The position numbers were made by a program, and so were the translations under genes. From Clostridia bacterium (GTDB lineage: Bacteria > Bacillota > Clostridia > Christensenellales > CAG-138), in the NCBI GenBank assembly GCA_030527115.1, contig JAUNBM010000010.1, positions 1 through 54,492 on the forward strand: 54,492 nucleotides of DNA. The letters are read 5' to 3'. Shown piece by piece: positions 1 to 54,492 of this stretch (positions are counted from its first letter, which is position 1; each line of letters begins with the position of its first letter). The notes below the pieces were generated by a model that saw nothing but the letters and a program-made list of their open reading frames with translations, did no database searches and was not told the DNA's origin.

Positions 1-29
1 ATAAATAGAATCAGTCCTGCCCTTTTCAT
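1..29 (-). CDS. 5' end of a gene cut by the window edge
   Basis: Only the first nine codons are visible; they read MKRAGLILF, basic then hydrophobic, as at the start of a signal peptide or membrane segment. The start is supported by a perfect GGAGG on the minus strand at 42-38, 8 nt before the ATG at 29-27, and by a promoter further upstream (129-156). The gene runs out of the window and diverges from the MATE gene. Nothing more can be said about its function. Confidence 0.6.
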
Positions 30-128
30 CTTCCTTGCCTCCAAATTACTTTTGCAAGCACCACGGACAAACGCAAAAATGCCCGCAATGACGTTGCAAT
101 TTATCGTCCAATTTGTCGTCTTATTTTG

Positions 129-156
129 ATTTTACAACGGGATTAACCATAGTCAA
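129..156 (-). promoter_or_regulatory. SigA-like promoter of the clipped minus-strand gene
   Basis: On the minus strand, TTGACT (156-151) and TAAAAT (134-129) are separated by 16 nt, with predicted start near 122 and about 90 nt of leader before the ATG at 29. The rest of the 30-249 interval shows no other recognisable feature. Confidence 0.45.
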
Positions 157-249
157 GCGATATGGAGATAATTAAAAGTTATTCCGCCTTTCAAACGACT
201 TTCGGCAAAGTTTAGTTCGACTTTGAAACCCTTTTGGGTAAAAAAGGCT

Positions 250-279
250 TTGACAAATCAGCTTTTTGGGTGGTAAAAT
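250..279 (+). promoter_or_regulatory. SigA-like promoter of the MATE transcript
   Basis: A perfect TTGACA (250-255) and TAAAAT (274-279) are separated by 18 nt. A TG pair at 271-272 makes this an extended -10. Predicted start is near 285-287, leaving about a 150-nt leader before the MATE start codon. Confidence 0.65.
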
Positions 280-284
280 GAGCT

Positions 285-392
285 ATGAACGTGTGGCGTA
301 ACTGCGTAAATCCAGTTGAGCCGCGCGTTTTTTCGTTGCGCGGGAGCGAACTTCTTCGCATACGGAATTTAAGCGTGTTGCCTGAGGCGTAA
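285..392 (+). CDS. Possible leader peptide, 35 codons
   Basis: ATG at 285 lies 5 nt after the -10 box, so the transcript would begin at or next to the start codon. The frame stays open for 35 codons and stops with TAA at 390-392. That stop lies inside the terminator-like hairpin (370-415) that precedes the MATE gene. The peptide is Arg-rich (five Arg codons between residues 5 and 27) and matches nothing I recognise. A ribosome reaching the stop codon would cover the 5' arm of the hairpin, so translation could control readthrough. An open frame of this length arises by chance fairly often, so this is a proposal based on position. Confidence 0.35.
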   Translation: MNVWRNCVNPVEPRVFSLRGSELLRIRNLSVLPEA

Positions 393-422
393 ATCCGGCT
401 TGGACTTAGCGCTTATTTTTTT
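304..422 (+). promoter_or_regulatory. Structured leader with terminator in front of the MATE gene
   Basis: GCGTAAATCC occurs twice (304-313 and 387-396), the first time as the loop of a hairpin with stem AACTG/CAGTT. Further stems are CCGCGC/GCGCGG (about 321-341) and GCGAA/TTCGC (about 346-359). TAAGCG (370-375) pairs with CGCTTA (410-415) and is followed by seven T (416-422) that run straight into the ribosome binding site GGAGG (423-427). This has the layout of a transcription attenuator or riboswitch expression platform. I do not recognise a known riboswitch class. Confidence 0.45.
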
Positions 423-435
423 GGAGGAACGCATA

Positions 436-1857
436 ATGGAACAGAAATCCAACTCTTTTTTGGAAACCGAACGGATTGGCACGCTCATGAAGCGGTATGC
501 CATTCCCTGCATAATCTCACTTTTGGTCGCGGCGTTATACAACATCGTGGATCAGATCTTCATCGCAAACGCGGCTTACCTCGGTTCCTATGGCAACGCC
601 GCCAACACGGTCGTTTTCCCGCTTACCGTCGTTGCCCTTGCGATAGCCGTAATGATAGGCGACGGTTGTTGCTCATTCGTCAGCATCTGCCTGGGCGCGG
701 GCAGGAAGGAGGACGCGCATCGTGGAATCGGCAATGCGATAGTCCTTTGCACCGGAGCCGGACTTGCGCTTGCGGCAGTATATCTGGTTTTAGACGAACA
801 GCTTTTAACGCTTTTTGGCGGCCGTGTCAACGAGGAGACCTTTGCCCAATCAAAGGAATACTTCTTCTATATTACCCTCGGAATCCCCTTCTACGCCTTC
901 GGTCAGGCGATAAATCCCATAATTCGATCCGACGGAAGCCCGAAGTACGCCATGGTTTCGACCCTCGCGGGCGCTCTGCTCAACATAGTTTTAGACCCGA
1001 TCTTTATCTTCGCTTTTAAATGGGGCATGATGGGCGCCGCCGTCGCCACCGTTGCCGGTCAGGTTTTAACCTGCGTCTTGGCTGTGCGCTATCTTTTGAA
1101 GATGAAAGCCGTAAAGCTCGTAAGGGACAGCTTTAAGCTCCGGTTTCGACTGATAAGACGGTTTCTTGCCCTTGGCGTAAGCAGTTTTTTGGCGCAGGCT
1201 TCGCTTGTTTTGAGCATGGCCGCCGTGCAAAACATGGTGGTGAAGTATGGGGCGGCAGACCCTGTTTTCGGCCTGCCGCAATACGCTCAAATACCCATGG
1301 CGGTGCTGGGCATAGTTATGAAGTTCTTTCAGATAGTCATTTCAATCGTCGTCGGCATGGCGGCTGGCTGTATTCCAATCGTCGGCTACAATATCGGGGC
1401 GGGCCGCATGGACAGGGCAAAACAGCTGTTTTCCCGCCTGCTTATCGCTGAAGCTATCGTTGGACTCGTTGCCCTGCTCTTAGTCGAGCTTTTTCCGGCA
1501 CATCTTATCGGAGTCTTTGGCGCGTCCGCCGAAAGCGTCTACTATACCGATTTTGCAGTAAAGAGCTTCAGGATATACCTCTGCATGATGATTCTCGCCT
1601 GCGTAAACAAGGCGACCTTTATCTACCTGCAGGCGCTCGGCAAGGCATTTTTGTCCATGTTGCTCTCGATGTTTCGCGAGGTCGTCTTGGGCGTTGGGCT
1701 CGCCCTGTTGCTCCCCCGCATCTTTGGGCTTGAGGGCGTGCTGTATTCCTTCCCCGCCGCCGATATTCTCACCTTTATAGCTTCGGTTTTTGTGATTGCG
1801 CATACCTATAAACTGCTTCGCACCAACGAACTGTTCCGCCTTTCACAGGAAACTTAG
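436..1857 (+). CDS. MATE family multidrug/Na+ antiporter
   Basis: This 473-residue membrane protein has the two-bundle repeat of MATE exporters, about twelve hydrophobic segments, and the opening GTLMKRYAIPCI plus NIVDQIFI seen in the DinF/NorM-like bacterial branch. It probably expels organic cations or drugs in exchange for Na+ or H+. The start at 436 is chosen because GGAGG (423-427) sits 8 nt upstream; an in-frame ATG at 400 lies inside the leader terminator and lacks an SD. The gene is monocistronic, with a promoter at 250-279, an attenuator-like leader and a terminator at 1898. The substrate cannot be told from sequence. Confidence 0.93.
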   Translation: MEQKSNSFLETERIGTLMKRYAIPCIISLLVAALYNIVDQIFIANAAYLGSYGNAANTVVFPLTVVALAIAVMIGDGCCSFVSICLGAGRKEDAHRGIGNAIVLCTGAGLALAAVYLVLDEQLLTLFGGRVNEETFAQSKEYFFYITLGIPFYAFGQAINPIIRSDGSPKYAMVSTLAGALLNIVLDPIFIFAFKWGMMGAAVATVAGQVLTCVLAVRYLLKMKAVKLVRDSFKLRFRLIRRFLALGVSSFLAQASLVLSMAAVQNMVVKYGAADPVFGLPQYAQIPMAVLGIVMKFFQIVISIVVGMAAGCIPIVGYNIGAGRMDRAKQLFSRLLIAEAIVGLVALLLVELFPAHLIGVFGASAESVYYTDFAVKSFRIYLCMMILACVNKATFIYLQALGKAFLSMLLSMFREVVLGVGLALLLPRIFGLEGVLYSFPAADILTFIASVFVIAHTYKLLRTNELFRLSQET

Positions 1858-1897
1858 CGAACGAGCTGTCCAAATTAAAAGGTTTTTCAAAATAAAA

Positions 1898-1927
1898 CGG
1901 CTGAATTTTTCCGTTCAGCCGCTTTTT
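1898..1927. terminator. Bidirectional intrinsic terminator
   Basis: CGGCTGAA (1898-1905) and TTCAGCCG (1914-1921) form an 8-bp stem. CTTTTTC follows on the plus strand, and an A-rich run precedes it (T-rich on the minus strand). It separates the convergent MATE and dockerin-protein genes. Confidence 0.85.
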
Positions 1928-1947
1928 CGTTCATATAATTTAATTGG

Positions 1948-4569
1948 CTAACCTAAGTCCGTTTCCAACCGCACGATATAGCGCAGTATTTTTGCGGCGT
2001 CCGCCGAACTCACGGTATTGGAGCCGTCAACGTCGGCATTCATCATGCCGAGGGTGTTCAGCTCCGACAAGCGCACGATATAGCGCAACACCCATGCCGC
2101 ATCGTATGCGCTGATTGTCCCGTCGCAATTTACATCGCCATACAGCCGCCGCCCGCAATGCTCGCAAGCGCCGTTTGCATAGGAATGCTCGCAGTCGTCG
2201 TCCTGTTCCCAAATCGCAACGAGCTGATCGTTCTCATGCGGAGTATATTCCGCGCCCGCCGCATATCTGTTCTCGCCGTCGTACCAATATAAGAACCTTA
2301 GTTCATCGTGGAAGGCTTCCGGAAGCGTCAGCGCTTCCCCGCTCTCGGTCTGCGTCCATTCCCCGATTCCCGCCTGCCCGCTGTTGGCAAAGAGCGTCAC
2401 AGTATAGAGTCCGGAATCGTCGCTGACGGCGGCATAGCTCGCGAACAGCTCGATGCTGTCGCGCACAACGAAGCCGCCCGGCTGGACAACCCCGTCCAGC
2501 GCCCAGCCCGCAAACACATAGCCCTCGGGCGGATTGGGAGCGGAGCAGGCGATATCCGCGAGGATCGTGCCCTTGGATACCCTGAAGGTCTCGGTTGCAT
2601 CATCGCTTGAAAAGGTCACGCTCCGGATATTCAGCTCCGTCTTCTTGTAGAGCTGTATAACTGCCACGTCCGACGAGGTTGGATTGGTTCCCTTCCCGGA
2701 TGAAAAATAGGGAGGTATTGCACCGTTTAGCGTTATATAAGCGAGGGGTTGGCTCGAATGCGAGCGGGCGCAAAGCCCACCGTTGCGGTAATACCATATG
2801 CGGCTTACGCCCTCCGGCTCGTTCTCGGTTACAAGGTCGGACATATTGCCCCCGGTGAAGCGCGCCAAATACCAGCCGGAGCTTACGTTCCGTATGTTGT
2901 AGCCCGCGCCGCCGTCCGCGGCCTCGGAAAACACCCAGCGCATATCGTCGGTAATCGCCGTCCCGTCTATCAGCGAATAGATGCAGTCGTTTGTTCCGGC
3001 GGTTTCGAGCAGTTCGGAGAGCTTGGCGGGATCGGTCTCCGCGCCGACAAGATAGTCATAGATGGAATTCTCCCCGTAATATATATCCATCGCCTCGTTT
3101 GTGAGTATATAGGTCTCAAAGCCGAGCGTTGCGGTGATAAGATACTCCACTCCACACTCTATCTCGTCGGTTTTTACAAACACGCCGCCAACGTCCTGCA
3201 CCGTTACCGCGCAAATCCGCTCCATTGCCTCCTCGCCGTCATAGACGGTGCAGCGGATTGTAGCCGTCCCGGCTTTCTTTGCAAATATCAGGGCTGTCCC
3301 GTCCCCGGTTGACCGAACCTGGGCAACCTCCGGATTCAGGCTCGTCCAATCGACGCCCGTTGGAGTGAAATTGAGGCAGTTCACCGAAACGGTCTCCTCG
3401 TCATAGGCGTTTACCAGCCCGCTCGGATCGTATTCGAGGAGTACATTTTGGGAGGAAAGCCCGGCAAACCTGCCGTCGAATGGGAAAACCCAGTCGGATT
3501 TTACCTCCTGAATCGAGTCGGGGTTCTCGGGATAGGGGTCGTAATCCGACACGAATATGGGATAGGCCTTGTTAGCTCCGCCATAGATATCGTAGTCGGC
3601 ATATTTATCCTTCATATAGGCGGCGGCCTCTGCGACCGTATAGCCGTTCTTCATGTGTTCAAAGAAGTAGGTCTCGTATTCGTAGTCGCTGATAAAGGTT
3701 ACGTTTTGCGAATAGCCAAAAACCACCTCAGCCCCCATCTCGCGAAGCGGCGTCGCCAATCCGTCGGTTTTCATCCCCTCGCAAATCGGAATCCATATCA
3801 GCGAGGATGCAAGCTGGCCCACGGTATGCTCTTTTAGATAGCCGCCGTCGATCCCGTATTCATCCCTGCCGAAGCTATAGGCATAGCCGTTATTATAGTC
3901 CCTCGAACTCAAGCCCTCGTCCGAGGTTAGCATTATATAGGAGGTATCTTTGTAGCTATACCCGTGGCTGTCGATTATCACGACCGCCTTGTCGGTCAGC
4001 GCCTCGCAAATGGCGCTGGCGTTCGCCTCCTTCCCCGAAAGCAGGGTATAGGTTCCGCCGAGAGTTTGGGCGATGGAATCCGCCTCATTGAGATACTGAT
4101 CGGTAAAGTTATCGTCATAGCCATAGTATGGCCCTATGAGCAAAACGTTTTGTGTGGATGCGGTTTGGCTTTTGGTTTGATAGGACACGGTCATAACCCT
4201 GTCCTCGCCTTCGCCGCTTATATCGTTGCTCCTAAGGCGGATACTGTATATGCAACCGATGCCGTCGACGGTGGCAAAAGCAAAGCCGTCGTCAGTTATA
4301 TCGGTTATGGAGGACGCATCCACATAGGGATTTTCATAGGCGGCTTGAAGCATTCTTTCAACAAGGTCTTCCCCGTCCTCCGAATAGGAGAGCGGCGACT
4401 GCTCCTCCACCGCGTCCAGCATCGACCACATCTTGTCCAATGTCGAAAAGATGCGGGCCTCGATGCTCTCCTCCGCAATCGTTGACAGGGGCAACGCCAG
4501 AAGGATTAAAACGAGGATGAGCGCGAGCGCAATCGCTTTTGAAAGCCTTTTTAGTACATTCGTCTCCAT
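1948..4569 (-). CDS. Secreted caspase-like (clan CD) peptidase with Ig-like repeats and dockerin
   Basis: This is an 873-residue exported protein. Residues 1-32 look like a signal peptide. Residues about 140-340 resemble a clan CD cysteine peptidase (gingipain/caspase-like fold): a strand ending in the Asp-Ser-His-Gly motif with His202, and a later strand ending PICEG with Cys263, a plausible catalytic dyad. A bacterial Ig-like (Big2-type) domain follows at about 385-460, then a region of unknown fold, then one or two InlB-type beta repeats ending in WEQ near 790. A short Cys/His segment (HSYANGACEHCG) precedes a type I dockerin (809-873) with two Ca2+-loop/helix repeats, each ending LRYIVRL. 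No cohesin is present in the window. The start codon has no SD and lies 7 nt after a TATAAT, suggesting a leaderless mRNA. The peptidase assignment is inferred from motif spacing. Confidence 0.72.
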   Translation of the reverse strand: METNVLKRLSKAIALALILVLILLALPLSTIAEESIEARIFSTLDKMWSMLDAVEEQSPLSYSEDGEDLVERMLQAAYENPYVDASSITDITDDGFAFATVDGIGCIYSIRLRSNDISGEGEDRVMTVSYQTKSQTASTQNVLLIGPYYGYDDNFTDQYLNEADSIAQTLGGTYTLLSGKEANASAICEALTDKAVVIIDSHGYSYKDTSYIMLTSDEGLSSRDYNNGYAYSFGRDEYGIDGGYLKEHTVGQLASSLIWIPICEGMKTDGLATPLREMGAEVVFGYSQNVTFISDYEYETYFFEHMKNGYTVAEAAAYMKDKYADYDIYGGANKAYPIFVSDYDPYPENPDSIQEVKSDWVFPFDGRFAGLSSQNVLLEYDPSGLVNAYDEETVSVNCLNFTPTGVDWTSLNPEVAQVRSTGDGTALIFAKKAGTATIRCTVYDGEEAMERICAVTVQDVGGVFVKTDEIECGVEYLITATLGFETYILTNEAMDIYYGENSIYDYLVGAETDPAKLSELLETAGTNDCIYSLIDGTAITDDMRWVFSEAADGGAGYNIRNVSSGWYLARFTGGNMSDLVTENEPEGVSRIWYYRNGGLCARSHSSQPLAYITLNGAIPPYFSSGKGTNPTSSDVAVIQLYKKTELNIRSVTFSSDDATETFRVSKGTILADIACSAPNPPEGYVFAGWALDGVVQPGGFVVRDSIELFASYAAVSDDSGLYTVTLFANSGQAGIGEWTQTESGEALTLPEAFHDELRFLYWYDGENRYAAGAEYTPHENDQLVAIWEQDDDCEHSYANGACEHCGRRLYGDVNCDGTISAYDAAWVLRYIVRLSELNTLGMMNADVDGSNTVSSADAAKILRYIVRLETDLG

Positions 4570-4576
4570 GTTACAG

Positions 4577-4605
4577 ATTATAGCATATCGGGGCGCTTTT
4601 GAGAA
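4577..4605 (-). promoter_or_regulatory. Extended -10 promoter abutting the dockerin-protein start codon
   Basis: On the minus strand TGC-TATAAT (4585-4577) is preceded by TTCTCA (4605-4600) with 17-nt spacing. Only 7 nt separate the -10 from the ATG (4569), so transcription should start at the initiation codon itself. Confidence 0.7.
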
Positions 4606-4619
4606 GCGGGAATATTTAG

Positions 4620-4648
4620 TTGCGGCTTGAAGCCCGTTTTGCTATAAT
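4620..4648 (+). promoter_or_regulatory. Extended -10 promoter abutting the ABC-F start codon
   Basis: TTGCGG (4620-4625), a 17-nt spacer, and TGC-TATAAT (4640-4648). The gap to the ATG at 4655 is 6 nt and there is no SD. The two divergent promoters in this 85-bp interval are both leaderless in layout. Confidence 0.7.
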
Positions 4649-4654
4649 CGGTGC

Positions 4655-6511
4655 ATGGGACTATTGAATTTTAACGGAATAGTTAAATACTACGGCAACC
4701 GTTGTCTTTTAAACGAGGTCACCTTTACGGTTGAACGCGGCGACAGGCTCGCGCTCATCGGCCCGAACGGCTCCGGCAAAACCACCCTGCTTCGCATCGC
4801 CAACGGCTTGGAAAGCTGCGATATGGGCGGCGCTTCCTTCTCGCGCGGAACCCGGGTGGGATATCTGATGCAGAATTTTGAGATGCTCGGCGAGGATGAA
4901 AACGCGCTCTATTGGAGCGAGGTCGTAAAGCTGGAGCAAAAGATGAGCCGGCTACAAAAGGCCATGGCGGACGCCGCGGGCAACGAGCTGTCCGAGCTTA
5001 TGGCGCAGTATGAGCGGGTTTGCGCCAAATATGAGAGCATGGACGGCTATGTTGTCGAAAGCCGGCTGAAGGCGACCCTGCTCGGGCTGGGCTTAAAGAG
5101 CGAGGCGCTCACAACTCCGATATCGAAGCTGTCGAGCGGCGAACGAATGCGCGTTGCTCTCGCCCGAATCCTGCTGACCTCCCCCGATCTGCTCATCCTC
5201 GACGAGCCGACGAATCATCTCGACGTCAACGCGACTATGTGGCTTGAGGAATACCTCAAGGGCTTTTCGGGCGGAGTTTTAGTCGTGTCGCACGACCGCT
5301 ACTTCCTCGACCGGGTTGCGACGCGCATCGTTGAGCTGAACAACGGCTCGGTGGTGAGCTTCAAGGGCAATTACAGCTCCTTTTTACAACAAAAGCAGAT
5401 TCGCCTCGACTTTTTGAACAAGGAGAGAGCGCGCCTCGACCGCGAGATCCTCCGCGAAAAGGAGATATATACCACCCTGCGCTCGCACCGCATGATAAAA
5501 GCGGCGCAGTCGAGGGAAAAGGTTATCGCCCGCCTCACCGAGGAGCGCGCTGAACTTAGGCAAAAGAAGCGGCAGGGGCATCTCGGCGCGGTCAATACGG
5601 CTTCGATAAACCTCAAGCCCACCGATCATATAAGCGCCGAAATCGCCGTTTGCGAAAACGCCTCCAAGCGCTTCGGGGACGTCGAGCTTTTTTCCGCCGC
5701 GTCCTTTGTTATCGGAGGCGGCGAACACCTCGCGATAGTCGGGCCTAACGGCTGTGGGAAAACCACCCTGCTTAGAATGCTTCAGGGGCTGGACGCCGAT
5801 TTTACCGGAAAGTGCCGCATCGGAAGCTGGGTTCGCACCGGAGTTTTGGATCAGAACACCGAGTTTGACGATACCTCCCTGTCGATGATTCAGCTCGTAA
5901 CTTTGGAAAAGGAGCAAACGGAGGATTCGGCAAGGCTCGCCTTAAGCCGCGTAGGTTTTTACGGCGACGAGATCTTCAAGCCCATCGGCCTGCTCTCCGG
6001 CGGCGAACGAGTCCGCCTCAAGCTCGCGCTCCTGATGCAACAGAATCCCCAGTGCCTGATCCTCGACGAGCCGACCAACCACCTCGACCTCCCCGCCCGT
6101 GAAGCGGTCGAAAACGCCGTCGCATCGTTTCGGGGCACGGTAATCGCGGTTTCGCACGACCGCTATTTCTTAAACCGCTGTGCCGAGCGCATCCTGGCTT
6201 TTGAGAACAAGCGCCTCGTTTCCTATGAGGGCAACTGGGATGATTATATGAAAGCCACCGCTTTGGATAACGACAAGCCGGCTCCGGCGGGCAAAAAGCG
6301 GGGAGCGGCCAAGCCCGCCGCGCCCGCGGCTTCTGCTCCCGACCCTTCGGTTGAGCTGGAAAAGAGGATTGAAGCACTCGAAGCCAAAAAGGATCAGCTC
6401 GAAGCCGCGCTTAATGAGCTTACCCCGCTCGACACCTATTTGGAGCTTCAATCGCTGTACGATGAAATCGACGCCCTCTATGCCGAATGGCTGAAAATTG
6501 GCAAGCCTTAG
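4655..6511 (+). CDS. ABC-F family ATP-binding protein
   Basis: This 618-residue soluble protein has two ABC ATPase domains and no membrane segments, the hallmark of ABC-F ribosome-associated proteins (translation factors or antibiotic-protection proteins). Both domains are intact: Walker A GPNGSGKTT and GPNGCGKTT, signatures LSSGE and LSGGE, Walker B LILDEPTNHLD twice. A charged linker connects them, and the C-terminus after a Lys/Ala/Pro-rich stretch is a coiled coil, as in the Uup/YdiF branch. Whether it protects against a drug cannot be judged, although it lies between two drug-exporter loci. It starts 6 nt after a TATAAT with no SD. A terminator follows at 6538. Confidence 0.92.
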   Translation: MGLLNFNGIVKYYGNRCLLNEVTFTVERGDRLALIGPNGSGKTTLLRIANGLESCDMGGASFSRGTRVGYLMQNFEMLGEDENALYWSEVVKLEQKMSRLQKAMADAAGNELSELMAQYERVCAKYESMDGYVVESRLKATLLGLGLKSEALTTPISKLSSGERMRVALARILLTSPDLLILDEPTNHLDVNATMWLEEYLKGFSGGVLVVSHDRYFLDRVATRIVELNNGSVVSFKGNYSSFLQQKQIRLDFLNKERARLDREILREKEIYTTLRSHRMIKAAQSREKVIARLTEERAELRQKKRQGHLGAVNTASINLKPTDHISAEIAVCENASKRFGDVELFSAASFVIGGGEHLAIVGPNGCGKTTLLRMLQGLDADFTGKCRIGSWVRTGVLDQNTEFDDTSLSMIQLVTLEKEQTEDSARLALSRVGFYGDEIFKPIGLLSGGERVRLKLALLMQQNPQCLILDEPTNHLDLPAREAVENAVASFRGTVIAVSHDRYFLNRCAERILAFENKRLVSYEGNWDDYMKATALDNDKPAPAGKKRGAAKPAAPAASAPDPSVELEKRIEALEAKKDQLEAALNELTPLDTYLELQSLYDEIDALYAEWLKIGKP

Positions 6512-6537
6512 TTAAAAGCCCTATTGCCCTCCGCTTC

Positions 6538-6564
6538 GGGCAACGGAGGCTTTGCCCTTTTTTT
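6538..6564 (+). terminator. Intrinsic terminator after the ABC-F gene
   Basis: GGGCAA (6538-6543) pairs with TTGCCC (6552-6557), followed by seven T. An alternative stem CCTCCG/CGGAGG overlaps the same bases. Confidence 0.75.
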
Positions 6565-6633
6565 GCAATCCTTCCCTTAGCGCCACGCAATGCAATCGAA
6601 TTTGGGGCTAAACCTCCCGCCTTAAAAAAAGTC

Positions 6634-6662
6634 TTGACTTGCTTCGGGCTTTATGCTAAACT
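6634..6662 (+). promoter_or_regulatory. SigA-like promoter of the ABC exporter operon
   Basis: TTGACT (6634-6639), a 17-nt spacer, and TGC-TAAACT (6654-6662). Predicted start is near 6669, giving a leader of about 250 nt before the first exporter gene at 6924. Confidence 0.75.
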
Positions 6663-6668
6663 GCATCT

Positions 6669-6906
6669 ATTCTGTGGAAAGAATGTATTTGAAATGATCA
6701 AGCTTAGAAATTAGCGCTCAACCGCATCGGTATCGAGTTCTCTACCTTTGGTTGAGAGGCTTTTGCCCAACTCAACCAGACCGCGATTGCTCAACCGCCG
6801 GGTTCGTGCTATATTTCGATTGTATCAGTCGTACACATTCCGACCGCAAAAACCCCCGCTATTGGGGTCTCAATTGGTTGTGATGTCGTACGCACAGCCA
6901 TTTTTT
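6669..6906 (+). promoter_or_regulatory. Attenuator leader of the ABC exporter operon
   Basis: The leader carries CTCAACC at 6717-6723, 6771-6777 and 6790-6796, and its complement GGTTGAG at 6750-6756. TGGTTGAG (6749-6756) can form an 8-bp stem with CTCAACCA (6771-6778), or GGTTGAG can pair with the upstream copy. The last hairpin, TGGTTGTG (6875-6882) with CACAGCCA (6893-6900) followed by six T, is a terminator. Its 5' arm contains GGTTG, complementary to every CAACC copy, so alternative antiterminator pairings exist. Short candidate leader ORFs are present (ATG at 6683, four codons; ATG at 6694, six codons, MIKLRN), but neither has a good SD. The layout resembles the leader-peptide attenuation of bmrCD in Bacillus subtilis. 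Confidence 0.55.
6875..6906 (+). terminator. Leader terminator 18 nt before the first exporter gene
   Basis: 8-bp stem (one G-U pair) with a 10-nt loop, then TTTTTT at 6901-6906. It lies immediately upstream of the SD GAGGTGAT, so genes downstream are expressed only on readthrough. Confidence 0.7.
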
Positions 6907-6923
6907 ATTGTTTGAGGTGATCT

Positions 6924-8645
6924 ATGAGACAGATATTCAGATATATTAAGCCATACAGGAGGAAGCTCGTTCTCGTCGGACTGCTCTATCTGGTTTCAAC
7001 CATGTGCAGTCTGCTCATGCCCTATCTTATGAGCAGTATCGTCAATGACGGCATACAAGCTCATGACATGGGCATGATTATCCGCATCGGCGTTTTGATG
7101 CTCCTCCTCGCCGCTATGGCGCTGGGCTGTGGAATTTGGACTACCAGGGTCAATTCCAAGGTCTCGACGGGCTTTTCGCGGGATCTTAGAAACTCCGTGT
7201 TCCAGAAGATCAACAGCCTGAGCTTTGAGGAATATGCCTCCATCGGCACGTCGAGCCTGCTTACCCGCGCAACGCACGACATATTCAATATTCAGGAAGC
7301 TTCGGTTTCGTTCGTTTACGTTATCGTGACCTTTCCGGTTCTCTTTATCGGCGGCGCCGTTCTCGCCTTTACGAGCGACTGGCTCTTAGCGCTCGTGCTG
7401 GTTGCGCTCGCGCCTCTGGTGTTGCTCATCATCTGGCTCGTAACCCGACGCATGGGCAATCTTTGGGAGAACTCGGATAAATATATTGATATGCAGAACA
7501 AGGTCGTCCGCGAGCGTTTGAGCGGACTCAGGGTCGTCCGCTCGTTCGACAAGGAGCTTCACGAACACAGGCGCATTGAATTTGCAACCAAGGAGATGGC
7601 GAAGAACATCATCAAAGCCAACGTTCTCGCCGGCGTGATCAATCCGCTTTCGCTCTTTTTGCTGAATATCGCGACAATCGCCATGCTGTATATCGGCGCG
7701 GTCAGAATCCAATCGGAGGCGTGGCTGACGGCGGGCGATATAATCGCAACCGTGCAATATGTGGCGCTGATAATGAACGGACTTTTGGTGCTTTCGTGGA
7801 CCTTCGTTTGGCTCCCGCACCTCAAAGTTTGCGTCCGCCGCGTCAGCGAGGTGCTCGCGCTGAAGGGTCAGCCCGCGGAGCAGGTGAGCGGAGAGGTTCT
7901 AAGCGGCGAAATTAAGCTCGAAAACGTCAGCTTCTCCTATGGCGATTCCGAACAGCCGGTCTTGCAAAACATAGATATCGACATAAAGAATGGGGAGATC
8001 GTATCCATCATCGGCGGAACCGGCAGCGGCAAAACCACCGTGATGAAGCTGTTAATGGACTTTTATGCCCCGACCGGAGGAAGGATTTCCATGGGCGGCA
8101 GGGATTACTCAACCCTTTCCCGCGAGACCGTGCGCGACAATATCGCCATCGCCCTTCAAAAGAGCATGATATTCGAGGGCACGATTGAGGAGAACATCAA
8201 GATGGGCAAAAAGGACGCCTCGCCCGACGAGCTGGAGCGCGTAGCCGAAATTGCCCAGATAAGCGATTTCATCCACTCGCAGGAGAACGGCTATTCCTAT
8301 AAGCTCGCCCAAGCCGGGGCGAACATCTCCGGCGGTCAGAAGCAACGCTTCAATATCGCCCGAACGATAATCAAGCCCGCTTCGGTCTATATCTTTGACG
8401 ACAGCTTTTCCGCCCTCGACTACCTCACGGAAAGCAAACTGCGCAAGGAGCTTAACCGTTATTTGAAGGGCAAGACCCAGATAATCGTGACCCAGCGCGC
8501 CGCAACCGCCATGCGCTGTGACAAGGTTTATGTTATGGACAGGGGAAGGATTGTCGGCGTGGGCACGCACGAGGAGCTTTTGTCCTCCTGCCCGATCTAC
8601 AAGGAGATCTATGATTCCCAGCTGGGAGGTGATTTGAATGCCTAA
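6924..8645 (+). CDS. Heterodimeric multidrug ABC exporter, degenerate-site half (BmrC-like)
   Basis: This 573-residue half-transporter has six membrane segments (about 1-300) fused to an ATPase domain. Walker A is GGTGSGKTT (Lys370) and the signature is a near-canonical ISGGQ. The catalytic Glu after Walker B is Asp (FDD, Asp493) and the switch His is Gln (Gln524). These are the replacements expected in the non-hydrolysing nucleotide site of asymmetric exporters such as BmrCD and TM287/288. It overlaps the next gene by 8 nt, so the two are co-translated partners. The SD GAGGTGAT precedes the ATG. The likely role is drug or lipid export. Confidence 0.92.
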   Translation: MRQIFRYIKPYRRKLVLVGLLYLVSTMCSLLMPYLMSSIVNDGIQAHDMGMIIRIGVLMLLLAAMALGCGIWTTRVNSKVSTGFSRDLRNSVFQKINSLSFEEYASIGTSSLLTRATHDIFNIQEASVSFVYVIVTFPVLFIGGAVLAFTSDWLLALVLVALAPLVLLIIWLVTRRMGNLWENSDKYIDMQNKVVRERLSGLRVVRSFDKELHEHRRIEFATKEMAKNIIKANVLAGVINPLSLFLLNIATIAMLYIGAVRIQSEAWLTAGDIIATVQYVALIMNGLLVLSWTFVWLPHLKVCVRRVSEVLALKGQPAEQVSGEVLSGEIKLENVSFSYGDSEQPVLQNIDIDIKNGEIVSIIGGTGSGKTTVMKLLMDFYAPTGGRISMGGRDYSTLSRETVRDNIAIALQKSMIFEGTIEENIKMGKKDASPDELERVAEIAQISDFIHSQENGYSYKLAQAGANISGGQKQRFNIARTIIKPASVYIFDDSFSALDYLTESKLRKELNRYLKGKTQIIVTQRAATAMRCDKVYVMDRGRIVGVGTHEELLSSCPIYKEIYDSQLGGDLNA

Positions 8646-10413
8646 ACAGGAATACCGGCTCAGTAACCGCCATGCTCTTAAAAGGATATTGAGCGACGCC
8701 CGCCCCATTGCGGGCTGGCTCGCCGTCGGCGCGCTCATATCCCTTTTGACCGTTGCGCTTTCGCTCATCGGCCCGGAGATTCTCGGGCGTGTTACCGACC
8801 TTATCTACGACTACTGGGCGGGAGAAATCCCCGCCATACCCGCAGGAGCGCTTTCAAACAACTGCCTGTTGCTCGTTGGCGTTTACGGAGCCTCGGCGGT
8901 CTGCGGCCTCGCCTCGATGTTCCTGCTGAACAACGTGGTTTCCCGCCATTTTACCTGCACTCTCAGAATCCGCATCAGCGACAAGATTCGCAGAGTCCCC
9001 GTAAAATATGTGGATAACACCCCTACCGGCGAGATTATCTCCCGCATGACCGACGACGTTTCGGTGCTGGGCAATACGGTGCATAATTTCCTCGATATTA
9101 TTATTCAGGGAATAATCAAACTCGTGGGGATAACCGCAATAATCTTCGTTATGCAACCCATGATGGCGGCGATGGTTATCGTTTTCGTTCCGCTCTCGCT
9201 GGTCTTGTCCGCTAAGATATCCCAGCTCAGCATGAAGCATTTTATGTCGGCGCGGGAAACCAACGGCAAGATATATGCGCTTGCCGAGGAGGACTTTACC
9301 GGGTTCGATACCATAAAGGCGTTTAACCTCGAGGAAAGGCAGAAGAAGGAATACGCCGCCCTCGTCGATAAGAGCGTTGAAAAGCTCCAAAAGGGCTACT
9401 TCCTTTCCGGAGTCGTCCAGCCCATCGTCACCCTCACCAACAACGCGGCCTATATTGCTATCTGCATTATCGGCGGTTTGTTCGCCATCCGGGGCACAGT
9501 GAGCGTCGGTGAGGTCGTCGCCTTCGTCCTCTATGCAAAGCTCTTTGCCGGGCCCTTGGAGAGCATCGCCAACGGGCTTTCCATGATGCAGAACACCTTT
9601 GCATCGGCAAACCGGGTTTATGAGCTGATGGACGAGGAGGAGATGGAGGAAAAGCCTTCGAGCGACGTATCCGAATTGGAGGGCAACATCCGCTTCGAGC
9701 ATGTGAACTTCTCCTACAATCCCGATCAGCCGCTGATTACCGATCTCAATATGGACGTAAAAGCCGGCCAGAAGGTTGCGATTGTCGGCCCGACCGGCGG
9801 CGGTAAGACTACGATAGTGAACCTCCTGATGCGCTTTTACGATGTGGATTCGGGCAGAATCCTGATCGACGGCCGCGATACTATGGATATGAGCCACAGC
9901 GATCTCCGCTCGCTCTTTTCAATGGTTTTGCAGGATACCTGGCTGTACTCCGGCACCATATACGACAATATCGCCTATGGCAAGGAGAACGCCACCCGCG
10001 AGGAGGTTATGGAAGCGGCGCGCCAGGCGCATATCGACTTCTTCATCGACACCCTGCCCGACGGCTATGATACGGTTATCAATGAGGAATCGACCAACAT
10101 AAGCAGCGGGCAAAAACAGCTCCTCACCATCGCAAGAGCCTATCTTTCCGACCGCAAGATGCTCATTCTGGACGAGGCGACCTCCAACGTCGACACCCGA
10201 ACCGAGATCCTGATTCAAAAGACGATGGATGAGCTTATGCGCGGAAGAACGAGCTTCGTTATAGCGCACCGGCTGTCCACGATAGTCGACGCCGATGTGA
10301 TTCTCGTATTGGATAACGGCCGCGTCGTCGAACAGGGCACGCATGAGGAACTCTTAGCAAAGCGCGGCTTCTATGCCGAAATCTACAACAGCCAGTATGA
10401 GCTGTTGCACTAA
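8638..10413 (+). CDS. Heterodimeric multidrug ABC exporter, catalytic half (BmrD-like)
   Basis: This 591-residue partner of the preceding gene has the same membrane-ATPase layout. Its Walker A is GPTGGGKTT, Walker B LILDE with catalytic Glu513, and switch His544 is present. Its own signature is altered to ISSGQ (488-492). Pairing the two halves gives one complete ATP site (this Walker A/B plus the partner's ISGGQ) and one degenerate site (partner's Asp/Gln plus ISSGQ). The SD GGAGGTGATTTGA lies inside the end of the upstream gene. A bidirectional terminator follows. Confidence 0.92.
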   Translation: MPKQEYRLSNRHALKRILSDARPIAGWLAVGALISLLTVALSLIGPEILGRVTDLIYDYWAGEIPAIPAGALSNNCLLLVGVYGASAVCGLASMFLLNNVVSRHFTCTLRIRISDKIRRVPVKYVDNTPTGEIISRMTDDVSVLGNTVHNFLDIIIQGIIKLVGITAIIFVMQPMMAAMVIVFVPLSLVLSAKISQLSMKHFMSARETNGKIYALAEEDFTGFDTIKAFNLEERQKKEYAALVDKSVEKLQKGYFLSGVVQPIVTLTNNAAYIAICIIGGLFAIRGTVSVGEVVAFVLYAKLFAGPLESIANGLSMMQNTFASANRVYELMDEEEMEEKPSSDVSELEGNIRFEHVNFSYNPDQPLITDLNMDVKAGQKVAIVGPTGGGKTTIVNLLMRFYDVDSGRILIDGRDTMDMSHSDLRSLFSMVLQDTWLYSGTIYDNIAYGKENATREEVMEAARQAHIDFFIDTLPDGYDTVINEESTNISSGQKQLLTIARAYLSDRKMLILDEATSNVDTRTEILIQKTMDELMRGRTSFVIAHRLSTIVDADVILVLDNGRVVEQGTHEELLAKRGFYAEIYNSQYELLH

Positions 10414-10425
10414 CCGGTTATAAAA

Positions 10426-10467
10426 AAGGAACTGCGGGAGGGCGTCTTTCGCAGTTCCTTTTGTTTT
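10426..10467. terminator. Bidirectional intrinsic terminator
   Basis: AAGGAACTGCG (10426-10436) pairs with CGCAGTTCCTT (10450-10460), with TTTTG-TTTT on the plus side and a T-rich run on the minus side. It separates the convergent exporter and antiporter operons. Confidence 0.88.
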
Positions 10468-11701
10468 ATCGAACCTTTTTGCTTCTTCGATCGAAAGTGA
10501 GCCTGAACTTGGAATTAGCCGCCTCAATCTCGCCGGCCTTCATTAGCGCCGCCTTTGTTAGAATCGGGCCTATCAGCTCGTATACCAAAGTTGCGAACAG
10601 CACCACCGTTACAATCTGAGAGCTGAATTCCGCAAGCTCGGCGGACTTGGACACCACCTGCGCCATACCTATCGCCACGCCCGCCTGCGGCAACAGCGTG
10701 ATTCCCAGATACTTCTTCACCTTTGGATCGGCCTTCGCAAGTGCGCTTCCCCAATAGGAACCGAGATACTTTCCGAGCGATCTGAAAACTATATATACGA
10801 CGCCGACAAGCCCCGCCTGCATTAGAACGCTAAGATCGAGCTGTGCGCCCGAAACGACAAAAAAGAGCATGAACAGCGGAGGAGTCCAGCGGTCGCTGTT
10901 CTCAAGAATATTTATGGCGTCCTTGCGCATATTGGCGAAAACCGCGCCAATCATCATGCAGGTCAAAAGCGAGGACATCTCTAAGCTCGAAGCCAGCGCA
11001 ACGCCGATTATCACCGCCGTTATCATCAGGCACAGCCGGTTTCCGCGGGAGCGGAAAAACCTCATGCACAGCGCGAGCAAAGCGCCTATCGCCCCTCCCG
11101 CCACGAGCGACTTGATGATTTCAAAGAGCGGCTTCCAAACGGCTTCCTTAAAGGTCAGCTCGGCTCCGGTTGCGAACACTCCGGCGAGCGAGAAGCAGAC
11201 CGAGAAAAGGATGAGTCCAACCGCGTCGTCAAAGGCGACCACGGGCAAAAGCGTATCCGTAACCGCGCCCTTGGACTTGTACTGGCGGACTACCATCAAG
11301 GTGGCGGCGGGCGCAGTCGCAGAAGCAATCGCCCCCAGCACCAACGCCTGCGGAACCCGATGCTCGCCCGGTATGAACAGCAGGGCTATCGTCACAAACG
11401 CGGTTGCGCAAAGCGCCTGCATCAGGGTTATGCCTATCAGCTTCCCGCCTATCTTTTTCATATAAGTCAGCTTAAACTCGCCTCCTATGGAGAAAGCGAT
11501 GAATCCGAGCGCGACCTCGGTTATGACAGACAGGGCCTCAAGGTTCTCCTTTGAAACCAGCTTGGACACATAAGGGCCGATAAGCAGTCCCGCGATCAGA
11601 TAGCCCGTTACGTTCGGCAGGTTGAGAAGCTTCATTAAGCGCGACAGCAGAAGACCCGCGACCAGGCAGAAGCCTATCGCAAGAAGCGTTGTAATCTCCA
11701 T
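10466..11701 (-). CDS. CPA2 family cation/proton antiporter
   Basis: This 411-residue membrane protein has about twelve helices and matches the transport domain of Kef/NapA-type CPA2 antiporters. The Thr-Ala-Pro-Ala motif (TAPAATLMV) and the AFDDAVG helix with two adjacent Asp residues, typical of the ion-binding site of this family, are present. There is no C-terminal TrkA/RCK domain, so control must come from elsewhere. The PII-like gene 6 nt upstream in the same operon is the obvious candidate. K+ versus Na+ preference is not decidable. A weak SD (GAGGG) lies inside the end of the upstream gene. Confidence 0.88.
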   Translation of the reverse strand: MEITTLLAIGFCLVAGLLLSRLMKLLNLPNVTGYLIAGLLIGPYVSKLVSKENLEALSVITEVALGFIAFSIGGEFKLTYMKKIGGKLIGITLMQALCATAFVTIALLFIPGEHRVPQALVLGAIASATAPAATLMVVRQYKSKGAVTDTLLPVVAFDDAVGLILFSVCFSLAGVFATGAELTFKEAVWKPLFEIIKSLVAGGAIGALLALCMRFFRSRGNRLCLMITAVIIGVALASSLEMSSLLTCMMIGAVFANMRKDAINILENSDRWTPPLFMLFFVVSGAQLDLSVLMQAGLVGVVYIVFRSLGKYLGSYWGSALAKADPKVKKYLGITLLPQAGVAIGMAQVVSKSAELAEFSSQIVTVVLFATLVYELIGPILTKAALMKAGEIEAANSKFRLTFDRRSKKVR

Positions 11702-11707
11702 TCTATA

Positions 11708-12040
11708 TCAGCCCTCTATCCCCTCAAAAAATGTTATCGGGCAGGAGAACATTATCCCTTTCTTGCCCAGTCCCTTGGTATTCCTGCGGACTACGCGCTT
11801 AGCGTGTTCAAGCTGATCGTCGTTCAGCAACAAAAAGGCGGTGTGACTTGATTCAAAATCGTGGGAAATTATCTTACTGACCCCGCTGAAAATCGGCGCG
11901 GCGTCAACCGAACTGTTCAAAAGCGCGTGCTTAAGGCTCGTCGACTGCATGACGATTCCGTTCATGCCGTGATTCTTTAAACCCATCAACGTTCCTAAAA
12001 ATTCATCGCAATCATCAATGGTTATAACTAAAAGCTGCAT
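11708..12040 (-). CDS. Small PII/CutA1-like protein co-transcribed with the antiporter
   Basis: This 110-residue soluble protein begins MQLLVITIDDCDEF, and its predicted strand-helix-strand-strand-helix-strand order fits the ferredoxin-like PII/CutA1 fold. Proteins of this kind form trimers that bind nucleotides and control transporters. It is the first gene of a two-gene operon with the CPA2 antiporter, which lacks its own regulatory domain, so a ligand-sensing role on the antiporter is a reasonable inference. It has a strong SD (AAGGAGG) and a good promoter (12066-12094). The fold call comes from pattern, not from a clear motif. Confidence 0.55.
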   Translation of the reverse strand: MQLLVITIDDCDEFLGTLMGLKNHGMNGIVMQSTSLKHALLNSSVDAAPIFSGVSKIISHDFESSHTAFLLLNDDQLEHAKRVVRRNTKGLGKKGIMFSCPITFFEGIEG

Positions 12041-12065
12041 TATCTATGCCTCCTTAACGAAACGA

Positions 12066-12094
12066 AGTATAGACCTCAAAGTCCGCTTTGTCAA
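12066..12094 (-). promoter_or_regulatory. SigA-like promoter of the PII-like/antiporter operon
   Basis: Minus strand TTGACA (12094-12089), a 17-nt spacer, and TATACT (12071-12066), both near consensus. Leader is about 20 nt and contains the SD. Confidence 0.75.
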
Positions 12095-12107
12095 CCCGAT
12101 TTTCCGC

Positions 12108-12135
12108 TTGAAATTTTGAACTTATGCTGTATAAT
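12108..12135 (+). promoter_or_regulatory. SigA-like promoter abutting queT
   Basis: TTGAAA (12108-12113), a 16-nt spacer, and TATAAT (12130-12135). The gap to the queT ATG at 12143 is 7 nt, so the mRNA is predicted to be leaderless. There is no room for a preQ1 riboswitch. Confidence 0.7.
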
Positions 12136-12142
12136 TATAGCG

Positions 12143-12631
12143 ATGAAACGACACGGTCTGCTAATGACTATCCAGGGCGCGCTGATTGCCGCGCTGTATA
12201 TAGCCTTAACCTATCTCTCCGCCGCGCTTGGGCTGGCAAGCGGGCCGGTTCAGGTGCGCTTTTCCGAAGCCCTGACCATCCTCCCCTTTTTCACCCCGTC
12301 CGCTATCGGAGGCCTTTTCGTCGGCTGTCTGCTCTCCAACCTCCTTACCGGTTGCGCCCTCTATGACATTCTGTTCGGAAGCCTCGCAACCGTTATCGGC
12401 GCCGTCGGAACCTATCTGCTTCGCAAGCGGAAATGGCTGGCTCCCCTGCCCCCGATTCTCGCGAATACGCTCATACTGCCGTTCATTCTCAGCTATGTAT
12501 ATGAGTTTCCCGGCGGCGTGCCATACTTTATGCTAACCGTTGGCGTTGGCGAGCTGATCTCCTGCGGGTTGCTCGGAATGCTCTTGCTTTTCGCGCTTTT
12601 GCCGCACAAAAATACGATTTTTCACTCTTAA
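12143..12631 (+). CDS. queT: QueT-type ECF transporter S component (queuosine precursor)
   Basis: This 162-residue membrane protein with about five to six helices shows the QueT family hallmark VQVRFSEALTILPFF in its first third and conserved Gly-rich helices after it. It is predicted to be the substrate-binding S component of an energy-coupling factor importer for preQ0/preQ1-type queuosine precursors, sharing a general ECF ATPase module encoded elsewhere. The start at 12143 is chosen because it sits 7 nt after the -10 box; a TTG at 12116 would lie upstream of the predicted transcription start. Eleven nt separate it from the M23 lipoprotein gene. Confidence 0.85.
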   Translation: MKRHGLLMTIQGALIAALYIALTYLSAALGLASGPVQVRFSEALTILPFFTPSAIGGLFVGCLLSNLLTGCALYDILFGSLATVIGAVGTYLLRKRKWLAPLPPILANTLILPFILSYVYEFPGGVPYFMLTVGVGELISCGLLGMLLLFALLPHKNTIFHS

Positions 12632-12642
12632 GGAGCTATAAT

Positions 12643-13746
12643 ATGAAGCGCGCATTCCTACTGATTCTTCTCTTAACCGCCGTTGCCCTGCTAATCGGGT
12701 GCAACGCCGCCGAGCCCGTCGCCGCCGTCCCCACGGAAGCGCCTACGCCCACAGCCACCGCGTCGCCTTCCCCGCCTCCGATAGAGCTGGATATACAGGC
12801 CGCCTCCGCCACCCCCACCAACACCCCCGCCCCTACCCCGACTCCCAACTGGATTGAGCCGGCGGAGCAGGCGTTTTTGGAGGCGCTCGATCCGGATTTC
12901 TCCGAATACGAAGCCTCCTTGAAGGAAGTCGATCTCACGCTGTACGCGACCGTGGTGGAAAACACCTCCGTGTTTAAAGCCCTTACGGAGGATATAAACT
13001 CATCCATCGCCGCGGCGCTCCAAGCCGCCGCTAACAGCGCCTCCGAACTCGTTTTGGAGCCCGATTTGAAATATGAGCCGCTGTACTGGCAACAGGTTGC
13101 CGGCCTTGTGCGCGGCTTTGGCGGCGAAGCTAAGGAGATGCTCAAGGCGCATATCAGCTTTAGCGCCGACGACTCGGGGGAGATGCGCGCAATCATCGCC
13201 GACTACGATACCATCATAGGCTTTGAGCCGGAGAATCAGGCGCTGACAGCCAAATTTACCTTAGCCTACCTCAATACCGTATATGATGACGACGGCGTTG
13301 AAAAGGACTTTGAACCCTACCCCGTACCGGAGGAATATCTCTTGACCGTTGCCAATCCTCTTCCGAACCATCATATGAAGGACGGCTGGTATCAAAACCG
13401 TTCCAAGGCCACCAGAAAGCACGTCGGCATGGACATAACCGGCAGGTACAAGACCGAAATCCTCTCCGTAACCGACGGTATCGTCGTTTACAAGGGCGGC
13501 GAGCATCCAACCTGCGGCTATTATGTTGTGATTGAGGATGAATACGGCTATGAGTACCACTACTACCACTTTGCTGAGATGACGACGCTGAACATCGGAG
13601 ACGAGGTTAAGCAGGGCGACGTTGTTGGGCTGATGGGCAAGACCGGAAACAGCGACGGGGTGCATCTGCATATCGCGATTATCGCGCCGGATTACAGCTA
13701 TCTCAACCCCTATACCTTCTTCCAAGCCGCCGGACTCACGGATTAA
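12643..13746 (+). CDS. M23 (LytM) metallopeptidase lipoprotein
   Basis: This 367-residue lipoprotein has a signal ending in the lipobox LIGC (Cys20), a Thr/Pro/Ala-rich tether (about 30-70), a helical middle region, and a C-terminal M23 peptidase domain. The zinc ligands are intact: HVGMD (His and Asp) and HLHI near the end, with a further His in HYYHF. It should therefore be an active cell-wall endopeptidase on the outer face of the membrane, probably cutting peptide cross-links. SD AAGGAG precedes the ATG. Its stop codon overlaps the end of the convergent DMT gene by 11 nt, so there is no dedicated terminator. Confidence 0.88.
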   Translation: MKRAFLLILLLTAVALLIGCNAAEPVAAVPTEAPTPTATASPSPPPIELDIQAASATPTNTPAPTPTPNWIEPAEQAFLEALDPDFSEYEASLKEVDLTLYATVVENTSVFKALTEDINSSIAAALQAAANSASELVLEPDLKYEPLYWQQVAGLVRGFGGEAKEMLKAHISFSADDSGEMRAIIADYDTIIGFEPENQALTAKFTLAYLNTVYDDDGVEKDFEPYPVPEEYLLTVANPLPNHHMKDGWYQNRSKATRKHVGMDITGRYKTEILSVTDGIVVYKGGEHPTCGYYVVIEDEYGYEYHYYHFAEMTTLNIGDEVKQGDVVGLMGKTGNSDGVHLHIAIIAPDYSYLNPYTFFQAAGLTD

Positions 13747-14665
13747 CTTCGCGGCGCTTGCTCCTTTTGGGAAGCTGGGCAAGCACGACCGCAATAAACA
13801 TCAGCGCGCAACCGATGATTTCGTTTTGCGTCATGCTCTCGTTGAGCAACAGCCAGCCCGCAATCGCCGCGAACACCGCCTCCAAACCGAAGATCAGCGA
13901 GGCAATCGTTGGGTCGGTATTCTTTTGCGCCACGGCCTCCAGCGTGAAAGCAATCGCGCTTGAAAATACTCCGGTATAGACTATGGGGAACCACTGCGAA
14001 ATAAGCTCGCTCAGGACGACCTTTTCAAAGATCAGCATGAATACCGCCGAAACCATCCCGCAAACAAAGAGCTGTATTATCGAGAAAAGATAGGTGTTGA
14101 TTCGGTTGGCAAAAGCATCCACGGCGATGATATAAAAGGCATAGGCCAGCGCACATAACAGCACATATACGTCGGGCAGGTCGATAACGAAGCCCTGTTT
14201 GACGCAGAGCAGATACAGGCCGACGACCGCGACAACGACGGAGACCCATATCCTGCCCGAAACGCGCTTTTTAAAGAAGAAGCCGAGGATGGGAACTAAG
14301 ATAACATAGAGCGTTGTGATGAACCCCGCCTTTCCCACGGCGGTGGAACCGTATATCGCGGTGTATTGGGTGATGCCGTACTGCTGAAAGAAAGCGCCGA
14401 CAAACATCAAGAGCCCGCATATAAGCCCCGCTTTTAGCGTGAGCAACCTGCCCTTTGCGTCCGCTATCCGCTCCCTCTGCTCCGTTCCCCTCCTCGACAT
14501 AAGGAAGAAGACCGGTATCATAAAAACCGCCCCGATCAGGCTTCGCGCCGCATTGAAGGTGAAAGCGCCCAGAACATCGGAAACCGCCCCCTGAGCTACA
14601 AAGGCGGTTCCCCATATTATTGCGGTCAGGAGCAGTAAAAGACTGCTCAATAGTTTCTTATTCAC
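13736..14665 (-). CDS. EamA/DMT superfamily transporter
   Basis: This 309-residue protein has ten predicted membrane helices in two EamA repeats and opens with the typical LLTAIIWGTAFVAQ helix. The family exports or imports metabolites such as amino acids or nucleotide sugars; the substrate is unknown. The start is GTG (14665) overlapping the gpmI stop by 8 nt, with no clear SD, suggesting translational coupling. It is the last gene of the long minus-strand gene run that begins at ruvC. Confidence 0.85.
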   Translation of the reverse strand: MNKKLLSSLLLLLTAIIWGTAFVAQGAVSDVLGAFTFNAARSLIGAVFMIPVFFLMSRRGTEQRERIADAKGRLLTLKAGLICGLLMFVGAFFQQYGITQYTAIYGSTAVGKAGFITTLYVILVPILGFFFKKRVSGRIWVSVVVAVVGLYLLCVKQGFVIDLPDVYVLLCALAYAFYIIAVDAFANRINTYLFSIIQLFVCGMVSAVFMLIFEKVVLSELISQWFPIVYTGVFSSAIAFTLEAVAQKNTDPTIASLIFGLEAVFAAIAGWLLLNESMTQNEIIGCALMFIAVVLAQLPKRSKRREVNP

Positions 14666-16202
14666 AGATCAGCGATTTTCCGGTCATTTCATCGGGGACT
14701 TTCAGCCCCAGCAGTTCGAGCAGCGTTGGCGCAAGGTCGCTGAGCCTGCCGTCCTCGCGGAGCCGAACGTTCTTTTTTGAGTCGTCCACGAGGATGCAGG
14801 GAACCGGATTGGTGGTGTGCGCGGTAAACGGGGCGTTCTGCGCCTCGTCCCACATAAGCTCGCAGTTGCCGTGATCCGCGGTAATAATGCACCTGCCGCC
14901 CTGCTTTAGGATTGCATCGGTCACCTGCTTTAGGCATTCGTCAACGGCGTGAACAGCCGCAACGGCGGCCTCCATAACTCCTGTATGCCCAACCATATCT
15001 GGATTGGCGAAATTCAGAATCATCACATCGTATTTTCCGCTTTCGATGCGCAAAACCGCCTCCGCCGCAACCTCATAAGCGCTCATCTCCGGCTTCAAAT
15101 CGTAGGTCGCAACCTTGGGTGAGGGAATCAAAACCCTGTCCTCATTCGGGTTTGGCTTTTCAACCCCGCCGTTGAAAAAGAAGGTAACGTGGGCGTATTT
15201 TTCGGTTTCCGCTATGCGAAGCTGAGTCAGCCCCTGCTCTGACAGGTATTCGCCCAAAGTATTGTCGAGGCTTTCGGGCTTAAACGCCAGCTTCAAAAGC
15301 CCTTCAAAGGTGGCGTCGTACTGCGTCATGGAGACATAGTACAGCGGAAAATATCCGTTTTTGCGCTCAAAGCCAGAAAAATCCTCCATGATATAGGCGC
15401 GGGTCAGCTCCCTCGCCCTGTCCGGACGGAAATTAAAGAATATCACGCTGTCGTTGCCCTTGATACAGCCCACGGGCGCGCCGTTTTTAATAATCGCGGT
15501 CGGCTGAACGAACTCGTCGGTTTCGCCCCTGTCATAGCTGTTCTGCATCGCCTCCGCCGCCGTTTCGGCGGTAAGTCCCTCTCCGAAGGTAAGGCAGTTA
15601 TACGCTCTCTCCACCCGCTCGTAGCGGTTGTCGCGATCCATGGCATAGAACCTGCCCGAGACCGTCGCTATGGCGCCGCACCCGATCTCGCGAAGCTTAG
15701 CGTCGAGCTGTTCAACATAGCCCTTGCCGCTCGACGGGGGAACGTCCCTGCCGTCCATAAAGCAATGGACAAAGACCTTGCACAGCCCGTTTTGCTTCGC
15801 CAGCTCGTCCAAAGCATAGATATGCTCCAAATGGCTGTGAACCCCGCCGTCGGAGCAAAGTCCCAAAAGGTGCAGGGCTGAATCATGCTTTTTGCAGTTT
15901 TCAACCGCGCCCAAAAACGCCTCGTTTTCAAAGAAGTCCCCGTCATGGATGGCCTTGGTTATGCGGGTAAAATCCTGATAGACTATCCTGCCCGCACCGA
16001 TATTCAGATGCCCCACCTCGGAGTTGCCCATCTGCCCATCGGGAAGCCCAACGTCCATTCCGCTGGCTTGAATCAGGGTATGCGGATAGTTTTTCTTAAG
16101 CTCCATGAAGTTTTTGGCTCCGTCGGTCAAAACGGCGTTGTTGTCCGTCGCTTTGCGATAGCCGAAGCCGTCCAGGATGATTAAAGCGGTGATTCCTTTC
16201 AT
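14658..16202 (-). CDS. gpmI: 2,3-bisphosphoglycerate-independent phosphoglycerate mutase
   Basis: The 514-residue length fits the Mn2+-dependent alkaline-phosphatase-fold iPGM family. Motifs include ILDGFGYR with the metal Asp, the phosphoserine nucleophile in GNSEVGHLNIGAG, FVHCFMDGRDVPP, and the C-terminal metal site TADHGNCE. It interconverts 3- and 2-phosphoglycerate in cytosolic glycolysis. It is immediately downstream of tpiA (overlapping by 1 nt) in a pgk-tpiA-gpmI block. The customary gap and eno genes are not in this window. Confidence 0.97.
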   Translation of the reverse strand: MKGITALIILDGFGYRKATDNNAVLTDGAKNFMELKKNYPHTLIQASGMDVGLPDGQMGNSEVGHLNIGAGRIVYQDFTRITKAIHDGDFFENEAFLGAVENCKKHDSALHLLGLCSDGGVHSHLEHIYALDELAKQNGLCKVFVHCFMDGRDVPPSSGKGYVEQLDAKLREIGCGAIATVSGRFYAMDRDNRYERVERAYNCLTFGEGLTAETAAEAMQNSYDRGETDEFVQPTAIIKNGAPVGCIKGNDSVIFFNFRPDRARELTRAYIMEDFSGFERKNGYFPLYYVSMTQYDATFEGLLKLAFKPESLDNTLGEYLSEQGLTQLRIAETEKYAHVTFFFNGGVEKPNPNEDRVLIPSPKVATYDLKPEMSAYEVAAEAVLRIESGKYDVMILNFANPDMVGHTGVMEAAVAAVHAVDECLKQVTDAILKQGGRCIITADHGNCELMWDEAQNAPFTAHTTNPVPCILVDDSKKNVRLREDGRLSDLAPTLLELLGLKVPDEMTGKSLICE

Positions 16203-16948
16203 CAGTACTTTACCACCCTTGCGAAATCCTCGGGCTTTAAGCTTGCGCCCCCGATAAGCCCGCCGTCGATCTCAGGCATAGCCATCAGTTCGGAGGCGTT
16301 CTTTGGATTCATGCTTCCGCCGTATTGGATTCGGACTTCTGCGGCGACGGCCTCGCCAAACACTCCGCGTATAGCGTCGCGGATAACCTTGATAGTCTCG
16401 TTCGCTTCCTCCTTGGTGGCGGTCTTGCCCGTTCCAATAGCCCAGATGGGCTCATAAGCTATAACGAGTCCCTTTACCGCGGCCTCCGGCATATCCTTTA
16501 ACGCGGCCACGGTCTGAACCGTAACCACCGCGTCCGTCACACCGTTTTCGCGCTGTTCGAGCGACTCGCCCACGCAGATAATCGGCGTAATGCCGGCGTT
16601 TATAGCCGCCTTCGTCCTCAGATTCACCGTCTCGTCGGTTTCACCAAAATACTGTCTGCGCTCGCTGTGTCCAACGATTACATATTTTACTCCCAGCTCC
16701 TTGAGCATCGGCGCGGATATCTCGCCGGTAAACGCGCCCTTCTCCGCCCAATGCACATTCTGCGCACCGAGCGCGATATTGGTTCCGGGGAGCAGGTCGG
16801 CTACGAACGCCAAATCCACATAGGGCGGGCAGATTACCACCTCGCAAGCCGCATCCGCAACCAGCGGCGCCAGCGCATCCACGAGCTTTCGCGCCTCGGT
16901 CGGGGTCATATTCATCTTCCAGTTTCCTGCGATAATCGGTTTTCTCAT
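16202..16948 (-). CDS. tpiA: Triose-phosphate isomerase
   Basis: The 248 residues carry all the family signatures: GNWKMN at the N-terminus, the electrophile His and neighbours in VGHSERRQ, the catalytic Glu in AYEPIWAIGTG, and the phosphate-binding loop YGGSM near the end. It interconverts dihydroxyacetone phosphate and glyceraldehyde 3-phosphate. SD GGGAGG precedes the ATG. It lies 14 nt downstream of pgk. Confidence 0.98.
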   Translation of the reverse strand: MRKPIIAGNWKMNMTPTEARKLVDALAPLVADAACEVVICPPYVDLAFVADLLPGTNIALGAQNVHWAEKGAFTGEISAPMLKELGVKYVIVGHSERRQYFGETDETVNLRTKAAINAGITPIICVGESLEQRENGVTDAVVTVQTVAALKDMPEAAVKGLVIAYEPIWAIGTGKTATKEEANETIKVIRDAIRGVFGEAVAAEVRIQYGGSMNPKNASELMAMPEIDGGLIGGASLKPEDFARVVKY

Positions 16949-16962
16949 CGTTGCGTCCTCCC

Positions 16963-18150
16963 TTATTTATCGTTTAGAACTGCAACGCCGGGCAGGGTTT
17001 TGCCTTCCAGAAACTCCAGCGAAGCTCCGCCGCCGGTGGATATATGCGTCATTCTGTCCGCAAAGCCGAGCTTTTTAACAGCCGAAGCCGAATCGCCGCC
17101 GCCGATTATCGTTGTGCCCTCGCACTCGGCGCAGGCCTTAGCAACGCCCTGCGTTCCCAGGGCGAACGCGGGAAACTCAAATACTCCCATCGGCCCGTTC
17201 CAAATGACGGTCTTAGCCTTTAATATGACCTCGCGGAACAGCTCGATGGACTCGCTTCCGATATCCAATCCCTGCCAATCCGCCGGTATCCGGTCGGACG
17301 GCACGGTTTTATGCTCCGCATCCGCCTTGAACTCTTTGGCAACCACGGTATCCACGGGCAACAGAAGCTGTACATTCCGCGCCTTCGCCTCGTCGAGCAG
17401 TTCCTTTGCAAGCTCTATGCTGTCAGCGTCCAAAAGCGACTGTCCTATCTCGTAGCCCTGCGCCTTAAAGAAGGTATAAGCCATGCCGCCGCCGATGATG
17501 AGGCTGTCGCACTTGGAAAGCAGGTTCTTGATAACTCCTATCTTGTCCGAAACCTTCGCGCCGCCCAAAATGGCAACGAACGGACGCTTTGGATTTTCCA
17601 GCGCCTCGCCCATAACTCCCAGCTCCTTGCCGATTAAAAAGCCAGCCACCGCGGGCAGATACGAAGCCACCCCCGCGGTTGAAGCATGGGCGCGATGCAC
17701 CGTGCCAAACGCATCCGAAACATAAACGTCCGCTAAAGAGGCGAGCTGTTTTGCAAAATCCGGGTCGTTATCCGTCTCCTCCTTATGGAAGCGGACGTTC
17801 TCTAGCAGGACTATCTCCCCGTCCTTCATATCGGCTATCGCGCTCTTTGCGCTCTCGCCTATGGTATCCTCAGCAAACCAAATTTTAACGTCGGGCAGAA
17901 GCTCGCTGAGCCTTGCCCCTACCGGAGCAAGCGAAAACTTCGGGTCGGGCTTGCCCTTCGGGCGGCCGAGATGCGAACACAGAATCACCTTTGCGTTTTG
18001 ATTCAGCAGATACTGTATGGTTGGCAGCGCCGCTACTATGCGCTTATCGTCGGACACCTGTCCTTCATCGTTTATCGGCACGTTGAAGTCCACGCGCACC
18101 AACACCTTTTTTCCGCTCACGGAAATGTCTTGAATTGTCTTTTTTGCCAT
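16963..18150 (-). CDS. pgk: Phosphoglycerate kinase
   Basis: The 395-residue enzyme has the family N-terminal motif [12 protein letters not shown], the HLGRPKG substrate site, the hinge segment with [10 protein letters not shown], and the nucleotide-binding GGGDSA loop near the C-terminus. It transfers phosphate from 1,3-bisphosphoglycerate to ADP. SD AAGGAG precedes the ATG. It directly follows eutP, with 10 nt between, within the same minus-strand run. Confidence 0.98.
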
Positions 18151-18160
18151 ATTATTCTCC

Positions 18161-18604
18161 TTACTGAGCCAAAGGCTCGCTTAAATACTCTCTCAATTCG
18201 TCCAAACCCTCGCCGGTCAGACTGCTTATCCTAAAAATCGGATTCGCGCCCGACATTCTGAGGTTGTCCTCGGCGTCGTCGATAATTCGCTCGTCCGCCA
18301 CCAAATCTATCTTAGTAACCGCTCCAAGCACGGGTCTGCCAAAGATTCCGGCTATCAGCGGGGGAATGCTTATCTGCGCATCGGTTGCGTCCAGCAGGAT
18401 TAAAACACAGTCGCAGTCCATGGCCGTAACCGTCAGGGCTTTAAAAAAGGGCTTGCGCTCCAAATACTCGCCCGGCGTATCAATGCAGTCGCCGATAAGC
18501 TCTATCGACTGCGTTTTATGCCCGCTCAGGGCGGACTTTGCAAGCTTCAGCGCGAGCGTTGTTTTGCCACAGCCGCTCTTGCCTATCATGAGCGTTCGTT
18601 TCAT
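18161..18604 (-). CDS. eutP: EutP/PduV-type small GTPase-like protein
   Basis: This 147-residue P-loop protein has Walker [10 protein letters not shown], the G3-like DTPGEY, and G4-like TKID. That matches EutP/PduV, proteins encoded in ethanolamine and propanediol microcompartment operons; a member of the EutP group has been reported to have acetate kinase activity. The start at 18604 overlaps the eutS stop in an ATGA arrangement, so the pair is probably translationally coupled. A longer reading frame upstream only shadows eutS. No other eut or pdu genes occur in the window, so what compartment it serves is unclear. Confidence 0.85.
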
Positions 18605-18942
18605 GAGCGCGTAATCGCACAGGGCGCAAAGCCCATCGTCGTGTTCAGGACGGCTATTACCTCCCTGACCGAAGCTTCGACCGCCGCCGTCGTGCCACAG
18701 ATGACGAGCGAGCCCGAAAAACGGTCGACGAACACTATCTCCACCTGCGCCGCCTTTACCGCGACGTCCGCTCCGATTATCGCCCCCTCGCTCGGCGTTA
18801 TCGTCATGATTCCAAGCGCGCCGCAAGTGTCCCCCACTATTCCCAGCTTCCTGTAGAGCGAAGCGTCGGGATTGGGAATCACATGGGCGATGGTAATCTG
18901 CTTGCCCGGAACATATTCCTGAATTATTCTCTGTTTATCCAT
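18601..18942 (-). CDS. eutS: EutS-like bacterial microcompartment shell protein
   Basis: This 113-residue single-BMC-domain protein shows the EutS/PduU order: N-terminal QEYVPGKQITIAHVI (the beta-barrel segment of the circularly permuted BMC fold), then GIMTITPSEGA, then VDRFSGSLVI. EutS hexamers are minor shell facets of the ethanolamine microcompartment. The ATG at 18942 is preferred over a TTG two codons upstream because GAGG sits 7 nt before it. It is followed directly by eutP. No shell hexamer, pentamer, lyase or aldehyde dehydrogenase gene is nearby. Confidence 0.88.
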   Translation of the reverse strand: MDKQRIIQEYVPGKQITIAHVIPNPDASLYRKLGIVGDTCGALGIMTITPSEGAIIGADVAVKAAQVEIVFVDRFSGSLVICGTTAAVEASVREVIAVLNTTMGFAPCAITRS

Positions 18943-18944
18943 GC

Positions 18945-19649
18945 TCAAACCTCGTAGCTCATCCCTTCCTCAGCAACGACCGCTCCGTCGAAATTTACCT
19001 CGTCCAGCAGTTCCCGCTCATCGGCCAAAGGCGAAATATGCGTGCATATAAGCCGCCCCACCCGCGCTTGTTTTACGAGCTTTCCAACCTCCGCCGCTGT
19101 AAGATGCGGTTGCGCCGGAAGGTTTGGAATCGGAAACAGCAGGCCGGTATCCGCTAAGAGCACGTCCGCGCCCTCGGCATATTCTACCAGCTCGTCCATC
19201 CACCGCGTGTCCCCGGTATAGAACAGCGACCTGCCGGAGGCGCCTGTAAGCCTCACGCAGACGGAAGCGACGGGATGCAAAACCCTGTGAAACTCCGCCG
19301 TCACCCCGCCAATTTTAACCCGCGCTCCCTCCGAAACGTCCTCCTGTTTGAAAGGGCTGTCCACCTTGTAGAGCCCGTCGGGCGGCGGCGAAAAAACCGA
19401 AAGCCCGCCGCTATTCGCAATCTGATGGGCGTATTGCAGGATGCCGAGGTCGGAACAGTGGTCATAATGATAATGGGTGATAATCACGGCGTCAAGCGAA
19501 AGCGGGTCTATGTGCCGGTGCAACCGCGAATACGCCCCGCAACCCATGTCCAGCAACAGCTTTGTGTCCCCATCCTCCACCAGATAGGAGGAACAGCCTC
19601 CGTTCTCCTTCGGATAGGGCCCGTATTTTCCGAGTACAGTCAGCCTCAT
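18945..19649 (-). CDS. MBL-fold metallohydrolase
   Basis: This 234-residue cytosolic protein has the metallo-beta-lactamase zinc motif HYHYDH, further His and Asp ligands (VLHP, TGDTRW), and a late ICTHISP. The arrangement resembles the RNase Z/YhfI-like branch acting on phosphodiesters, but the substrate is not determinable. It sits between the ECF S-component gene (overlap of 1 nt) and eutS (2-nt gap) in the long minus-strand run. Confidence 0.85.
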   Translation of the reverse strand: MRLTVLGKYGPYPKENGGCSSYLVEDGDTKLLLDMGCGAYSRLHRHIDPLSLDAVIITHYHYDHCSDLGILQYAHQIANSGGLSVFSPPPDGLYKVDSPFKQEDVSEGARVKIGGVTAEFHRVLHPVASVCVRLTGASGRSLFYTGDTRWMDELVEYAEGADVLLADTGLLFPIPNLPAQPHLTAAEVGKLVKQARVGRLICTHISPLADERELLDEVNFDGAVVAEEGMSYEV

Positions 19650-20194
19650 CAGTTAAGCTGTCTTCCCTTGCTCTTGGTATTAAACAGCGGCTCTCCATCC
19701 TGCTCGGGGGATTTTGTCTCGAACAGCTTTAAAAGCACCAGTCCTATCAAGCCGCAGATTGCGCCCTCGACAACGTGCGCAAAGAAGCCCGAAGCTATAA
19801 CGCCGAACGGCAGGCCGCTGAAGATAATCTCGTAGACAAAGTATACGGCAACCATGATTCCCTCGGTGATGGCGGCGCCGATTATTGCGCTCTTCCAGCC
19901 CAGCGCAAACTTTCTCCTGAACAGCATCAAGAAGATTGCCATTAGAGCGCGCGCTATGAGAATCGGAAGGATATAGGAATAGACTCCCGTGAACACCACG
20001 CCGAGTACGGAGCCCACTATGAGCGCCGCCAACCCGATGATGTTGCAGGAGAATAAGACCGCGATATAGACCGACACGTCTCCGAGGCTTATGAGCTGAG
20101 CCGACTCGTTGATCTCAACCTTGGCGAGGCCTGTGAGCAAGGCGGCGGCTACCAATACGATTCCGACCCAAATCCAGAAAGATACTCTTTTCAT
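19649..20194 (-). CDS. Probable ECF transporter S component-like membrane protein
   Basis: This 181-residue protein has about five hydrophobic helices, with small residues in the third helix (PILIARALMAIFL) and an overall plan like S components of vitamin ECF importers. The substrate is unknown and no T or A component lies nearby. The ATG at 20194 is preferred because GGAGG of the upstream reading frame is 7 nt before it; a TTG two codons earlier overlaps the upstream stop. It could also be a general membrane protein of the same size. Confidence 0.6.
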   Translation of the reverse strand: MKRVSFWIWVGIVLVAAALLTGLAKVEINESAQLISLGDVSVYIAVLFSCNIIGLAALIVGSVLGVVFTGVYSYILPILIARALMAIFLMLFRRKFALGWKSAIIGAAITEGIMVAVYFVYEIIFSGLPFGVIASGFFAHVVEGAICGLIGLVLLKLFETKSPEQDGEPLFNTKSKGRQLN

Positions 20195-20196
20195 TT

Positions 20197-21069
20197 TCAA
20201 CCCTCCATATTCTCTTTATTTAAATTGTTAAAACCGTCCATCAGCTCGTCAAAATTGATGGCTTCATCGCCCGCGCCGGGGGCAATCTCATCTACGGTGT
20301 AGACCCGTCCCTCGCCCTCGTCAGTCTCCAAAACCCCGGCATTTTCAACCGCAATCTCGCTTGCCTCCTCCTCCGCGGCTTCCTCCTCCGCCTTTGGTTC
20401 GGGCGCAACAGGCTCGTCCGGGGAAGTTTCGCCGTCCATGCTTTCGGGCTGAACCTCCACTTCGGGAATGTCCCTGCCCTGTATCGTATAGATGTTTCTC
20501 ATGAGCTGGGCGGGATCGTCCTCCGCATCGGGCAATTCGCGCTCGGCATCGCCTGCCAGCTCCGAAAGGTTCTTTGTCTCGCCGATCAAATCGGGAATGG
20601 CAACGCTGAGCTTGTTATAATACTCCGCATAGCGTTTCGCGTTTTCCTCCGCCTGCAAACAGCTTTCCCGAACGGAGTTGTTAAACTGCTTAAGCAGTTC
20701 GCCATAGGACTGAATCGACGCCTCGGTTTGCTCGAGACGGAGGCGGCTCTGCTCGTTGGCCTCCTTGACTATGTCCCGCGCATTCTGGTAGGCGACCTCG
20801 ATTAGCACCTCGCTTTCCTTCTTCACCGACGAAAGCTCCGCCTCAATCTCCGCCCTTATCTCGTCCGCCTTGCTCTGCGCTTCCGTCAGCATCTTTTCAG
20901 CGGTAGTGGTGGCTTCCGTAAGCGCGGCTGAAATGGCCTTTTCCTTGGCGCGGTATTCGTTCAAAAGCTCCGTCTGTTCAGCATTCTTGGTTCTCAAAAG
21001 CTGAATCTGCTGGTTCAAAGAGTCGATTTCGGCGGCCTGCTCCCTGATTATTCTTCTCTTGGTTCTCAA
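20197..21069 (-). CDS. Coiled-coil protein in the ruv operon (DivIVA-like)
   Basis: The 290 residues are almost entirely charged helix: residues about 5-160 form a long heptad coiled coil with AEKMLTEAQSKADEI-type repeats reminiscent of DivIVA/GpsB-like scaffolds, and the last 100 are acidic and Glu/Ala/Pro-rich. There is no signal peptide. Translation appears to start at TTG (21069), because GGAGGTG lies 6 nt upstream and no ATG is near. It follows ruvB by 3 nt. A polar-scaffold role is only a guess from composition. Confidence 0.55.
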   Translation of the reverse strand: MRTKRRIIREQAAEIDSLNQQIQLLRTKNAEQTELLNEYRAKEKAISAALTEATTTAEKMLTEAQSKADEIRAEIEAELSSVKKESEVLIEVAYQNARDIVKEANEQSRLRLEQTEASIQSYGELLKQFNNSVRESCLQAEENAKRYAEYYNKLSVAIPDLIGETKNLSELAGDAERELPDAEDDPAQLMRNIYTIQGRDIPEVEVQPESMDGETSPDEPVAPEPKAEEEAAEEEASEIAVENAGVLETDEGEGRVYTVDEIAPGAGDEAINFDELMDGFNNLNKENMEG

Positions 21070-21072
21070 AGT

Positions 21073-22095
21073 CTACACCTCCAGCCTCAATTGTTGGTTC
21101 GGTACTGCGTAGTCCAAATGCTCATACGCAGCCGTAAGCGCCACCCTGCCCCGCGAAGTCCGGGCGATAAAGCCGAGCTTCAGAAGATAGGGCTCGTAAA
21201 CATCCTCAACGGTTCCCGCATCCTCGCCCGTATAGGCGGCGATGGTGTCCAGTCCAACCGGCCCGCCCTTGAACACCTCGATCATAGCCCGAAGCATTCT
21301 GCGGTCGACTCCGTCCAGGCCCAGCTCGTCGATGGATAGCATCTCAAGCGCTTGTCGCGCAGTTTCCAAATCTATTATACCACTTCCGCGCACCTGTGAA
21401 AAGTCTCGAACCCGCCTTAAAAGACGATTTGCAATCCGGGGCGTGCCCCGCGACCTCGACGCAATCTCCAAAGCGCCTTCCTCATCTATAATGATGTGCA
21501 GGATATCCGCCGACCGCGTTATGATCTCTTTCAATGCCTCGGGGGTATATAGCTCAAGCTGTTCCTTGATTCCAAACCTGTCGCGAAGCGGCGAGGACAG
21601 CATACCCATCCTCGTGGTCGCTCCGATCAGCGTGAATTTGGGAAGCTCCAGCCTTATGCTTCTCGCGCTGGGGCCCTTGCCGATTATTATATCGAGCGCA
21701 TAGTCCTCCATCGCGGGATAGAGAACCTCCTCAACGCTGGAATTCAGCCTGTGTATCTCATCTATGAACAGAACGTCGCCGGGGGCAATATTGGTGAGCA
21801 GGGCGGCTAAGTCGCCCGCATGGGAGATAGCAGGCCCGCTGGTAACCCGAAGCGAAACACCCATCTCGTTGGCGATAATTCCCGCAAGCGTGGTTTTCCC
21901 CAGTCCCGGCGGCCCGTAAAGCAGGGCGTGATCCAGGCTCTCGCCGCGATTTTTCGCCGCCTCTATGTAGATTCGCATATGCTCCTTAACGCCGTCCTGC
22001 CCGATATACTCGTCCAAAAAATGCGGCCTTAAGCTGTATTCGTTTCGCTTATCCTCCTCGCGCATCGAGGAGGAGATCAGCCTCTCCTCCGGCAT
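21073..22095 (-). CDS. ruvB: Holliday junction branch-migration helicase RuvB
   Basis: The 340-residue AAA+ motor has Walker [13 protein letters not shown], Walker [11 protein letters not shown], sensor-1 [11 protein letters not shown] and the C-terminal winged-helix domain. It drives branch migration of four-way junctions with RuvA. An SD (GGAGG) precedes the ATG. It lies 8 nt after ruvA. Confidence 0.98.
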
Positions 22096-22103
22096 ACACC
22101 CTC

Positions 22104-22688
22104 CTATTTAGCCAGGCTTCTCAAAGCCTTGGTCAGCAATTCTTCAACGCTGTCCGCCGTATCGACCGCCGCCACAGCCCTCGTGGCGGAAAGTCCGTCA
22201 TAGCCGAGCGAGGTCAGCGCCGCCACCGCCTCGGCCCTGTAATCGTTCAGCCCCGCTTCCTCCCGCTTGTCCGACGAGCCGATAGCCGCCAAACCCACGG
22301 ACTCGTGCAACTCAAGGATAATCCTTTGCGCCGTTTTGCGGCCGAGTCCAGGAACGGGATCGAACGCCCCGGGGCTGTCGGTCATTATCGCCGCATAGAC
22401 GTCGTTTGGACTCATAACCGAAAGCACCGACATCGCGAGCTTCGGCCCGATACGGGAAACCCCTATGAGCCTTTGGAACATATCCCGCTCCTGGATTTCG
22501 GCAAAGCCGTAAAGCGCCATCACCCCGTCCGCAAGATGCAGATGGGTATACAGCTTGGCTTCGCTGCCGCGAGTCAGCGTCTTTAACGTGTTGGAGCTGC
22601 AAAACAGCAGATAGCCCACCCCGCCGGCCTCGATAACCGCACGGTCGGATAAGCACTCGTCCACTATTCCTCTGATATAAGCGTACAT
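22104..22688 (-). CDS. ruvA: Holliday junction binding protein RuvA
   Basis: The 194 residues comprise the N-terminal OB fold (MYAYIRG), two helix-hairpin-helix motifs (the second including [16 protein letters not shown]), and a C-terminal three-helix domain that contacts RuvB. It binds four-way junctions as a tetramer. SD GGAG precedes the ATG; 12 nt separate it from ruvC. Confidence 0.97.
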
Positions 22689-22700
22689 AGCCGCTCCTCT

Positions 22701-23198
22701 CTAATGGATTCGATATTCTTCCGTCGCAGGCCCCATGGTGCAACCGTGGCAGATTGCGGCGGCAAGAGCGTCGGCCGCGTCATCCGGACGCGGATTCTCG
22801 TGAAGGTTCAGCAGTAAGCGCACCATCTGCTGTACCTGCTTTTTATCGGCGTGCCCGTTGCCCGTAACAGCCATCTTTATCTGCATCGGAGTATACTCGT
22901 ACAGCGGCAGGCGCGCCTTCTGCGCCGCTAAGATAGCAACCCCGCGCCCCGCGCCGACCGAAAGCGCCGTCGTGGTATTGCGGTAGAAGAACAGCTCCTC
23001 AAAAACCGCCGCCTCCGGCGAGAAGGTCTCAATCAGCGAACATACCCCGTCGTACAGCCGCTCAAGCCGCAACGGGAAGGGCTGATCCTTCGCAGTCTCG
23101 ATGATTCCGTAATCGACGGCGGAGAGCTTCGTTCCCACACGCTCGATAATCCCATAGCCAAGTATGGCGTATCCCGGGTCGACGCCTAAAATCCGCAC
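22701..23198 (-). CDS. ruvC: Holliday junction resolvase RuvC
   Basis: The 165-residue RNase H-fold endonuclease has catalytic acidic residues in GVDPGY, FEELFF and the C-terminal DDAADALA. Translation starts at GTG (23198) behind SD GGAGAA (23210-23205). It is the first gene of the long minus-strand run, with its own promoter at 23229-23257. Confidence 0.97.
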   Translation of the reverse strand: MRILGVDPGYAILGYGIIERVGTKLSAVDYGIIETAKDQPFPLRLERLYDGVCSLIETFSPEAAVFEELFFYRNTTTALSVGAGRGVAILAAQKARLPLYEYTPMQIKMAVTGNGHADKKQVQQMVRLLLNLHENPRPDDAADALAAAICHGCTMGPATEEYRIH

Positions 23199-23228
23199 TC
23201 GCTTTTCTCCTGCATTTTCACTTTTTAT

Positions 23229-23257
23229 ATTATATCACGCGGAAGTCAAAGTGTAAA
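23229..23257 (-). promoter_or_regulatory. SigA-like promoter of the ruvCAB run
   Basis: Minus strand TTTACA (23257-23252), a 17-nt spacer, and TGA-TATAAT (23237-23229). It overlaps the last codons of the upstream membrane-protein gene. The leader is about 25 nt and includes the ruvC SD. Confidence 0.75.
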
Positions 23258-23609
23258 CAAAATCTAACAATAAGTAGGCCGGCGCGGAGAGCAAAACCCA
23301 CATCAAAGAGTAAGCCGGGCAGACCTGTCCGTAGAGATTTCCGCTTTGATTTGAATAGTCCCAGACCTTCCAATCCATTGTGAGATTGACGATAAAGCCC
23401 GTTATAAATTCAACCGCCGTTATCACCAGCCCGCCCATAAGGCACAGCACGGGCAACGGAAGCTCAAAAAACCTCCGGTACAGCCCGAACAGCAGCAGGG
23501 CGCATACTCCTCCGGCAAGCGCCATCGTCCAATGGCTTCTTCCACGCCAGATAAGCTCCAAAGCTACATAAATCAGCGCGCCCAGCGCAAAAATAAGCGG
23601 GTATATCAT
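23235..23609 (-). CDS. Small membrane protein of the PF06541 (CmpB-like) type
   Basis: This 124-residue protein has four hydrophobic segments. The N-terminal GRSHWTMALAGG stretch and the later VWDYSNQ...GQVCPAYSLMW stretch fit the family annotated as putative type IV ABC transporter or CmpB-like membrane proteins, whose function is unknown. No SD is visible before the ATG. A weak -10-like CATACT lies 6 nt upstream, so this may be a further leaderless start, or it may be read from the ssb-like transcript 29 nt upstream. Confidence 0.6.
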   Translation of the reverse strand: MIYPLIFALGALIYVALELIWRGRSHWTMALAGGVCALLLFGLYRRFFELPLPVLCLMGGLVITAVEFITGFIVNLTMDWKVWDYSNQSGNLYGQVCPAYSLMWVLLSAPAYLLLDFVYTLTSA

Positions 23610-23638
23610 GCCATTAGTATGCGTTTTTGCTCGAATTT

Positions 23639-24238
23639 CTATGTGATTTGATTCAGCGTCAGCACCGACACCTCAAGCGCGATGCGCTTTTCGGCGGCGC
23701 CGTTTTCATATTGCTTCACATATTCCCTGCTCTGCATCCTCCCGTCGATCTCGATGATGCTTCCAACCGGAACCGCGATGATTCGCCTTGCGTTCTTTCC
23801 CCACAGTATCAGGGGGATATAATCGAACTTGCCATTGGCTCGCATAACCGCTATCAGCGCGTCGGCTATCTCCTTGCCAAACGGGGTAAACCTCTTTACC
23901 GGCGCTTTGCACAGCCTTCCCCTGAGATATACCTCGTTGCGGCTCTCTATCTCCTTCGCATACAGCCGCCGGGCATGAACATAGATTATCAGCCTTTTCT
24001 TTCCCTCTACCTCGCGGTTGCAGGTGCGGATTTCCCCCTCTACAAAGGCCGCCGAATCCGGACGGATGAACGGCTGTCTCAGCTCCTGATTCATATGTAC
24101 GGGCAGTATGTCAACATTGCTGCTGAGCCTTTTGACCTGAAGCGAGAACGAATAATAAGCCCTGCCATAACAGCTGTAACGCCAGGACGGCTCGTCAACG
24201 ATGTTCCCGCTTAAGCAGATTCTGTTGTTTGCAGACAT
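23639..24238 (-). CDS. Tandem OB-fold single-strand DNA-binding-like protein
   Basis: The 199 residues contain two similar OB-fold segments: about 1-95 (NRICLSGNIV through the VEGEIRTCNRE loop) and about 100-199 (EVYLRGRLCKAPVKRF through IIEIDGRMQSREY). The second half closely resembles the SSB/PriB pattern (GRL...PVKRFTPFGKEIA...). Each half differs from the canonical replicative SSB, and there is no acidic SSB C-terminal tip, so this is probably an accessory ssDNA-binding protein. The ATG at 24238 follows SD GGGAGGAG. It lies 41 nt downstream of the CotH lipoprotein gene. Confidence 0.7.
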   Translation of the reverse strand: MSANNRICLSGNIVDEPSWRYSCYGRAYYSFSLQVKRLSSNVDILPVHMNQELRQPFIRPDSAAFVEGEIRTCNREVEGKKRLIIYVHARRLYAKEIESRNEVYLRGRLCKAPVKRFTPFGKEIADALIAVMRANGKFDYIPLILWGKNARRIIAVPVGSIIEIDGRMQSREYVKQYENGAAEKRIALEVSVLTLNQIT

Positions 24239-24279
24239 AACGACTCCTCCCAATGCAACCTATGCTTTGGGAGCGCCGC

Positions 24280-27200
24280 TTATGAGCTGTATTTTGCGAT
24301 ATAGCTTGAAATTAGCTCGTCGGAGACTCCGAAATAGTTTTTAAGGGCGTTGAGCGCATACTCGGGCCGCCGCTCCACTATCGACCTCAGCTCGGCAATC
24401 TCCTCCTGCCAATAGCTAAAGCTCTTTGGCCTGCCCCATCTGGCGATATGCCTTTGCATTTCCGGCTCCATGACCGCCGCCATCTCGTCCAAAAGCGCGG
24501 TCATGCGCTCGGCGTTAAAATAGGTCACGACTATCTCAACATAGCGCTCTATGAATTTGGCGCGCCAGCCATCGTTTTGCAACAGCGCGCAATATATATC
24601 CATATTGCTCAGCGACCCATTGGCGGACGGGACGCCCTCCTCGGTGAAATAGGCGCTGAGAACGCCGGTTCGCGTGGCGGATCTGAAGCAGAAATCCAAA
24701 TCATAGAAGATTGGCCGCCACTTTATTGAATAATCCTGAGCCCGCCAGTATTTTTGATTGAACATATCGGAATTGGCGGCATAGGACTGGGCGATTATAT
24801 AGTCCATGAAGTAGTCCGCGTCGACCCATTGCAAGAACTCCTGATAATTCGCTTCGTTGGAGAGATCCGTTTCGCGGGCATATCTTCTAACCCGCAAGAA
24901 GTCGGTATTTGAGCCCTGCTTCACCGTTGTGTTGCGCATAATCACGTCGACGGCGTCACGATCCGTGCCGTAATGCGTCGTGAGATAATCGGCGTTCAGC
25001 TCCTCGTTTAAATCATAAAGCCCATAGTATTCCCCGTTTACATAAACTACCACGGGTCTTGTTGCCGCCGTCTCCAGATTCAGCCCCTGAACCGCTCTGG
25101 ACATATAGGAATCGCGAATCCGCGCCGAATCATAGTCCTGCCCGCTGTTTCTAAGCGCGAGCGAAGCGAACTCCGTCTGCTCTATTTCATCGAAGAAGGG
25201 ATAGTTTATCGAATTCTGCCCATAGCTTCCGCGAAGCCTTATCGTAAACGACTTTTGAGGCAGAATCAGCGTCCCTCTGCCCTTTAGCTTTATCCCGCCC
25301 GGAAAGACTACGCCGAGGTTGCCGTCCGCCTCGTAATAGGAGAAATAAGCTCCGCGCTCGATTATATCCGAAGGCTCAGTCACCCTGTAAACGTCCGTGA
25401 AATCGTCGGGATCCATGGCTATGCACATTACCGGAACCGTATGTTCCTCCTCAAACAGATAATGGAAGGTGACGATGGGGCTTGAAATGAGCCCGCTGCA
25501 ATACGCCCTTGCGCGGACGACACAGCTTGAACTTATCGAGACGGGCCCGGTGTATACGCTGGAATTGGCGGTGGGCTCGCTCCCGTCGGTAGTATAGCAG
25601 ATTACCGCTCCCTCGGTCGTACAGCTCAGTGAGAGCGTAAAAGACGCGCTTTGATACAGTCCGGTTTCGGAAAACACGGGCTGAGCCGTATAGCCGAGAT
25701 AGACGACGCTTCCGTTTGCCGCCCCCTTTGTGGGGTTATCAAAGAAAACCCGCTTAACCGAGCTGTCGAACGTCATCCTGCCCGAACTCAAGCCAACCGA
25801 AAGCGCGCCGGTTTCAAAGACGTCGATGAGCGCTCCGCTCGGATCGGAAAGAAAGAGGGTTTCCCCGGATGCGGATATTCCAAAGGGCGCGACCCCCGCA
25901 GTCTGTCGGGTTGCGTGCGAAGTCGCCTCGATAACAGCGTAGCCGCCCGAACGGATGGTTACGCTCCCAATTTGAAAGAGTTTTAGGTTGTCGGGATCAT
26001 CGGACAGATAGTAGCCCTCAAGGTTTAAATCCGAACCATAACCGTTATACAGCTCAATCCAGTCGTTCTCCCCCGTGCCCTTCTCGTGGTTTGCGCTCAC
26101 CTCGTTGATAAAAAGTCCGTCCGTTTGAAAAAAGCCGACTGCATCGGCTTGCGGGTAGGCGTAAGCGTTCGGCGCATTCGGCGTTGGCTGTCGGTAATAC
26201 TCCTGCGACCCGTCTGAGGCTCTGCCAATGGATATATTGTCCTCCGTCCCGACGAGTTCAATAACGTCTACGCGGTTGTTCTGCGAATCGTACAGCAAAA
26301 ACACCTCGTCCCCGTCCCCGAGCGCAAAGCTCGCGTGAAGCTCGCCCGAAGTTCCCTCCTTGCCGGACAGGAAGACGATAAGATAGCTGTGGGCGGGGAT
26401 TACGACCTCCCCAAACGCCCATTTTTCCAAATCCTCATAGTCGTCGGAGAGATAATAGGAATTTAAGGAGACGTCCTGGTCGCTTCGGTTATACAGCTCC
26501 ACCCAGTCGCTCCGGTCGCCCTCATAATCTATCAGGCTGTATTTATTTCTCGGCAATACCTCGTTGATTCTCACCGCATCGGACGAATCCATCTGCGTTG
26601 GGGCAAGCGAATCCAGTATCTCATAGATGTTGTCGGCGGCGGGAGTTGGCGTCCGGCAGAGGCCGTAGCTGCCGTCGCTTCTGCGGGCGTAGGAGATATC
26701 CGCTTCGAGCAACGGAACTTCGAGATAGGTAACGACCCTGCCATATTCGTCATAGAGGTAGACGGTTTCGCCGTAGCGGCTGATTCCCATCTTAACGCAA
26801 CAATGGCCGTCGTCGTTTACGCAGGTATCCTCACAGCAACAGACCAGAAGATAGCCATAGGCGGGTATCGTATAGCCGCTCAGGTTGGATTTTCCCTGCT
26901 CGAACTCCTTGTCAGAAATCAAAAACCCGGTCAGCAATATGTCGTTCTCCGTGCCGTTATACAGCTCGATCCAGTCGCAGTCGGCGCAACCCGTATGCGG
27001 AAGGGAAGCGATATTCTTGGATACGACCTCGGTGATATAAATCCCGGTGCTAACCGGAGAGGCGATGATATCCGCCCCCGCGTTAACCGCGGATTCGAGC
27101 GTTGAATAAATCTCGGTGGTATTCGCCGCTCCCGGAGTCGGCGTACTGCAATAGCCATAGGTGCCGTCAGAGTTTCGCGCATAGGATATATCCCGATCAA

Positions 27201-27645
27201 GCGCGGGTATCGCAAGCTCCTGAATTATCTGTTCGGAGGTGTCCGCCAATATCAGGGTGTCGCCGAGCTTGCTCAGCCCGAAATCGACGCAGGGCTGGTT
27301 TTGATCGTCGGCGTTTAAATTCTGTCCGGCATAGATTATCAAATAGCCCCTTGCGGCTATCGTCACCTTGGGCAACAGGCAGGTTTTGTCGGGGTTTTGG
27401 GCGTTATCGGTGAGGATGAGGCTTTCCAAATCAATGTCCCTGTCCGAATTGTTATAAAGCTCTATCCAATCCGGCGAACCATAGTCGGGGTCGAGCAGGG
27501 ACTCCCCGTTGCTGGTGACAACCTCGTTTATGACAAGCGCGGCGCTCGCCGGCTCTCCGAGATCGCAGGCGGATATGAGCGGGAGCATAATCAACGCCAG
27601 GAGAAAAGCTCCTATTCTTTTGACTTTAACGCCTCTTTTTTTCAT
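24280..27645 (-). CDS. Large exported lipoprotein with four lamin-tail domains and a CotH kinase domain
   Basis: The 1121-residue protein has a lipobox LISAC (Cys27) after a basic hydrophobic signal. Four lamin-tail-like domains follow, each starting with an I-N/T-E-V strand and a DW-I/V-ELYN motif. Then come a chitobiase-type FN3-like segment (YTTDGSEP) and a C-terminal CotH domain (about 730-1080) containing IKLKGRG, the basic KSFTIRLR strand and the metal/catalytic YDLDFCF. CotH is an atypical protein kinase of Bacillus spore coats; the extracellular substrate here is unknown. The ATG at 27645 is 7 nt after a -10 box without an SD, so it is probably leaderless; longer frames would begin upstream of the promoter. 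Confidence 0.85.
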   Translation of the reverse strand: MKKRGVKVKRIGAFLLALIMLPLISACDLGEPASAALVINEVVTSNGESLLDPDYGSPDWIELYNNSDRDIDLESLILTDNAQNPDKTCLLPKVTIAARGYLIIYAGQNLNADDQNQPCVDFGLSKLGDTLILADTSEQIIQELAIPALDRDISYARNSDGTYGYCSTPTPGAANTTEIYSTLESAVNAGADIIASPVSTGIYITEVVSKNIASLPHTGCADCDWIELYNGTENDILLTGFLISDKEFEQGKSNLSGYTIPAYGYLLVCCCEDTCVNDDGHCCVKMGISRYGETVYLYDEYGRVVTYLEVPLLEADISYARRSDGSYGLCRTPTPAADNIYEILDSLAPTQMDSSDAVRINEVLPRNKYSLIDYEGDRSDWVELYNRSDQDVSLNSYYLSDDYEDLEKWAFGEVVIPAHSYLIVFLSGKEGTSGELHASFALGDGDEVFLLYDSQNNRVDVIELVGTEDNISIGRASDGSQEYYRQPTPNAPNAYAYPQADAVGFFQTDGLFINEVSANHEKGTGENDWIELYNGYGSDLNLEGYYLSDDPDNLKLFQIGSVTIRSGGYAVIEATSHATRQTAGVAPFGISASGETLFLSDPSGALIDVFETGALSVGLSSGRMTFDSSVKRVFFDNPTKGAANGSVVYLGYTAQPVFSETGLYQSASFTLSLSCTTEGAVICYTTDGSEPTANSSVYTGPVSISSSCVVRARAYCSGLISSPIVTFHYLFEEEHTVPVMCIAMDPDDFTDVYRVTEPSDIIERGAYFSYYEADGNLGVVFPGGIKLKGRGTLILPQKSFTIRLRGSYGQNSINYPFFDEIEQTEFASLALRNSGQDYDSARIRDSYMSRAVQGLNLETAATRPVVVYVNGEYYGLYDLNEELNADYLTTHYGTDRDAVDVIMRNTTVKQGSNTDFLRVRRYARETDLSNEANYQEFLQWVDADYFMDYIIAQSYAANSDMFNQKYWRAQDYSIKWRPIFYDLDFCFRSATRTGVLSAYFTEEGVPSANGSLSNMDIYCALLQNDGWRAKFIERYVEIVVTYFNAERMTALLDEMAAVMEPEMQRHIARWGRPKSFSYWQEEIAELRSIVERRPEYALNALKNYFGVSDELISSYIAKYSS

Positions 27646-27652
27646 ACATGAT

Positions 27653-27681
27653 AGTTTACCATAAAACCTGTCGAAATACAA
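27653..27681 (-). promoter_or_regulatory. Promoter abutting the CotH lipoprotein start codon
   Basis: Minus strand TTGTAT (27681-27676), a 17-nt spacer, and TGG-TAAACT (27661-27653). A 7-nt gap to the ATG at 27645 and no SD predict a leaderless mRNA. Confidence 0.6.
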
Positions 27682-27733
27682 CTTGTTATGATGTAAAGTA
27701 AATGTCATATTTTGATTAACAAACGAGCCCCCG

Positions 27734-28570
27734 CTAAAAAAGCTCGATTGCCTCGATAACGTCGGAGGCGAGCAAAATACGGGTTTTTAATAGCTCCATC
27801 GCCCTGTCGGCAGAAATTCCGAGCAAATATGAGCCCGTGCAAGCCGCCTGCAAGGGCGAAAGCCCCTGCGCCGCCAAAGCCGCGGTTATTCCGCAGAGTA
27901 CGTCGCCGCTCCCTCCCTTGGCGAGTCCGGAATTGCCGGTGGTGTTGACAAAGACCTCTTTGCCGTCGGATATATAGCTTTGCGCATCCTTTAAAAGCAC
28001 TATGCAGTTCCACTCCCGCGCAAATCGCAGGGCGGTTTGCACAGGTTCCCCCTTGATTTTGTCCGCGTCCATGCCGGTAAGGCGGGCCATCTCCCGAATA
28101 TGCGGGGTCAGCACGACCTTGGGATGCAACAGCGAAAACAGCTCTCGGTTTTCCGCAAGCCGGTTCAGCCCGTCCGCGTCGATGACGAGCGGCGTTCCGC
28201 TTATAAGCGCCGCTTTCAATAGCGGGGCAATCTCGCCCGTCCCGATTCCGCTCCCTATGGCTATGGCCTGTTTTCCGCTCATATTAGAAATCGCAACCGC
28301 ACAGGCGGCCTCATTCCACCCGTCCGAGCCTACCGAAACCGTTATGGCCTCCGGAACGGCTGAAAAGGCGCGGCGCGCCTCCGCCGTGGTCGCCACAGTG
28401 ATTAGACCGCTTCCCGCCCGCAACGCCGCCTTTGCGCACAGCAGGGCGGCTCCGATATAGGTGTCGCTTCCAACGCATAGCAGGCAATGCCCGTTCATCC
28501 CCTTATGCGAGTCGCGGGGACGCTCGGGAAGAAACTTGCGTATCAGTTCATCGGTCAGTTCAATCGGCAT
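27734..28570 (-). CDS. nnrD: ADP-dependent NAD(P)H-hydrate dehydratase
   Basis: The 278-residue ribokinase-like protein matches the C-terminal domain of the NAD(P)H-hydrate repair enzyme: N-terminal KGMNGHCLLCVGS, AALRAGSGLITVA, and the nucleotide site GSGDVLCGI. It dehydrates damaged, hydrated NAD(P)H using ADP. Here it stands alone, not fused to an epimerase domain. The first codons overlap the end of recX by 11 nt, with GGGAG inside recX as SD. Confidence 0.92.
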   Translation of the reverse strand: MPIELTDELIRKFLPERPRDSHKGMNGHCLLCVGSDTYIGAALLCAKAALRAGSGLITVATTAEARRAFSAVPEAITVSVGSDGWNEAACAVAISNMSGKQAIAIGSGIGTGEIAPLLKAALISGTPLVIDADGLNRLAENRELFSLLHPKVVLTPHIREMARLTGMDADKIKGEPVQTALRFAREWNCIVLLKDAQSYISDGKEVFVNTTGNSGLAKGGSGDVLCGITAALAAQGLSPLQAACTGSYLLGISADRAMELLKTRILLASDVIEAIELF

Positions 28571-29045
28571 CCGAGTCTCCCTCGCCCGCCTCCAAAATCG
28601 CCCGCTCTATGGTGTCCGTATCGTAGCCCCGCCGCAAAAGCCGCGAGAATACCCGCCGTCTCCGCTCGTCCTCCTGAAGTCCGGTCAACTGCCTCAAATA
28701 CTTTTCGGCGCATATCCGGGCGTTCTCCGCCTCAACATCGTTGGAAACCTCCGCAAGCGCCTCCTCAATTACTTCCTTTTTTATGCCGTGCGAATACAGC
28801 TGTTCCGAAAGCCGCCGCCGGCTCACCGCCTTGGAAGCCAGGCGGGTGCTGACAAAGCTTTTGGCATACTTGAGATCGTCCACCAGCCCCAGCTCCTGCA
28901 AGCGCCACACCGTCTCCTGGGCTTCGACCTCGCCAAACTGTTTTTCGTCCAGATAGTCCAGCATCTCGCGTTCGCTCCTATCCTTGAACGAAAGAAAGTA
29001 CAGCGCCCAATCCATTGGAGTTTTGTTAGTTTTCTGCTTATTCAT
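28560..29045 (-). CDS. recX: RecX, regulator of RecA
   Basis: The 161-residue protein is all-helical, with the repeated three-helix layout of RecX (LSFKDRSEREML, LQELGLVDDLKYA, RLLRRGYDTDTIERAI). It modulates RecA filaments. The ATG at 29045 is 6 nt after a TGA-TACAAT box with no SD, so its mRNA is probably leaderless. recA is not in the window. nnrD overlaps its 3' end. Confidence 0.92.
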   Translation of the reverse strand: MNKQKTNKTPMDWALYFLSFKDRSEREMLDYLDEKQFGEVEAQETVWRLQELGLVDDLKYAKSFVSTRLASKAVSRRRLSEQLYSHGIKKEVIEEALAEVSNDVEAENARICAEKYLRQLTGLQEDERRRRVFSRLLRRGYDTDTIERAILEAGEGDSDAD

Positions 29046-29051
29046 GGAATT

Positions 29052-29081
29052 ATTGTATCATAGATTCGCCCAAAATGTAAC
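29052..29081 (-). promoter_or_regulatory. Extended -10 promoter abutting recX
   Basis: Minus strand GTTACA (29081-29076), an 18-nt spacer, and TGA-TACAAT (29060-29052). Only 6 nt separate the -10 from the recX ATG. No LexA-like palindrome is apparent. Confidence 0.6.
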
Positions 29082-29108
29082 TTTATTATAAAACAATGCC
29101 AAAAGGGC

Positions 29109-29136
29109 TTGAAACTTTAAAAAACCGCTGTAAAAT
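29109..29136 (+). promoter_or_regulatory. SigA-like promoter of the vanW-family gene
   Basis: TTGAAA (29109-29114), a 16-nt spacer, and TAAAAT (29131-29136). The short leader includes the strong SD AAGGAGG (29154-29160), 4 nt before ATG at 29165. Confidence 0.65.
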
Positions 29137-29164
29137 TAAACTAACGATATTTGAAGGAGGGTCT

Positions 29165-30760
29165 ATGGCGCAGAAAAAACGAAAAAGCAAACAGAGGAAA
29201 CGGCTCTTTGTTACCGCAAGCATATGCACGGTCGTCGTCGTGGCGGCGATTGTTATCTGCGTTGTATTGCTTTCCAATAATTTCGGCGGCGGAACTGCCG
29301 CTGCCGTTACCGATAATACCCCCGAACCCTATGCCGTCGGCACCGCCTCGCCCAACCCTGACGATCATCAGCAACAGATCGACGCCATAATCACGCGGGA
29401 AACGATGCTTGAGGGCACGACTATTGCGGGCGTCGACGTTGGCAACATGACGAAGGACGAGGCAAAAGCCGCGCTTTCGGCTGTTCAAAGCGAGCTTCTC
29501 GCCTCCTACTCCCTGCTGATTACCGTGGGCGACGACAGCCATACGATGAATCAGGAGAATATAATCCTAACCGTCGATATCGACTCCGCCGTTGACGAGG
29601 CCTTCTCGCTCGTGCGCGCCGATTTGGGCTATGAAAGCGTTATGGCCGAGGTCGAGAGCATAGGGCGCGGCGAGGTTAACGTGGAGGTGAACTATGTCCT
29701 CGACGAAACCAGCGTGCGCGCCTATGTCGCCAATCTCGCTCAGGAATCCGACAGTCCCGCCGTGAACGCCACGGTGTCCACTGATCAGGAGACCGGCAAG
29801 ATAGTTTATACCGACGAGGCTTCCGGAACCGGAATCGACCAGGAGGCGCTGGTGCAGGCAATTTTACAGGCGGAAAACCGTGCCAACGTGACCGCGTCCA
29901 TAGTCGAGCTTGCGCCGAGCCTTACGAAGACCATGTTGCAGGAGCAGTATGTGCTTCGCGCCTCCTTCACAACCAGCTTTAAGGGAAGCTCCTCCAACCG
30001 CAAGTACAATATCAACAAGGGCGCTGAGATGATGAACGGTTCCATTCTGCGCCCCGACGAAGTTTTTTCCTGCAACGATAAGCTCGGCGTTCGCACCTTG
30101 GCAAACGGTTGGAAGCTTGCCGGCGCTTATGTGCAGGGCAACGTTGACGAGCAGGCGGGCGGCGGCGTTTGCCAGCTCTCCAGCACGCTCTATAACGCCG
30201 TAGTTTTGGCGGATCTTGAGATCGTCTTTCGGCAAAACCACTCCATGCCCGTGTCCTATGTCGATCGCGGCCGGGACGCGACTATCAACTCCGTTGGCAA
30301 TATCATCGACTTCAAGTTTAAAAACAACACCAGCGGCGATCTGATAATCCTCTGCTATGTGAGCGGTAACAACGTCACCTTCGAGCTGTACGGACTGCCG
30401 CTCGAAACCGACGAATACGATGAGATTCGCATACGCACCGAGCGGATAAGCACCACGGAGATCACCGAGGAGATTACCGAGGATCCCACCAAGGAGGTAG
30501 GCTACGAGGAGATCACCTCCGAGGGCTCCCGCGGCTATGTATACAAGGCTTATAAGCAGTATTACAAGAACGGGACGATGATAAAGGAGGAGCTTCTGAA
30601 CAATTCGACCTACAAGATGTATCCCCTGAAGAAGATTGTCGGAACCTTAGCGACCCCGACTCCCTCGCTGTCCCCCTCGACCTCGCCCTCCGACTCCACC
30701 CCGCCTACGGACGAACCCACGCCCACTCCCAATATTCCGATTATCGGGGACACCCCGTAG
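29165..30760 (+). CDS. VanW family cell-envelope protein with PG-binding domain
   Basis: The 531-residue protein has a Lys/Arg-rich cytoplasmic start, one membrane anchor (about 13-37), a repeated PG_binding_4-type domain (GTTIAGVDVGNMTKDEAK), then the VanW domain with its diagnostic GGGVCQLSSTLYNAV, NHSMPVSYVDRG and a G5-like end. A Thr/Pro/Ser-rich tail closes it. Members occur in many Clostridia and are tied to the cell wall; the name derives from vancomycin-resistance clusters but no van genes are here. The ATG at 29165 is chosen for its strong SD. Confidence 0.9.
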   Translation: MAQKKRKSKQRKRLFVTASICTVVVVAAIVICVVLLSNNFGGGTAAAVTDNTPEPYAVGTASPNPDDHQQQIDAIITRETMLEGTTIAGVDVGNMTKDEAKAALSAVQSELLASYSLLITVGDDSHTMNQENIILTVDIDSAVDEAFSLVRADLGYESVMAEVESIGRGEVNVEVNYVLDETSVRAYVANLAQESDSPAVNATVSTDQETGKIVYTDEASGTGIDQEALVQAILQAENRANVTASIVELAPSLTKTMLQEQYVLRASFTTSFKGSSSNRKYNINKGAEMMNGSILRPDEVFSCNDKLGVRTLANGWKLAGAYVQGNVDEQAGGGVCQLSSTLYNAVVLADLEIVFRQNHSMPVSYVDRGRDATINSVGNIIDFKFKNNTSGDLIILCYVSGNNVTFELYGLPLETDEYDEIRIRTERISTTEITEEITEDPTKEVGYEEITSEGSRGYVYKAYKQYYKNGTMIKEELLNNSTYKMYPLKKIVGTLATPTPSLSPSTSPSDSTPPTDEPTPTPNIPIIGDTP

Positions 30761-30827
30761 AACGCTTGCGCCCCCGCCGAACATGGGCAAAGGCTTAGAA
30801 GGAACTCGCTTTTCAACCAACCAAATA

Positions 30828-30853
30828 CGCCTGCCGAGCTTACTCGACAGGCG
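30828..30853. terminator. Hairpin at a convergent boundary, probable terminator
   Basis: CGCCTGCCGAG (30828-30838) pairs with CTCGACAGGCG (30843-30853) with one mismatch and a 4-nt loop. The T-tracts on both sides are short, so its efficiency is uncertain. Confidence 0.6.
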
Positions 30854-30882
30854 TTCGCTTTTGGGCTTTCATCCTTTCCGGC

Positions 30883-32040
30883 TCATACATATCTCAGCGC
30901 GTCGATGGGCAGGAGCTTGGACGCCTTGTTAGCCGGATAGAGTCCGAAGGCTATTCCCAACACCACGCAAACTCCCAGCGCGAGCAGGGCAACCTCCCAG
31001 GATATTGCCGCGCTCATGCCCGCTATAAGCGCGTATGCCTCGATGCCGAGCAATGAAATGCCTATTCCCAGTATGCCGCCGAGCAACGACAGCACGCACG
31101 CCTCGACCAGGAACTGAAACAGAATATGTCTCCGCTTTGCCCCTATCGCCTTTCTTATTCCGATTTCGCGTGTGCGTTCGGTGACCGTAACCAGCATGAT
31201 GTTCATTATCCCTATGCCTCCAACGAGCAGGGAGATTCCGGCGATGCCTCCGAGCATCAGGGCGACGGTATTGGTAACATCGTCCATGGTGTCGAGGATG
31301 GAGGACTGATTGTAGACGGTATAGGCGTCCTCATCCCGCGTGAGCTGGTAGAGGGTGATGTTAAGCAGGCTCTCCACCCGCTCAACAAGTTCGCTCCCCC
31401 TTGCCGCCACATAGAATTGGGAAACCGTTGTCGTCTCGCTGAGCCGCTGGGCTGTGGACAGCGGAAGAAGAATAACGTCGTCGCCCGAACCGTATTGACT
31501 GCTTCCGCTGCTCTTTAAAAGGCCCACCACCGTGAATACCGTGTCGTTCAAGGTGATCTCTTCGCCTATAACATCGTAGCTTTCAAACAGCTCGCCCGCA
31601 ACATCCACTCCGATTACGCAGACCTGCGTTCGATATTCAACGTCGCTCGTCTTTATGAACCGCCCGCTCTGAACGTCCGTGCCATAGACCTCGGCATAGT
31701 TTTCGGTAACCCCGACTATGCTCTGGCTCGTAGTGCTGGTTCCGGTTTTCATGGTTACCGAAGCCGACAGCACGGGAGCGACCCCCTTGATAATCTCATC
31801 GCCCAGGTACTCCTCTATCTCGGAGGCGCTAACGGTAACGTCCTCGTCCGTGATGCTGACGGTTAAAAGCTCCGCGCCCATGCTCTCGATACTGCTCGTT
31901 ATATTCGAGCTTGCGCCCTGTCCAATGGAGACGAGCATGATTACGGCGACAACTCCGATTATAATGCCGAGCATCGTCAAAAACGAGCGCATCTTGTTAA
32001 ACAGGATGTTCACAAACGCCATTTTTAAAGCCGCTCTCAT
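30883..32040 (-). CDS. MacB-like ABC transporter permease
   Basis: The 385-residue protein has one N-terminal helix, a long extracellular MacB periplasmic-core-type domain, and three C-terminal helices with an FtsX-like core containing the TERTREIGIRKAIGAK coupling segment. It forms the membrane part of a mechanotransmission-type exporter with the next two genes. The ATG overlaps the ATPase stop codon in an ATGA arrangement. It is the last gene of the adaptor-ATPase-permease operon. Confidence 0.92.
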   Translation of the reverse strand: MRAALKMAFVNILFNKMRSFLTMLGIIIGVVAVIMLVSIGQGASSNITSSIESMGAELLTVSITDEDVTVSASEIEEYLGDEIIKGVAPVLSASVTMKTGTSTTSQSIVGVTENYAEVYGTDVQSGRFIKTSDVEYRTQVCVIGVDVAGELFESYDVIGEEITLNDTVFTVVGLLKSSGSSQYGSGDDVILLPLSTAQRLSETTTVSQFYVAARGSELVERVESLLNITLYQLTRDEDAYTVYNQSSILDTMDDVTNTVALMLGGIAGISLLVGGIGIMNIMLVTVTERTREIGIRKAIGAKRRHILFQFLVEACVLSLLGGILGIGISLLGIEAYALIAGMSAAISWEVALLALGVCVVLGIAFGLYPANKASKLLPIDALRYV

Positions 32041-32711
32041 TTGCTCGCCTCCTCGCTAACCCTTCCGTCGCTCACGCGAATCCTTCTGTCCGCTCTTTTT
32101 GCAATGCTTTCGCTGTGCGTGATTATAAGAACGGTGTTTCCCTGCCGGTGCAGTTCCTCCAAGAGCCGCATGATCTCCTCGCCCGATTTGGAATCGAGGT
32201 TGCCTGTCGGCTCGTCGGCCAATATTACCGGCGGACGCATAACGAGCGCCCGCGCTATCGCCACCCGCTGTTGCTGACCGCCCGAAAGCTGATCGGGGCG
32301 GTGGTGCATTCTGTCCGCCAGCCCAACCCGCTTTAAAGCGTCAATCGTCAGCTTCCGGCGTTCCCGCGCAGGTAGCTTGCGGTAGAGAAGCGGCATCTCG
32401 ACATTCGCATAGGCGGTCATCTGCGGGAGCAGATAAAACTGCTGAAAAACAAAGCCTATCATTTCCGACCTTATCGTAGCCAGCTCGTTTTCGGTGCATA
32501 ACGTCACGTCCAGCCCGTTCAGAAGATACCTGCCCTTTTCCGCCATATCGAGGCAACCGATCGTATGCATAAGCGTCGATTTTCCACTTCCGCTCGGCCC
32601 TACTATCGCAACGTATTCATGCTCCTCGATGGACAGGCAAACATCGTCCATCGCCTTAATCACCTCGTCGCCAAGCCTGTAGTATTTGCTGACGTGTTGC
32701 ATATCAATCAT
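32037..32711 (-). CDS. MacB/LolD-type ABC transporter ATPase
   Basis: The 224-residue ATPase has Walker A GPSGSGKST, Q-loop VFQQFYLL, signature LSGGQQQRVAIARA, Walker B ILADEPTGNLD and switch His in ITHS. It powers the adjacent permease. SD GGGAAGG lies within the end of the adaptor gene. Confidence 0.95.
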   Translation of the reverse strand: MIDMQHVSKYYRLGDEVIKAMDDVCLSIEEHEYVAIVGPSGSGKSTLMHTIGCLDMAEKGRYLLNGLDVTLCTENELATIRSEMIGFVFQQFYLLPQMTAYANVEMPLLYRKLPARERRKLTIDALKRVGLADRMHHRPDQLSGGQQQRVAIARALVMRPPVILADEPTGNLDSKSGEEIMRLLEELHRQGNTVLIITHSESIAKRADRRIRVSDGRVSEEASK

Positions 32712-32713
32712 AA

Positions 32714-34414
32714 TCAGCCTTCCCTTCCGCCGCCCATTTCGGGCATACTGCCGCCGCTCGGGAACGAGGAATCATCCCCGCCAAACGAAGGCATCTCTCC
32801 GCTTCCGCCGCCAAAGCCTCCCATGTTGCCCATATTGCCCATTCCGGGGAACATACTCTGCTCGCTACTCTCGGTATAAACCGAGGTGGTGTCCAAGACC
32901 GGAACGATAATCAGGTCTCCCTCGGCAATATCGCCGGTGACAAGGATATATGAGCCGTCCGACATTCCGGTTTCAACGGTAACTGCGGTGAGCGTCGTAA
33001 GGTCGAGCTCAGTCTCGCTGTAACTGTCTCCGAACTGCGCTCCATCGGGCGCCAGATAGACGACCGACTCCCCGTTTAGCGTTTGTACCGCGTCCACCGG
33101 AATCAGGATGCCCGTTCCGCTGTCAGCCGTTGCAATAACGCAGGTAGCGCTCATCCCCGCCAAAGCTCCCTCAATATCCTCGACCTTAACGGTTGTCGTA
33201 TACCTCACCACGCTCCCGCTGGAGGAGCTGGCGTAGGATATTTCAGAAACCACGCCCTCAAACGTTCCCTCAATCGCATCCAGCGTTATCTCAACGCTCT
33301 GCCCGACCGCCAGCGACGCTATGTCCAGTTCGTCAACCGAGAGGGAAACGGTATAGCCGTCCGTCGACTGGATGATTAAAAGCTCGCTTGCCGCCGCAAG
33401 CTCATCGCCCTCCTCTATCGAACAGGAAAGAATCTTCCCGTCATAGGGGGCTGAAATCACATTCGCATTCTCAAGCTCCGCCAATTCCACCAAAAGCTCG
33501 TCGCGCTGTTGTTCTATCTCCTCATACCGCGACTGCTTCGGATAGTCGCTGAGCGTTAAAATCCTGCCGTTTCGGGAAATCGAGCCGTTTTCCGACACCT
33601 TAACCTCCGAAACCGTTCCCTCCGTTCCTGTTACGCGAATATAGTTTACCAGCGAAAGAGCGCCGCTGCCCAATGCCGCCCCGTCCTCGCTCTCGACGGA
33701 AGCCTCCGCGCCTATGGTATAGGAGCTGTCCTCAATCTGAATCGTGCATACCCCGTCGCTCACCTTCGTAACCGTTCCCTCTATCTCATCCTCGCCTATG
33801 AACACGACAACCGTATCATAGAGCGAAAGCGAATCGGACTCAATCGAAAGCTGCATCCTGTCGTCCAGCGATATGAGGCAGAGGTAGCCGTAGGCGTCCA
33901 TTATTTCAGCTATATCGCTCCCCTCGGCAACCTTGATATCCTTTATCTTCCCCGCCGCGCTCGCCGTCAAATACAGGGAGGTGCTGTACTCGGTCAATGA
34001 GTTGAGCTGTTGGGACAGGGTATCAATTTCGCTCATCAGCGTATCGCGCTGTTCCTTCACCCCCTCGTCCGACAGGACAACGAGGGTTTCCCCCTCCAAA
34101 ACGGAATCCCCGGCGGCGCACAGCACCTGCTGAACCGTTCCGGAATACCCGGCTGAGAGGGTTTCGGTCAATACCGCGGTAAGCGTGCCGGAGCTGGAAA
34201 GCGTTTGGGTTATGTTCCCCGCTGTGGCGGTCTGCACCCGATAGCTGAGTATGCTTTCGTCCTCGCCCGCTTCACTATTGAGCTTTCTAAGATAGCGATA
34301 GCCCTCGATTCCGAATACGACCAACGCCGCCACCACTATCAAAGCGACAACCGATTTGATTATCGTGCGCTTCTTCTTGCGCTTCAGCTGCTTTTCAAAA
34401 CCTGATATTTCCAT
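32714..34414 (-). CDS. HlyD/MacA-type adaptor with a Met/Gly-rich tail
   Basis: The 566-residue protein has one N-terminal membrane anchor (about 18-37), biotinyl-lipoyl halves (near 70-100 and after the coiled coil), a beta-barrel domain and a long helical hairpin region. It is the extracytoplasmic adaptor of the ABC exporter encoded downstream. The last 45 or so residues are unusual: Gly, Ser, Phe and seven Met with repeated GNMG and GGFGGG. This low-complexity tail is not part of the usual adaptor. The ATG at 34414 is chosen for SD AGGAG; a longer frame upstream lacks one. Confidence 0.88.
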   Translation of the reverse strand: MEISGFEKQLKRKKKRTIIKSVVALIVVAALVVFGIEGYRYLRKLNSEAGEDESILSYRVQTATAGNITQTLSSSGTLTAVLTETLSAGYSGTVQQVLCAAGDSVLEGETLVVLSDEGVKEQRDTLMSEIDTLSQQLNSLTEYSTSLYLTASAAGKIKDIKVAEGSDIAEIMDAYGYLCLISLDDRMQLSIESDSLSLYDTVVVFIGEDEIEGTVTKVSDGVCTIQIEDSSYTIGAEASVESEDGAALGSGALSLVNYIRVTGTEGTVSEVKVSENGSISRNGRILTLSDYPKQSRYEEIEQQRDELLVELAELENANVISAPYDGKILSCSIEEGDELAAASELLIIQSTDGYTVSLSVDELDIASLAVGQSVEITLDAIEGTFEGVVSEISYASSSSGSVVRYTTTVKVEDIEGALAGMSATCVIATADSGTGILIPVDAVQTLNGESVVYLAPDGAQFGDSYSETELDLTTLTAVTVETGMSDGSYILVTGDIAEGDLIIVPVLDTTSVYTESSEQSMFPGMGNMGNMGGFGGGSGEMPSFGGDDSSFPSGGSMPEMGGGREG

Positions 34415-34510
34415 AGTTCTTCTCCTTCTCTTTATCTCGGCAAAGTATAGTCTTGGCAACTGAATTTTCGCTTAAATGCTCGTGAAGGACTTGTGAACTA
34501 CGTTTTAGGG

Positions 34511-34542
34511 CAAAAGAAATCCGCAGGCGCAAGGGTCTGCGG
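34511..34542 (-). terminator. Intrinsic terminator after the HMA gene
   Basis: On the minus strand CCGCAG (34542-34537) and CTGCGG (34526-34521) form a 6-bp stem followed by ATTTCTTTTG. A second stem (AGGATAG/CTATCCT, about 34559-34577) precedes it. Confidence 0.6.
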
Positions 34543-34585
34543 GGCTTTAAATCTTTATTAGGATAGAAGTCCTATCCTTTTGAAA

Positions 34586-34834
34586 CTATTTGGAGAACAG
34601 GCCTCTCCTCTCGTATGGCGCGGATACTATGCTCACGCAATCGTAACCCGTCGCCTCTATCGTCTCCTTGAGCTTTTGCTCGTCGAGCGCCGCCGGGGAG
34701 ATGATCTCCGTTTCGCCCTTACCATGGTTGGACGAAACCTTCTTCACCTGAAAATCCCGCCTTATCGCGTCGTTGATATGCGATTCACACATCCCGCACA
34801 TCATGCCGCCGACCTTGACCACCGTTTTAATCAT
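34586..34834 (-). CDS. CopZ-like HMA-domain metal chaperone
   Basis: The 82-residue protein has the heavy-metal-associated fold, with an MMCGMC metal site (Cys-x-x-Cys) after the first strand and a C-terminal GYDCVS strand. It is a cytosolic copper(I) or other soft-metal carrier. It has its own promoter (34884-34911) and SD (AAAGGAGCG). No CopA-type P-ATPase or CsoR gene is adjacent, unlike typical copper operons; the only P-ATPase nearby is Ca2+-type. Confidence 0.85.
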   Translation of the reverse strand: MIKTVVKVGGMMCGMCESHINDAIRRDFQVKKVSSNHGKGETEIISPAALDEQKLKETIEATGYDCVSIVSAPYERRGLFSK

Positions 34835-34883
34835 AGTTCGCTCCTTTCCTGTCCTTTGGGACTAATATCGCGCTTACGCCTAT

Positions 34884-34911
34884 GTTATACCGTCCGATTC
34901 CGCTTTGTCAA
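34884..34911 (-). promoter_or_regulatory. SigA-like promoter of the HMA-domain gene
   Basis: Minus strand TTGACA (34911-34906), a 16-nt spacer, and TATAAC (34889-34884). The TTGACA is preceded by a small AGGGT/ACCCT inverted repeat that could be an operator. Confidence 0.6.
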
Positions 34912-34932
34912 GGGTGGAAAACCCTCCTCCAC

Positions 34933-35784
34933 TCAATCGTTCTGCGGCGCATGGTATCTTTCAACCGCCGCTTTGAACCTTTCGACCAGCGCTTCCGCCG
35001 CCCTCTTGGCTTCCGCGCTTTTGGCGCGAAAAATATCGTTCGCATGGAAAAAATTGTGATGCACGTCCATATCCGCCTCCACGCCGGCCCTGCGCAGATT
35101 TTCGATGTACTCCTGCGTTTCAAACGAGAAAGGATCCAAATCTCCGACAAAGCTGTATGCGGGCGGCAGTCCGGAATAGTCGCTCCTGCGCGACGGCGAA
35201 GCGTATTCGGGAACGGCTTGACCCCTTATCGAGCGCAGATAAAGCTTCCACGCAAGATGGTTGCGTATCGTGCCCCAGCCCCTAAAATGCGCGTTGGCGG
35301 AGGTGGGAGTATCATAGCAATCCAGCATAGGGTACAGCGGCATCTGAAAGGCTATGTTGACCTCGCCCCTGTCCTTGGCGTACATACACAGCGCGGCAAC
35401 AAGCCCGCCTCCTGCGCTTTCCCCGCCGAGCATGAGCTGATCGGGGCGAATCCCCAGCTCCCCGCAATGCTCCTTCATATATAGGAGCGCCGCATAGCTG
35501 TCCTGAAGCGCCGCCGGATAGGGCTTATAAATCGACAGCTTATAAGCCGGGCTTACCACCACAGCGCCCGCTTTTGTAACCAGGTCTATTGCCCTGCCGG
35601 AATAAACCAGCTCGGGAAAGCCCGACATATAGCCTCCCCCGTGAAGCCACAAAACTCCGGTTGTCGGCTCTCTTTTTTCGCTGTTTTGGGGCTTGACAAT
35701 CAACATCCTCAGGCTTCGCCGCTCGGATATGGGAATCCTTATGTATTCCGAGATGCAATTTCTCGGCTTAATCGGCAACTTCAT
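34933..35784 (-). CDS. Alpha/beta-hydrolase fold esterase (HSL/Aes family)
   Basis: The 283-residue enzyme has the oxyanion motif WLHGGGYMSG, nucleophile elbow GGESAGGG, acid in DPFSFE, and a late His (HHNFFHAN), as in hormone-sensitive-lipase-like acetyl esterases. It probably hydrolyses short acyl or acetyl esters in the cytosol. A TGC-TATAAT box lies upstream at 35831-35823. The SD is poor (AAGGG, 10 nt upstream), while a better GGAGG is too distant. Confidence 0.85.
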   Translation of the reverse strand: MKLPIKPRNCISEYIRIPISERRSLRMLIVKPQNSEKREPTTGVLWLHGGGYMSGFPELVYSGRAIDLVTKAGAVVVSPAYKLSIYKPYPAALQDSYAALLYMKEHCGELGIRPDQLMLGGESAGGGLVAALCMYAKDRGEVNIAFQMPLYPMLDCYDTPTSANAHFRGWGTIRNHLAWKLYLRSIRGQAVPEYASPSRRSDYSGLPPAYSFVGDLDPFSFETQEYIENLRRAGVEADMDVHHNFFHANDIFRAKSAEAKRAAEALVERFKAAVERYHAPQND

Positions 35785-35871
35785 TACGCTCTATCCCTTG
35801 TCCCCTCCTATGCTATCATGGGATTATAGCACACATTTGCCCATCATGCACGAAAAATCCGTTTGCGCCCG

Positions 35872-37083
35872 CTAAGCCGCTTTCAGCATCTCGCTCATCC
35901 ACTCGGCATACAGGCAGTAGCCGCGCAACGGCTCGTTTACAAACACATGGGTTACCACCCCTATCAGCTTGCCATTTTGGACTACCGGACTGCCGCTCAT
36001 GCCCTGGACTATGCCGCCCGTCCGGTCGATAAGCCGCCTGTCGGTAATCTCAATTATCACCCCCTGGGTCTGCGGGGAGGATTGAACGTCCGCTCGAATT
36101 ACCCGGCACGAAAAGCTCTCCACCTTATCGCCCGCCACCGTGGAATATATTTCCGCCTCGCCCAGCTCGACCTCCGCCGCCTTTGCAAGCGGGAGGCTTG
36201 CGCCGTCGAGCCCGTGCCCGGTTTTTAAGGTTCCTGCAATTCCAAAGTTCGTATTGCTGTCGATACTGCCAATCGAAGCCGCTTCGGTATTGGAAAAACT
36301 CCCGTACAGCTCTCCAGCCCTCCCCGCCTGCCCCTTCTCGACGTCGAAGATATTGGCAAGGGATATGCTCCCCTGATGCGACTGCAACAGCACTCCGGTA
36401 TCAATATCGGTGACCGGATGGCCCAGCGCATAGAACCTCAGGCTGTCCTCGCGGTAAAACGAGAGCGTGCCGACTCCGGTTGTGCTGTCGCGAACCCAGG
36501 CTCCCAAAACCCACCTGTCCGAACTCTCGTCATATACCGGGCTGACATTGCACTCAAACTCCTCTCCGTCGCGGTAAATCGTGAGTGTATAGCTCGTCCT
36601 TCCCGCATTCATCAGGCTTTGAAAATGCTCCGAGCTTTGCACCTTCGTTCCGTCAACCTTGAGTATAGTATCCCCGTGCCGTATCCCCGCGTTCGCCGCC
36701 GGGCTGACGACGCTTCCGTTTTGCCCGACTCCGCCCAGCCCCACAACCTGAACGCCGTCGGTAAACAGCACCACACCCACCGCCTGTCCGCCCAGGTTGA
36801 CGCTCTCATGCTCGTTTATAACCGTCACCGTTTTTATCGGAATTATTCCGAACAGCCTTGCCGTTACGTCGAAATCGCTGACCTCGGCAAGCCGCTGATC
36901 CCCGCCCCGCCGGACAAACGCGGCCCCCTCATTCGCGCTGTAAGTTAGCAGCGCGTTGTCCGCAAACTCATGCTCCGAAACGGCGCCCGGCAAGCGGTGC
37001 AACTCCATCATAGCGGGGGAATAGTGCAATAACAGCGCAAACGCCGAAAGAAATATGCAAAATACTTGAAACAGCTTCTTCAT
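35872..37083 (-). CDS. spoIVB: SpoIVB-like serine protease (S55) with PDZ domain
   Basis: The 403-residue protein has an N-terminal membrane segment (about 5-25), a PDZ domain (near 100-180), and the S55 protease domain. That domain carries the family's His motif (YALGHPVTDID) and the catalytic Ser in GMSGSPVVQNGK, followed by the hallmark IGVVTHVFVNEP. In Bacillus, SpoIVB from the forespore activates pro-SigmaK processing. Its presence argues for a spore-forming ancestry. It stands alone here, without the usual recN-spo0A neighbours. SD GGAGGTGA precedes the ATG. Confidence 0.93.
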   Translation of the reverse strand: MKKLFQVFCIFLSAFALLLHYSPAMMELHRLPGAVSEHEFADNALLTYSANEGAAFVRRGGDQRLAEVSDFDVTARLFGIIPIKTVTVINEHESVNLGGQAVGVVLFTDGVQVVGLGGVGQNGSVVSPAANAGIRHGDTILKVDGTKVQSSEHFQSLMNAGRTSYTLTIYRDGEEFECNVSPVYDESSDRWVLGAWVRDSTTGVGTLSFYREDSLRFYALGHPVTDIDTGVLLQSHQGSISLANIFDVEKGQAGRAGELYGSFSNTEAASIGSIDSNTNFGIAGTLKTGHGLDGASLPLAKAAEVELGEAEIYSTVAGDKVESFSCRVIRADVQSSPQTQGVIIEITDRRLIDRTGGIVQGMSGSPVVQNGKLIGVVTHVFVNEPLRGYCLYAEWMSEMLKAA

Positions 37084-37173
37084 TAAATCACCTCCATACT
37101 ATCTTGTCTGCTTGCGAAAAAATCATGCGAAACCGATTGTTTCAATTATTTTCCTTTTCATCTGTATTTATTG

Positions 37174-37182
37174 TGCTATAAT
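37174..37182 (+). promoter_or_regulatory. Extended -10 promoter of the P-type ATPase gene
   Basis: TGC-TATAAT (37174-37182) with no good -35. The leader is about 20 nt with SD TTGGAG before the ATG at 37210. Confidence 0.6.
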
Positions 37183-37209
37183 TGGTCATATTTTTATTTG
37201 GAGATTACG

Positions 37210-39828
37210 ATGATATTTCACACGAAAAGCAAGGACGAAATTCTGAACGCATTTTCCGTCGTCCCCCAAGAGGGCTTGAGTCAGGACGAAGCGCGGCTTC
37301 GGCTTGAACGCGACGGCAGGAACGAACTTGCCGCAAAGAAGAAAAAAACTCCGTTACAGAGGTTCATTGGCCAGTTCAAGGACGTGATGATAATTATTTT
37401 GATTATCGCCGCCCTGATCTCCTTTGGCATAGCGATATACGAGGGCAAAGCGCACTCCTTCTTCGAGCCCGCGCTGATCCTGCTGATAGTTGTGCTGAAC
37501 GCCATCATGGGCGTTTTGCAGGAGAGCAAGGCGGAGCGGGCGCTGGACGCGCTGATGAGCCTGTCCGTTCAGCACGCAAGGGTTTTGCGCGACGGCAAGG
37601 AGCTTCTGATCGACGCAAAGGAGCTGGTTGCGGGCGATATCATCCTGCTCGAAGCGGGCGACGTCGTTCCTGCGGACGCCTATCTTTTGCGCTCCTCCAG
37701 CCTTAAGAGCGAGGAATCGGCGCTGACCGGCGAGTCCGTCCCCTCCGAAAAGGACGCGCTGAGCCGCGTTCCTGAAAACGCGCCGCTCGGCGACAGGCTC
37801 AACATGGTCTTTTCCGGCTGTTCGATAACCTATGGCACCGCGGTCGCCGTGGTAGTCGCCACCGGCATGAATACCGAGATGGGCAAGATAGCCGGAATGC
37901 TCAACAACGAGGACGATTCGCAAACCCCCTTGCAACGCAAGCTCGCCTCCCTCGGCAAATACCTCGGCATAGCCGCCCTTGCCGCCTGCCTTATAATCTT
38001 CATCATCGGAATAATCGGAAAAACCCCGCCCATAGAGATGTTTATGGTTGCGGTCTCGCTGGCTGTCTCCGCTATCCCCGAAGGCCTGCCCGCGATAGTA
38101 ACCATCGTTCTATCCATCGGCGTTCAGCGCATGGTCAAGCGCAACGCTCTGATACGCCGACTCCCTGCGGTGGAAACGCTGGGCAGCGCCTCGGTAATCT
38201 GTTCCGATAAGACCGGTACGCTCACTCAAAACCGCATGACGCTCACCGAAGCTTGGGCGGACGGCATGGAGGAGCCCGTAAAAATCGGAATCAAGTCCGA
38301 GGCGGATATCGAAACGCTCTTAAAATACGGCGCGCTCTGTTGCGACGGGCTTATAAGCTTTGACGGGGACAAGGTCGTGCATATCGGAGACCCGACCGAG
38401 ACCGCCATAGTGCTTGCCGCGCATCGCAACGGCATGCCTAAGGAGACGATAAGCCGCGAGCTTCCCCGGATATTCGAGCTTCCCTTCGACTCCGACCGCA
38501 AGCGCATGACGACGGTGCATAGGATGGGCAACCGCTGTCTCGTTATCGTTAAGGGCGCTTTCGACGGAATCAGCCCCCTCTGCACGTCGGGCGAGCTTGA
38601 CAAGGCTGAGGCGGTCTTGAACGAAATGTCCAACCGGGCGCTCCGCGTCCTCGCCGTCGCCTGCAAGGAAATCGAAGCGCTCCCTGCCGAACCTGCTATG
38701 GAGGAGCTGGAAAGCGGGCTGAAGCTTGTAGGCCTTGTCGGTATGATCGACCCGCCGAGGGAGGAGGCTCGCCTTGCGGTTCTAACCTGCAAGGAAGCCG
38801 GAATCCGCCCCGTTATGATCACCGGCGATCATGTAGTTACCGCCTCCGCCATCGCCAGACAGCTCGGCATCTTAAACGAGGGCGACGAGGCTATAAGCGG
38901 AACGGAGCTTGCCGCCATGAGCGACGAGGAGCTGGACGCAAGGGTTCGGAATATATCCGTGTATGCGCGTGTATCGCCCGAGGATAAGATACGCATAGTG
39001 AAGGCATGGCAACGCGCCGGAGAAGTTGTGTCGATGACCGGCGACGGGGTGAACGACGCTCCCGCCCTCAAAGCCGCCGATATCGGTTGCGCCATGGGCA
39101 TAACGGGCACCGATGTTGCGAAGGGCGCCGCCGATATGACCCTGACCGACGACAACTTCGCCACCATCGTCGAGGCGGTTAAGGAGGGGCGCGGCATCTA
39201 TGACAATATCAAAAAGGTGGTGGGCTTTTTGCTCGGCACCAATATTTCCGAGGTTCTGGTCGTTTTTATCGCCATGCTCTGCTTTGGAAAATCCCCGCTG
39301 TTGTCCATGCAACTTCTTTGGATAAACCTCGTTACCGATTCGCTCCCCGCTATCGCGCTGGGCCGCGAAGCCGTTGACAGCCGGATAATGAAGCAAAAGC
39401 CGAAGCCGAAGAACGAAAGCATCTTTGCCCACGGGCTTGGAATCAAGGTTGCGCTCCAGGGAATAATGTTCGCCGCGATCACGCTTTTGGGCTTTGTTCT
39501 GGGCATGAGCGCCACAGGAACCGACGAGGGCGGGCGCACGATGGCATTTTTGATCCTCTCCTTTGCGCAGGTCGTTCACGCCTTCAATATGCGCTCCGAC
39601 AGAAGCCTTTTCGCCTCGAACCCCTTTTCAAACAGGAGCTTGAACCTGGCGCTTCTCGCTTCCACAGCGATGATTCTGCTCGTAGTCTTTGTGCCGCCCG
39701 TACAGCTCGTCTTTGGGCTGGTTAAGCTTCCCTCGCTGTATTATCTAATCGGCTTCGGGCTTGCGCTCATCCCCCTGCCCGTGATGGAGCTTGCCAAGGC
39801 TGTCGGCCTCGTGCGCCATCGTCACTAA
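37210..39828 (+). CDS. Calcium-type P-type ATPase (SERCA/PMR1-like)
   Basis: The 872-residue pump has about ten membrane helices and all P-type motifs: TGES in the actuator domain, PEGLPA in helix 4 (typical of Ca2+ pumps), phosphorylated Asp333 in DKTGTLT, and TGDGVNDAPALK. It most likely exports Ca2+ from the cytosol. The ATG at 37210 is preferred because it follows SD TTGGAG; an upstream frame would overlap the promoter. A strong terminator follows, and the gene is monocistronic. Confidence 0.95.
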   Translation: MIFHTKSKDEILNAFSVVPQEGLSQDEARLRLERDGRNELAAKKKKTPLQRFIGQFKDVMIIILIIAALISFGIAIYEGKAHSFFEPALILLIVVLNAIMGVLQESKAERALDALMSLSVQHARVLRDGKELLIDAKELVAGDIILLEAGDVVPADAYLLRSSSLKSEESALTGESVPSEKDALSRVPENAPLGDRLNMVFSGCSITYGTAVAVVVATGMNTEMGKIAGMLNNEDDSQTPLQRKLASLGKYLGIAALAACLIIFIIGIIGKTPPIEMFMVAVSLAVSAIPEGLPAIVTIVLSIGVQRMVKRNALIRRLPAVETLGSASVICSDKTGTLTQNRMTLTEAWADGMEEPVKIGIKSEADIETLLKYGALCCDGLISFDGDKVVHIGDPTETAIVLAAHRNGMPKETISRELPRIFELPFDSDRKRMTTVHRMGNRCLVIVKGAFDGISPLCTSGELDKAEAVLNEMSNRALRVLAVACKEIEALPAEPAMEELESGLKLVGLVGMIDPPREEARLAVLTCKEAGIRPVMITGDHVVTASAIARQLGILNEGDEAISGTELAAMSDEELDARVRNISVYARVSPEDKIRIVKAWQRAGEVVSMTGDGVNDAPALKAADIGCAMGITGTDVAKGAADMTLTDDNFATIVEAVKEGRGIYDNIKKVVGFLLGTNISEVLVVFIAMLCFGKSPLLSMQLLWINLVTDSLPAIALGREAVDSRIMKQKPKPKNESIFAHGLGIKVALQGIMFAAITLLGFVLGMSATGTDEGGRTMAFLILSFAQVVHAFNMRSDRSLFASNPFSNRSLNLALLASTAMILLVVFVPPVQLVFGLVKLPSLYYLIGFGLALIPLPVMELAKAVGLVRHRH

Positions 39829-39845
39829 TTGGAAGTCCGCGTATT

Positions 39846-39889
39846 TAAAAAACCGCTTTACCGGAAACTTCGGCAAAGCGGTTTTTTAT
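39846..39889. terminator. Strong bidirectional terminator
   Basis: AACCGCTTT-CCG (39851-39863) pairs with CGG-AAAGCGGTT (39871-39883), with six or more T after it and AAAAAA before it. It separates the P-ATPase gene from the convergent clostripain operon. Confidence 0.92.
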
Positions 39890-39906
39890 TAGTTACAGTT
39901 GGCGCC

Positions 39907-40644
39907 TCAGCCCCCGAAGAAGGAGGCGAGCGTGAAGCCCGTCGGCATCGGGATGGTAAGCATATATACCGTCGCGATAGCAAAGCCAACCAGCGCAATG
40001 ATAATCAGCGCTATCTTGTTCTTTTTCGACTTCATCGAGCTGTTAATACCGAGCAGGAACAATACCACGCCGTAAATGACCGTGACAAGCCCGAACGCAT
40101 CACCGTTTTGATTGTCCTGCTTGCCCTGCTCCAGCGTTGCCTCGGATTCTGCAATCAACTCGTTTGCGGTAACGAAATAGTGATCCGCAAAGCTTTCATC
40201 CGCGAACGGCGTTACAAGAGCTTCGTCCTTCTCCAGCCAGTCAAGCACCAGCTCGGTTAGATCGGCGCTCCCATCGTCAAATTCCCAGCCGATAGCCGCC
40301 GCCATCTCGTCGGTCAGGTTATCGTTGAGCTTAAAATAGAGCTTGTAGCAATACTGCTCCACCGCCACGTCGTCGCCCGCATCCTGAGCTGAAAAGATAT
40401 CGAGCTGCAGGTCGCTTACCTCGTTCCACAGGAGCATATCCTGCATCATGCTCTGCACGCCCGCGTTATACTCGGAATTGCCCTCGGACGCGAGGTTGTT
40501 GCTTACGGTATAGTTGGTCGCCTGCTGTCCGCCGTGCAACGAGCCAATCCAGGTTGCCCACGCCGTGAGCAGAGCCGTAAGGCCCAGCATAACCACGACT
40601 ACAATCTCAAGAATGTGTTCTACATCCCTTTGCTTCTTTTCCAT
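39907..40644 (-). CDS. Uncharacterised membrane protein, last gene of the clostripain operon
   Basis: The 245-residue protein starts with a charged stretch (MEKKQRDVEH) and a membrane helix ending TAWATWIG, has an acidic helical middle (about 50-170), and closes with two more helices around a KSKKNK loop. It vaguely resembles the DUF4337 type. No enzymatic motif is seen. It follows the two TM2-domain genes by 11 nt. The SD GGAGGAAGCAG is good. Confidence 0.6.
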   Translation of the reverse strand: MEKKQRDVEHILEIVVVVMLGLTALLTAWATWIGSLHGGQQATNYTVSNNLASEGNSEYNAGVQSMMQDMLLWNEVSDLQLDIFSAQDAGDDVAVEQYCYKLYFKLNDNLTDEMAAAIGWEFDDGSADLTELVLDWLEKDEALVTPFADESFADHYFVTANELIAESEATLEQGKQDNQNGDAFGLVTVIYGVVLFLLGINSSMKSKKNKIALIIIALVGFAIATVYMLTIPMPTGFTLASFFGG

Positions 40645-40655
40645 CTGCTTCCTCC

Positions 40656-40853
40656 TTATTCCAGTTTGGAACCGTCTGCGGCGGGGAGCTTGTCGGTGGC
40701 TATCTTGATGATATCAATTATCCACCATATTCCAAAGCCGCCCAAAGTTATGAGCTTGAGAACGCCCAGCCCGGTATAACCCAGATAGAAGCGGTCTACC
40801 CCCAGCTCGCCCAAGATGATAGAGAGAATCAATGCCGTTGACTTACTTTTCAT
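40656..40853 (-). CDS. TM2-domain protein, copy 2
   Basis: The 65-residue protein has two hydrophobic helices and the TM2 motif (GVDRFYLGYTGLGVLKL, then GIWWIIDII). Its sequence is nearly identical to the gene 228 nt upstream, differing only at residue 3 and in the last few residues (AADGSKLE). SD GGAGGAAAAC precedes the ATG. The function of TM2 proteins is largely unknown. Confidence 0.85.
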   Translation of the reverse strand: MKSKSTALILSIILGELGVDRFYLGYTGLGVLKLITLGGFGIWWIIDIIKIATDKLPAADGSKLE

Positions 40854-40883
40854 GTGTTTTCCTCCTTTTCCTTTCCGTCTTTT

Positions 40884-41081
40884 TTATACCAGTTCGGTGC
40901 CGTCTGCGGCGGGAAGCTTGTCGGTGGCTATCTTGATGATATCAATTATCCACCATATTCCAAAGCCGCCCAAAGTTATGAGCTTGAGAACGCCCAGCCC
41001 GGTATAACCCAGATAGAAGCGGTCTACCCCCAGCTCGCCCAAGATGATAGAGAGAATCAATGCCGTCGACTTGTTTTTCAT
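40884..41081 (-). CDS. TM2-domain protein, copy 1
   Basis: This 65-residue twin of the neighbouring gene has the same TM2 motif and ends AADGTELV. Its ATG overlaps the stop codon of the clostripain-like gene by 4 nt (ATGA), so it is translationally coupled to the protease. Two membrane helices are predicted. Confidence 0.85.
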   Translation of the reverse strand: MKNKSTALILSIILGELGVDRFYLGYTGLGVLKLITLGGFGIWWIIDIIKIATDKLPAADGTELV

Positions 41082-43111
41082 GTGTTTTCCTCCGTTTCAT
41101 AGATATAAATTTCTCCATTGTCGCACTCCAAGATGACGGCGTCCGAAATGTACTCGCGTCCGAATACGTCGATAATCCGGAAGGTATACAGATAGTCGCC
41201 GTCAAACAGCTCAATTTCCTCCATAACAACCTCGCCGCGTACAACGAAGCTGTCGGTCTCATATAGAAGGCTTTCGCCGGTTGCCATGTCCGTGGCATGG
41301 AACAGGAAGGTTATCTCGTCCCCGTCCTTGAGCTTGATGATCTCCTTAGCGCTCATGCCCGTCTCCGTGTCAAGGCCGTCCCACGCGCCCAGCACCTCGA
41401 AATGCCCTTCTTCATCGCTATCCCAGATATATGCGGCGCGCAGATTCGTTTCGCGCCCGTTCAGCAGGATAGGGATGGAATAGAGATTATAGTCGTCCTC
41501 CTCCGCAATGAGGGTCGGAGCGCAGTAACAGCCCTCTATGGCAGTCCATACGCCCCTGAAATTGTCCAAGAACCAGCCCTCGTCCCAGTATGCGTCTATG
41601 TCGTTGTCATAGCCCATAAGCATATATTCATTATACTCATAGTCCATGTAATACAGGGCAAATTGAACCGAAGCCACAGCCTCTATATCGGACTCGATAA
41701 CGAGGTTGTAATAACCGTCCTCATCTATAAAGGTCGAAAAGACCACGTCGTAATCGTCTTGCGACACGCTTTCAACCGCCTCGGTTCCCGCAACGGTTTG
41801 CGACGGCGCATTCCAGCCCGAAACAGCCTCCACAAACCGCACATACTGCGCGCTCGGAGAGATCTGCGCAAAGCTGTCCAGCTCGCTATCGTCGCTGTTT
41901 ATGGGGAAGAACACCGAAAGCCCGTTCGCATTTTTTCTGCTGTCCCCATATACGTTGTAAACCACGGCGTCGAACAAGGCGTCCAAAACCCCGTCGGCCG
42001 TATCGGAAAGCACGTCCTGAGTATTCATAACGAGGTCGCCCAAATCCACCATGTTGGTGTATCCCTCCTCGTCGGTGTTCCCGCCATAGTTCTCCGCCCG
42101 GTTAACCCCTCTGATAAGGGTACGGTAGGTTTCGATATCCCCGGTCACGCCCGACATCTCAACCGCCATCGCATCGAAGCTGTCGATAAGCGCGTCTATC
42201 ATGGAAAGCTTGACAACGGAAAGGGTCGCCATATCGTCGCTGTCCGTTTGGGCGCATTTGGAAAAGTAGCTGTCGCAGATTACCTTTCCAACCGCCTCGC
42301 CGTCCGCCGAGGGATTCTGTGCAAGATAGTTGGCAAGCTCGGTATATGCCCAGCCCTCGCCCGGCTCATATTCCTCCGACGCGACCATATAGTTGCCATA
42401 GGGCGCTATCGCCGCCGCCGTCTCCAAACTCGCCATCAGACAGGCGTCGAAGCCGATAAGCTCAAACTCCGTTCCCGCCATCGAAAGCCCCTCAGCCAAT
42501 TCCTGCAGATCGAGGCTGTCATTGTGATACAGCTCGTCAAAAGCCACGCCCGCAACCGAGCCTCCCCCGTGATTCCACATGATAACCATGTATTTTTGCG
42601 CGGGGAAATTGGAGACGCCCCAGTTCAAAAAGTCTCCCAGGGTATCCGCCTCGCCCATGTTGGCAAGCGGGCGCTCGTCCGCAAGCAGATACTCGCCATC
42701 CTCCAGCGCCCAGCGCTGAATAACGTCGCTGTCGATAACTTCGTTCTGCCACTGCGCCGTTCCGCCCGTCTGCACGACAAAGCGCACCTCGTCCGACGCT
42801 TCGGCTTCGGAAAGCTCCGCTAAATTGTAGGTTGCCGCCGCGCTCTCGCTCTCCAGATCGGTGCCGCAAAGGTAAATGAACACAGTCCATGCGCTTTGCG
42901 ACCCATCGCCCGAATAAGCGCTTCCGCCCGAAACGTCGCTCCCGCCGTAGTCCGGCTCGTAGTCTCCGGAATCGTCGAAATCTTCATACTCATCGTCGCG
43001 GCCATGGGAGTATTCATCGCCATAGTCCTCCTCATCGGAAAACAGCTCGTCACAGCCCGCCGCGCAAAGCAACATAACAAACGCAAGACCAATAATAAGA
43101 AGCTTTCTCAT
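41078..43111 (-). CDS. Clostripain-like (C11) cysteine peptidase lipoprotein
   Basis: The 677-residue lipoprotein has lipobox AAGC (Cys20), a highly acidic Asp/Glu/Tyr/Ser-rich tether (about 22-72), and the C11 domain: WTVFIYLCGTDLE at the start, catalytic His181 in WNHGGGS and Cys224 in GFDACLMAS. About 250 residues of beta-rich C-terminal domain follow. Clan CD enzymes of this family usually cleave after Arg or Lys and often self-process. It is first in an operon with two TM2 genes and an unknown membrane protein. A good promoter is at 43138-43167. Confidence 0.9.
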   Translation of the reverse strand: MRKLLIIGLAFVMLLCAAGCDELFSDEEDYGDEYSHGRDDEYEDFDDSGDYEPDYGGSDVSGGSAYSGDGSQSAWTVFIYLCGTDLESESAAATYNLAELSEAEASDEVRFVVQTGGTAQWQNEVIDSDVIQRWALEDGEYLLADERPLANMGEADTLGDFLNWGVSNFPAQKYMVIMWNHGGGSVAGVAFDELYHNDSLDLQELAEGLSMAGTEFELIGFDACLMASLETAAAIAPYGNYMVASEEYEPGEGWAYTELANYLAQNPSADGEAVGKVICDSYFSKCAQTDSDDMATLSVVKLSMIDALIDSFDAMAVEMSGVTGDIETYRTLIRGVNRAENYGGNTDEEGYTNMVDLGDLVMNTQDVLSDTADGVLDALFDAVVYNVYGDSRKNANGLSVFFPINSDDSELDSFAQISPSAQYVRFVEAVSGWNAPSQTVAGTEAVESVSQDDYDVVFSTFIDEDGYYNLVIESDIEAVASVQFALYYMDYEYNEYMLMGYDNDIDAYWDEGWFLDNFRGVWTAIEGCYCAPTLIAEEDDYNLYSIPILLNGRETNLRAAYIWDSDEEGHFEVLGAWDGLDTETGMSAKEIIKLKDGDEITFLFHATDMATGESLLYETDSFVVRGEVVMEEIELFDGDYLYTFRIIDVFGREYISDAVILECDNGEIYIYETEENT

Positions 43112-43137
43112 AATCTTTCTACTCTCCCATCATATGC

Positions 43138-43167
43138 AGTTTATCATCTGTTACCGCTTAATCTCAA
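43138..43167 (-). promoter_or_regulatory. Promoter of the clostripain operon
   Basis: Minus strand TTGAGA (43167-43162), an 18-nt spacer, and TGA-TAAACT (43146-43138). The leader is about 20 nt with GGGAGAG as SD. Confidence 0.6.
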
Positions 43168-43172
43168 GTTCC

Positions 43173-43189
43173 TTTTACGTTACGTAAAA
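43173..43189. promoter_or_regulatory. Perfect inverted repeat between divergent operons
   Basis: TTTTACGT (43173-43180), T, ACGTAAAA (43182-43189): an 8+1+8 palindrome lying just upstream of the -35 of the clostripain promoter and about 70 nt upstream of the LytTR gene. This is the expected place for an operator controlling one or both. Confidence 0.5.
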
Positions 43190-43234
43190 TCTTCTTGACA
43201 AATGACAAAAAATGTGCCTAACCGTCAAATCCTG

Positions 43235-43243
43235 TGTTATACT
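43235..43243 (+). promoter_or_regulatory. Extended -10 promoter of the LytTR/GHKL operon
   Basis: TGT-TATACT (43235-43243) with no good -35, suggesting activator dependence. SD CGGAGGT precedes the ATG at 43261. Confidence 0.55.
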
Positions 43244-43260
43244 GTATTCGGAGGTCAGCT

Positions 43261-43980
43261 ATGAATTTGAGAATTGCCATCGTTGAGGATACCGCCGGGG
43301 ACGCGGAGCATCTTTCCTCCCTGATCTTTGGATATGAGCCGGACGCTCGCATTTTTCGGTTTGAATCTGCGGAGACATTTTTAAACTCCGCCTTGCTGAA
43401 TCGTTTTGATTTAGTCTTTATGGATATATACCTCTTAGGCCAGAACGGGATAGAAGCCGCCTCAAAATTCCGTGAAAGGGGCGGCGATTCCACGCTCGTT
43501 TTTACCACTACAAGCCCCGAGCATGCCCTGGAAGCGTTCAGGGTTAACGCGGCTCAGTACCTTATCAAGCCCGTGCAGGCCTCCGACATTAAGATGCTGT
43601 TGCAAAAGCGGCGCATCGAGCTGGAAAGCGAGCGGCGCAACTTCATGCAGATCAGCGTTAAGGGGACGAAGATCGACATTCCGCTCGACAAGGTGTTCTA
43701 TATCGAGGTGAGAAACCACAACTGCTTCATCCACTTTGCCGACAACGTGATCGAAACCGGAACCACTATGCGCCTGGAGGACTTCCACCTGCTGATATCC
43801 AACCCCAATTTTTACCGCTGTCACCGCTCCTTCATCGTGAACTTCGATCACGTTGCAAGCATCGACCTGGATTTTACGATGGAAAACGGCGACACGGTCT
43901 ACATACGCCAAAGCGGGCTGAAACAATGCGCCGACGCTTTTAAAAGTTACCTGTTGTCCAAGCTTTCAAAGGAGGTTTAG
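43261..43980 (+). CDS. LytTR-family response regulator (AgrA/VirR type)
   Basis: The 239-residue protein has a receiver domain with phosphoacceptor Asp in LVFMDIYLLG and the Lys-Pro switch IKPVQ, followed by a LytTR DNA-binding domain (ISVKGTKIDIPL through RCHRSFIVNFDHV). It is paired with the downstream GHKL kinase (3-nt gap), the arrangement of peptide-responsive Agr/Com systems and of LytSR-like systems. No autoinducer peptide gene is visible nearby. The ATG at 43261 is chosen for SD GGAGG. Confidence 0.93.
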   Translation: MNLRIAIVEDTAGDAEHLSSLIFGYEPDARIFRFESAETFLNSALLNRFDLVFMDIYLLGQNGIEAASKFRERGGDSTLVFTTTSPEHALEAFRVNAAQYLIKPVQASDIKMLLQKRRIELESERRNFMQISVKGTKIDIPLDKVFYIEVRNHNCFIHFADNVIETGTTMRLEDFHLLISNPNFYRCHRSFIVNFDHVASIDLDFTMENGDTVYIRQSGLKQCADAFKSYLLSKLSKEV

Positions 43981-43983
43981 CTC

Positions 43984-45333
43984 ATGCCTTTGGGGATATT
44001 GCTCAATCATCTCATAATAATGTCGGCGGACAGCTTTATCCGCTATTATCCAAAGCGCAGGAACATCCGGGTTCCCATTTGGTTGCTCCTTTTGATCTAT
44101 GCCGTGGTATTCTGCATTCAGGCGCTGTTTCTGTATTTCGAGCAAAGCCGTTTTACGGGAGAATACTGGGACGGACAGATTTACCAAACCCTTTCGGGAC
44201 TGTTGGTTTTTATGCTCCCGTTCTTCTTCGTGAGGATGGGCTTCTTCCAAAATCTTTTCCTGCTCTCCATCGTCGTCGTCTACAACCTTGTAATCCTCGG
44301 CATAGCCAACTTTGTCGAACTGCGCTTCGGCGGCGTTCTTGCCGAAACCCATCCCTACCTTATCAGCAATATCGTTAAGCTCCCGCTGATTGGAATCAGC
44401 CTGCCTTTCCTCTCGAAAACGCTAAAGAAGCTCTTTGACCTCTGGCCGGACGACAAGGGAATCTGGCAACTGTTTTGGTTGCTCCCCCTGCTCTTTGCGG
44501 GCTTGTGCCTGCTCACCGGCGGCTTCTTTCAGGACACCTCGGCAATAACCAGCTCTTTGTTCATCCTCAGCCGGCTTCTCGTCTGCGCAGGCTGTGGCCT
44601 CACCTGCTATCTGATGGCGCAAACCTTTCTCAAGGAGGCGCAGTCAGCCGCCGTCCGCGAAAACGCCCGTGCCGCCGAACGCCTGCTCTTGCTTGAGCGG
44701 GGTCAATATGCGCGCTTTCGCGAGAACATCGAAGTCGAGGCGGAGATGCGGCATAATCTCAGGCATCAGCTCGCGGTTTTAAAAAAGTTGCAACAGGACG
44801 GCGACATGGACGGGCTGAAGGATTATATCGAAAATTTGAGCTCCGCGCTCCCTCCGGTCGCATCGCGCCAATGGTGCGAGCATTACGCCTGCAACGCCAT
44901 CGCTTCCCACTACCTTTCCCTGATTGAAAGCCACGGAATAAGGCTCGACGCGCGCTTTGAAGTGCCGAAGGATCTCGGCGCTATACCGGATACGGACATA
45001 TGTATAGTTTTAGGCAATCTTTTGGAAAACGCCCTGGAAGCCTGCCTCCGCATGGATTCAAACAAGCCGCGCTATATCAAGCTCCGCTCGCTGATCCAGG
45101 GCGATTTTATCTCGCTCATGGTGGAAAACAGCAGCGACGGGGTCTATCGTCATGCGAAAAACGGCCTTTTTTACTCGCGCAAGGATCCCACCAACGATGA
45201 GCGCGAAGGTCTGGGCCTCGCCTCCGTAAACGCGGTCTGCCAAAGGTATAACGGTTATTTAAAGGTGGACTCCATGGACGATACCTTCCGCGCCTCCGCC
45301 TTGCTGGATATGAGCATCAGGCTGAAAGGCTGA
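43984..45333 (+). CDS. AgrC-like GHKL sensor histidine kinase
   Basis: The 449-residue protein has about six membrane helices (residues 30-215), a dimerisation helix with a modified H-box (RHNLRHQL), and a GHKL ATPase domain with N-box LGNLLENALEACL and G-box GLGLASVNAV. It belongs to the HPK10/AgrC-like class that senses peptides or envelope signals. It is co-transcribed with the LytTR regulator. Confidence 0.92.
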   Translation: MPLGILLNHLIIMSADSFIRYYPKRRNIRVPIWLLLLIYAVVFCIQALFLYFEQSRFTGEYWDGQIYQTLSGLLVFMLPFFFVRMGFFQNLFLLSIVVVYNLVILGIANFVELRFGGVLAETHPYLISNIVKLPLIGISLPFLSKTLKKLFDLWPDDKGIWQLFWLLPLLFAGLCLLTGGFFQDTSAITSSLFILSRLLVCAGCGLTCYLMAQTFLKEAQSAAVRENARAAERLLLLERGQYARFRENIEVEAEMRHNLRHQLAVLKKLQQDGDMDGLKDYIENLSSALPPVASRQWCEHYACNAIASHYLSLIESHGIRLDARFEVPKDLGAIPDTDICIVLGNLLENALEACLRMDSNKPRYIKLRSLIQGDFISLMVENSSDGVYRHAKNGLFYSRKDPTNDEREGLGLASVNAVCQRYNGYLKVDSMDDTFRASALLDMSIRLKG

Positions 45334-45368
45334 CGGCGAAGCCTTTTTCACTTTTATCCAACTTAGGG

Positions 45369-45397
45369 TTGACAAGTTGGCCGGCCGGGTGTAGAAT
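45369..45397 (+). promoter_or_regulatory. SigA promoter of the trpB2 T-box transcript
   Basis: TTGACA (45369-45374), a 17-nt spacer and TAGAAT (45392-45397). Predicted start near 45404. Confidence 0.8.
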
Positions 45398-45403
45398 CAT
45401 ATA

Positions 45404-45684
45404 TAATTTAATAAAAACCGTTGAATCAGAGTAGTAAGTCCTGTTGAGATGTTCCAAGAGAGCCGCCGAAGCTGGGAGTGCGACAGCATCCGCCTGACTG
45501 AATGGACTGACGAGGGCGATTTCGAAAGCCGGAGCCGTAGGAATCGACGGGGATTCGACCCGTTATCAGACGAGCGCATATGTTGGTATGCGATTGAGCC
45601 GGGCTGTTTTTGACAGCCAATTGGGGTGGCACCGCAGGAGATTTGCTCTTGTCCCTATTTTGGGGACAGGAGTTTTTTATTTTA
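45404..45684 (+). ncRNA. T-box riboswitch, predicted tRNA-Trp specific
   Basis: The leader has the T-box layout: a long Stem I, a conserved antiterminator segment GGGGTGGCACCGC (45623-45635) with the tRNA 3'-end binding bulge TGGC (45627-45630), and a final terminator. The Stem I specifier region reads GAATGGACT with TGG (45503-45505) in the expected position, the Trp codon. The C in the TGGC bulge would pair with a discriminator G, as in bacterial tRNA-Trp. Uncharged tRNA-Trp should allow readthrough into the trpB2 gene. Confidence 0.88.
45646..45684 (+). terminator. T-box terminator
   Basis: CTCTTGTCCC (45646-45655) pairs with GGGACAGGAG (45663-45672), followed by six T plus a T-rich run. 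It precedes SD GGAGG at 45689. Confidence 0.85.
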
Positions 45685-45701
45685 TTATGGAGGCGACGAC
45701 T

Positions 45702-47075
45702 ATGAAACGCAGGATACCTTACAGAACCTTTTTAAAACCGGAACAGCTTCCGAAATGCTGGTATAACATCAAAGCGGATATGAAGGAACTTCCCCCTCCG
45801 CTGATCAATCCCGCCACCATGCGCCCCGTCTCGCTTGATGAACTCAGCTCCATCTTTGCCGACGAGCTGGCGCGCCAGGAGCTGAATTGCACCGACAGGT
45901 TTATCGAGATTCCAAACGACATTTTGGAATACTACGAAACCTACCGCCCCTCCCCGCTGATTCGAGCCTACAATCTGGAACGGCGGTTGCAAACCCCGGC
46001 GCGTATCTACTATAAATTTGAAGGCGGCAACACCTCCGGTAGCCACAAGCTGAACTCAGCCGTCGCTCAAGCCTACTATGCCAAGCGTCAGGGCTTGAGT
46101 TCGCTAACGACCGAAACCGGCGCGGGTCAATGGGGAACCGCGCTTGCAATGGCTTGCGCCCACTTCAACCTGCCGCTCACCGTCTATATGGTTAAAATCA
46201 GCGCCCTTCAAAAGCCCCACCGAAAGGCGGTAATCGAATCCTTCGGCGGAAAGGTGATACCCAGTCCCAGCACGACTACGGCTGTCGGCCGCAAAATCCT
46301 GTCCGCCGACCCGAACTCGGGTGGGAGCCTCGGTTGCGCCATATCGGAAGCGGTGGAAACCGCCGCAAACACGCCGAACTGCCGCTATGTCCTCGGCTCG
46401 GTATTGGATCAGGTGCTGTTGCACCAGTCCGTTATAGGTTTGGAGGCCAAAGCCGCTATGGACTCGCTCGACGAATACCCCGATATCATAATCGGCTGTG
46501 CCGGAGGCGGCTCCAATCTCGGCGGGCTGATATGCGCCTACATGGGCGATAAGCTCAACAAAAGGGCTCATCCCCATTTCATTGCGGTTGAGCCGGATTC
46601 CTGTCCCTCCCTCACCCGCGGTCAATATGCCTATGACTTTTGCGACGCCGGAAGGATAACCCCCTTAGCGCGGATGTATACCCTCGGAAGCGGCTTTGTG
46701 CCGTCCGGCATCCATGCCGGCGGCCTGCGCTACCACGGAATGTCCCCGATCATAAGCAAGCTTTATCATGACGGTCATATAGACGAAGCCCGCGCCGTCT
46801 CCCAAACCTCCGTATTCGACGCGGCGATGGAGTTTTCCACGGCGGAGGGCATTTTGCCCGCGCCTGAGTCCGCTCACGCAATCAAGGTAGCCATAGACGA
46901 GGCAAAAAAATGCCGCGAAAGCGGCGAGCGCAGGGTGATTCTGTTCAACTTAACCGGAACCGGCTATTTCGATATGAGCGCATATATTCAATACCATGCC
47001 AAAGAGATGACAAACCATTCGCCGTCAGACGAGGAGCTTTGCGCAGGGCTCAAATCCCTGCCAAAGCTGTCGTGA
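45702..47075 (+). CDS. trpB: TrpB2-type tryptophan synthase beta chain
   Basis: The 457-residue PLP enzyme is longer than TrpB1 (about 400) and has TrpB2 features: the N-terminal extension with LPKCWYNIKADM, the PLP-Lys motif GGNTSGSHKLN, ETGAGQWGTA, and the phosphate-binding GCAGGGSNLGG. It condenses indole and serine to tryptophan. No trpA or other trp gene is adjacent, so it may serve indole salvage. The ATG at 45702 follows GGAGG (45689-45693). Its expression is tied to the tRNA-Trp T-box directly upstream. Confidence 0.93.
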   Translation: MKRRIPYRTFLKPEQLPKCWYNIKADMKELPPPLINPATMRPVSLDELSSIFADELARQELNCTDRFIEIPNDILEYYETYRPSPLIRAYNLERRLQTPARIYYKFEGGNTSGSHKLNSAVAQAYYAKRQGLSSLTTETGAGQWGTALAMACAHFNLPLTVYMVKISALQKPHRKAVIESFGGKVIPSPSTTTAVGRKILSADPNSGGSLGCAISEAVETAANTPNCRYVLGSVLDQVLLHQSVIGLEAKAAMDSLDEYPDIIIGCAGGGSNLGGLICAYMGDKLNKRAHPHFIAVEPDSCPSLTRGQYAYDFCDAGRITPLARMYTLGSGFVPSGIHAGGLRYHGMSPIISKLYHDGHIDEARAVSQTSVFDAAMEFSTAEGILPAPESAHAIKVAIDEAKKCRESGERRVILFNLTGTGYFDMSAYIQYHAKEMTNHSPSDEELCAGLKSLPKLS

Positions 47076-47085
47076 CTGAGCTTCC

Positions 47086-49434
47086 CTATTTCAGCGTAAC
47101 CACGGTCACGCCCGCGTCCCCCTCGCCGTAGGTTCCGGCGCGAAAAGAGCCCACCTTGGGATGCCGCCTGAGGTATTGCTGGAGACCTGCCCTCAGCGCT
47201 CCCGTTCCCTTGCCGTGGATGACATAGAACTCCTTGCGCCCCGCAAGCTCGCATTCGTCGATATACCTGTCCAGTTGCATAGAGGCGTCGTCCACCGTCA
47301 TGCCGCGCACATCGAGGTTCAGCTCGACCTGCTTAACGCCGGTCAGAATCTCCCTCGGCTTAATGGGCTTGGGTCTTTCCTCCACCTTAACCTCGCGCAA
47401 ATCTCCGAGCGGAACCGACAGCTTAATTGCCCCCGCCTGCACCTGAACCATGCCCTTGGCGTCGGCGGCTTTCAGCACGGTCGCGTTGCCGTGTATGCTC
47501 GCTACATAGACCGTCTCCCCCGACCTGACGCTCTTAACCGGAACGCCGCCTGCATCGTCGCGCTCCATCGACTCCATCAGCTTCTCCTCGGAGACGCGCA
47601 TCGCGTCTTTGGACTGCTGAATCGCCCTCTCGAGCGCTTTGGCGTCGATATTCTTCAGCTCGCGAAGCTTGGCTATCAAGTCTTCCATCTCACGCCTGGT
47701 ACTGCGAACGATTTGGCGCGCGTCCTCCTTCGCCCTCTCGCGGAGCTTGCTCTTTTCTGCCTGCAATTTTTCCTTCTCGCGCTCAAGCTCCGCCCTCAGC
47801 GCGCTCGCCTCCGAATATTCGCGTTGCATCGAGAGGCTGTATTCCTCCGCCTTGCGGCGCTGTTCCTCGGCCCCGCGCAATACGTCCTCGAAGGCTATCT
47901 CCTCGCCCTTTAAAAACTCGCGCGCCCGCTCGATAATTTTAGCTTCCAGCCCCAGCCGCTGAGATATTTCAAAGGCGTTGGACTTGCCCGGAATGCCTAT
48001 AAAAAGCCTGTAAGTCGGGCAGAGCCGATTGACGTCGAACTCCATTGATGCGTTTTGCATCCCTGCCCTCGTCAGCGCGAACGCCTTAATCTCGCTGTAA
48101 TGAGTCGTCGCCATGGTTGGCGCTCCGACCGCATGAAGATGCTCCAAAATGGCTTGGGCAAGCGCCGCGCCCTCCACCGGATCGGTGCCCGCGCCCAGCT
48201 CGTCGAGCAAAACGAGGGTTTTGTCGCTCGCGCCGCGAAGGATTCTCACCAAATTACTCATATGCGAAGAAAACGTCGACAGCGACTGTTCGATCGACTG
48301 CTCGTCGCCTATGTCCGCAAACACCTCGTCAAACACGCCCAGCTCAACGCCCTCGTCGGCAGGGATGAAATAGCCCGCCGCCGCCATGAGCGAAAACAGC
48401 CCTACCGTCTTTAAGGTCACGGTCTTGCCGCCCGTATTCGGCCCGGTTATTATCAAGGTGTCAAAGCTCTCCCCCAAATTTACCGACAACGGTACAACCT
48501 TGTCCTTGTCGAGCAGGGGATGGCGGCCGTTGACTATGCGTATTCTTCCCTCGCGGTTCAGCTTTGGACGCACCGCCCGCATATCCCGAGCCATTGCCGC
48601 CCGCGCAAATATCGCGTCCAGCTCGGCAAGCGTCGTAAGGCTTACGCCCAGCTCCTGAGCATAGGGCGCAACCAGCGCGGTAAGTCCCGACAGGATTCGC
48701 TCTATCTCGCGCTTTTCATCGAGAAGCAGTTTTTTAAACTCGTTTCCAAGCTCCACCACCTCGGAAGGCTCAATAAACACGGTCAGCCCGCTCCCGCTTT
48801 GATCGTGAATCAAGCCGCCTATCTGCCCGCGGTATTCGGCCTTTACGGGGATTGCATAGCGGCCGTTGCGCATGGTTATTATCGGATCCTGCAAATACTT
48901 TTGATTGTTCGGATTCCGGATGATGGAATTGAGCTTGTCGCGCACGCGTTCGTTTACAAGGTGCATCCTCCTCCGTATCCGCGAAAGCTCCGGAGAAGCG
49001 GAATCCGCCATCTCCTCCTCCGAAAGGATACAGCGGCCAATCTCCTCCTCGATATCCCTGTGCGAGGCGAGCTTCTGCGCCATGATAACCAGAACATCCT
49101 CGGGATTGCCCGCCGAAAGCGAGGTCTTAGCCCTCTGTGAAACGCGGAGCAAAGCGGCAATCTCAAGCAACTCCCCCATCGACAGCGAATAAGCGGCATG
49201 AATGCGGGCAAGCGTGCCGCGGATGTCCGAAAAACAGTCTATGGGCGAGCGCCCGATCCGGCGGTATATCGAATCCGCCTCCCACGTTTGCGAAAGCCTA
49301 AGCTCGGCCGCCTCAACCTCGGACAAGGGCTCAAGTCTATCCAGCAGTTCCCTGCCCATTTCTGAAGCGGCGTATGTGCGGCATATAGCCGTTATTTTAT
49401 TGAACTCAAGTGTAGTGAGCGCTTTTTGGTTCAT
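47086..49434 (-). CDS. mutS2: MutS2 family ATPase/endonuclease
   Basis: The 782-residue protein has a MutS-like core/clamp region without the mismatch-reading domain, an ATPase domain (Walker A TGPNTGGKTVTL, Walker B LLDELGAGTDPVEG), a long coiled coil (about 510-620), a KOW-like segment, and a C-terminal Smr nuclease domain (LDVRGMTVDDA, HGKGTGALR). MutS2 binds branched DNA and, in Bacillus, collided ribosomes. The start overlaps the aminotransferase stop (ATGA). Confidence 0.96.
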   Translation of the reverse strand: MNQKALTTLEFNKITAICRTYAASEMGRELLDRLEPLSEVEAAELRLSQTWEADSIYRRIGRSPIDCFSDIRGTLARIHAAYSLSMGELLEIAALLRVSQRAKTSLSAGNPEDVLVIMAQKLASHRDIEEEIGRCILSEEEMADSASPELSRIRRRMHLVNERVRDKLNSIIRNPNNQKYLQDPIITMRNGRYAIPVKAEYRGQIGGLIHDQSGSGLTVFIEPSEVVELGNEFKKLLLDEKREIERILSGLTALVAPYAQELGVSLTTLAELDAIFARAAMARDMRAVRPKLNREGRIRIVNGRHPLLDKDKVVPLSVNLGESFDTLIITGPNTGGKTVTLKTVGLFSLMAAAGYFIPADEGVELGVFDEVFADIGDEQSIEQSLSTFSSHMSNLVRILRGASDKTLVLLDELGAGTDPVEGAALAQAILEHLHAVGAPTMATTHYSEIKAFALTRAGMQNASMEFDVNRLCPTYRLFIGIPGKSNAFEISQRLGLEAKIIERAREFLKGEEIAFEDVLRGAEEQRRKAEEYSLSMQREYSEASALRAELEREKEKLQAEKSKLRERAKEDARQIVRSTRREMEDLIAKLRELKNIDAKALERAIQQSKDAMRVSEEKLMESMERDDAGGVPVKSVRSGETVYVASIHGNATVLKAADAKGMVQVQAGAIKLSVPLGDLREVKVEERPKPIKPREILTGVKQVELNLDVRGMTVDDASMQLDRYIDECELAGRKEFYVIHGKGTGALRAGLQQYLRRHPKVGSFRAGTYGEGDAGVTVVTLK

Positions 49435-50612
49435 TTATCTCCCAGCGTTTTCAAAAAATCTTCCATCCTGTCCATGCCCTCGACTATTTCCTCCATGGAT
49501 GTGGCGTAGCACAGGCGGATAAAGCCTTCGCCAAAGGCTCCGAACGCCGTTCCCGGCACGCAGACGACCTTGTGCGATTCGAGCAGGCGGTCGCAGAACT
49601 CCTCGCTCCTCAGCCCGGTGCTTTGAATCGAAGGGAATACATAGAAGGCTCCCTCCGGCTCGTGGCAGATCAGCCCCATGCCGTTAAGCCTGTCGATTAT
49701 GTATCTGCGGCGTTTGGCATATTCGTTCATCATATACTTCACATCCCGCCAGTCGGTCTCAAAGCCGATTTCAAGCGCGTAAGCCGCGCAAAGCTGACCC
49801 GTCGTCGGCGCGCAGAGCATCGTAAGCTGATGCACCTTGCGCATTGCGGCTATAATCTCCATGTGCCCCGCCGCATAGCCGACGCGCCAGCCCGTCATGG
49901 AAAACGCCTTGGAGAAGCCGTTGATGACTATCGTCCTGTCCTTCATTCCGGGGAGCTGAGCCATGGAGCAATGCTGATTGCCCCCGAAGGTCAGTTCGGA
50001 ATATATCTCGTCGGACACCACGATTATATCGGTATTCTCAATAACGGCGGCGATCTCCTCGAGGTTCTCGCGCTTCATAATCGCTCCGGTCGGATTGTTC
50101 GGATATGCCAGCAAAATCGCCTTGGTGCGCGGCGTTATCGCCTTTTTGACCTGCTCGGCTGTCAGCCTGAACCCGTTTTCCGCCTCGACGGACACAGCCA
50201 CCGGAACTCCGCCCGCCAGCGCAACGTCCGGCGCGTACGCCACATAGGAGGGCTCGTGGATTATCACCTCGTCGCCGGGGTTTAGGATTGCGCGAAACGC
50301 CAGATCTATCGCCTGGCTCGCCCCGACAGTTATCAGGATGTTATCCTTGTCGGGATAATCCAGCTCGTATCTCTCCTTTAAGAAGCGGAGAATAAGCTCG
50401 CGAAGATGGGGATCGCCGGAGTTGCTCGTATAGGCAACCCGTCCGTGCTTCAAAGCCTCCAGCGCGGGCAAGCGATAGGAGTCGGGCGTAGGAAAGTCCG
50501 GCTCGCCAACGCCAAAGCTGATGCAATCATCGGATAGCAGATCGAAATACTTTCTGATGCCCGACGGCGGTATGGACGCGACCGTCCGCGAAATGATGTT
50601 CCGATAGTCCAT
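49431..50612 (-). CDS. Class I/II pyridoxal-phosphate aminotransferase
   Basis: The 393-residue fold-type-I aminotransferase has YPNNPTGAIM, the SDEIYSEL acidic motif, the PLP Lys in GFSKAFSMTGWRVGY, and the C-terminal FIRLCYA. It is similar to aspartate/aromatic/alanine aminotransferases; the substrate is not determinable. SD GAGGGG precedes the ATG. It is in a six-gene minus-strand run. Confidence 0.9.
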   Translation of the reverse strand: MDYRNIISRTVASIPPSGIRKYFDLLSDDCISFGVGEPDFPTPDSYRLPALEALKHGRVAYTSNSGDPHLRELILRFLKERYELDYPDKDNILITVGASQAIDLAFRAILNPGDEVIIHEPSYVAYAPDVALAGGVPVAVSVEAENGFRLTAEQVKKAITPRTKAILLAYPNNPTGAIMKRENLEEIAAVIENTDIIVVSDEIYSELTFGGNQHCSMAQLPGMKDRTIVINGFSKAFSMTGWRVGYAAGHMEIIAAMRKVHQLTMLCAPTTGQLCAAYALEIGFETDWRDVKYMMNEYAKRRRYIIDRLNGMGLICHEPEGAFYVFPSIQSTGLRSEEFCDRLLESHKVVCVPGTAFGAFGEGFIRLCYATSMEEIVEGMDRMEDFLKTLGDK

Positions 50613-50622
50613 GTTCTTCCCC

Positions 50623-51840
50623 TCAATTCTGTGTATTCATTTTATTCATATCTCCAACCGTAATGGAGATTTCCAACTCTTCCCCGCCCCTCGACACGGT
50701 TAAGGTGAGCACATTCCCTATCCCGGTTTGCTGAATGTAATCCACCAGCTCCTCCTGAGCGGTCAGCGTTTCACCGTTGCAGGCTATAACCACGTCTCCG
50801 GCTTGAAGCCCCGCCTCGGCGGCGGGCCCGCCTTCGGTGACGGTATATATCATGATGCCCGGTACGAGCCCAAGCTCCTCAGCGTCGGCCTCGGTAAGGG
50901 TAATAACCGTAACCCCTATTCCCGGTCTGGGAATCGAGCCCATCTCTATGAGCTGTTCCATTATATCGCGAACGTCGTTTATCGGCAGGGCAAAGCCGAT
51001 GCCCTCCGCCGATATCGCGTTGCCATACTCGTCATAGCCGGCAGTAACCGTTTTTGCGGTGTTCATGCCGACAACCTCGCCGTTAAGGTTTAAAAGCGGA
51101 CCTCCGCTGTTGCCGAAATTCACGGCGGCGTCCGTTTGAATGTATTCGTTGGTGAAGCCGTCGATGTTTACTGATCGCGCCGTCGCGCTGACGATTCCAA
51201 AGGTAACCGTGCCGTACAGCTCGACGCTGTCGAGCGGATTGCCTATCGCCAAAACGAAGTCGCCAACCCTAAGCCCGTCCGAATCGCCGAGCGCAACCGG
51301 GGTCAGATTCTCCTTCTCTATCCTCAAAACCGCTATATCCGTAGTCACATCCGAGCCGATAAGCTCCGCCACTACCTCCTCGCCGTCCTCAAACAGAACG
51401 CGAATCTGCTCCGCCCCGTCTATGACGTGGTGGTTGGTCAGAACATAGCCGTCAGCGGATACGATAAAGCCCGACCCGCTTCCATAGATGACAAGCTCGT
51501 CTCTTATCGGAGATTGGCCGTCGACATAGGTGACGATTCCAACCACGCTCGGAGAAACGCTTTCGATAACGTCGGGCAAGGGATTCTCTCCGCTGATGAT
51601 GATAGGCGTCTGTTGGTATTGCGATACCGGCGCTGTGCTTTCCTGGGGAAGCTCAGTCCTTTCGGTCTGGCTGTACCTTAGCGGCGTAAGCGCCAGCGAG
51701 CCGTCGCTTATGTATATATACAGCAACGTCGCCAGTATCGCCGCAAGCAGCAGGAAGACCGCCGCCAGCACTACCGCAAATCGCTTTCCGGCCTTCGGAT
51801 AGGTCGCTCCGGTTTCAATCATTTCGTTCTTTTTACCCAT
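50623..51840 (-). CDS. htrA: HtrA/DegP-like membrane-anchored serine protease
   Basis: The 405-residue protein has one N-terminal membrane anchor (about 22-45), a trypsin-like domain with catalytic His in TNHHVIDGA, Asp in TTDIAVLR and Ser in NFGNSGGPL, and a C-terminal PDZ domain (GLQAGDVVIACNG). It degrades or refolds misfolded exported proteins at the outer membrane face. It lies directly downstream of a histidine kinase (8-nt overlap), recalling the CssRS-HtrA envelope-stress system. The ATG at 51840 is chosen for SD GGAGG. Confidence 0.92.
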   Translation of the reverse strand: MGKKNEMIETGATYPKAGKRFAVVLAAVFLLLAAILATLLYIYISDGSLALTPLRYSQTERTELPQESTAPVSQYQQTPIIISGENPLPDVIESVSPSVVGIVTYVDGQSPIRDELVIYGSGSGFIVSADGYVLTNHHVIDGAEQIRVLFEDGEEVVAELIGSDVTTDIAVLRIEKENLTPVALGDSDGLRVGDFVLAIGNPLDSVELYGTVTFGIVSATARSVNIDGFTNEYIQTDAAVNFGNSGGPLLNLNGEVVGMNTAKTVTAGYDEYGNAISAEGIGFALPINDVRDIMEQLIEMGSIPRPGIGVTVITLTEADAEELGLVPGIMIYTVTEGGPAAEAGLQAGDVVIACNGETLTAQEELVDYIQQTGIGNVLTLTVSRGGEELEISITVGDMNKMNTQN

Positions 51841-53290
51841 TTTTCTTGCCTCCATCCATGCTTCTCTTAAAAGGATGCGCCTTTTGCAGAGAAAAAGTAA
51901 ATTGAGTTCCCTTCCCTTTCGCGCTGCGAACCGTTATGGTCTGTCCGTGTTGCTCAATTATCCGCTTGACTATGGAAAGCCCCAGCCCCGAACCTACCTG
52001 GGGAGACGGGGTATGCGCCTTTTCGACCTTATAAAAGCGGTCGAACACATGGGGCACATCCTCCTGCGGAATCCCAACGCCGGTATCCCTTATGCTCACA
52101 TATACTTCCTTCCTCAGCGCATAGGAGGAAATATAGATCATACTGTCGTCGGGCGAGTACTTCAATGCGTTGTCTATGAGGTTTCTCAGCACCTGCGATA
52201 TCTGGGTGCTGTCGGCATAGACAAAGCATTGCTCCTGAGCGAAGCGAACGTCCAAATCAATATTCTTTTCGACAAACCGGGCTTCAAAGGTTATGAGCGT
52301 GCGCCTGATCAGCTCGTTTATATCGAAGGTTTCATAGTTCAGCAGAATATTCCCCGACTCAATCCGCGCAAGATCGAGCAGGTCGTTAACCATAACGGTC
52401 ATCCGCTTCGTCTCGGACAAAACCAGCCCGATATAATGCTCCTGCTCCTTCTTTGGGATGGTTCCGTCGTACATAGCCTCCAAAAAGCCCTTCATCGACG
52501 TCAGCGGCGACCTCAGCTCGTGGGACACGTTCGCTACAAAGCTTCGCCGCGTCTCCTCCAGACTGCGGAGCTGTTCCGCCATTTCGTTGAAGCTCTTGCC
52601 GAGCTGTGCCGCCTCGTCCTTTCCCGGAAGATGAATCCTCTTGGAAAAATCGCCGCGGGAATAGCACTGAACCGTATGGTTGATCTCCACAAACGGATTG
52701 ATTATCCTGCTGGCGGCATAATAGGAGGACAGCACCGCGGCTATTATGGAGATTAGCGCTATCGCGCCTATCCAGGTGAGGAGCTGAGTCAGCCGCGCCT
52801 CGGTATCGGACAGGTCGGTATGAATGCTGACAAGTCCGCTTCCTGCCCCGCTCTCCACCCTCCTGTATCCCGAAAGCGTTGGAAAATCAAGTCCGTCTCC
52901 AAAAAGATTCGTTTCAAAACTCATCTCATCGGAGGCCTTTGAAATCAGCTCCGCATATTCTTCGTCGAAGGGGCTTATCTGTGCGCAAGCCGCCCACTTC
53001 TCCTCGAAATAGAATATCGAAGCCTCGTTTTCGTAGTCCATTCTGACAAGCAGGTCGTGCTGAGCGGCGGCGGCTTCCGCCAGGGCTTCCGCCCCCGCAG
53101 AATCGCCGCTTTGGCTAAAGAGCGCCAGAGCGTTGGCCTGCTCCGTTAAAAGCTCCCGTTTTTCCCGTATATAGAGGGATCTCACCACTATCATCGTCGC
53201 AACAGCAACCGCCGCGAGGATGCAACACAGGGTGAGGCATTGCAGGGAGAACATTCGTGAAAATATTGTTTTGAAGCGGATTCTTCGCAT
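51833..53290 (-). CDS. HAMP-containing sensor histidine kinase
   Basis: The 485-residue protein has two membrane helices (about 12-35 and 165-190) flanking an extracytoplasmic sensor, a HAMP linker, HisKA with SHELRSPLTSM, and a HATPase with N-box LRNLIDNALKYS and G-box VGSGLGLSI. It is the cognate partner of the regulator 3 nt upstream and is encoded next to htrA, suggesting it senses envelope or secretion stress. Confidence 0.93.
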   Translation of the reverse strand: MRRIRFKTIFSRMFSLQCLTLCCILAAVAVATMIVVRSLYIREKRELLTEQANALALFSQSGDSAGAEALAEAAAAQHDLLVRMDYENEASIFYFEEKWAACAQISPFDEEYAELISKASDEMSFETNLFGDGLDFPTLSGYRRVESGAGSGLVSIHTDLSDTEARLTQLLTWIGAIALISIIAAVLSSYYAASRIINPFVEINHTVQCYSRGDFSKRIHLPGKDEAAQLGKSFNEMAEQLRSLEETRRSFVANVSHELRSPLTSMKGFLEAMYDGTIPKKEQEHYIGLVLSETKRMTVMVNDLLDLARIESGNILLNYETFDINELIRRTLITFEARFVEKNIDLDVRFAQEQCFVYADSTQISQVLRNLIDNALKYSPDDSMIYISSYALRKEVYVSIRDTGVGIPQEDVPHVFDRFYKVEKAHTPSPQVGSGLGLSIVKRIIEQHGQTITVRSAKGKGTQFTFSLQKAHPFKRSMDGGKKNG

Positions 53291-53293
53291 TCG

Positions 53294-53980
53294 TTACGTC
53301 TGCTTCACCTCGAACTTATAGCCAACTCCCCAAACGGTTTTTAACTGCCAGTAGAGGTTATCCCCAAGCTTCTCACGAATTCGCTTTACATGGACGTCAA
53401 CCGTTCGAGAGTCCCCGAAGAAATCAAAGCCCCAAACCTGTTCCAGGAGCTGTTCGCGGGTAAAGACCTTCCCCGAATGCGAGGCAAGGAAGTACAACAG
53501 CTCTATCTCCTTTGGCGGCATCTCAAGCTGAACCCCGTCGAGCACCACGGAATAATTCTCGAGCGAAATAGTCAGATCCTGCAACACTATTGTCCGCACC
53601 TGCTCCGAAACCGGAGTAGTCCGCCTAAGCACCGCCTTGATTCGAGCCACAAGCTCGTTTGAATCGAAGGGTTTGGCAATATAGTCGTCCGCGCCCAATT
53701 CCAGCCCGCGCACGCGCTCGCCGGTATCGCCCTTGGCGGTCAGCATAATTACCGGCGTCGCGCTTTCGCGGCGTATATCGTGGAGGATAGACCAGCCGTC
53801 ACAGCCCGGAAGCATAACGTCCAGCACCACCAGCATCGGATTCACCGCCCTGAAAGCGCCGAGCGCCTCATAGCCCGTCGTGCAGGTATAAACATTGTAT
53901 CCCGCCTTCTTTAAGTATAACTCGATGATCGCAAGTATGTTTTTGTCGTCGTCGATAACCAGAATAGTATTGTTTTCCAT
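53294..53980 (-). CDS. OmpR-family response regulator
   Basis: The 228-residue protein has an acidic pocket (DDDKN), phosphoacceptor Asp in LVVLDVMLPG, Lys switch in IAKPFD and a winged-helix domain (REQLLEQVWGFDFF, TVDVHVKRIREKL). It is paired with the following kinase. SD GGAGG precedes the ATG. Confidence 0.95.
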   Translation of the reverse strand: MENNTILVIDDDKNILAIIELYLKKAGYNVYTCTTGYEALGAFRAVNPMLVVLDVMLPGCDGWSILHDIRRESATPVIMLTAKGDTGERVRGLELGADDYIAKPFDSNELVARIKAVLRRTTPVSEQVRTIVLQDLTISLENYSVVLDGVQLEMPPKEIELLYFLASHSGKVFTREQLLEQVWGFDFFGDSRTVDVHVKRIREKLGDNLYWQLKTVWGVGYKFEVKQT

Positions 53981-53994
53981 GCGCTTCCTCCGTC

Positions 53995-54414
53995 TCAGTC
54001 GATAAGCTCGACGCTTATCCCGTTATTCATCAGCAACTCGGCGGTTACCCCGTTTCCTTCTCTAAGCCCCCCGTCAAAATTTCCATTGTATATCAGTCCC
54101 TTGCCGCAGGAGGGGCTTCTTGCTTTTAATATGGCGTGATTGACGCCGTACATACGGCAGATATGGAGGGTTTCCTCAGCTCCGCGCATAAACTCGGCTG
54201 TAACGTCCCTGCCCTCGCAGTTTACCACCGCGCTTCCGTCCGCAGTTCTCTCGGATGGCGGCCTGGGCGTCGTCATACCGCCCAGCATCTCAGGACATAC
54301 GGGGATTGCCTTTCCTTCGCGCACCAAACGCATGACCGTCTCGTCCGCCTTGGTTCCATGGTCATATCTGCAATGTATGCCCGCCAAACAAGCGCTAACA
54401 ACTAACATAAGCAT
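53995..54414 (-). CDS. DUF523 family protein
   Basis: The 139-residue protein begins (M)LMLVVSACLAGIHCRYD and carries the conserved CPEMLGGM, PRPPSE and ARSPSCGKG motifs of DUF523, with several conserved Cys that may bind metal or an Fe-S cluster. Its function is unknown. Start is either 54414 or 54408; SD AAGGGG is 4 or 10 nt upstream, respectively. It is the first gene of the run continuing to mutS2. Confidence 0.88.
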   Translation of the reverse strand: MLMLVVSACLAGIHCRYDHGTKADETVMRLVREGKAIPVCPEMLGGMTTPRPPSERTADGSAVVNCEGRDVTAEFMRGAEETLHICRMYGVNHAILKARSPSCGKGLIYNGNFDGGLREGNGVTAELLMNNGISVELID

Positions 54415-54438
54415 ACTACCCCTTTTTACACTTTTGCA

Positions 54439-54467
54439 ATTATACCACACGGCGGGAATTTTGTCTA
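54439..54467 (-). promoter_or_regulatory. SigA-like promoter of the DUF523-to-mutS2 run
   Basis: Minus strand TAGACA (54467-54462), a 17-nt spacer and TGG-TATAAT (54447-54439). The leader is about 20 nt. Confidence 0.75.
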
Positions 54468-54492
54468 CATAAACGTTTCCGCGCCGATTGTT

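Follow-up and report, generated by a model that had tools for sequence, protein, structure and literature searches.

In Bacillus subtilis the bmrBCD operon, which encodes a heterodimeric ABC exporter, is controlled by ribosome-mediated transcription attenuation through BmrB, a leader peptide of 53 amino acids whose coding region contains the terminator (PMC4191407). In Streptococcus, mef(E)/mel (msr(D)), which encodes an MFS pump and an ABC-F protein, is subject to macrolide-responsive transcription attenuation, and its leader contains inverted repeats, an intrinsic terminator and the 8-residue peptide MTASMRLR (PMC4335068). The end of this peptide conforms to Lys/Arg-X-Lys/Arg (+X+), the arrest motif for ketolides and several macrolides, in which X occupies the P site and the basic residue after it is unable to react (PMC8298421). 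The same motif is present as KLR in the msr(C) leader, MTASMKLRF... (PMC4335068), and as RLR in ErmDL, the leader peptide of the 23S rRNA methyltransferase genes ermD/ermK, where arrest occurs with Leu in the P site (PMC8298421). In Listeria, a 14-residue RLR peptide lies within the hflXr/rli80 transcription attenuator, which has terminator and antiterminator alternatives and controls a ribosome-splitting factor (PMC6310831). Finally, the methyltransferase gene tlrB (yxjB) of B. subtilis has a 9-residue leader peptide with RYR; here the stalled ribosome blocks the base of the leader terminator directly, no antiterminator was found, and translational control and NusG pausing act in addition (PMC6851288). 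Some +X+ peptides do not arrest (PMC6851288).

The stretch of DNA that we analysed, 54,492 nucleotides in length and referred to below as the window, comes from an uncultured Clostridia lineage with a 1.8-Mb genome. In the window a leader of ~255 nt separates an ABC-F gene (4655-6511) from a heterodimeric ABC exporter operon (6924-8645 and 8638-10413). An initial annotation had proposed a switch-like attenuator in this position, possibly analogous to the ribosome-mediated attenuation of bmrCD with unrelated sequence, and this proposal is now backed by a leader ORF, a set of competing RNA strands and two orthologous leaders. We consider it probable that the exporter is antiterminated by drug-induced ribosome stalling, through a ribosome-mediated transcription attenuator in which a macrolide or ketolide arrests the ribosome at a Lys-Leu-Arg motif. 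The features of the locus are as follows.

6634 to 6662, + strand: sigma-70-type promoter TTGACT-17-TAAACT from a consensus scan, transcription start expected near 6669
6673 to 6701, + strand: strand 1 (anti-antiterminator), Shine-Dalgarno sequence and first codons, pairing with strand 2 in the fold (duplex -15.7 kcal/mol)
6677 to 6681, + strand: Shine-Dalgarno sequence GAAAG of the leader ORF, aligned spacing of 8 to the start codon
6694 to 6714, + strand: leader ORF ATGATCAAGCTTAGAAATTAG, peptide MIKLRN with the Lys-Leu-Arg arrest motif
6747 to 6780, + strand: central hairpin, GGTTGAG 6750-6756 paired with CTCAACC copy 2 6771-6777, pair probabilities 0.996-1.0
6820 to 6845, + strand: strand 2 (antiterminator strand), with CGTACACATTCCGACC at 6830-6845, pairing with strand 1 or the terminator 5' arm
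6853 to 6867, + strand: small spacer hairpin between strands 2 and 3, from the fold of a truncated transcript
6875 to 6906, + strand: intrinsic terminator, stem 6875-6900 and T6 at 6901-6906, mean pair probability 0.95 without a ribosome
6876 to 6892, + strand: strand 3, terminator 5' arm GGTTGTGATGTCGTACG, pairing with strand 2 or strand 4
6914 to 6919, + strand: Shine-Dalgarno sequence GAGGTG of the exporter gene, from the sequence
6924 to 8645, + strand: ABC exporter subunit 1, 573 aa, degenerate site with Walker B YIFDDSFSALD
8638 to 10413, + strand: ABC exporter subunit 2, 591 aa, with canonical LILDEATSNVD

The control that we propose is of a known kind, but its host, an uncultured Clostridia bacterium, and its pump would be new. 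As in bmrBCD, a heterodimeric ABC exporter follows a ribosome-mediated transcription attenuator, computed in our case, but MIKLRN has only 6 residues, the terminator lies 160 nt 3' of the leader ORF, and the exporter is closer to TM287/288. With mef(E)/mel the leader shares a short +X+ peptide, inverted repeats, an intrinsic terminator and transcription attenuation of drug efflux, and we infer a macrolide response as well; the pump is of another class, however, and neither the MTASM start nor the remaining sequence is in common. The KLR of MIKLRN is the same as that of msr(C). The hflXr/rli80 leader is similar in mechanism and in its short +X+ ORF and differs in ORF length and target, whereas tlrB resembles the window in its +X+ leader and leader terminator, and not in the way the terminator is blocked. 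ErmDL has the motif in a longer peptide. If our proposal is right, macrolide-type leader-peptide attenuation would also operate on a heterodimeric ABC exporter, within an uncultured family of Clostridia, and the leader would hint at the drug class to which the pump responds.

The exporter had also been described as a BmrCD-type pair, which holds for the general class only. Both pairs are heterodimeric type IV exporters, but the best solved relative of subunit 1 is TM287 (3qf4_A, E 1.3e-118), and subunit 2, the gene of which overlaps that of subunit 1 by 8 nt, matches 8wcw_B and TM288 and, more distantly and with a lower score, BmrD/YheH (7m33_D). TM287/288 (3qf4) and 8wcw are thus the closer relatives of the pair by sequence, and BmrCD/YheH (7m33) the more distant one. 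The ABC-F protein directly upstream (4655-6511) scores above the NCBIfam cut-off as a ribosomal protection-like ABC-F (NF000355, 418.8 vs 380). At another exporter locus, L023, the ABC-F gene is not adjacent to the exporter, which instead has a large opposite-strand ORF on its upstream side.

The 5' part of the leader, TGTGGAAAGAATGTATTTGAAATGATCAAGC, holds the Shine-Dalgarno sequence and the six-codon ORF (ATG ATC AAG CTT AGA AAT TAG); no other short ORF (4-32 aa) with a Shine-Dalgarno sequence in front of it occurs within the 420 nt that precede the exporter. Neither this segment (6677-6714) nor the true competitor of the terminator (6830-6845) featured in the initial annotation. The terminator is absent from the consensus-scan list because its stem is interrupted. 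The leader fold, at -80 kcal/mol against a shuffle mean of -58 (z -4.98, 0/200 shuffles), is strongly non-random, and the leader lies outside every curated RNA family, as no credible Rfam match was found in 6500-6960 at the gathering threshold or with E up to 10. The first leader ATG, at 6683, opens a tiny frame, ATG TAT TTG AAA TGA (MYLK, 6683-6694), that overlaps the start of the leader ORF by ATGA. A counterpart, ATG TAT TTC TAA (MYF), is present in the orthologous leader L004, so that the frame is conserved, without a properly spaced Shine-Dalgarno sequence. We regard this ATG as the less likely leader start, as the Shine-Dalgarno sequence would abut it and L005, the second orthologous leader, has no counterpart.

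In the mechanism we propose, RNA polymerase would start near 6669 and transcribe the short leader ORF, which would be translated as MIKLRN. Once ribosomes have passed and left, the Shine-Dalgarno sequence and ORF of strand 1 would form a long rod with strand 2; with strand 2 held in this way, strand 3 would be free for strand 4, and the resulting terminator would halt transcription before the exporter. A macrolide or ketolide would instead arrest the ribosome at the Lys-Leu-Arg motif and leave strand 1 covered. Strand 2 would then pair with strand 3, no terminator would form, and the exporter pair would be transcribed and presumably remove the drug.

Folding of both states predicts that terminator formation depends on the occupancy of the leader ORF, via alternative pairing among strands 1, 2 and 3. 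The strand 2:3 duplex (-16.0 kcal/mol) competes with the 1:2 duplex of -15.7 kcal/mol. A mask from the Shine-Dalgarno sequence to 15 nt past the Leu codon lowered the terminator probability from 0.95 to 0.01, a drop reached by none of 200 shuffles of the middle segment. When a mask was slid along the window leader, the terminator was lowered only over strand 1 and its partner strand. With the motif placed in the P site the result varied with the upstream edge of the footprint, the terminator probability being 0.44-0.90 for an edge of 12-15 nt and 0.00-0.03 for an edge of at least 18 nt. The energy of the antiterminator duplex alone is unexceptional against shuffles in the window (170/1000) and likewise in L004. 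When the transcript was truncated ahead of strand 4, strands 2 and 3 paired even without a ribosome; kinetics therefore matter, and equilibrium folding, which takes no account of transcription speed, is a crude guide.

Orthologues were sought in 103 genomes of the family, and three leaders, two of them from one genus, were compared: that of the window, L004 (G002, same genus, 76% protein identity) and L005 (G008, another genus of the family, 65%). The attenuator layout recurs in both orthologues, each having a promoter, a Shine-Dalgarno sequence, a short ORF, a long fold and a terminator directly before the exporter, which supports an attenuator. The L004 promoter, TTGACT-17-TATACT, lies at the same distance as that of the window, -290 from the start codon; the leader ORF is at -230 from the exporter start in both, and the alignment is almost gapless. 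The Shine-Dalgarno sequences of the orthologous ORFs are AAGGA (spacing 9) in L004 and GAAAGGA (spacing 8) in L005. The short ORF of L004 is again the only Shine-Dalgarno-preceded one in 420 nt, and that of L005 is the ORF with the longest Shine-Dalgarno match. Between the window and L004 the kept blocks are the promoter, the Shine-Dalgarno/start block TTCTGTGGAARGAATGTATTT..AATG, parts of the central hairpin, GATNGCTCAACCG, TGCTAYAYT, GGTTGTGATG of the terminator 5' arm, TTGGTTGTGATG and the T run. L004 has a hairpin with a different inner stem at the position of the central hairpin, and another hairpin where the window has its small spacer hairpin. When 41 relatives were searched with the leader DNA, nothing was recovered beyond the window and, in G033, 30 matching nt close to the start codon; TGTGGAARGAATGTATTT, scanned for in the 103 family genomes, was exact only at the two exporter loci and is therefore not a multi-copy element.

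With masks on the ORF the terminator probability fell from 0.95 to 0.01 in the window, from 0.94 to 0.13 in L004 and from 0.91 to 0.15 in L005, and the same drop was reached by 0/200, 6/200 and 0/200 middle-segment shuffles, respectively. By this measure the window and L005 have a strong computed switch; that of L004 is weaker and requires a footprint back to the Shine-Dalgarno sequence (terminator 0.6-0.9 with a 15-nt upstream edge). These figures also speak against a GC-rich leader that is unregulated and has a partial, constitutive terminator, which we regard as improbable: the coordinated behaviour of strands 1, 2 and 3 goes beyond all shuffles in two of the three leaders, and the fold has a z of -5.

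The leader peptides of the window, L004 and L005 are MIKLRN, MRVRLFS and MIRIRI, which have the [KR]X[KR] motif (KLR, RVR and RIR) and nothing else in common; the codons diverged between the window and L004 while the motif was retained. A +X+ motif in an ORF of 6-7 codons is not rare. The background for ORFs of 6-7 aa is 8% in the window, 12% for Shine-Dalgarno-preceded ORFs across all loci and up to 20% in L004 and L005 together, and the chance of three out of three is therefore ~0.001 to 0.01, uncorrected for choice. If our proposal is right, very short +X+ leaders could be discovered by comparing orthologous leaders that otherwise share no sequence.

The same attenuator may instead respond in general whenever translation is slowed or blocked, by any inhibitor or by a shortage of charged Arg or Lys tRNA, with the +X+ motif present by chance. 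We judge this to be unlikely, yet it is the main rival, because in the model occupancy of the first codons alone suffices. A ribosome-sized mask on codons 1-3 of the window leader ORF abolished the predicted terminator, as did one at the motif (0.00-0.14), and an initiating ribosome reduced it to 0.02, 0.19 and 0.42 in the three leaders. The motif background of 8-20% per ORF fits this explanation too, as does BmrB, which answers several 50S drugs with no such motif needed (PMC4191407). Against it stands the retention of the motif in three otherwise different peptides.

The CTCAACC/GGTTGAG repeats of the leader require a separate explanation. They and the terminator are present as first reported, with CTCAACC at 6717, 6771 and 6790, GGTTGAG at 6750, and GGTTG at 6876 within the hairpin 6875-6900 that precedes T6. 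Of 5000 dinucleotide shuffles of 6669-6923, 30 contained a 7-mer family with at least four copies, both strands counted, and the repeats are therefore mildly unusual. The switch built on them in the initial annotation is not supported by the computed folds. Its hairpins were to be mutually exclusive, but GGTTGAG pairs with copy 2 (P 0.996-1.0) and not with copies 1 and 3 (P 0.000), and each CAACC was to compete for the terminator GGTTG, where only 5 bp are on offer and P is 0.000 for every copy. We rejected a repeat-based switch on these probabilities; the central hairpin is the structural middle of the long rod and not a switch.

CAACC and GGTTG also occur at 13 of the 16 loci that encode orthologous exporters (57% identity) in a sister genus. 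There CAACC-8-GGTTG stands shortly before a -10-like TAnnnT near the ATG, in most cases with a further, third GGTTG 13 nt ahead of it, and no leader terminator was seen at these loci. The repeats are therefore not tied to the attenuator. In L004 the CAACC/GGTTG order is the same, the spacings are 23 and 8 nt, and the last GGTTG is followed at 29 nt by a -10-like TACACT; a pattern scan of ten genomes gave exact matches only in front of this exporter. On this pattern the repeats probably have a role other than attenuation, seem to predate the attenuator and to be independent of it, and are a possible DNA operator; in the window they additionally make up the middle of the RNA rod. In a rival reading, CTCAACC/GGTTGAG would be the half-sites of a protein regulator acting on a second promoter at or near 6790-6815, with the terminator incidental. 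The shared order before a -10-like box, in the sister genus and in L004, would suit such an operator, as would the change in spacing from 13 to 23 nt, which is one helical turn, and the conservation of GATNGCTCAACCG and TGCTAYAYT between the window and L004. However, the window has lost the third half-site, and the -35 hexamer, TTGCTC, is a poor one; TGCTAYAYT might just as well be conserved to pair with the TTAGC of the ORF in the RNA, and the leader ORF, fold and terminator are left unexplained. We find it quite unlikely that an operator accounts for the leader.

It is conceivable, at a slightly lower probability again, that there are two layers of control. A protein regulator would act on CAACC/GGTTG at the internal promoter, and transcripts from it, which lack strand 1, would escape the attenuator by default, while those from promoter 1 would answer ribosome arrest; the sister genus would have kept only the DNA layer, driving a leaderless exporter mRNA. 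At L006-L020 and L022 a canonical promoter lies 110-180 nt upstream of the exporter gene, and the last 65 nt before the ATG contain the CAACC/GGTTG dyad followed by TAnnnT ~12 nt before the ATG, without a Shine-Dalgarno sequence. The sister-genus dyad and TAnnnT are possibly a second promoter yielding leaderless mRNA.

A ligand-binding riboswitch or protein-binding RNA governing the terminator would fit the very stable leader and its alternative pairings but is highly improbable, given that no credible Rfam family was matched, that there is no conserved core, since L005 has the same layout and not the same sequence, and that a translated ORF would account for the conserved part.

Ribosome arrest within the leader ORF remains our preferred explanation for the window leader. 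In another family of the order (f19, L048-L057), a strong Shine-Dalgarno sequence, an ORF of 21-30 aa (for example MTKQRNNYFESR..., MTNKRIQNIK...) and a terminator lie 150-320 nt upstream of the exporter, and ORF segments such as CGAAAGTCGC are complementary to the terminator arm GCGCTTTCG. This is apparently another, unrelated leader-peptide attenuator. The equilibrium model gave no switching in these leaders except L050, and they are therefore not used as support. The window itself contains a further leader, a T-box (RF00230, 100.5 bits) at 45412-45659, directly 5' of an ORF (45588-47075) for an apparent TrpB-like tryptophan synthase beta chain.
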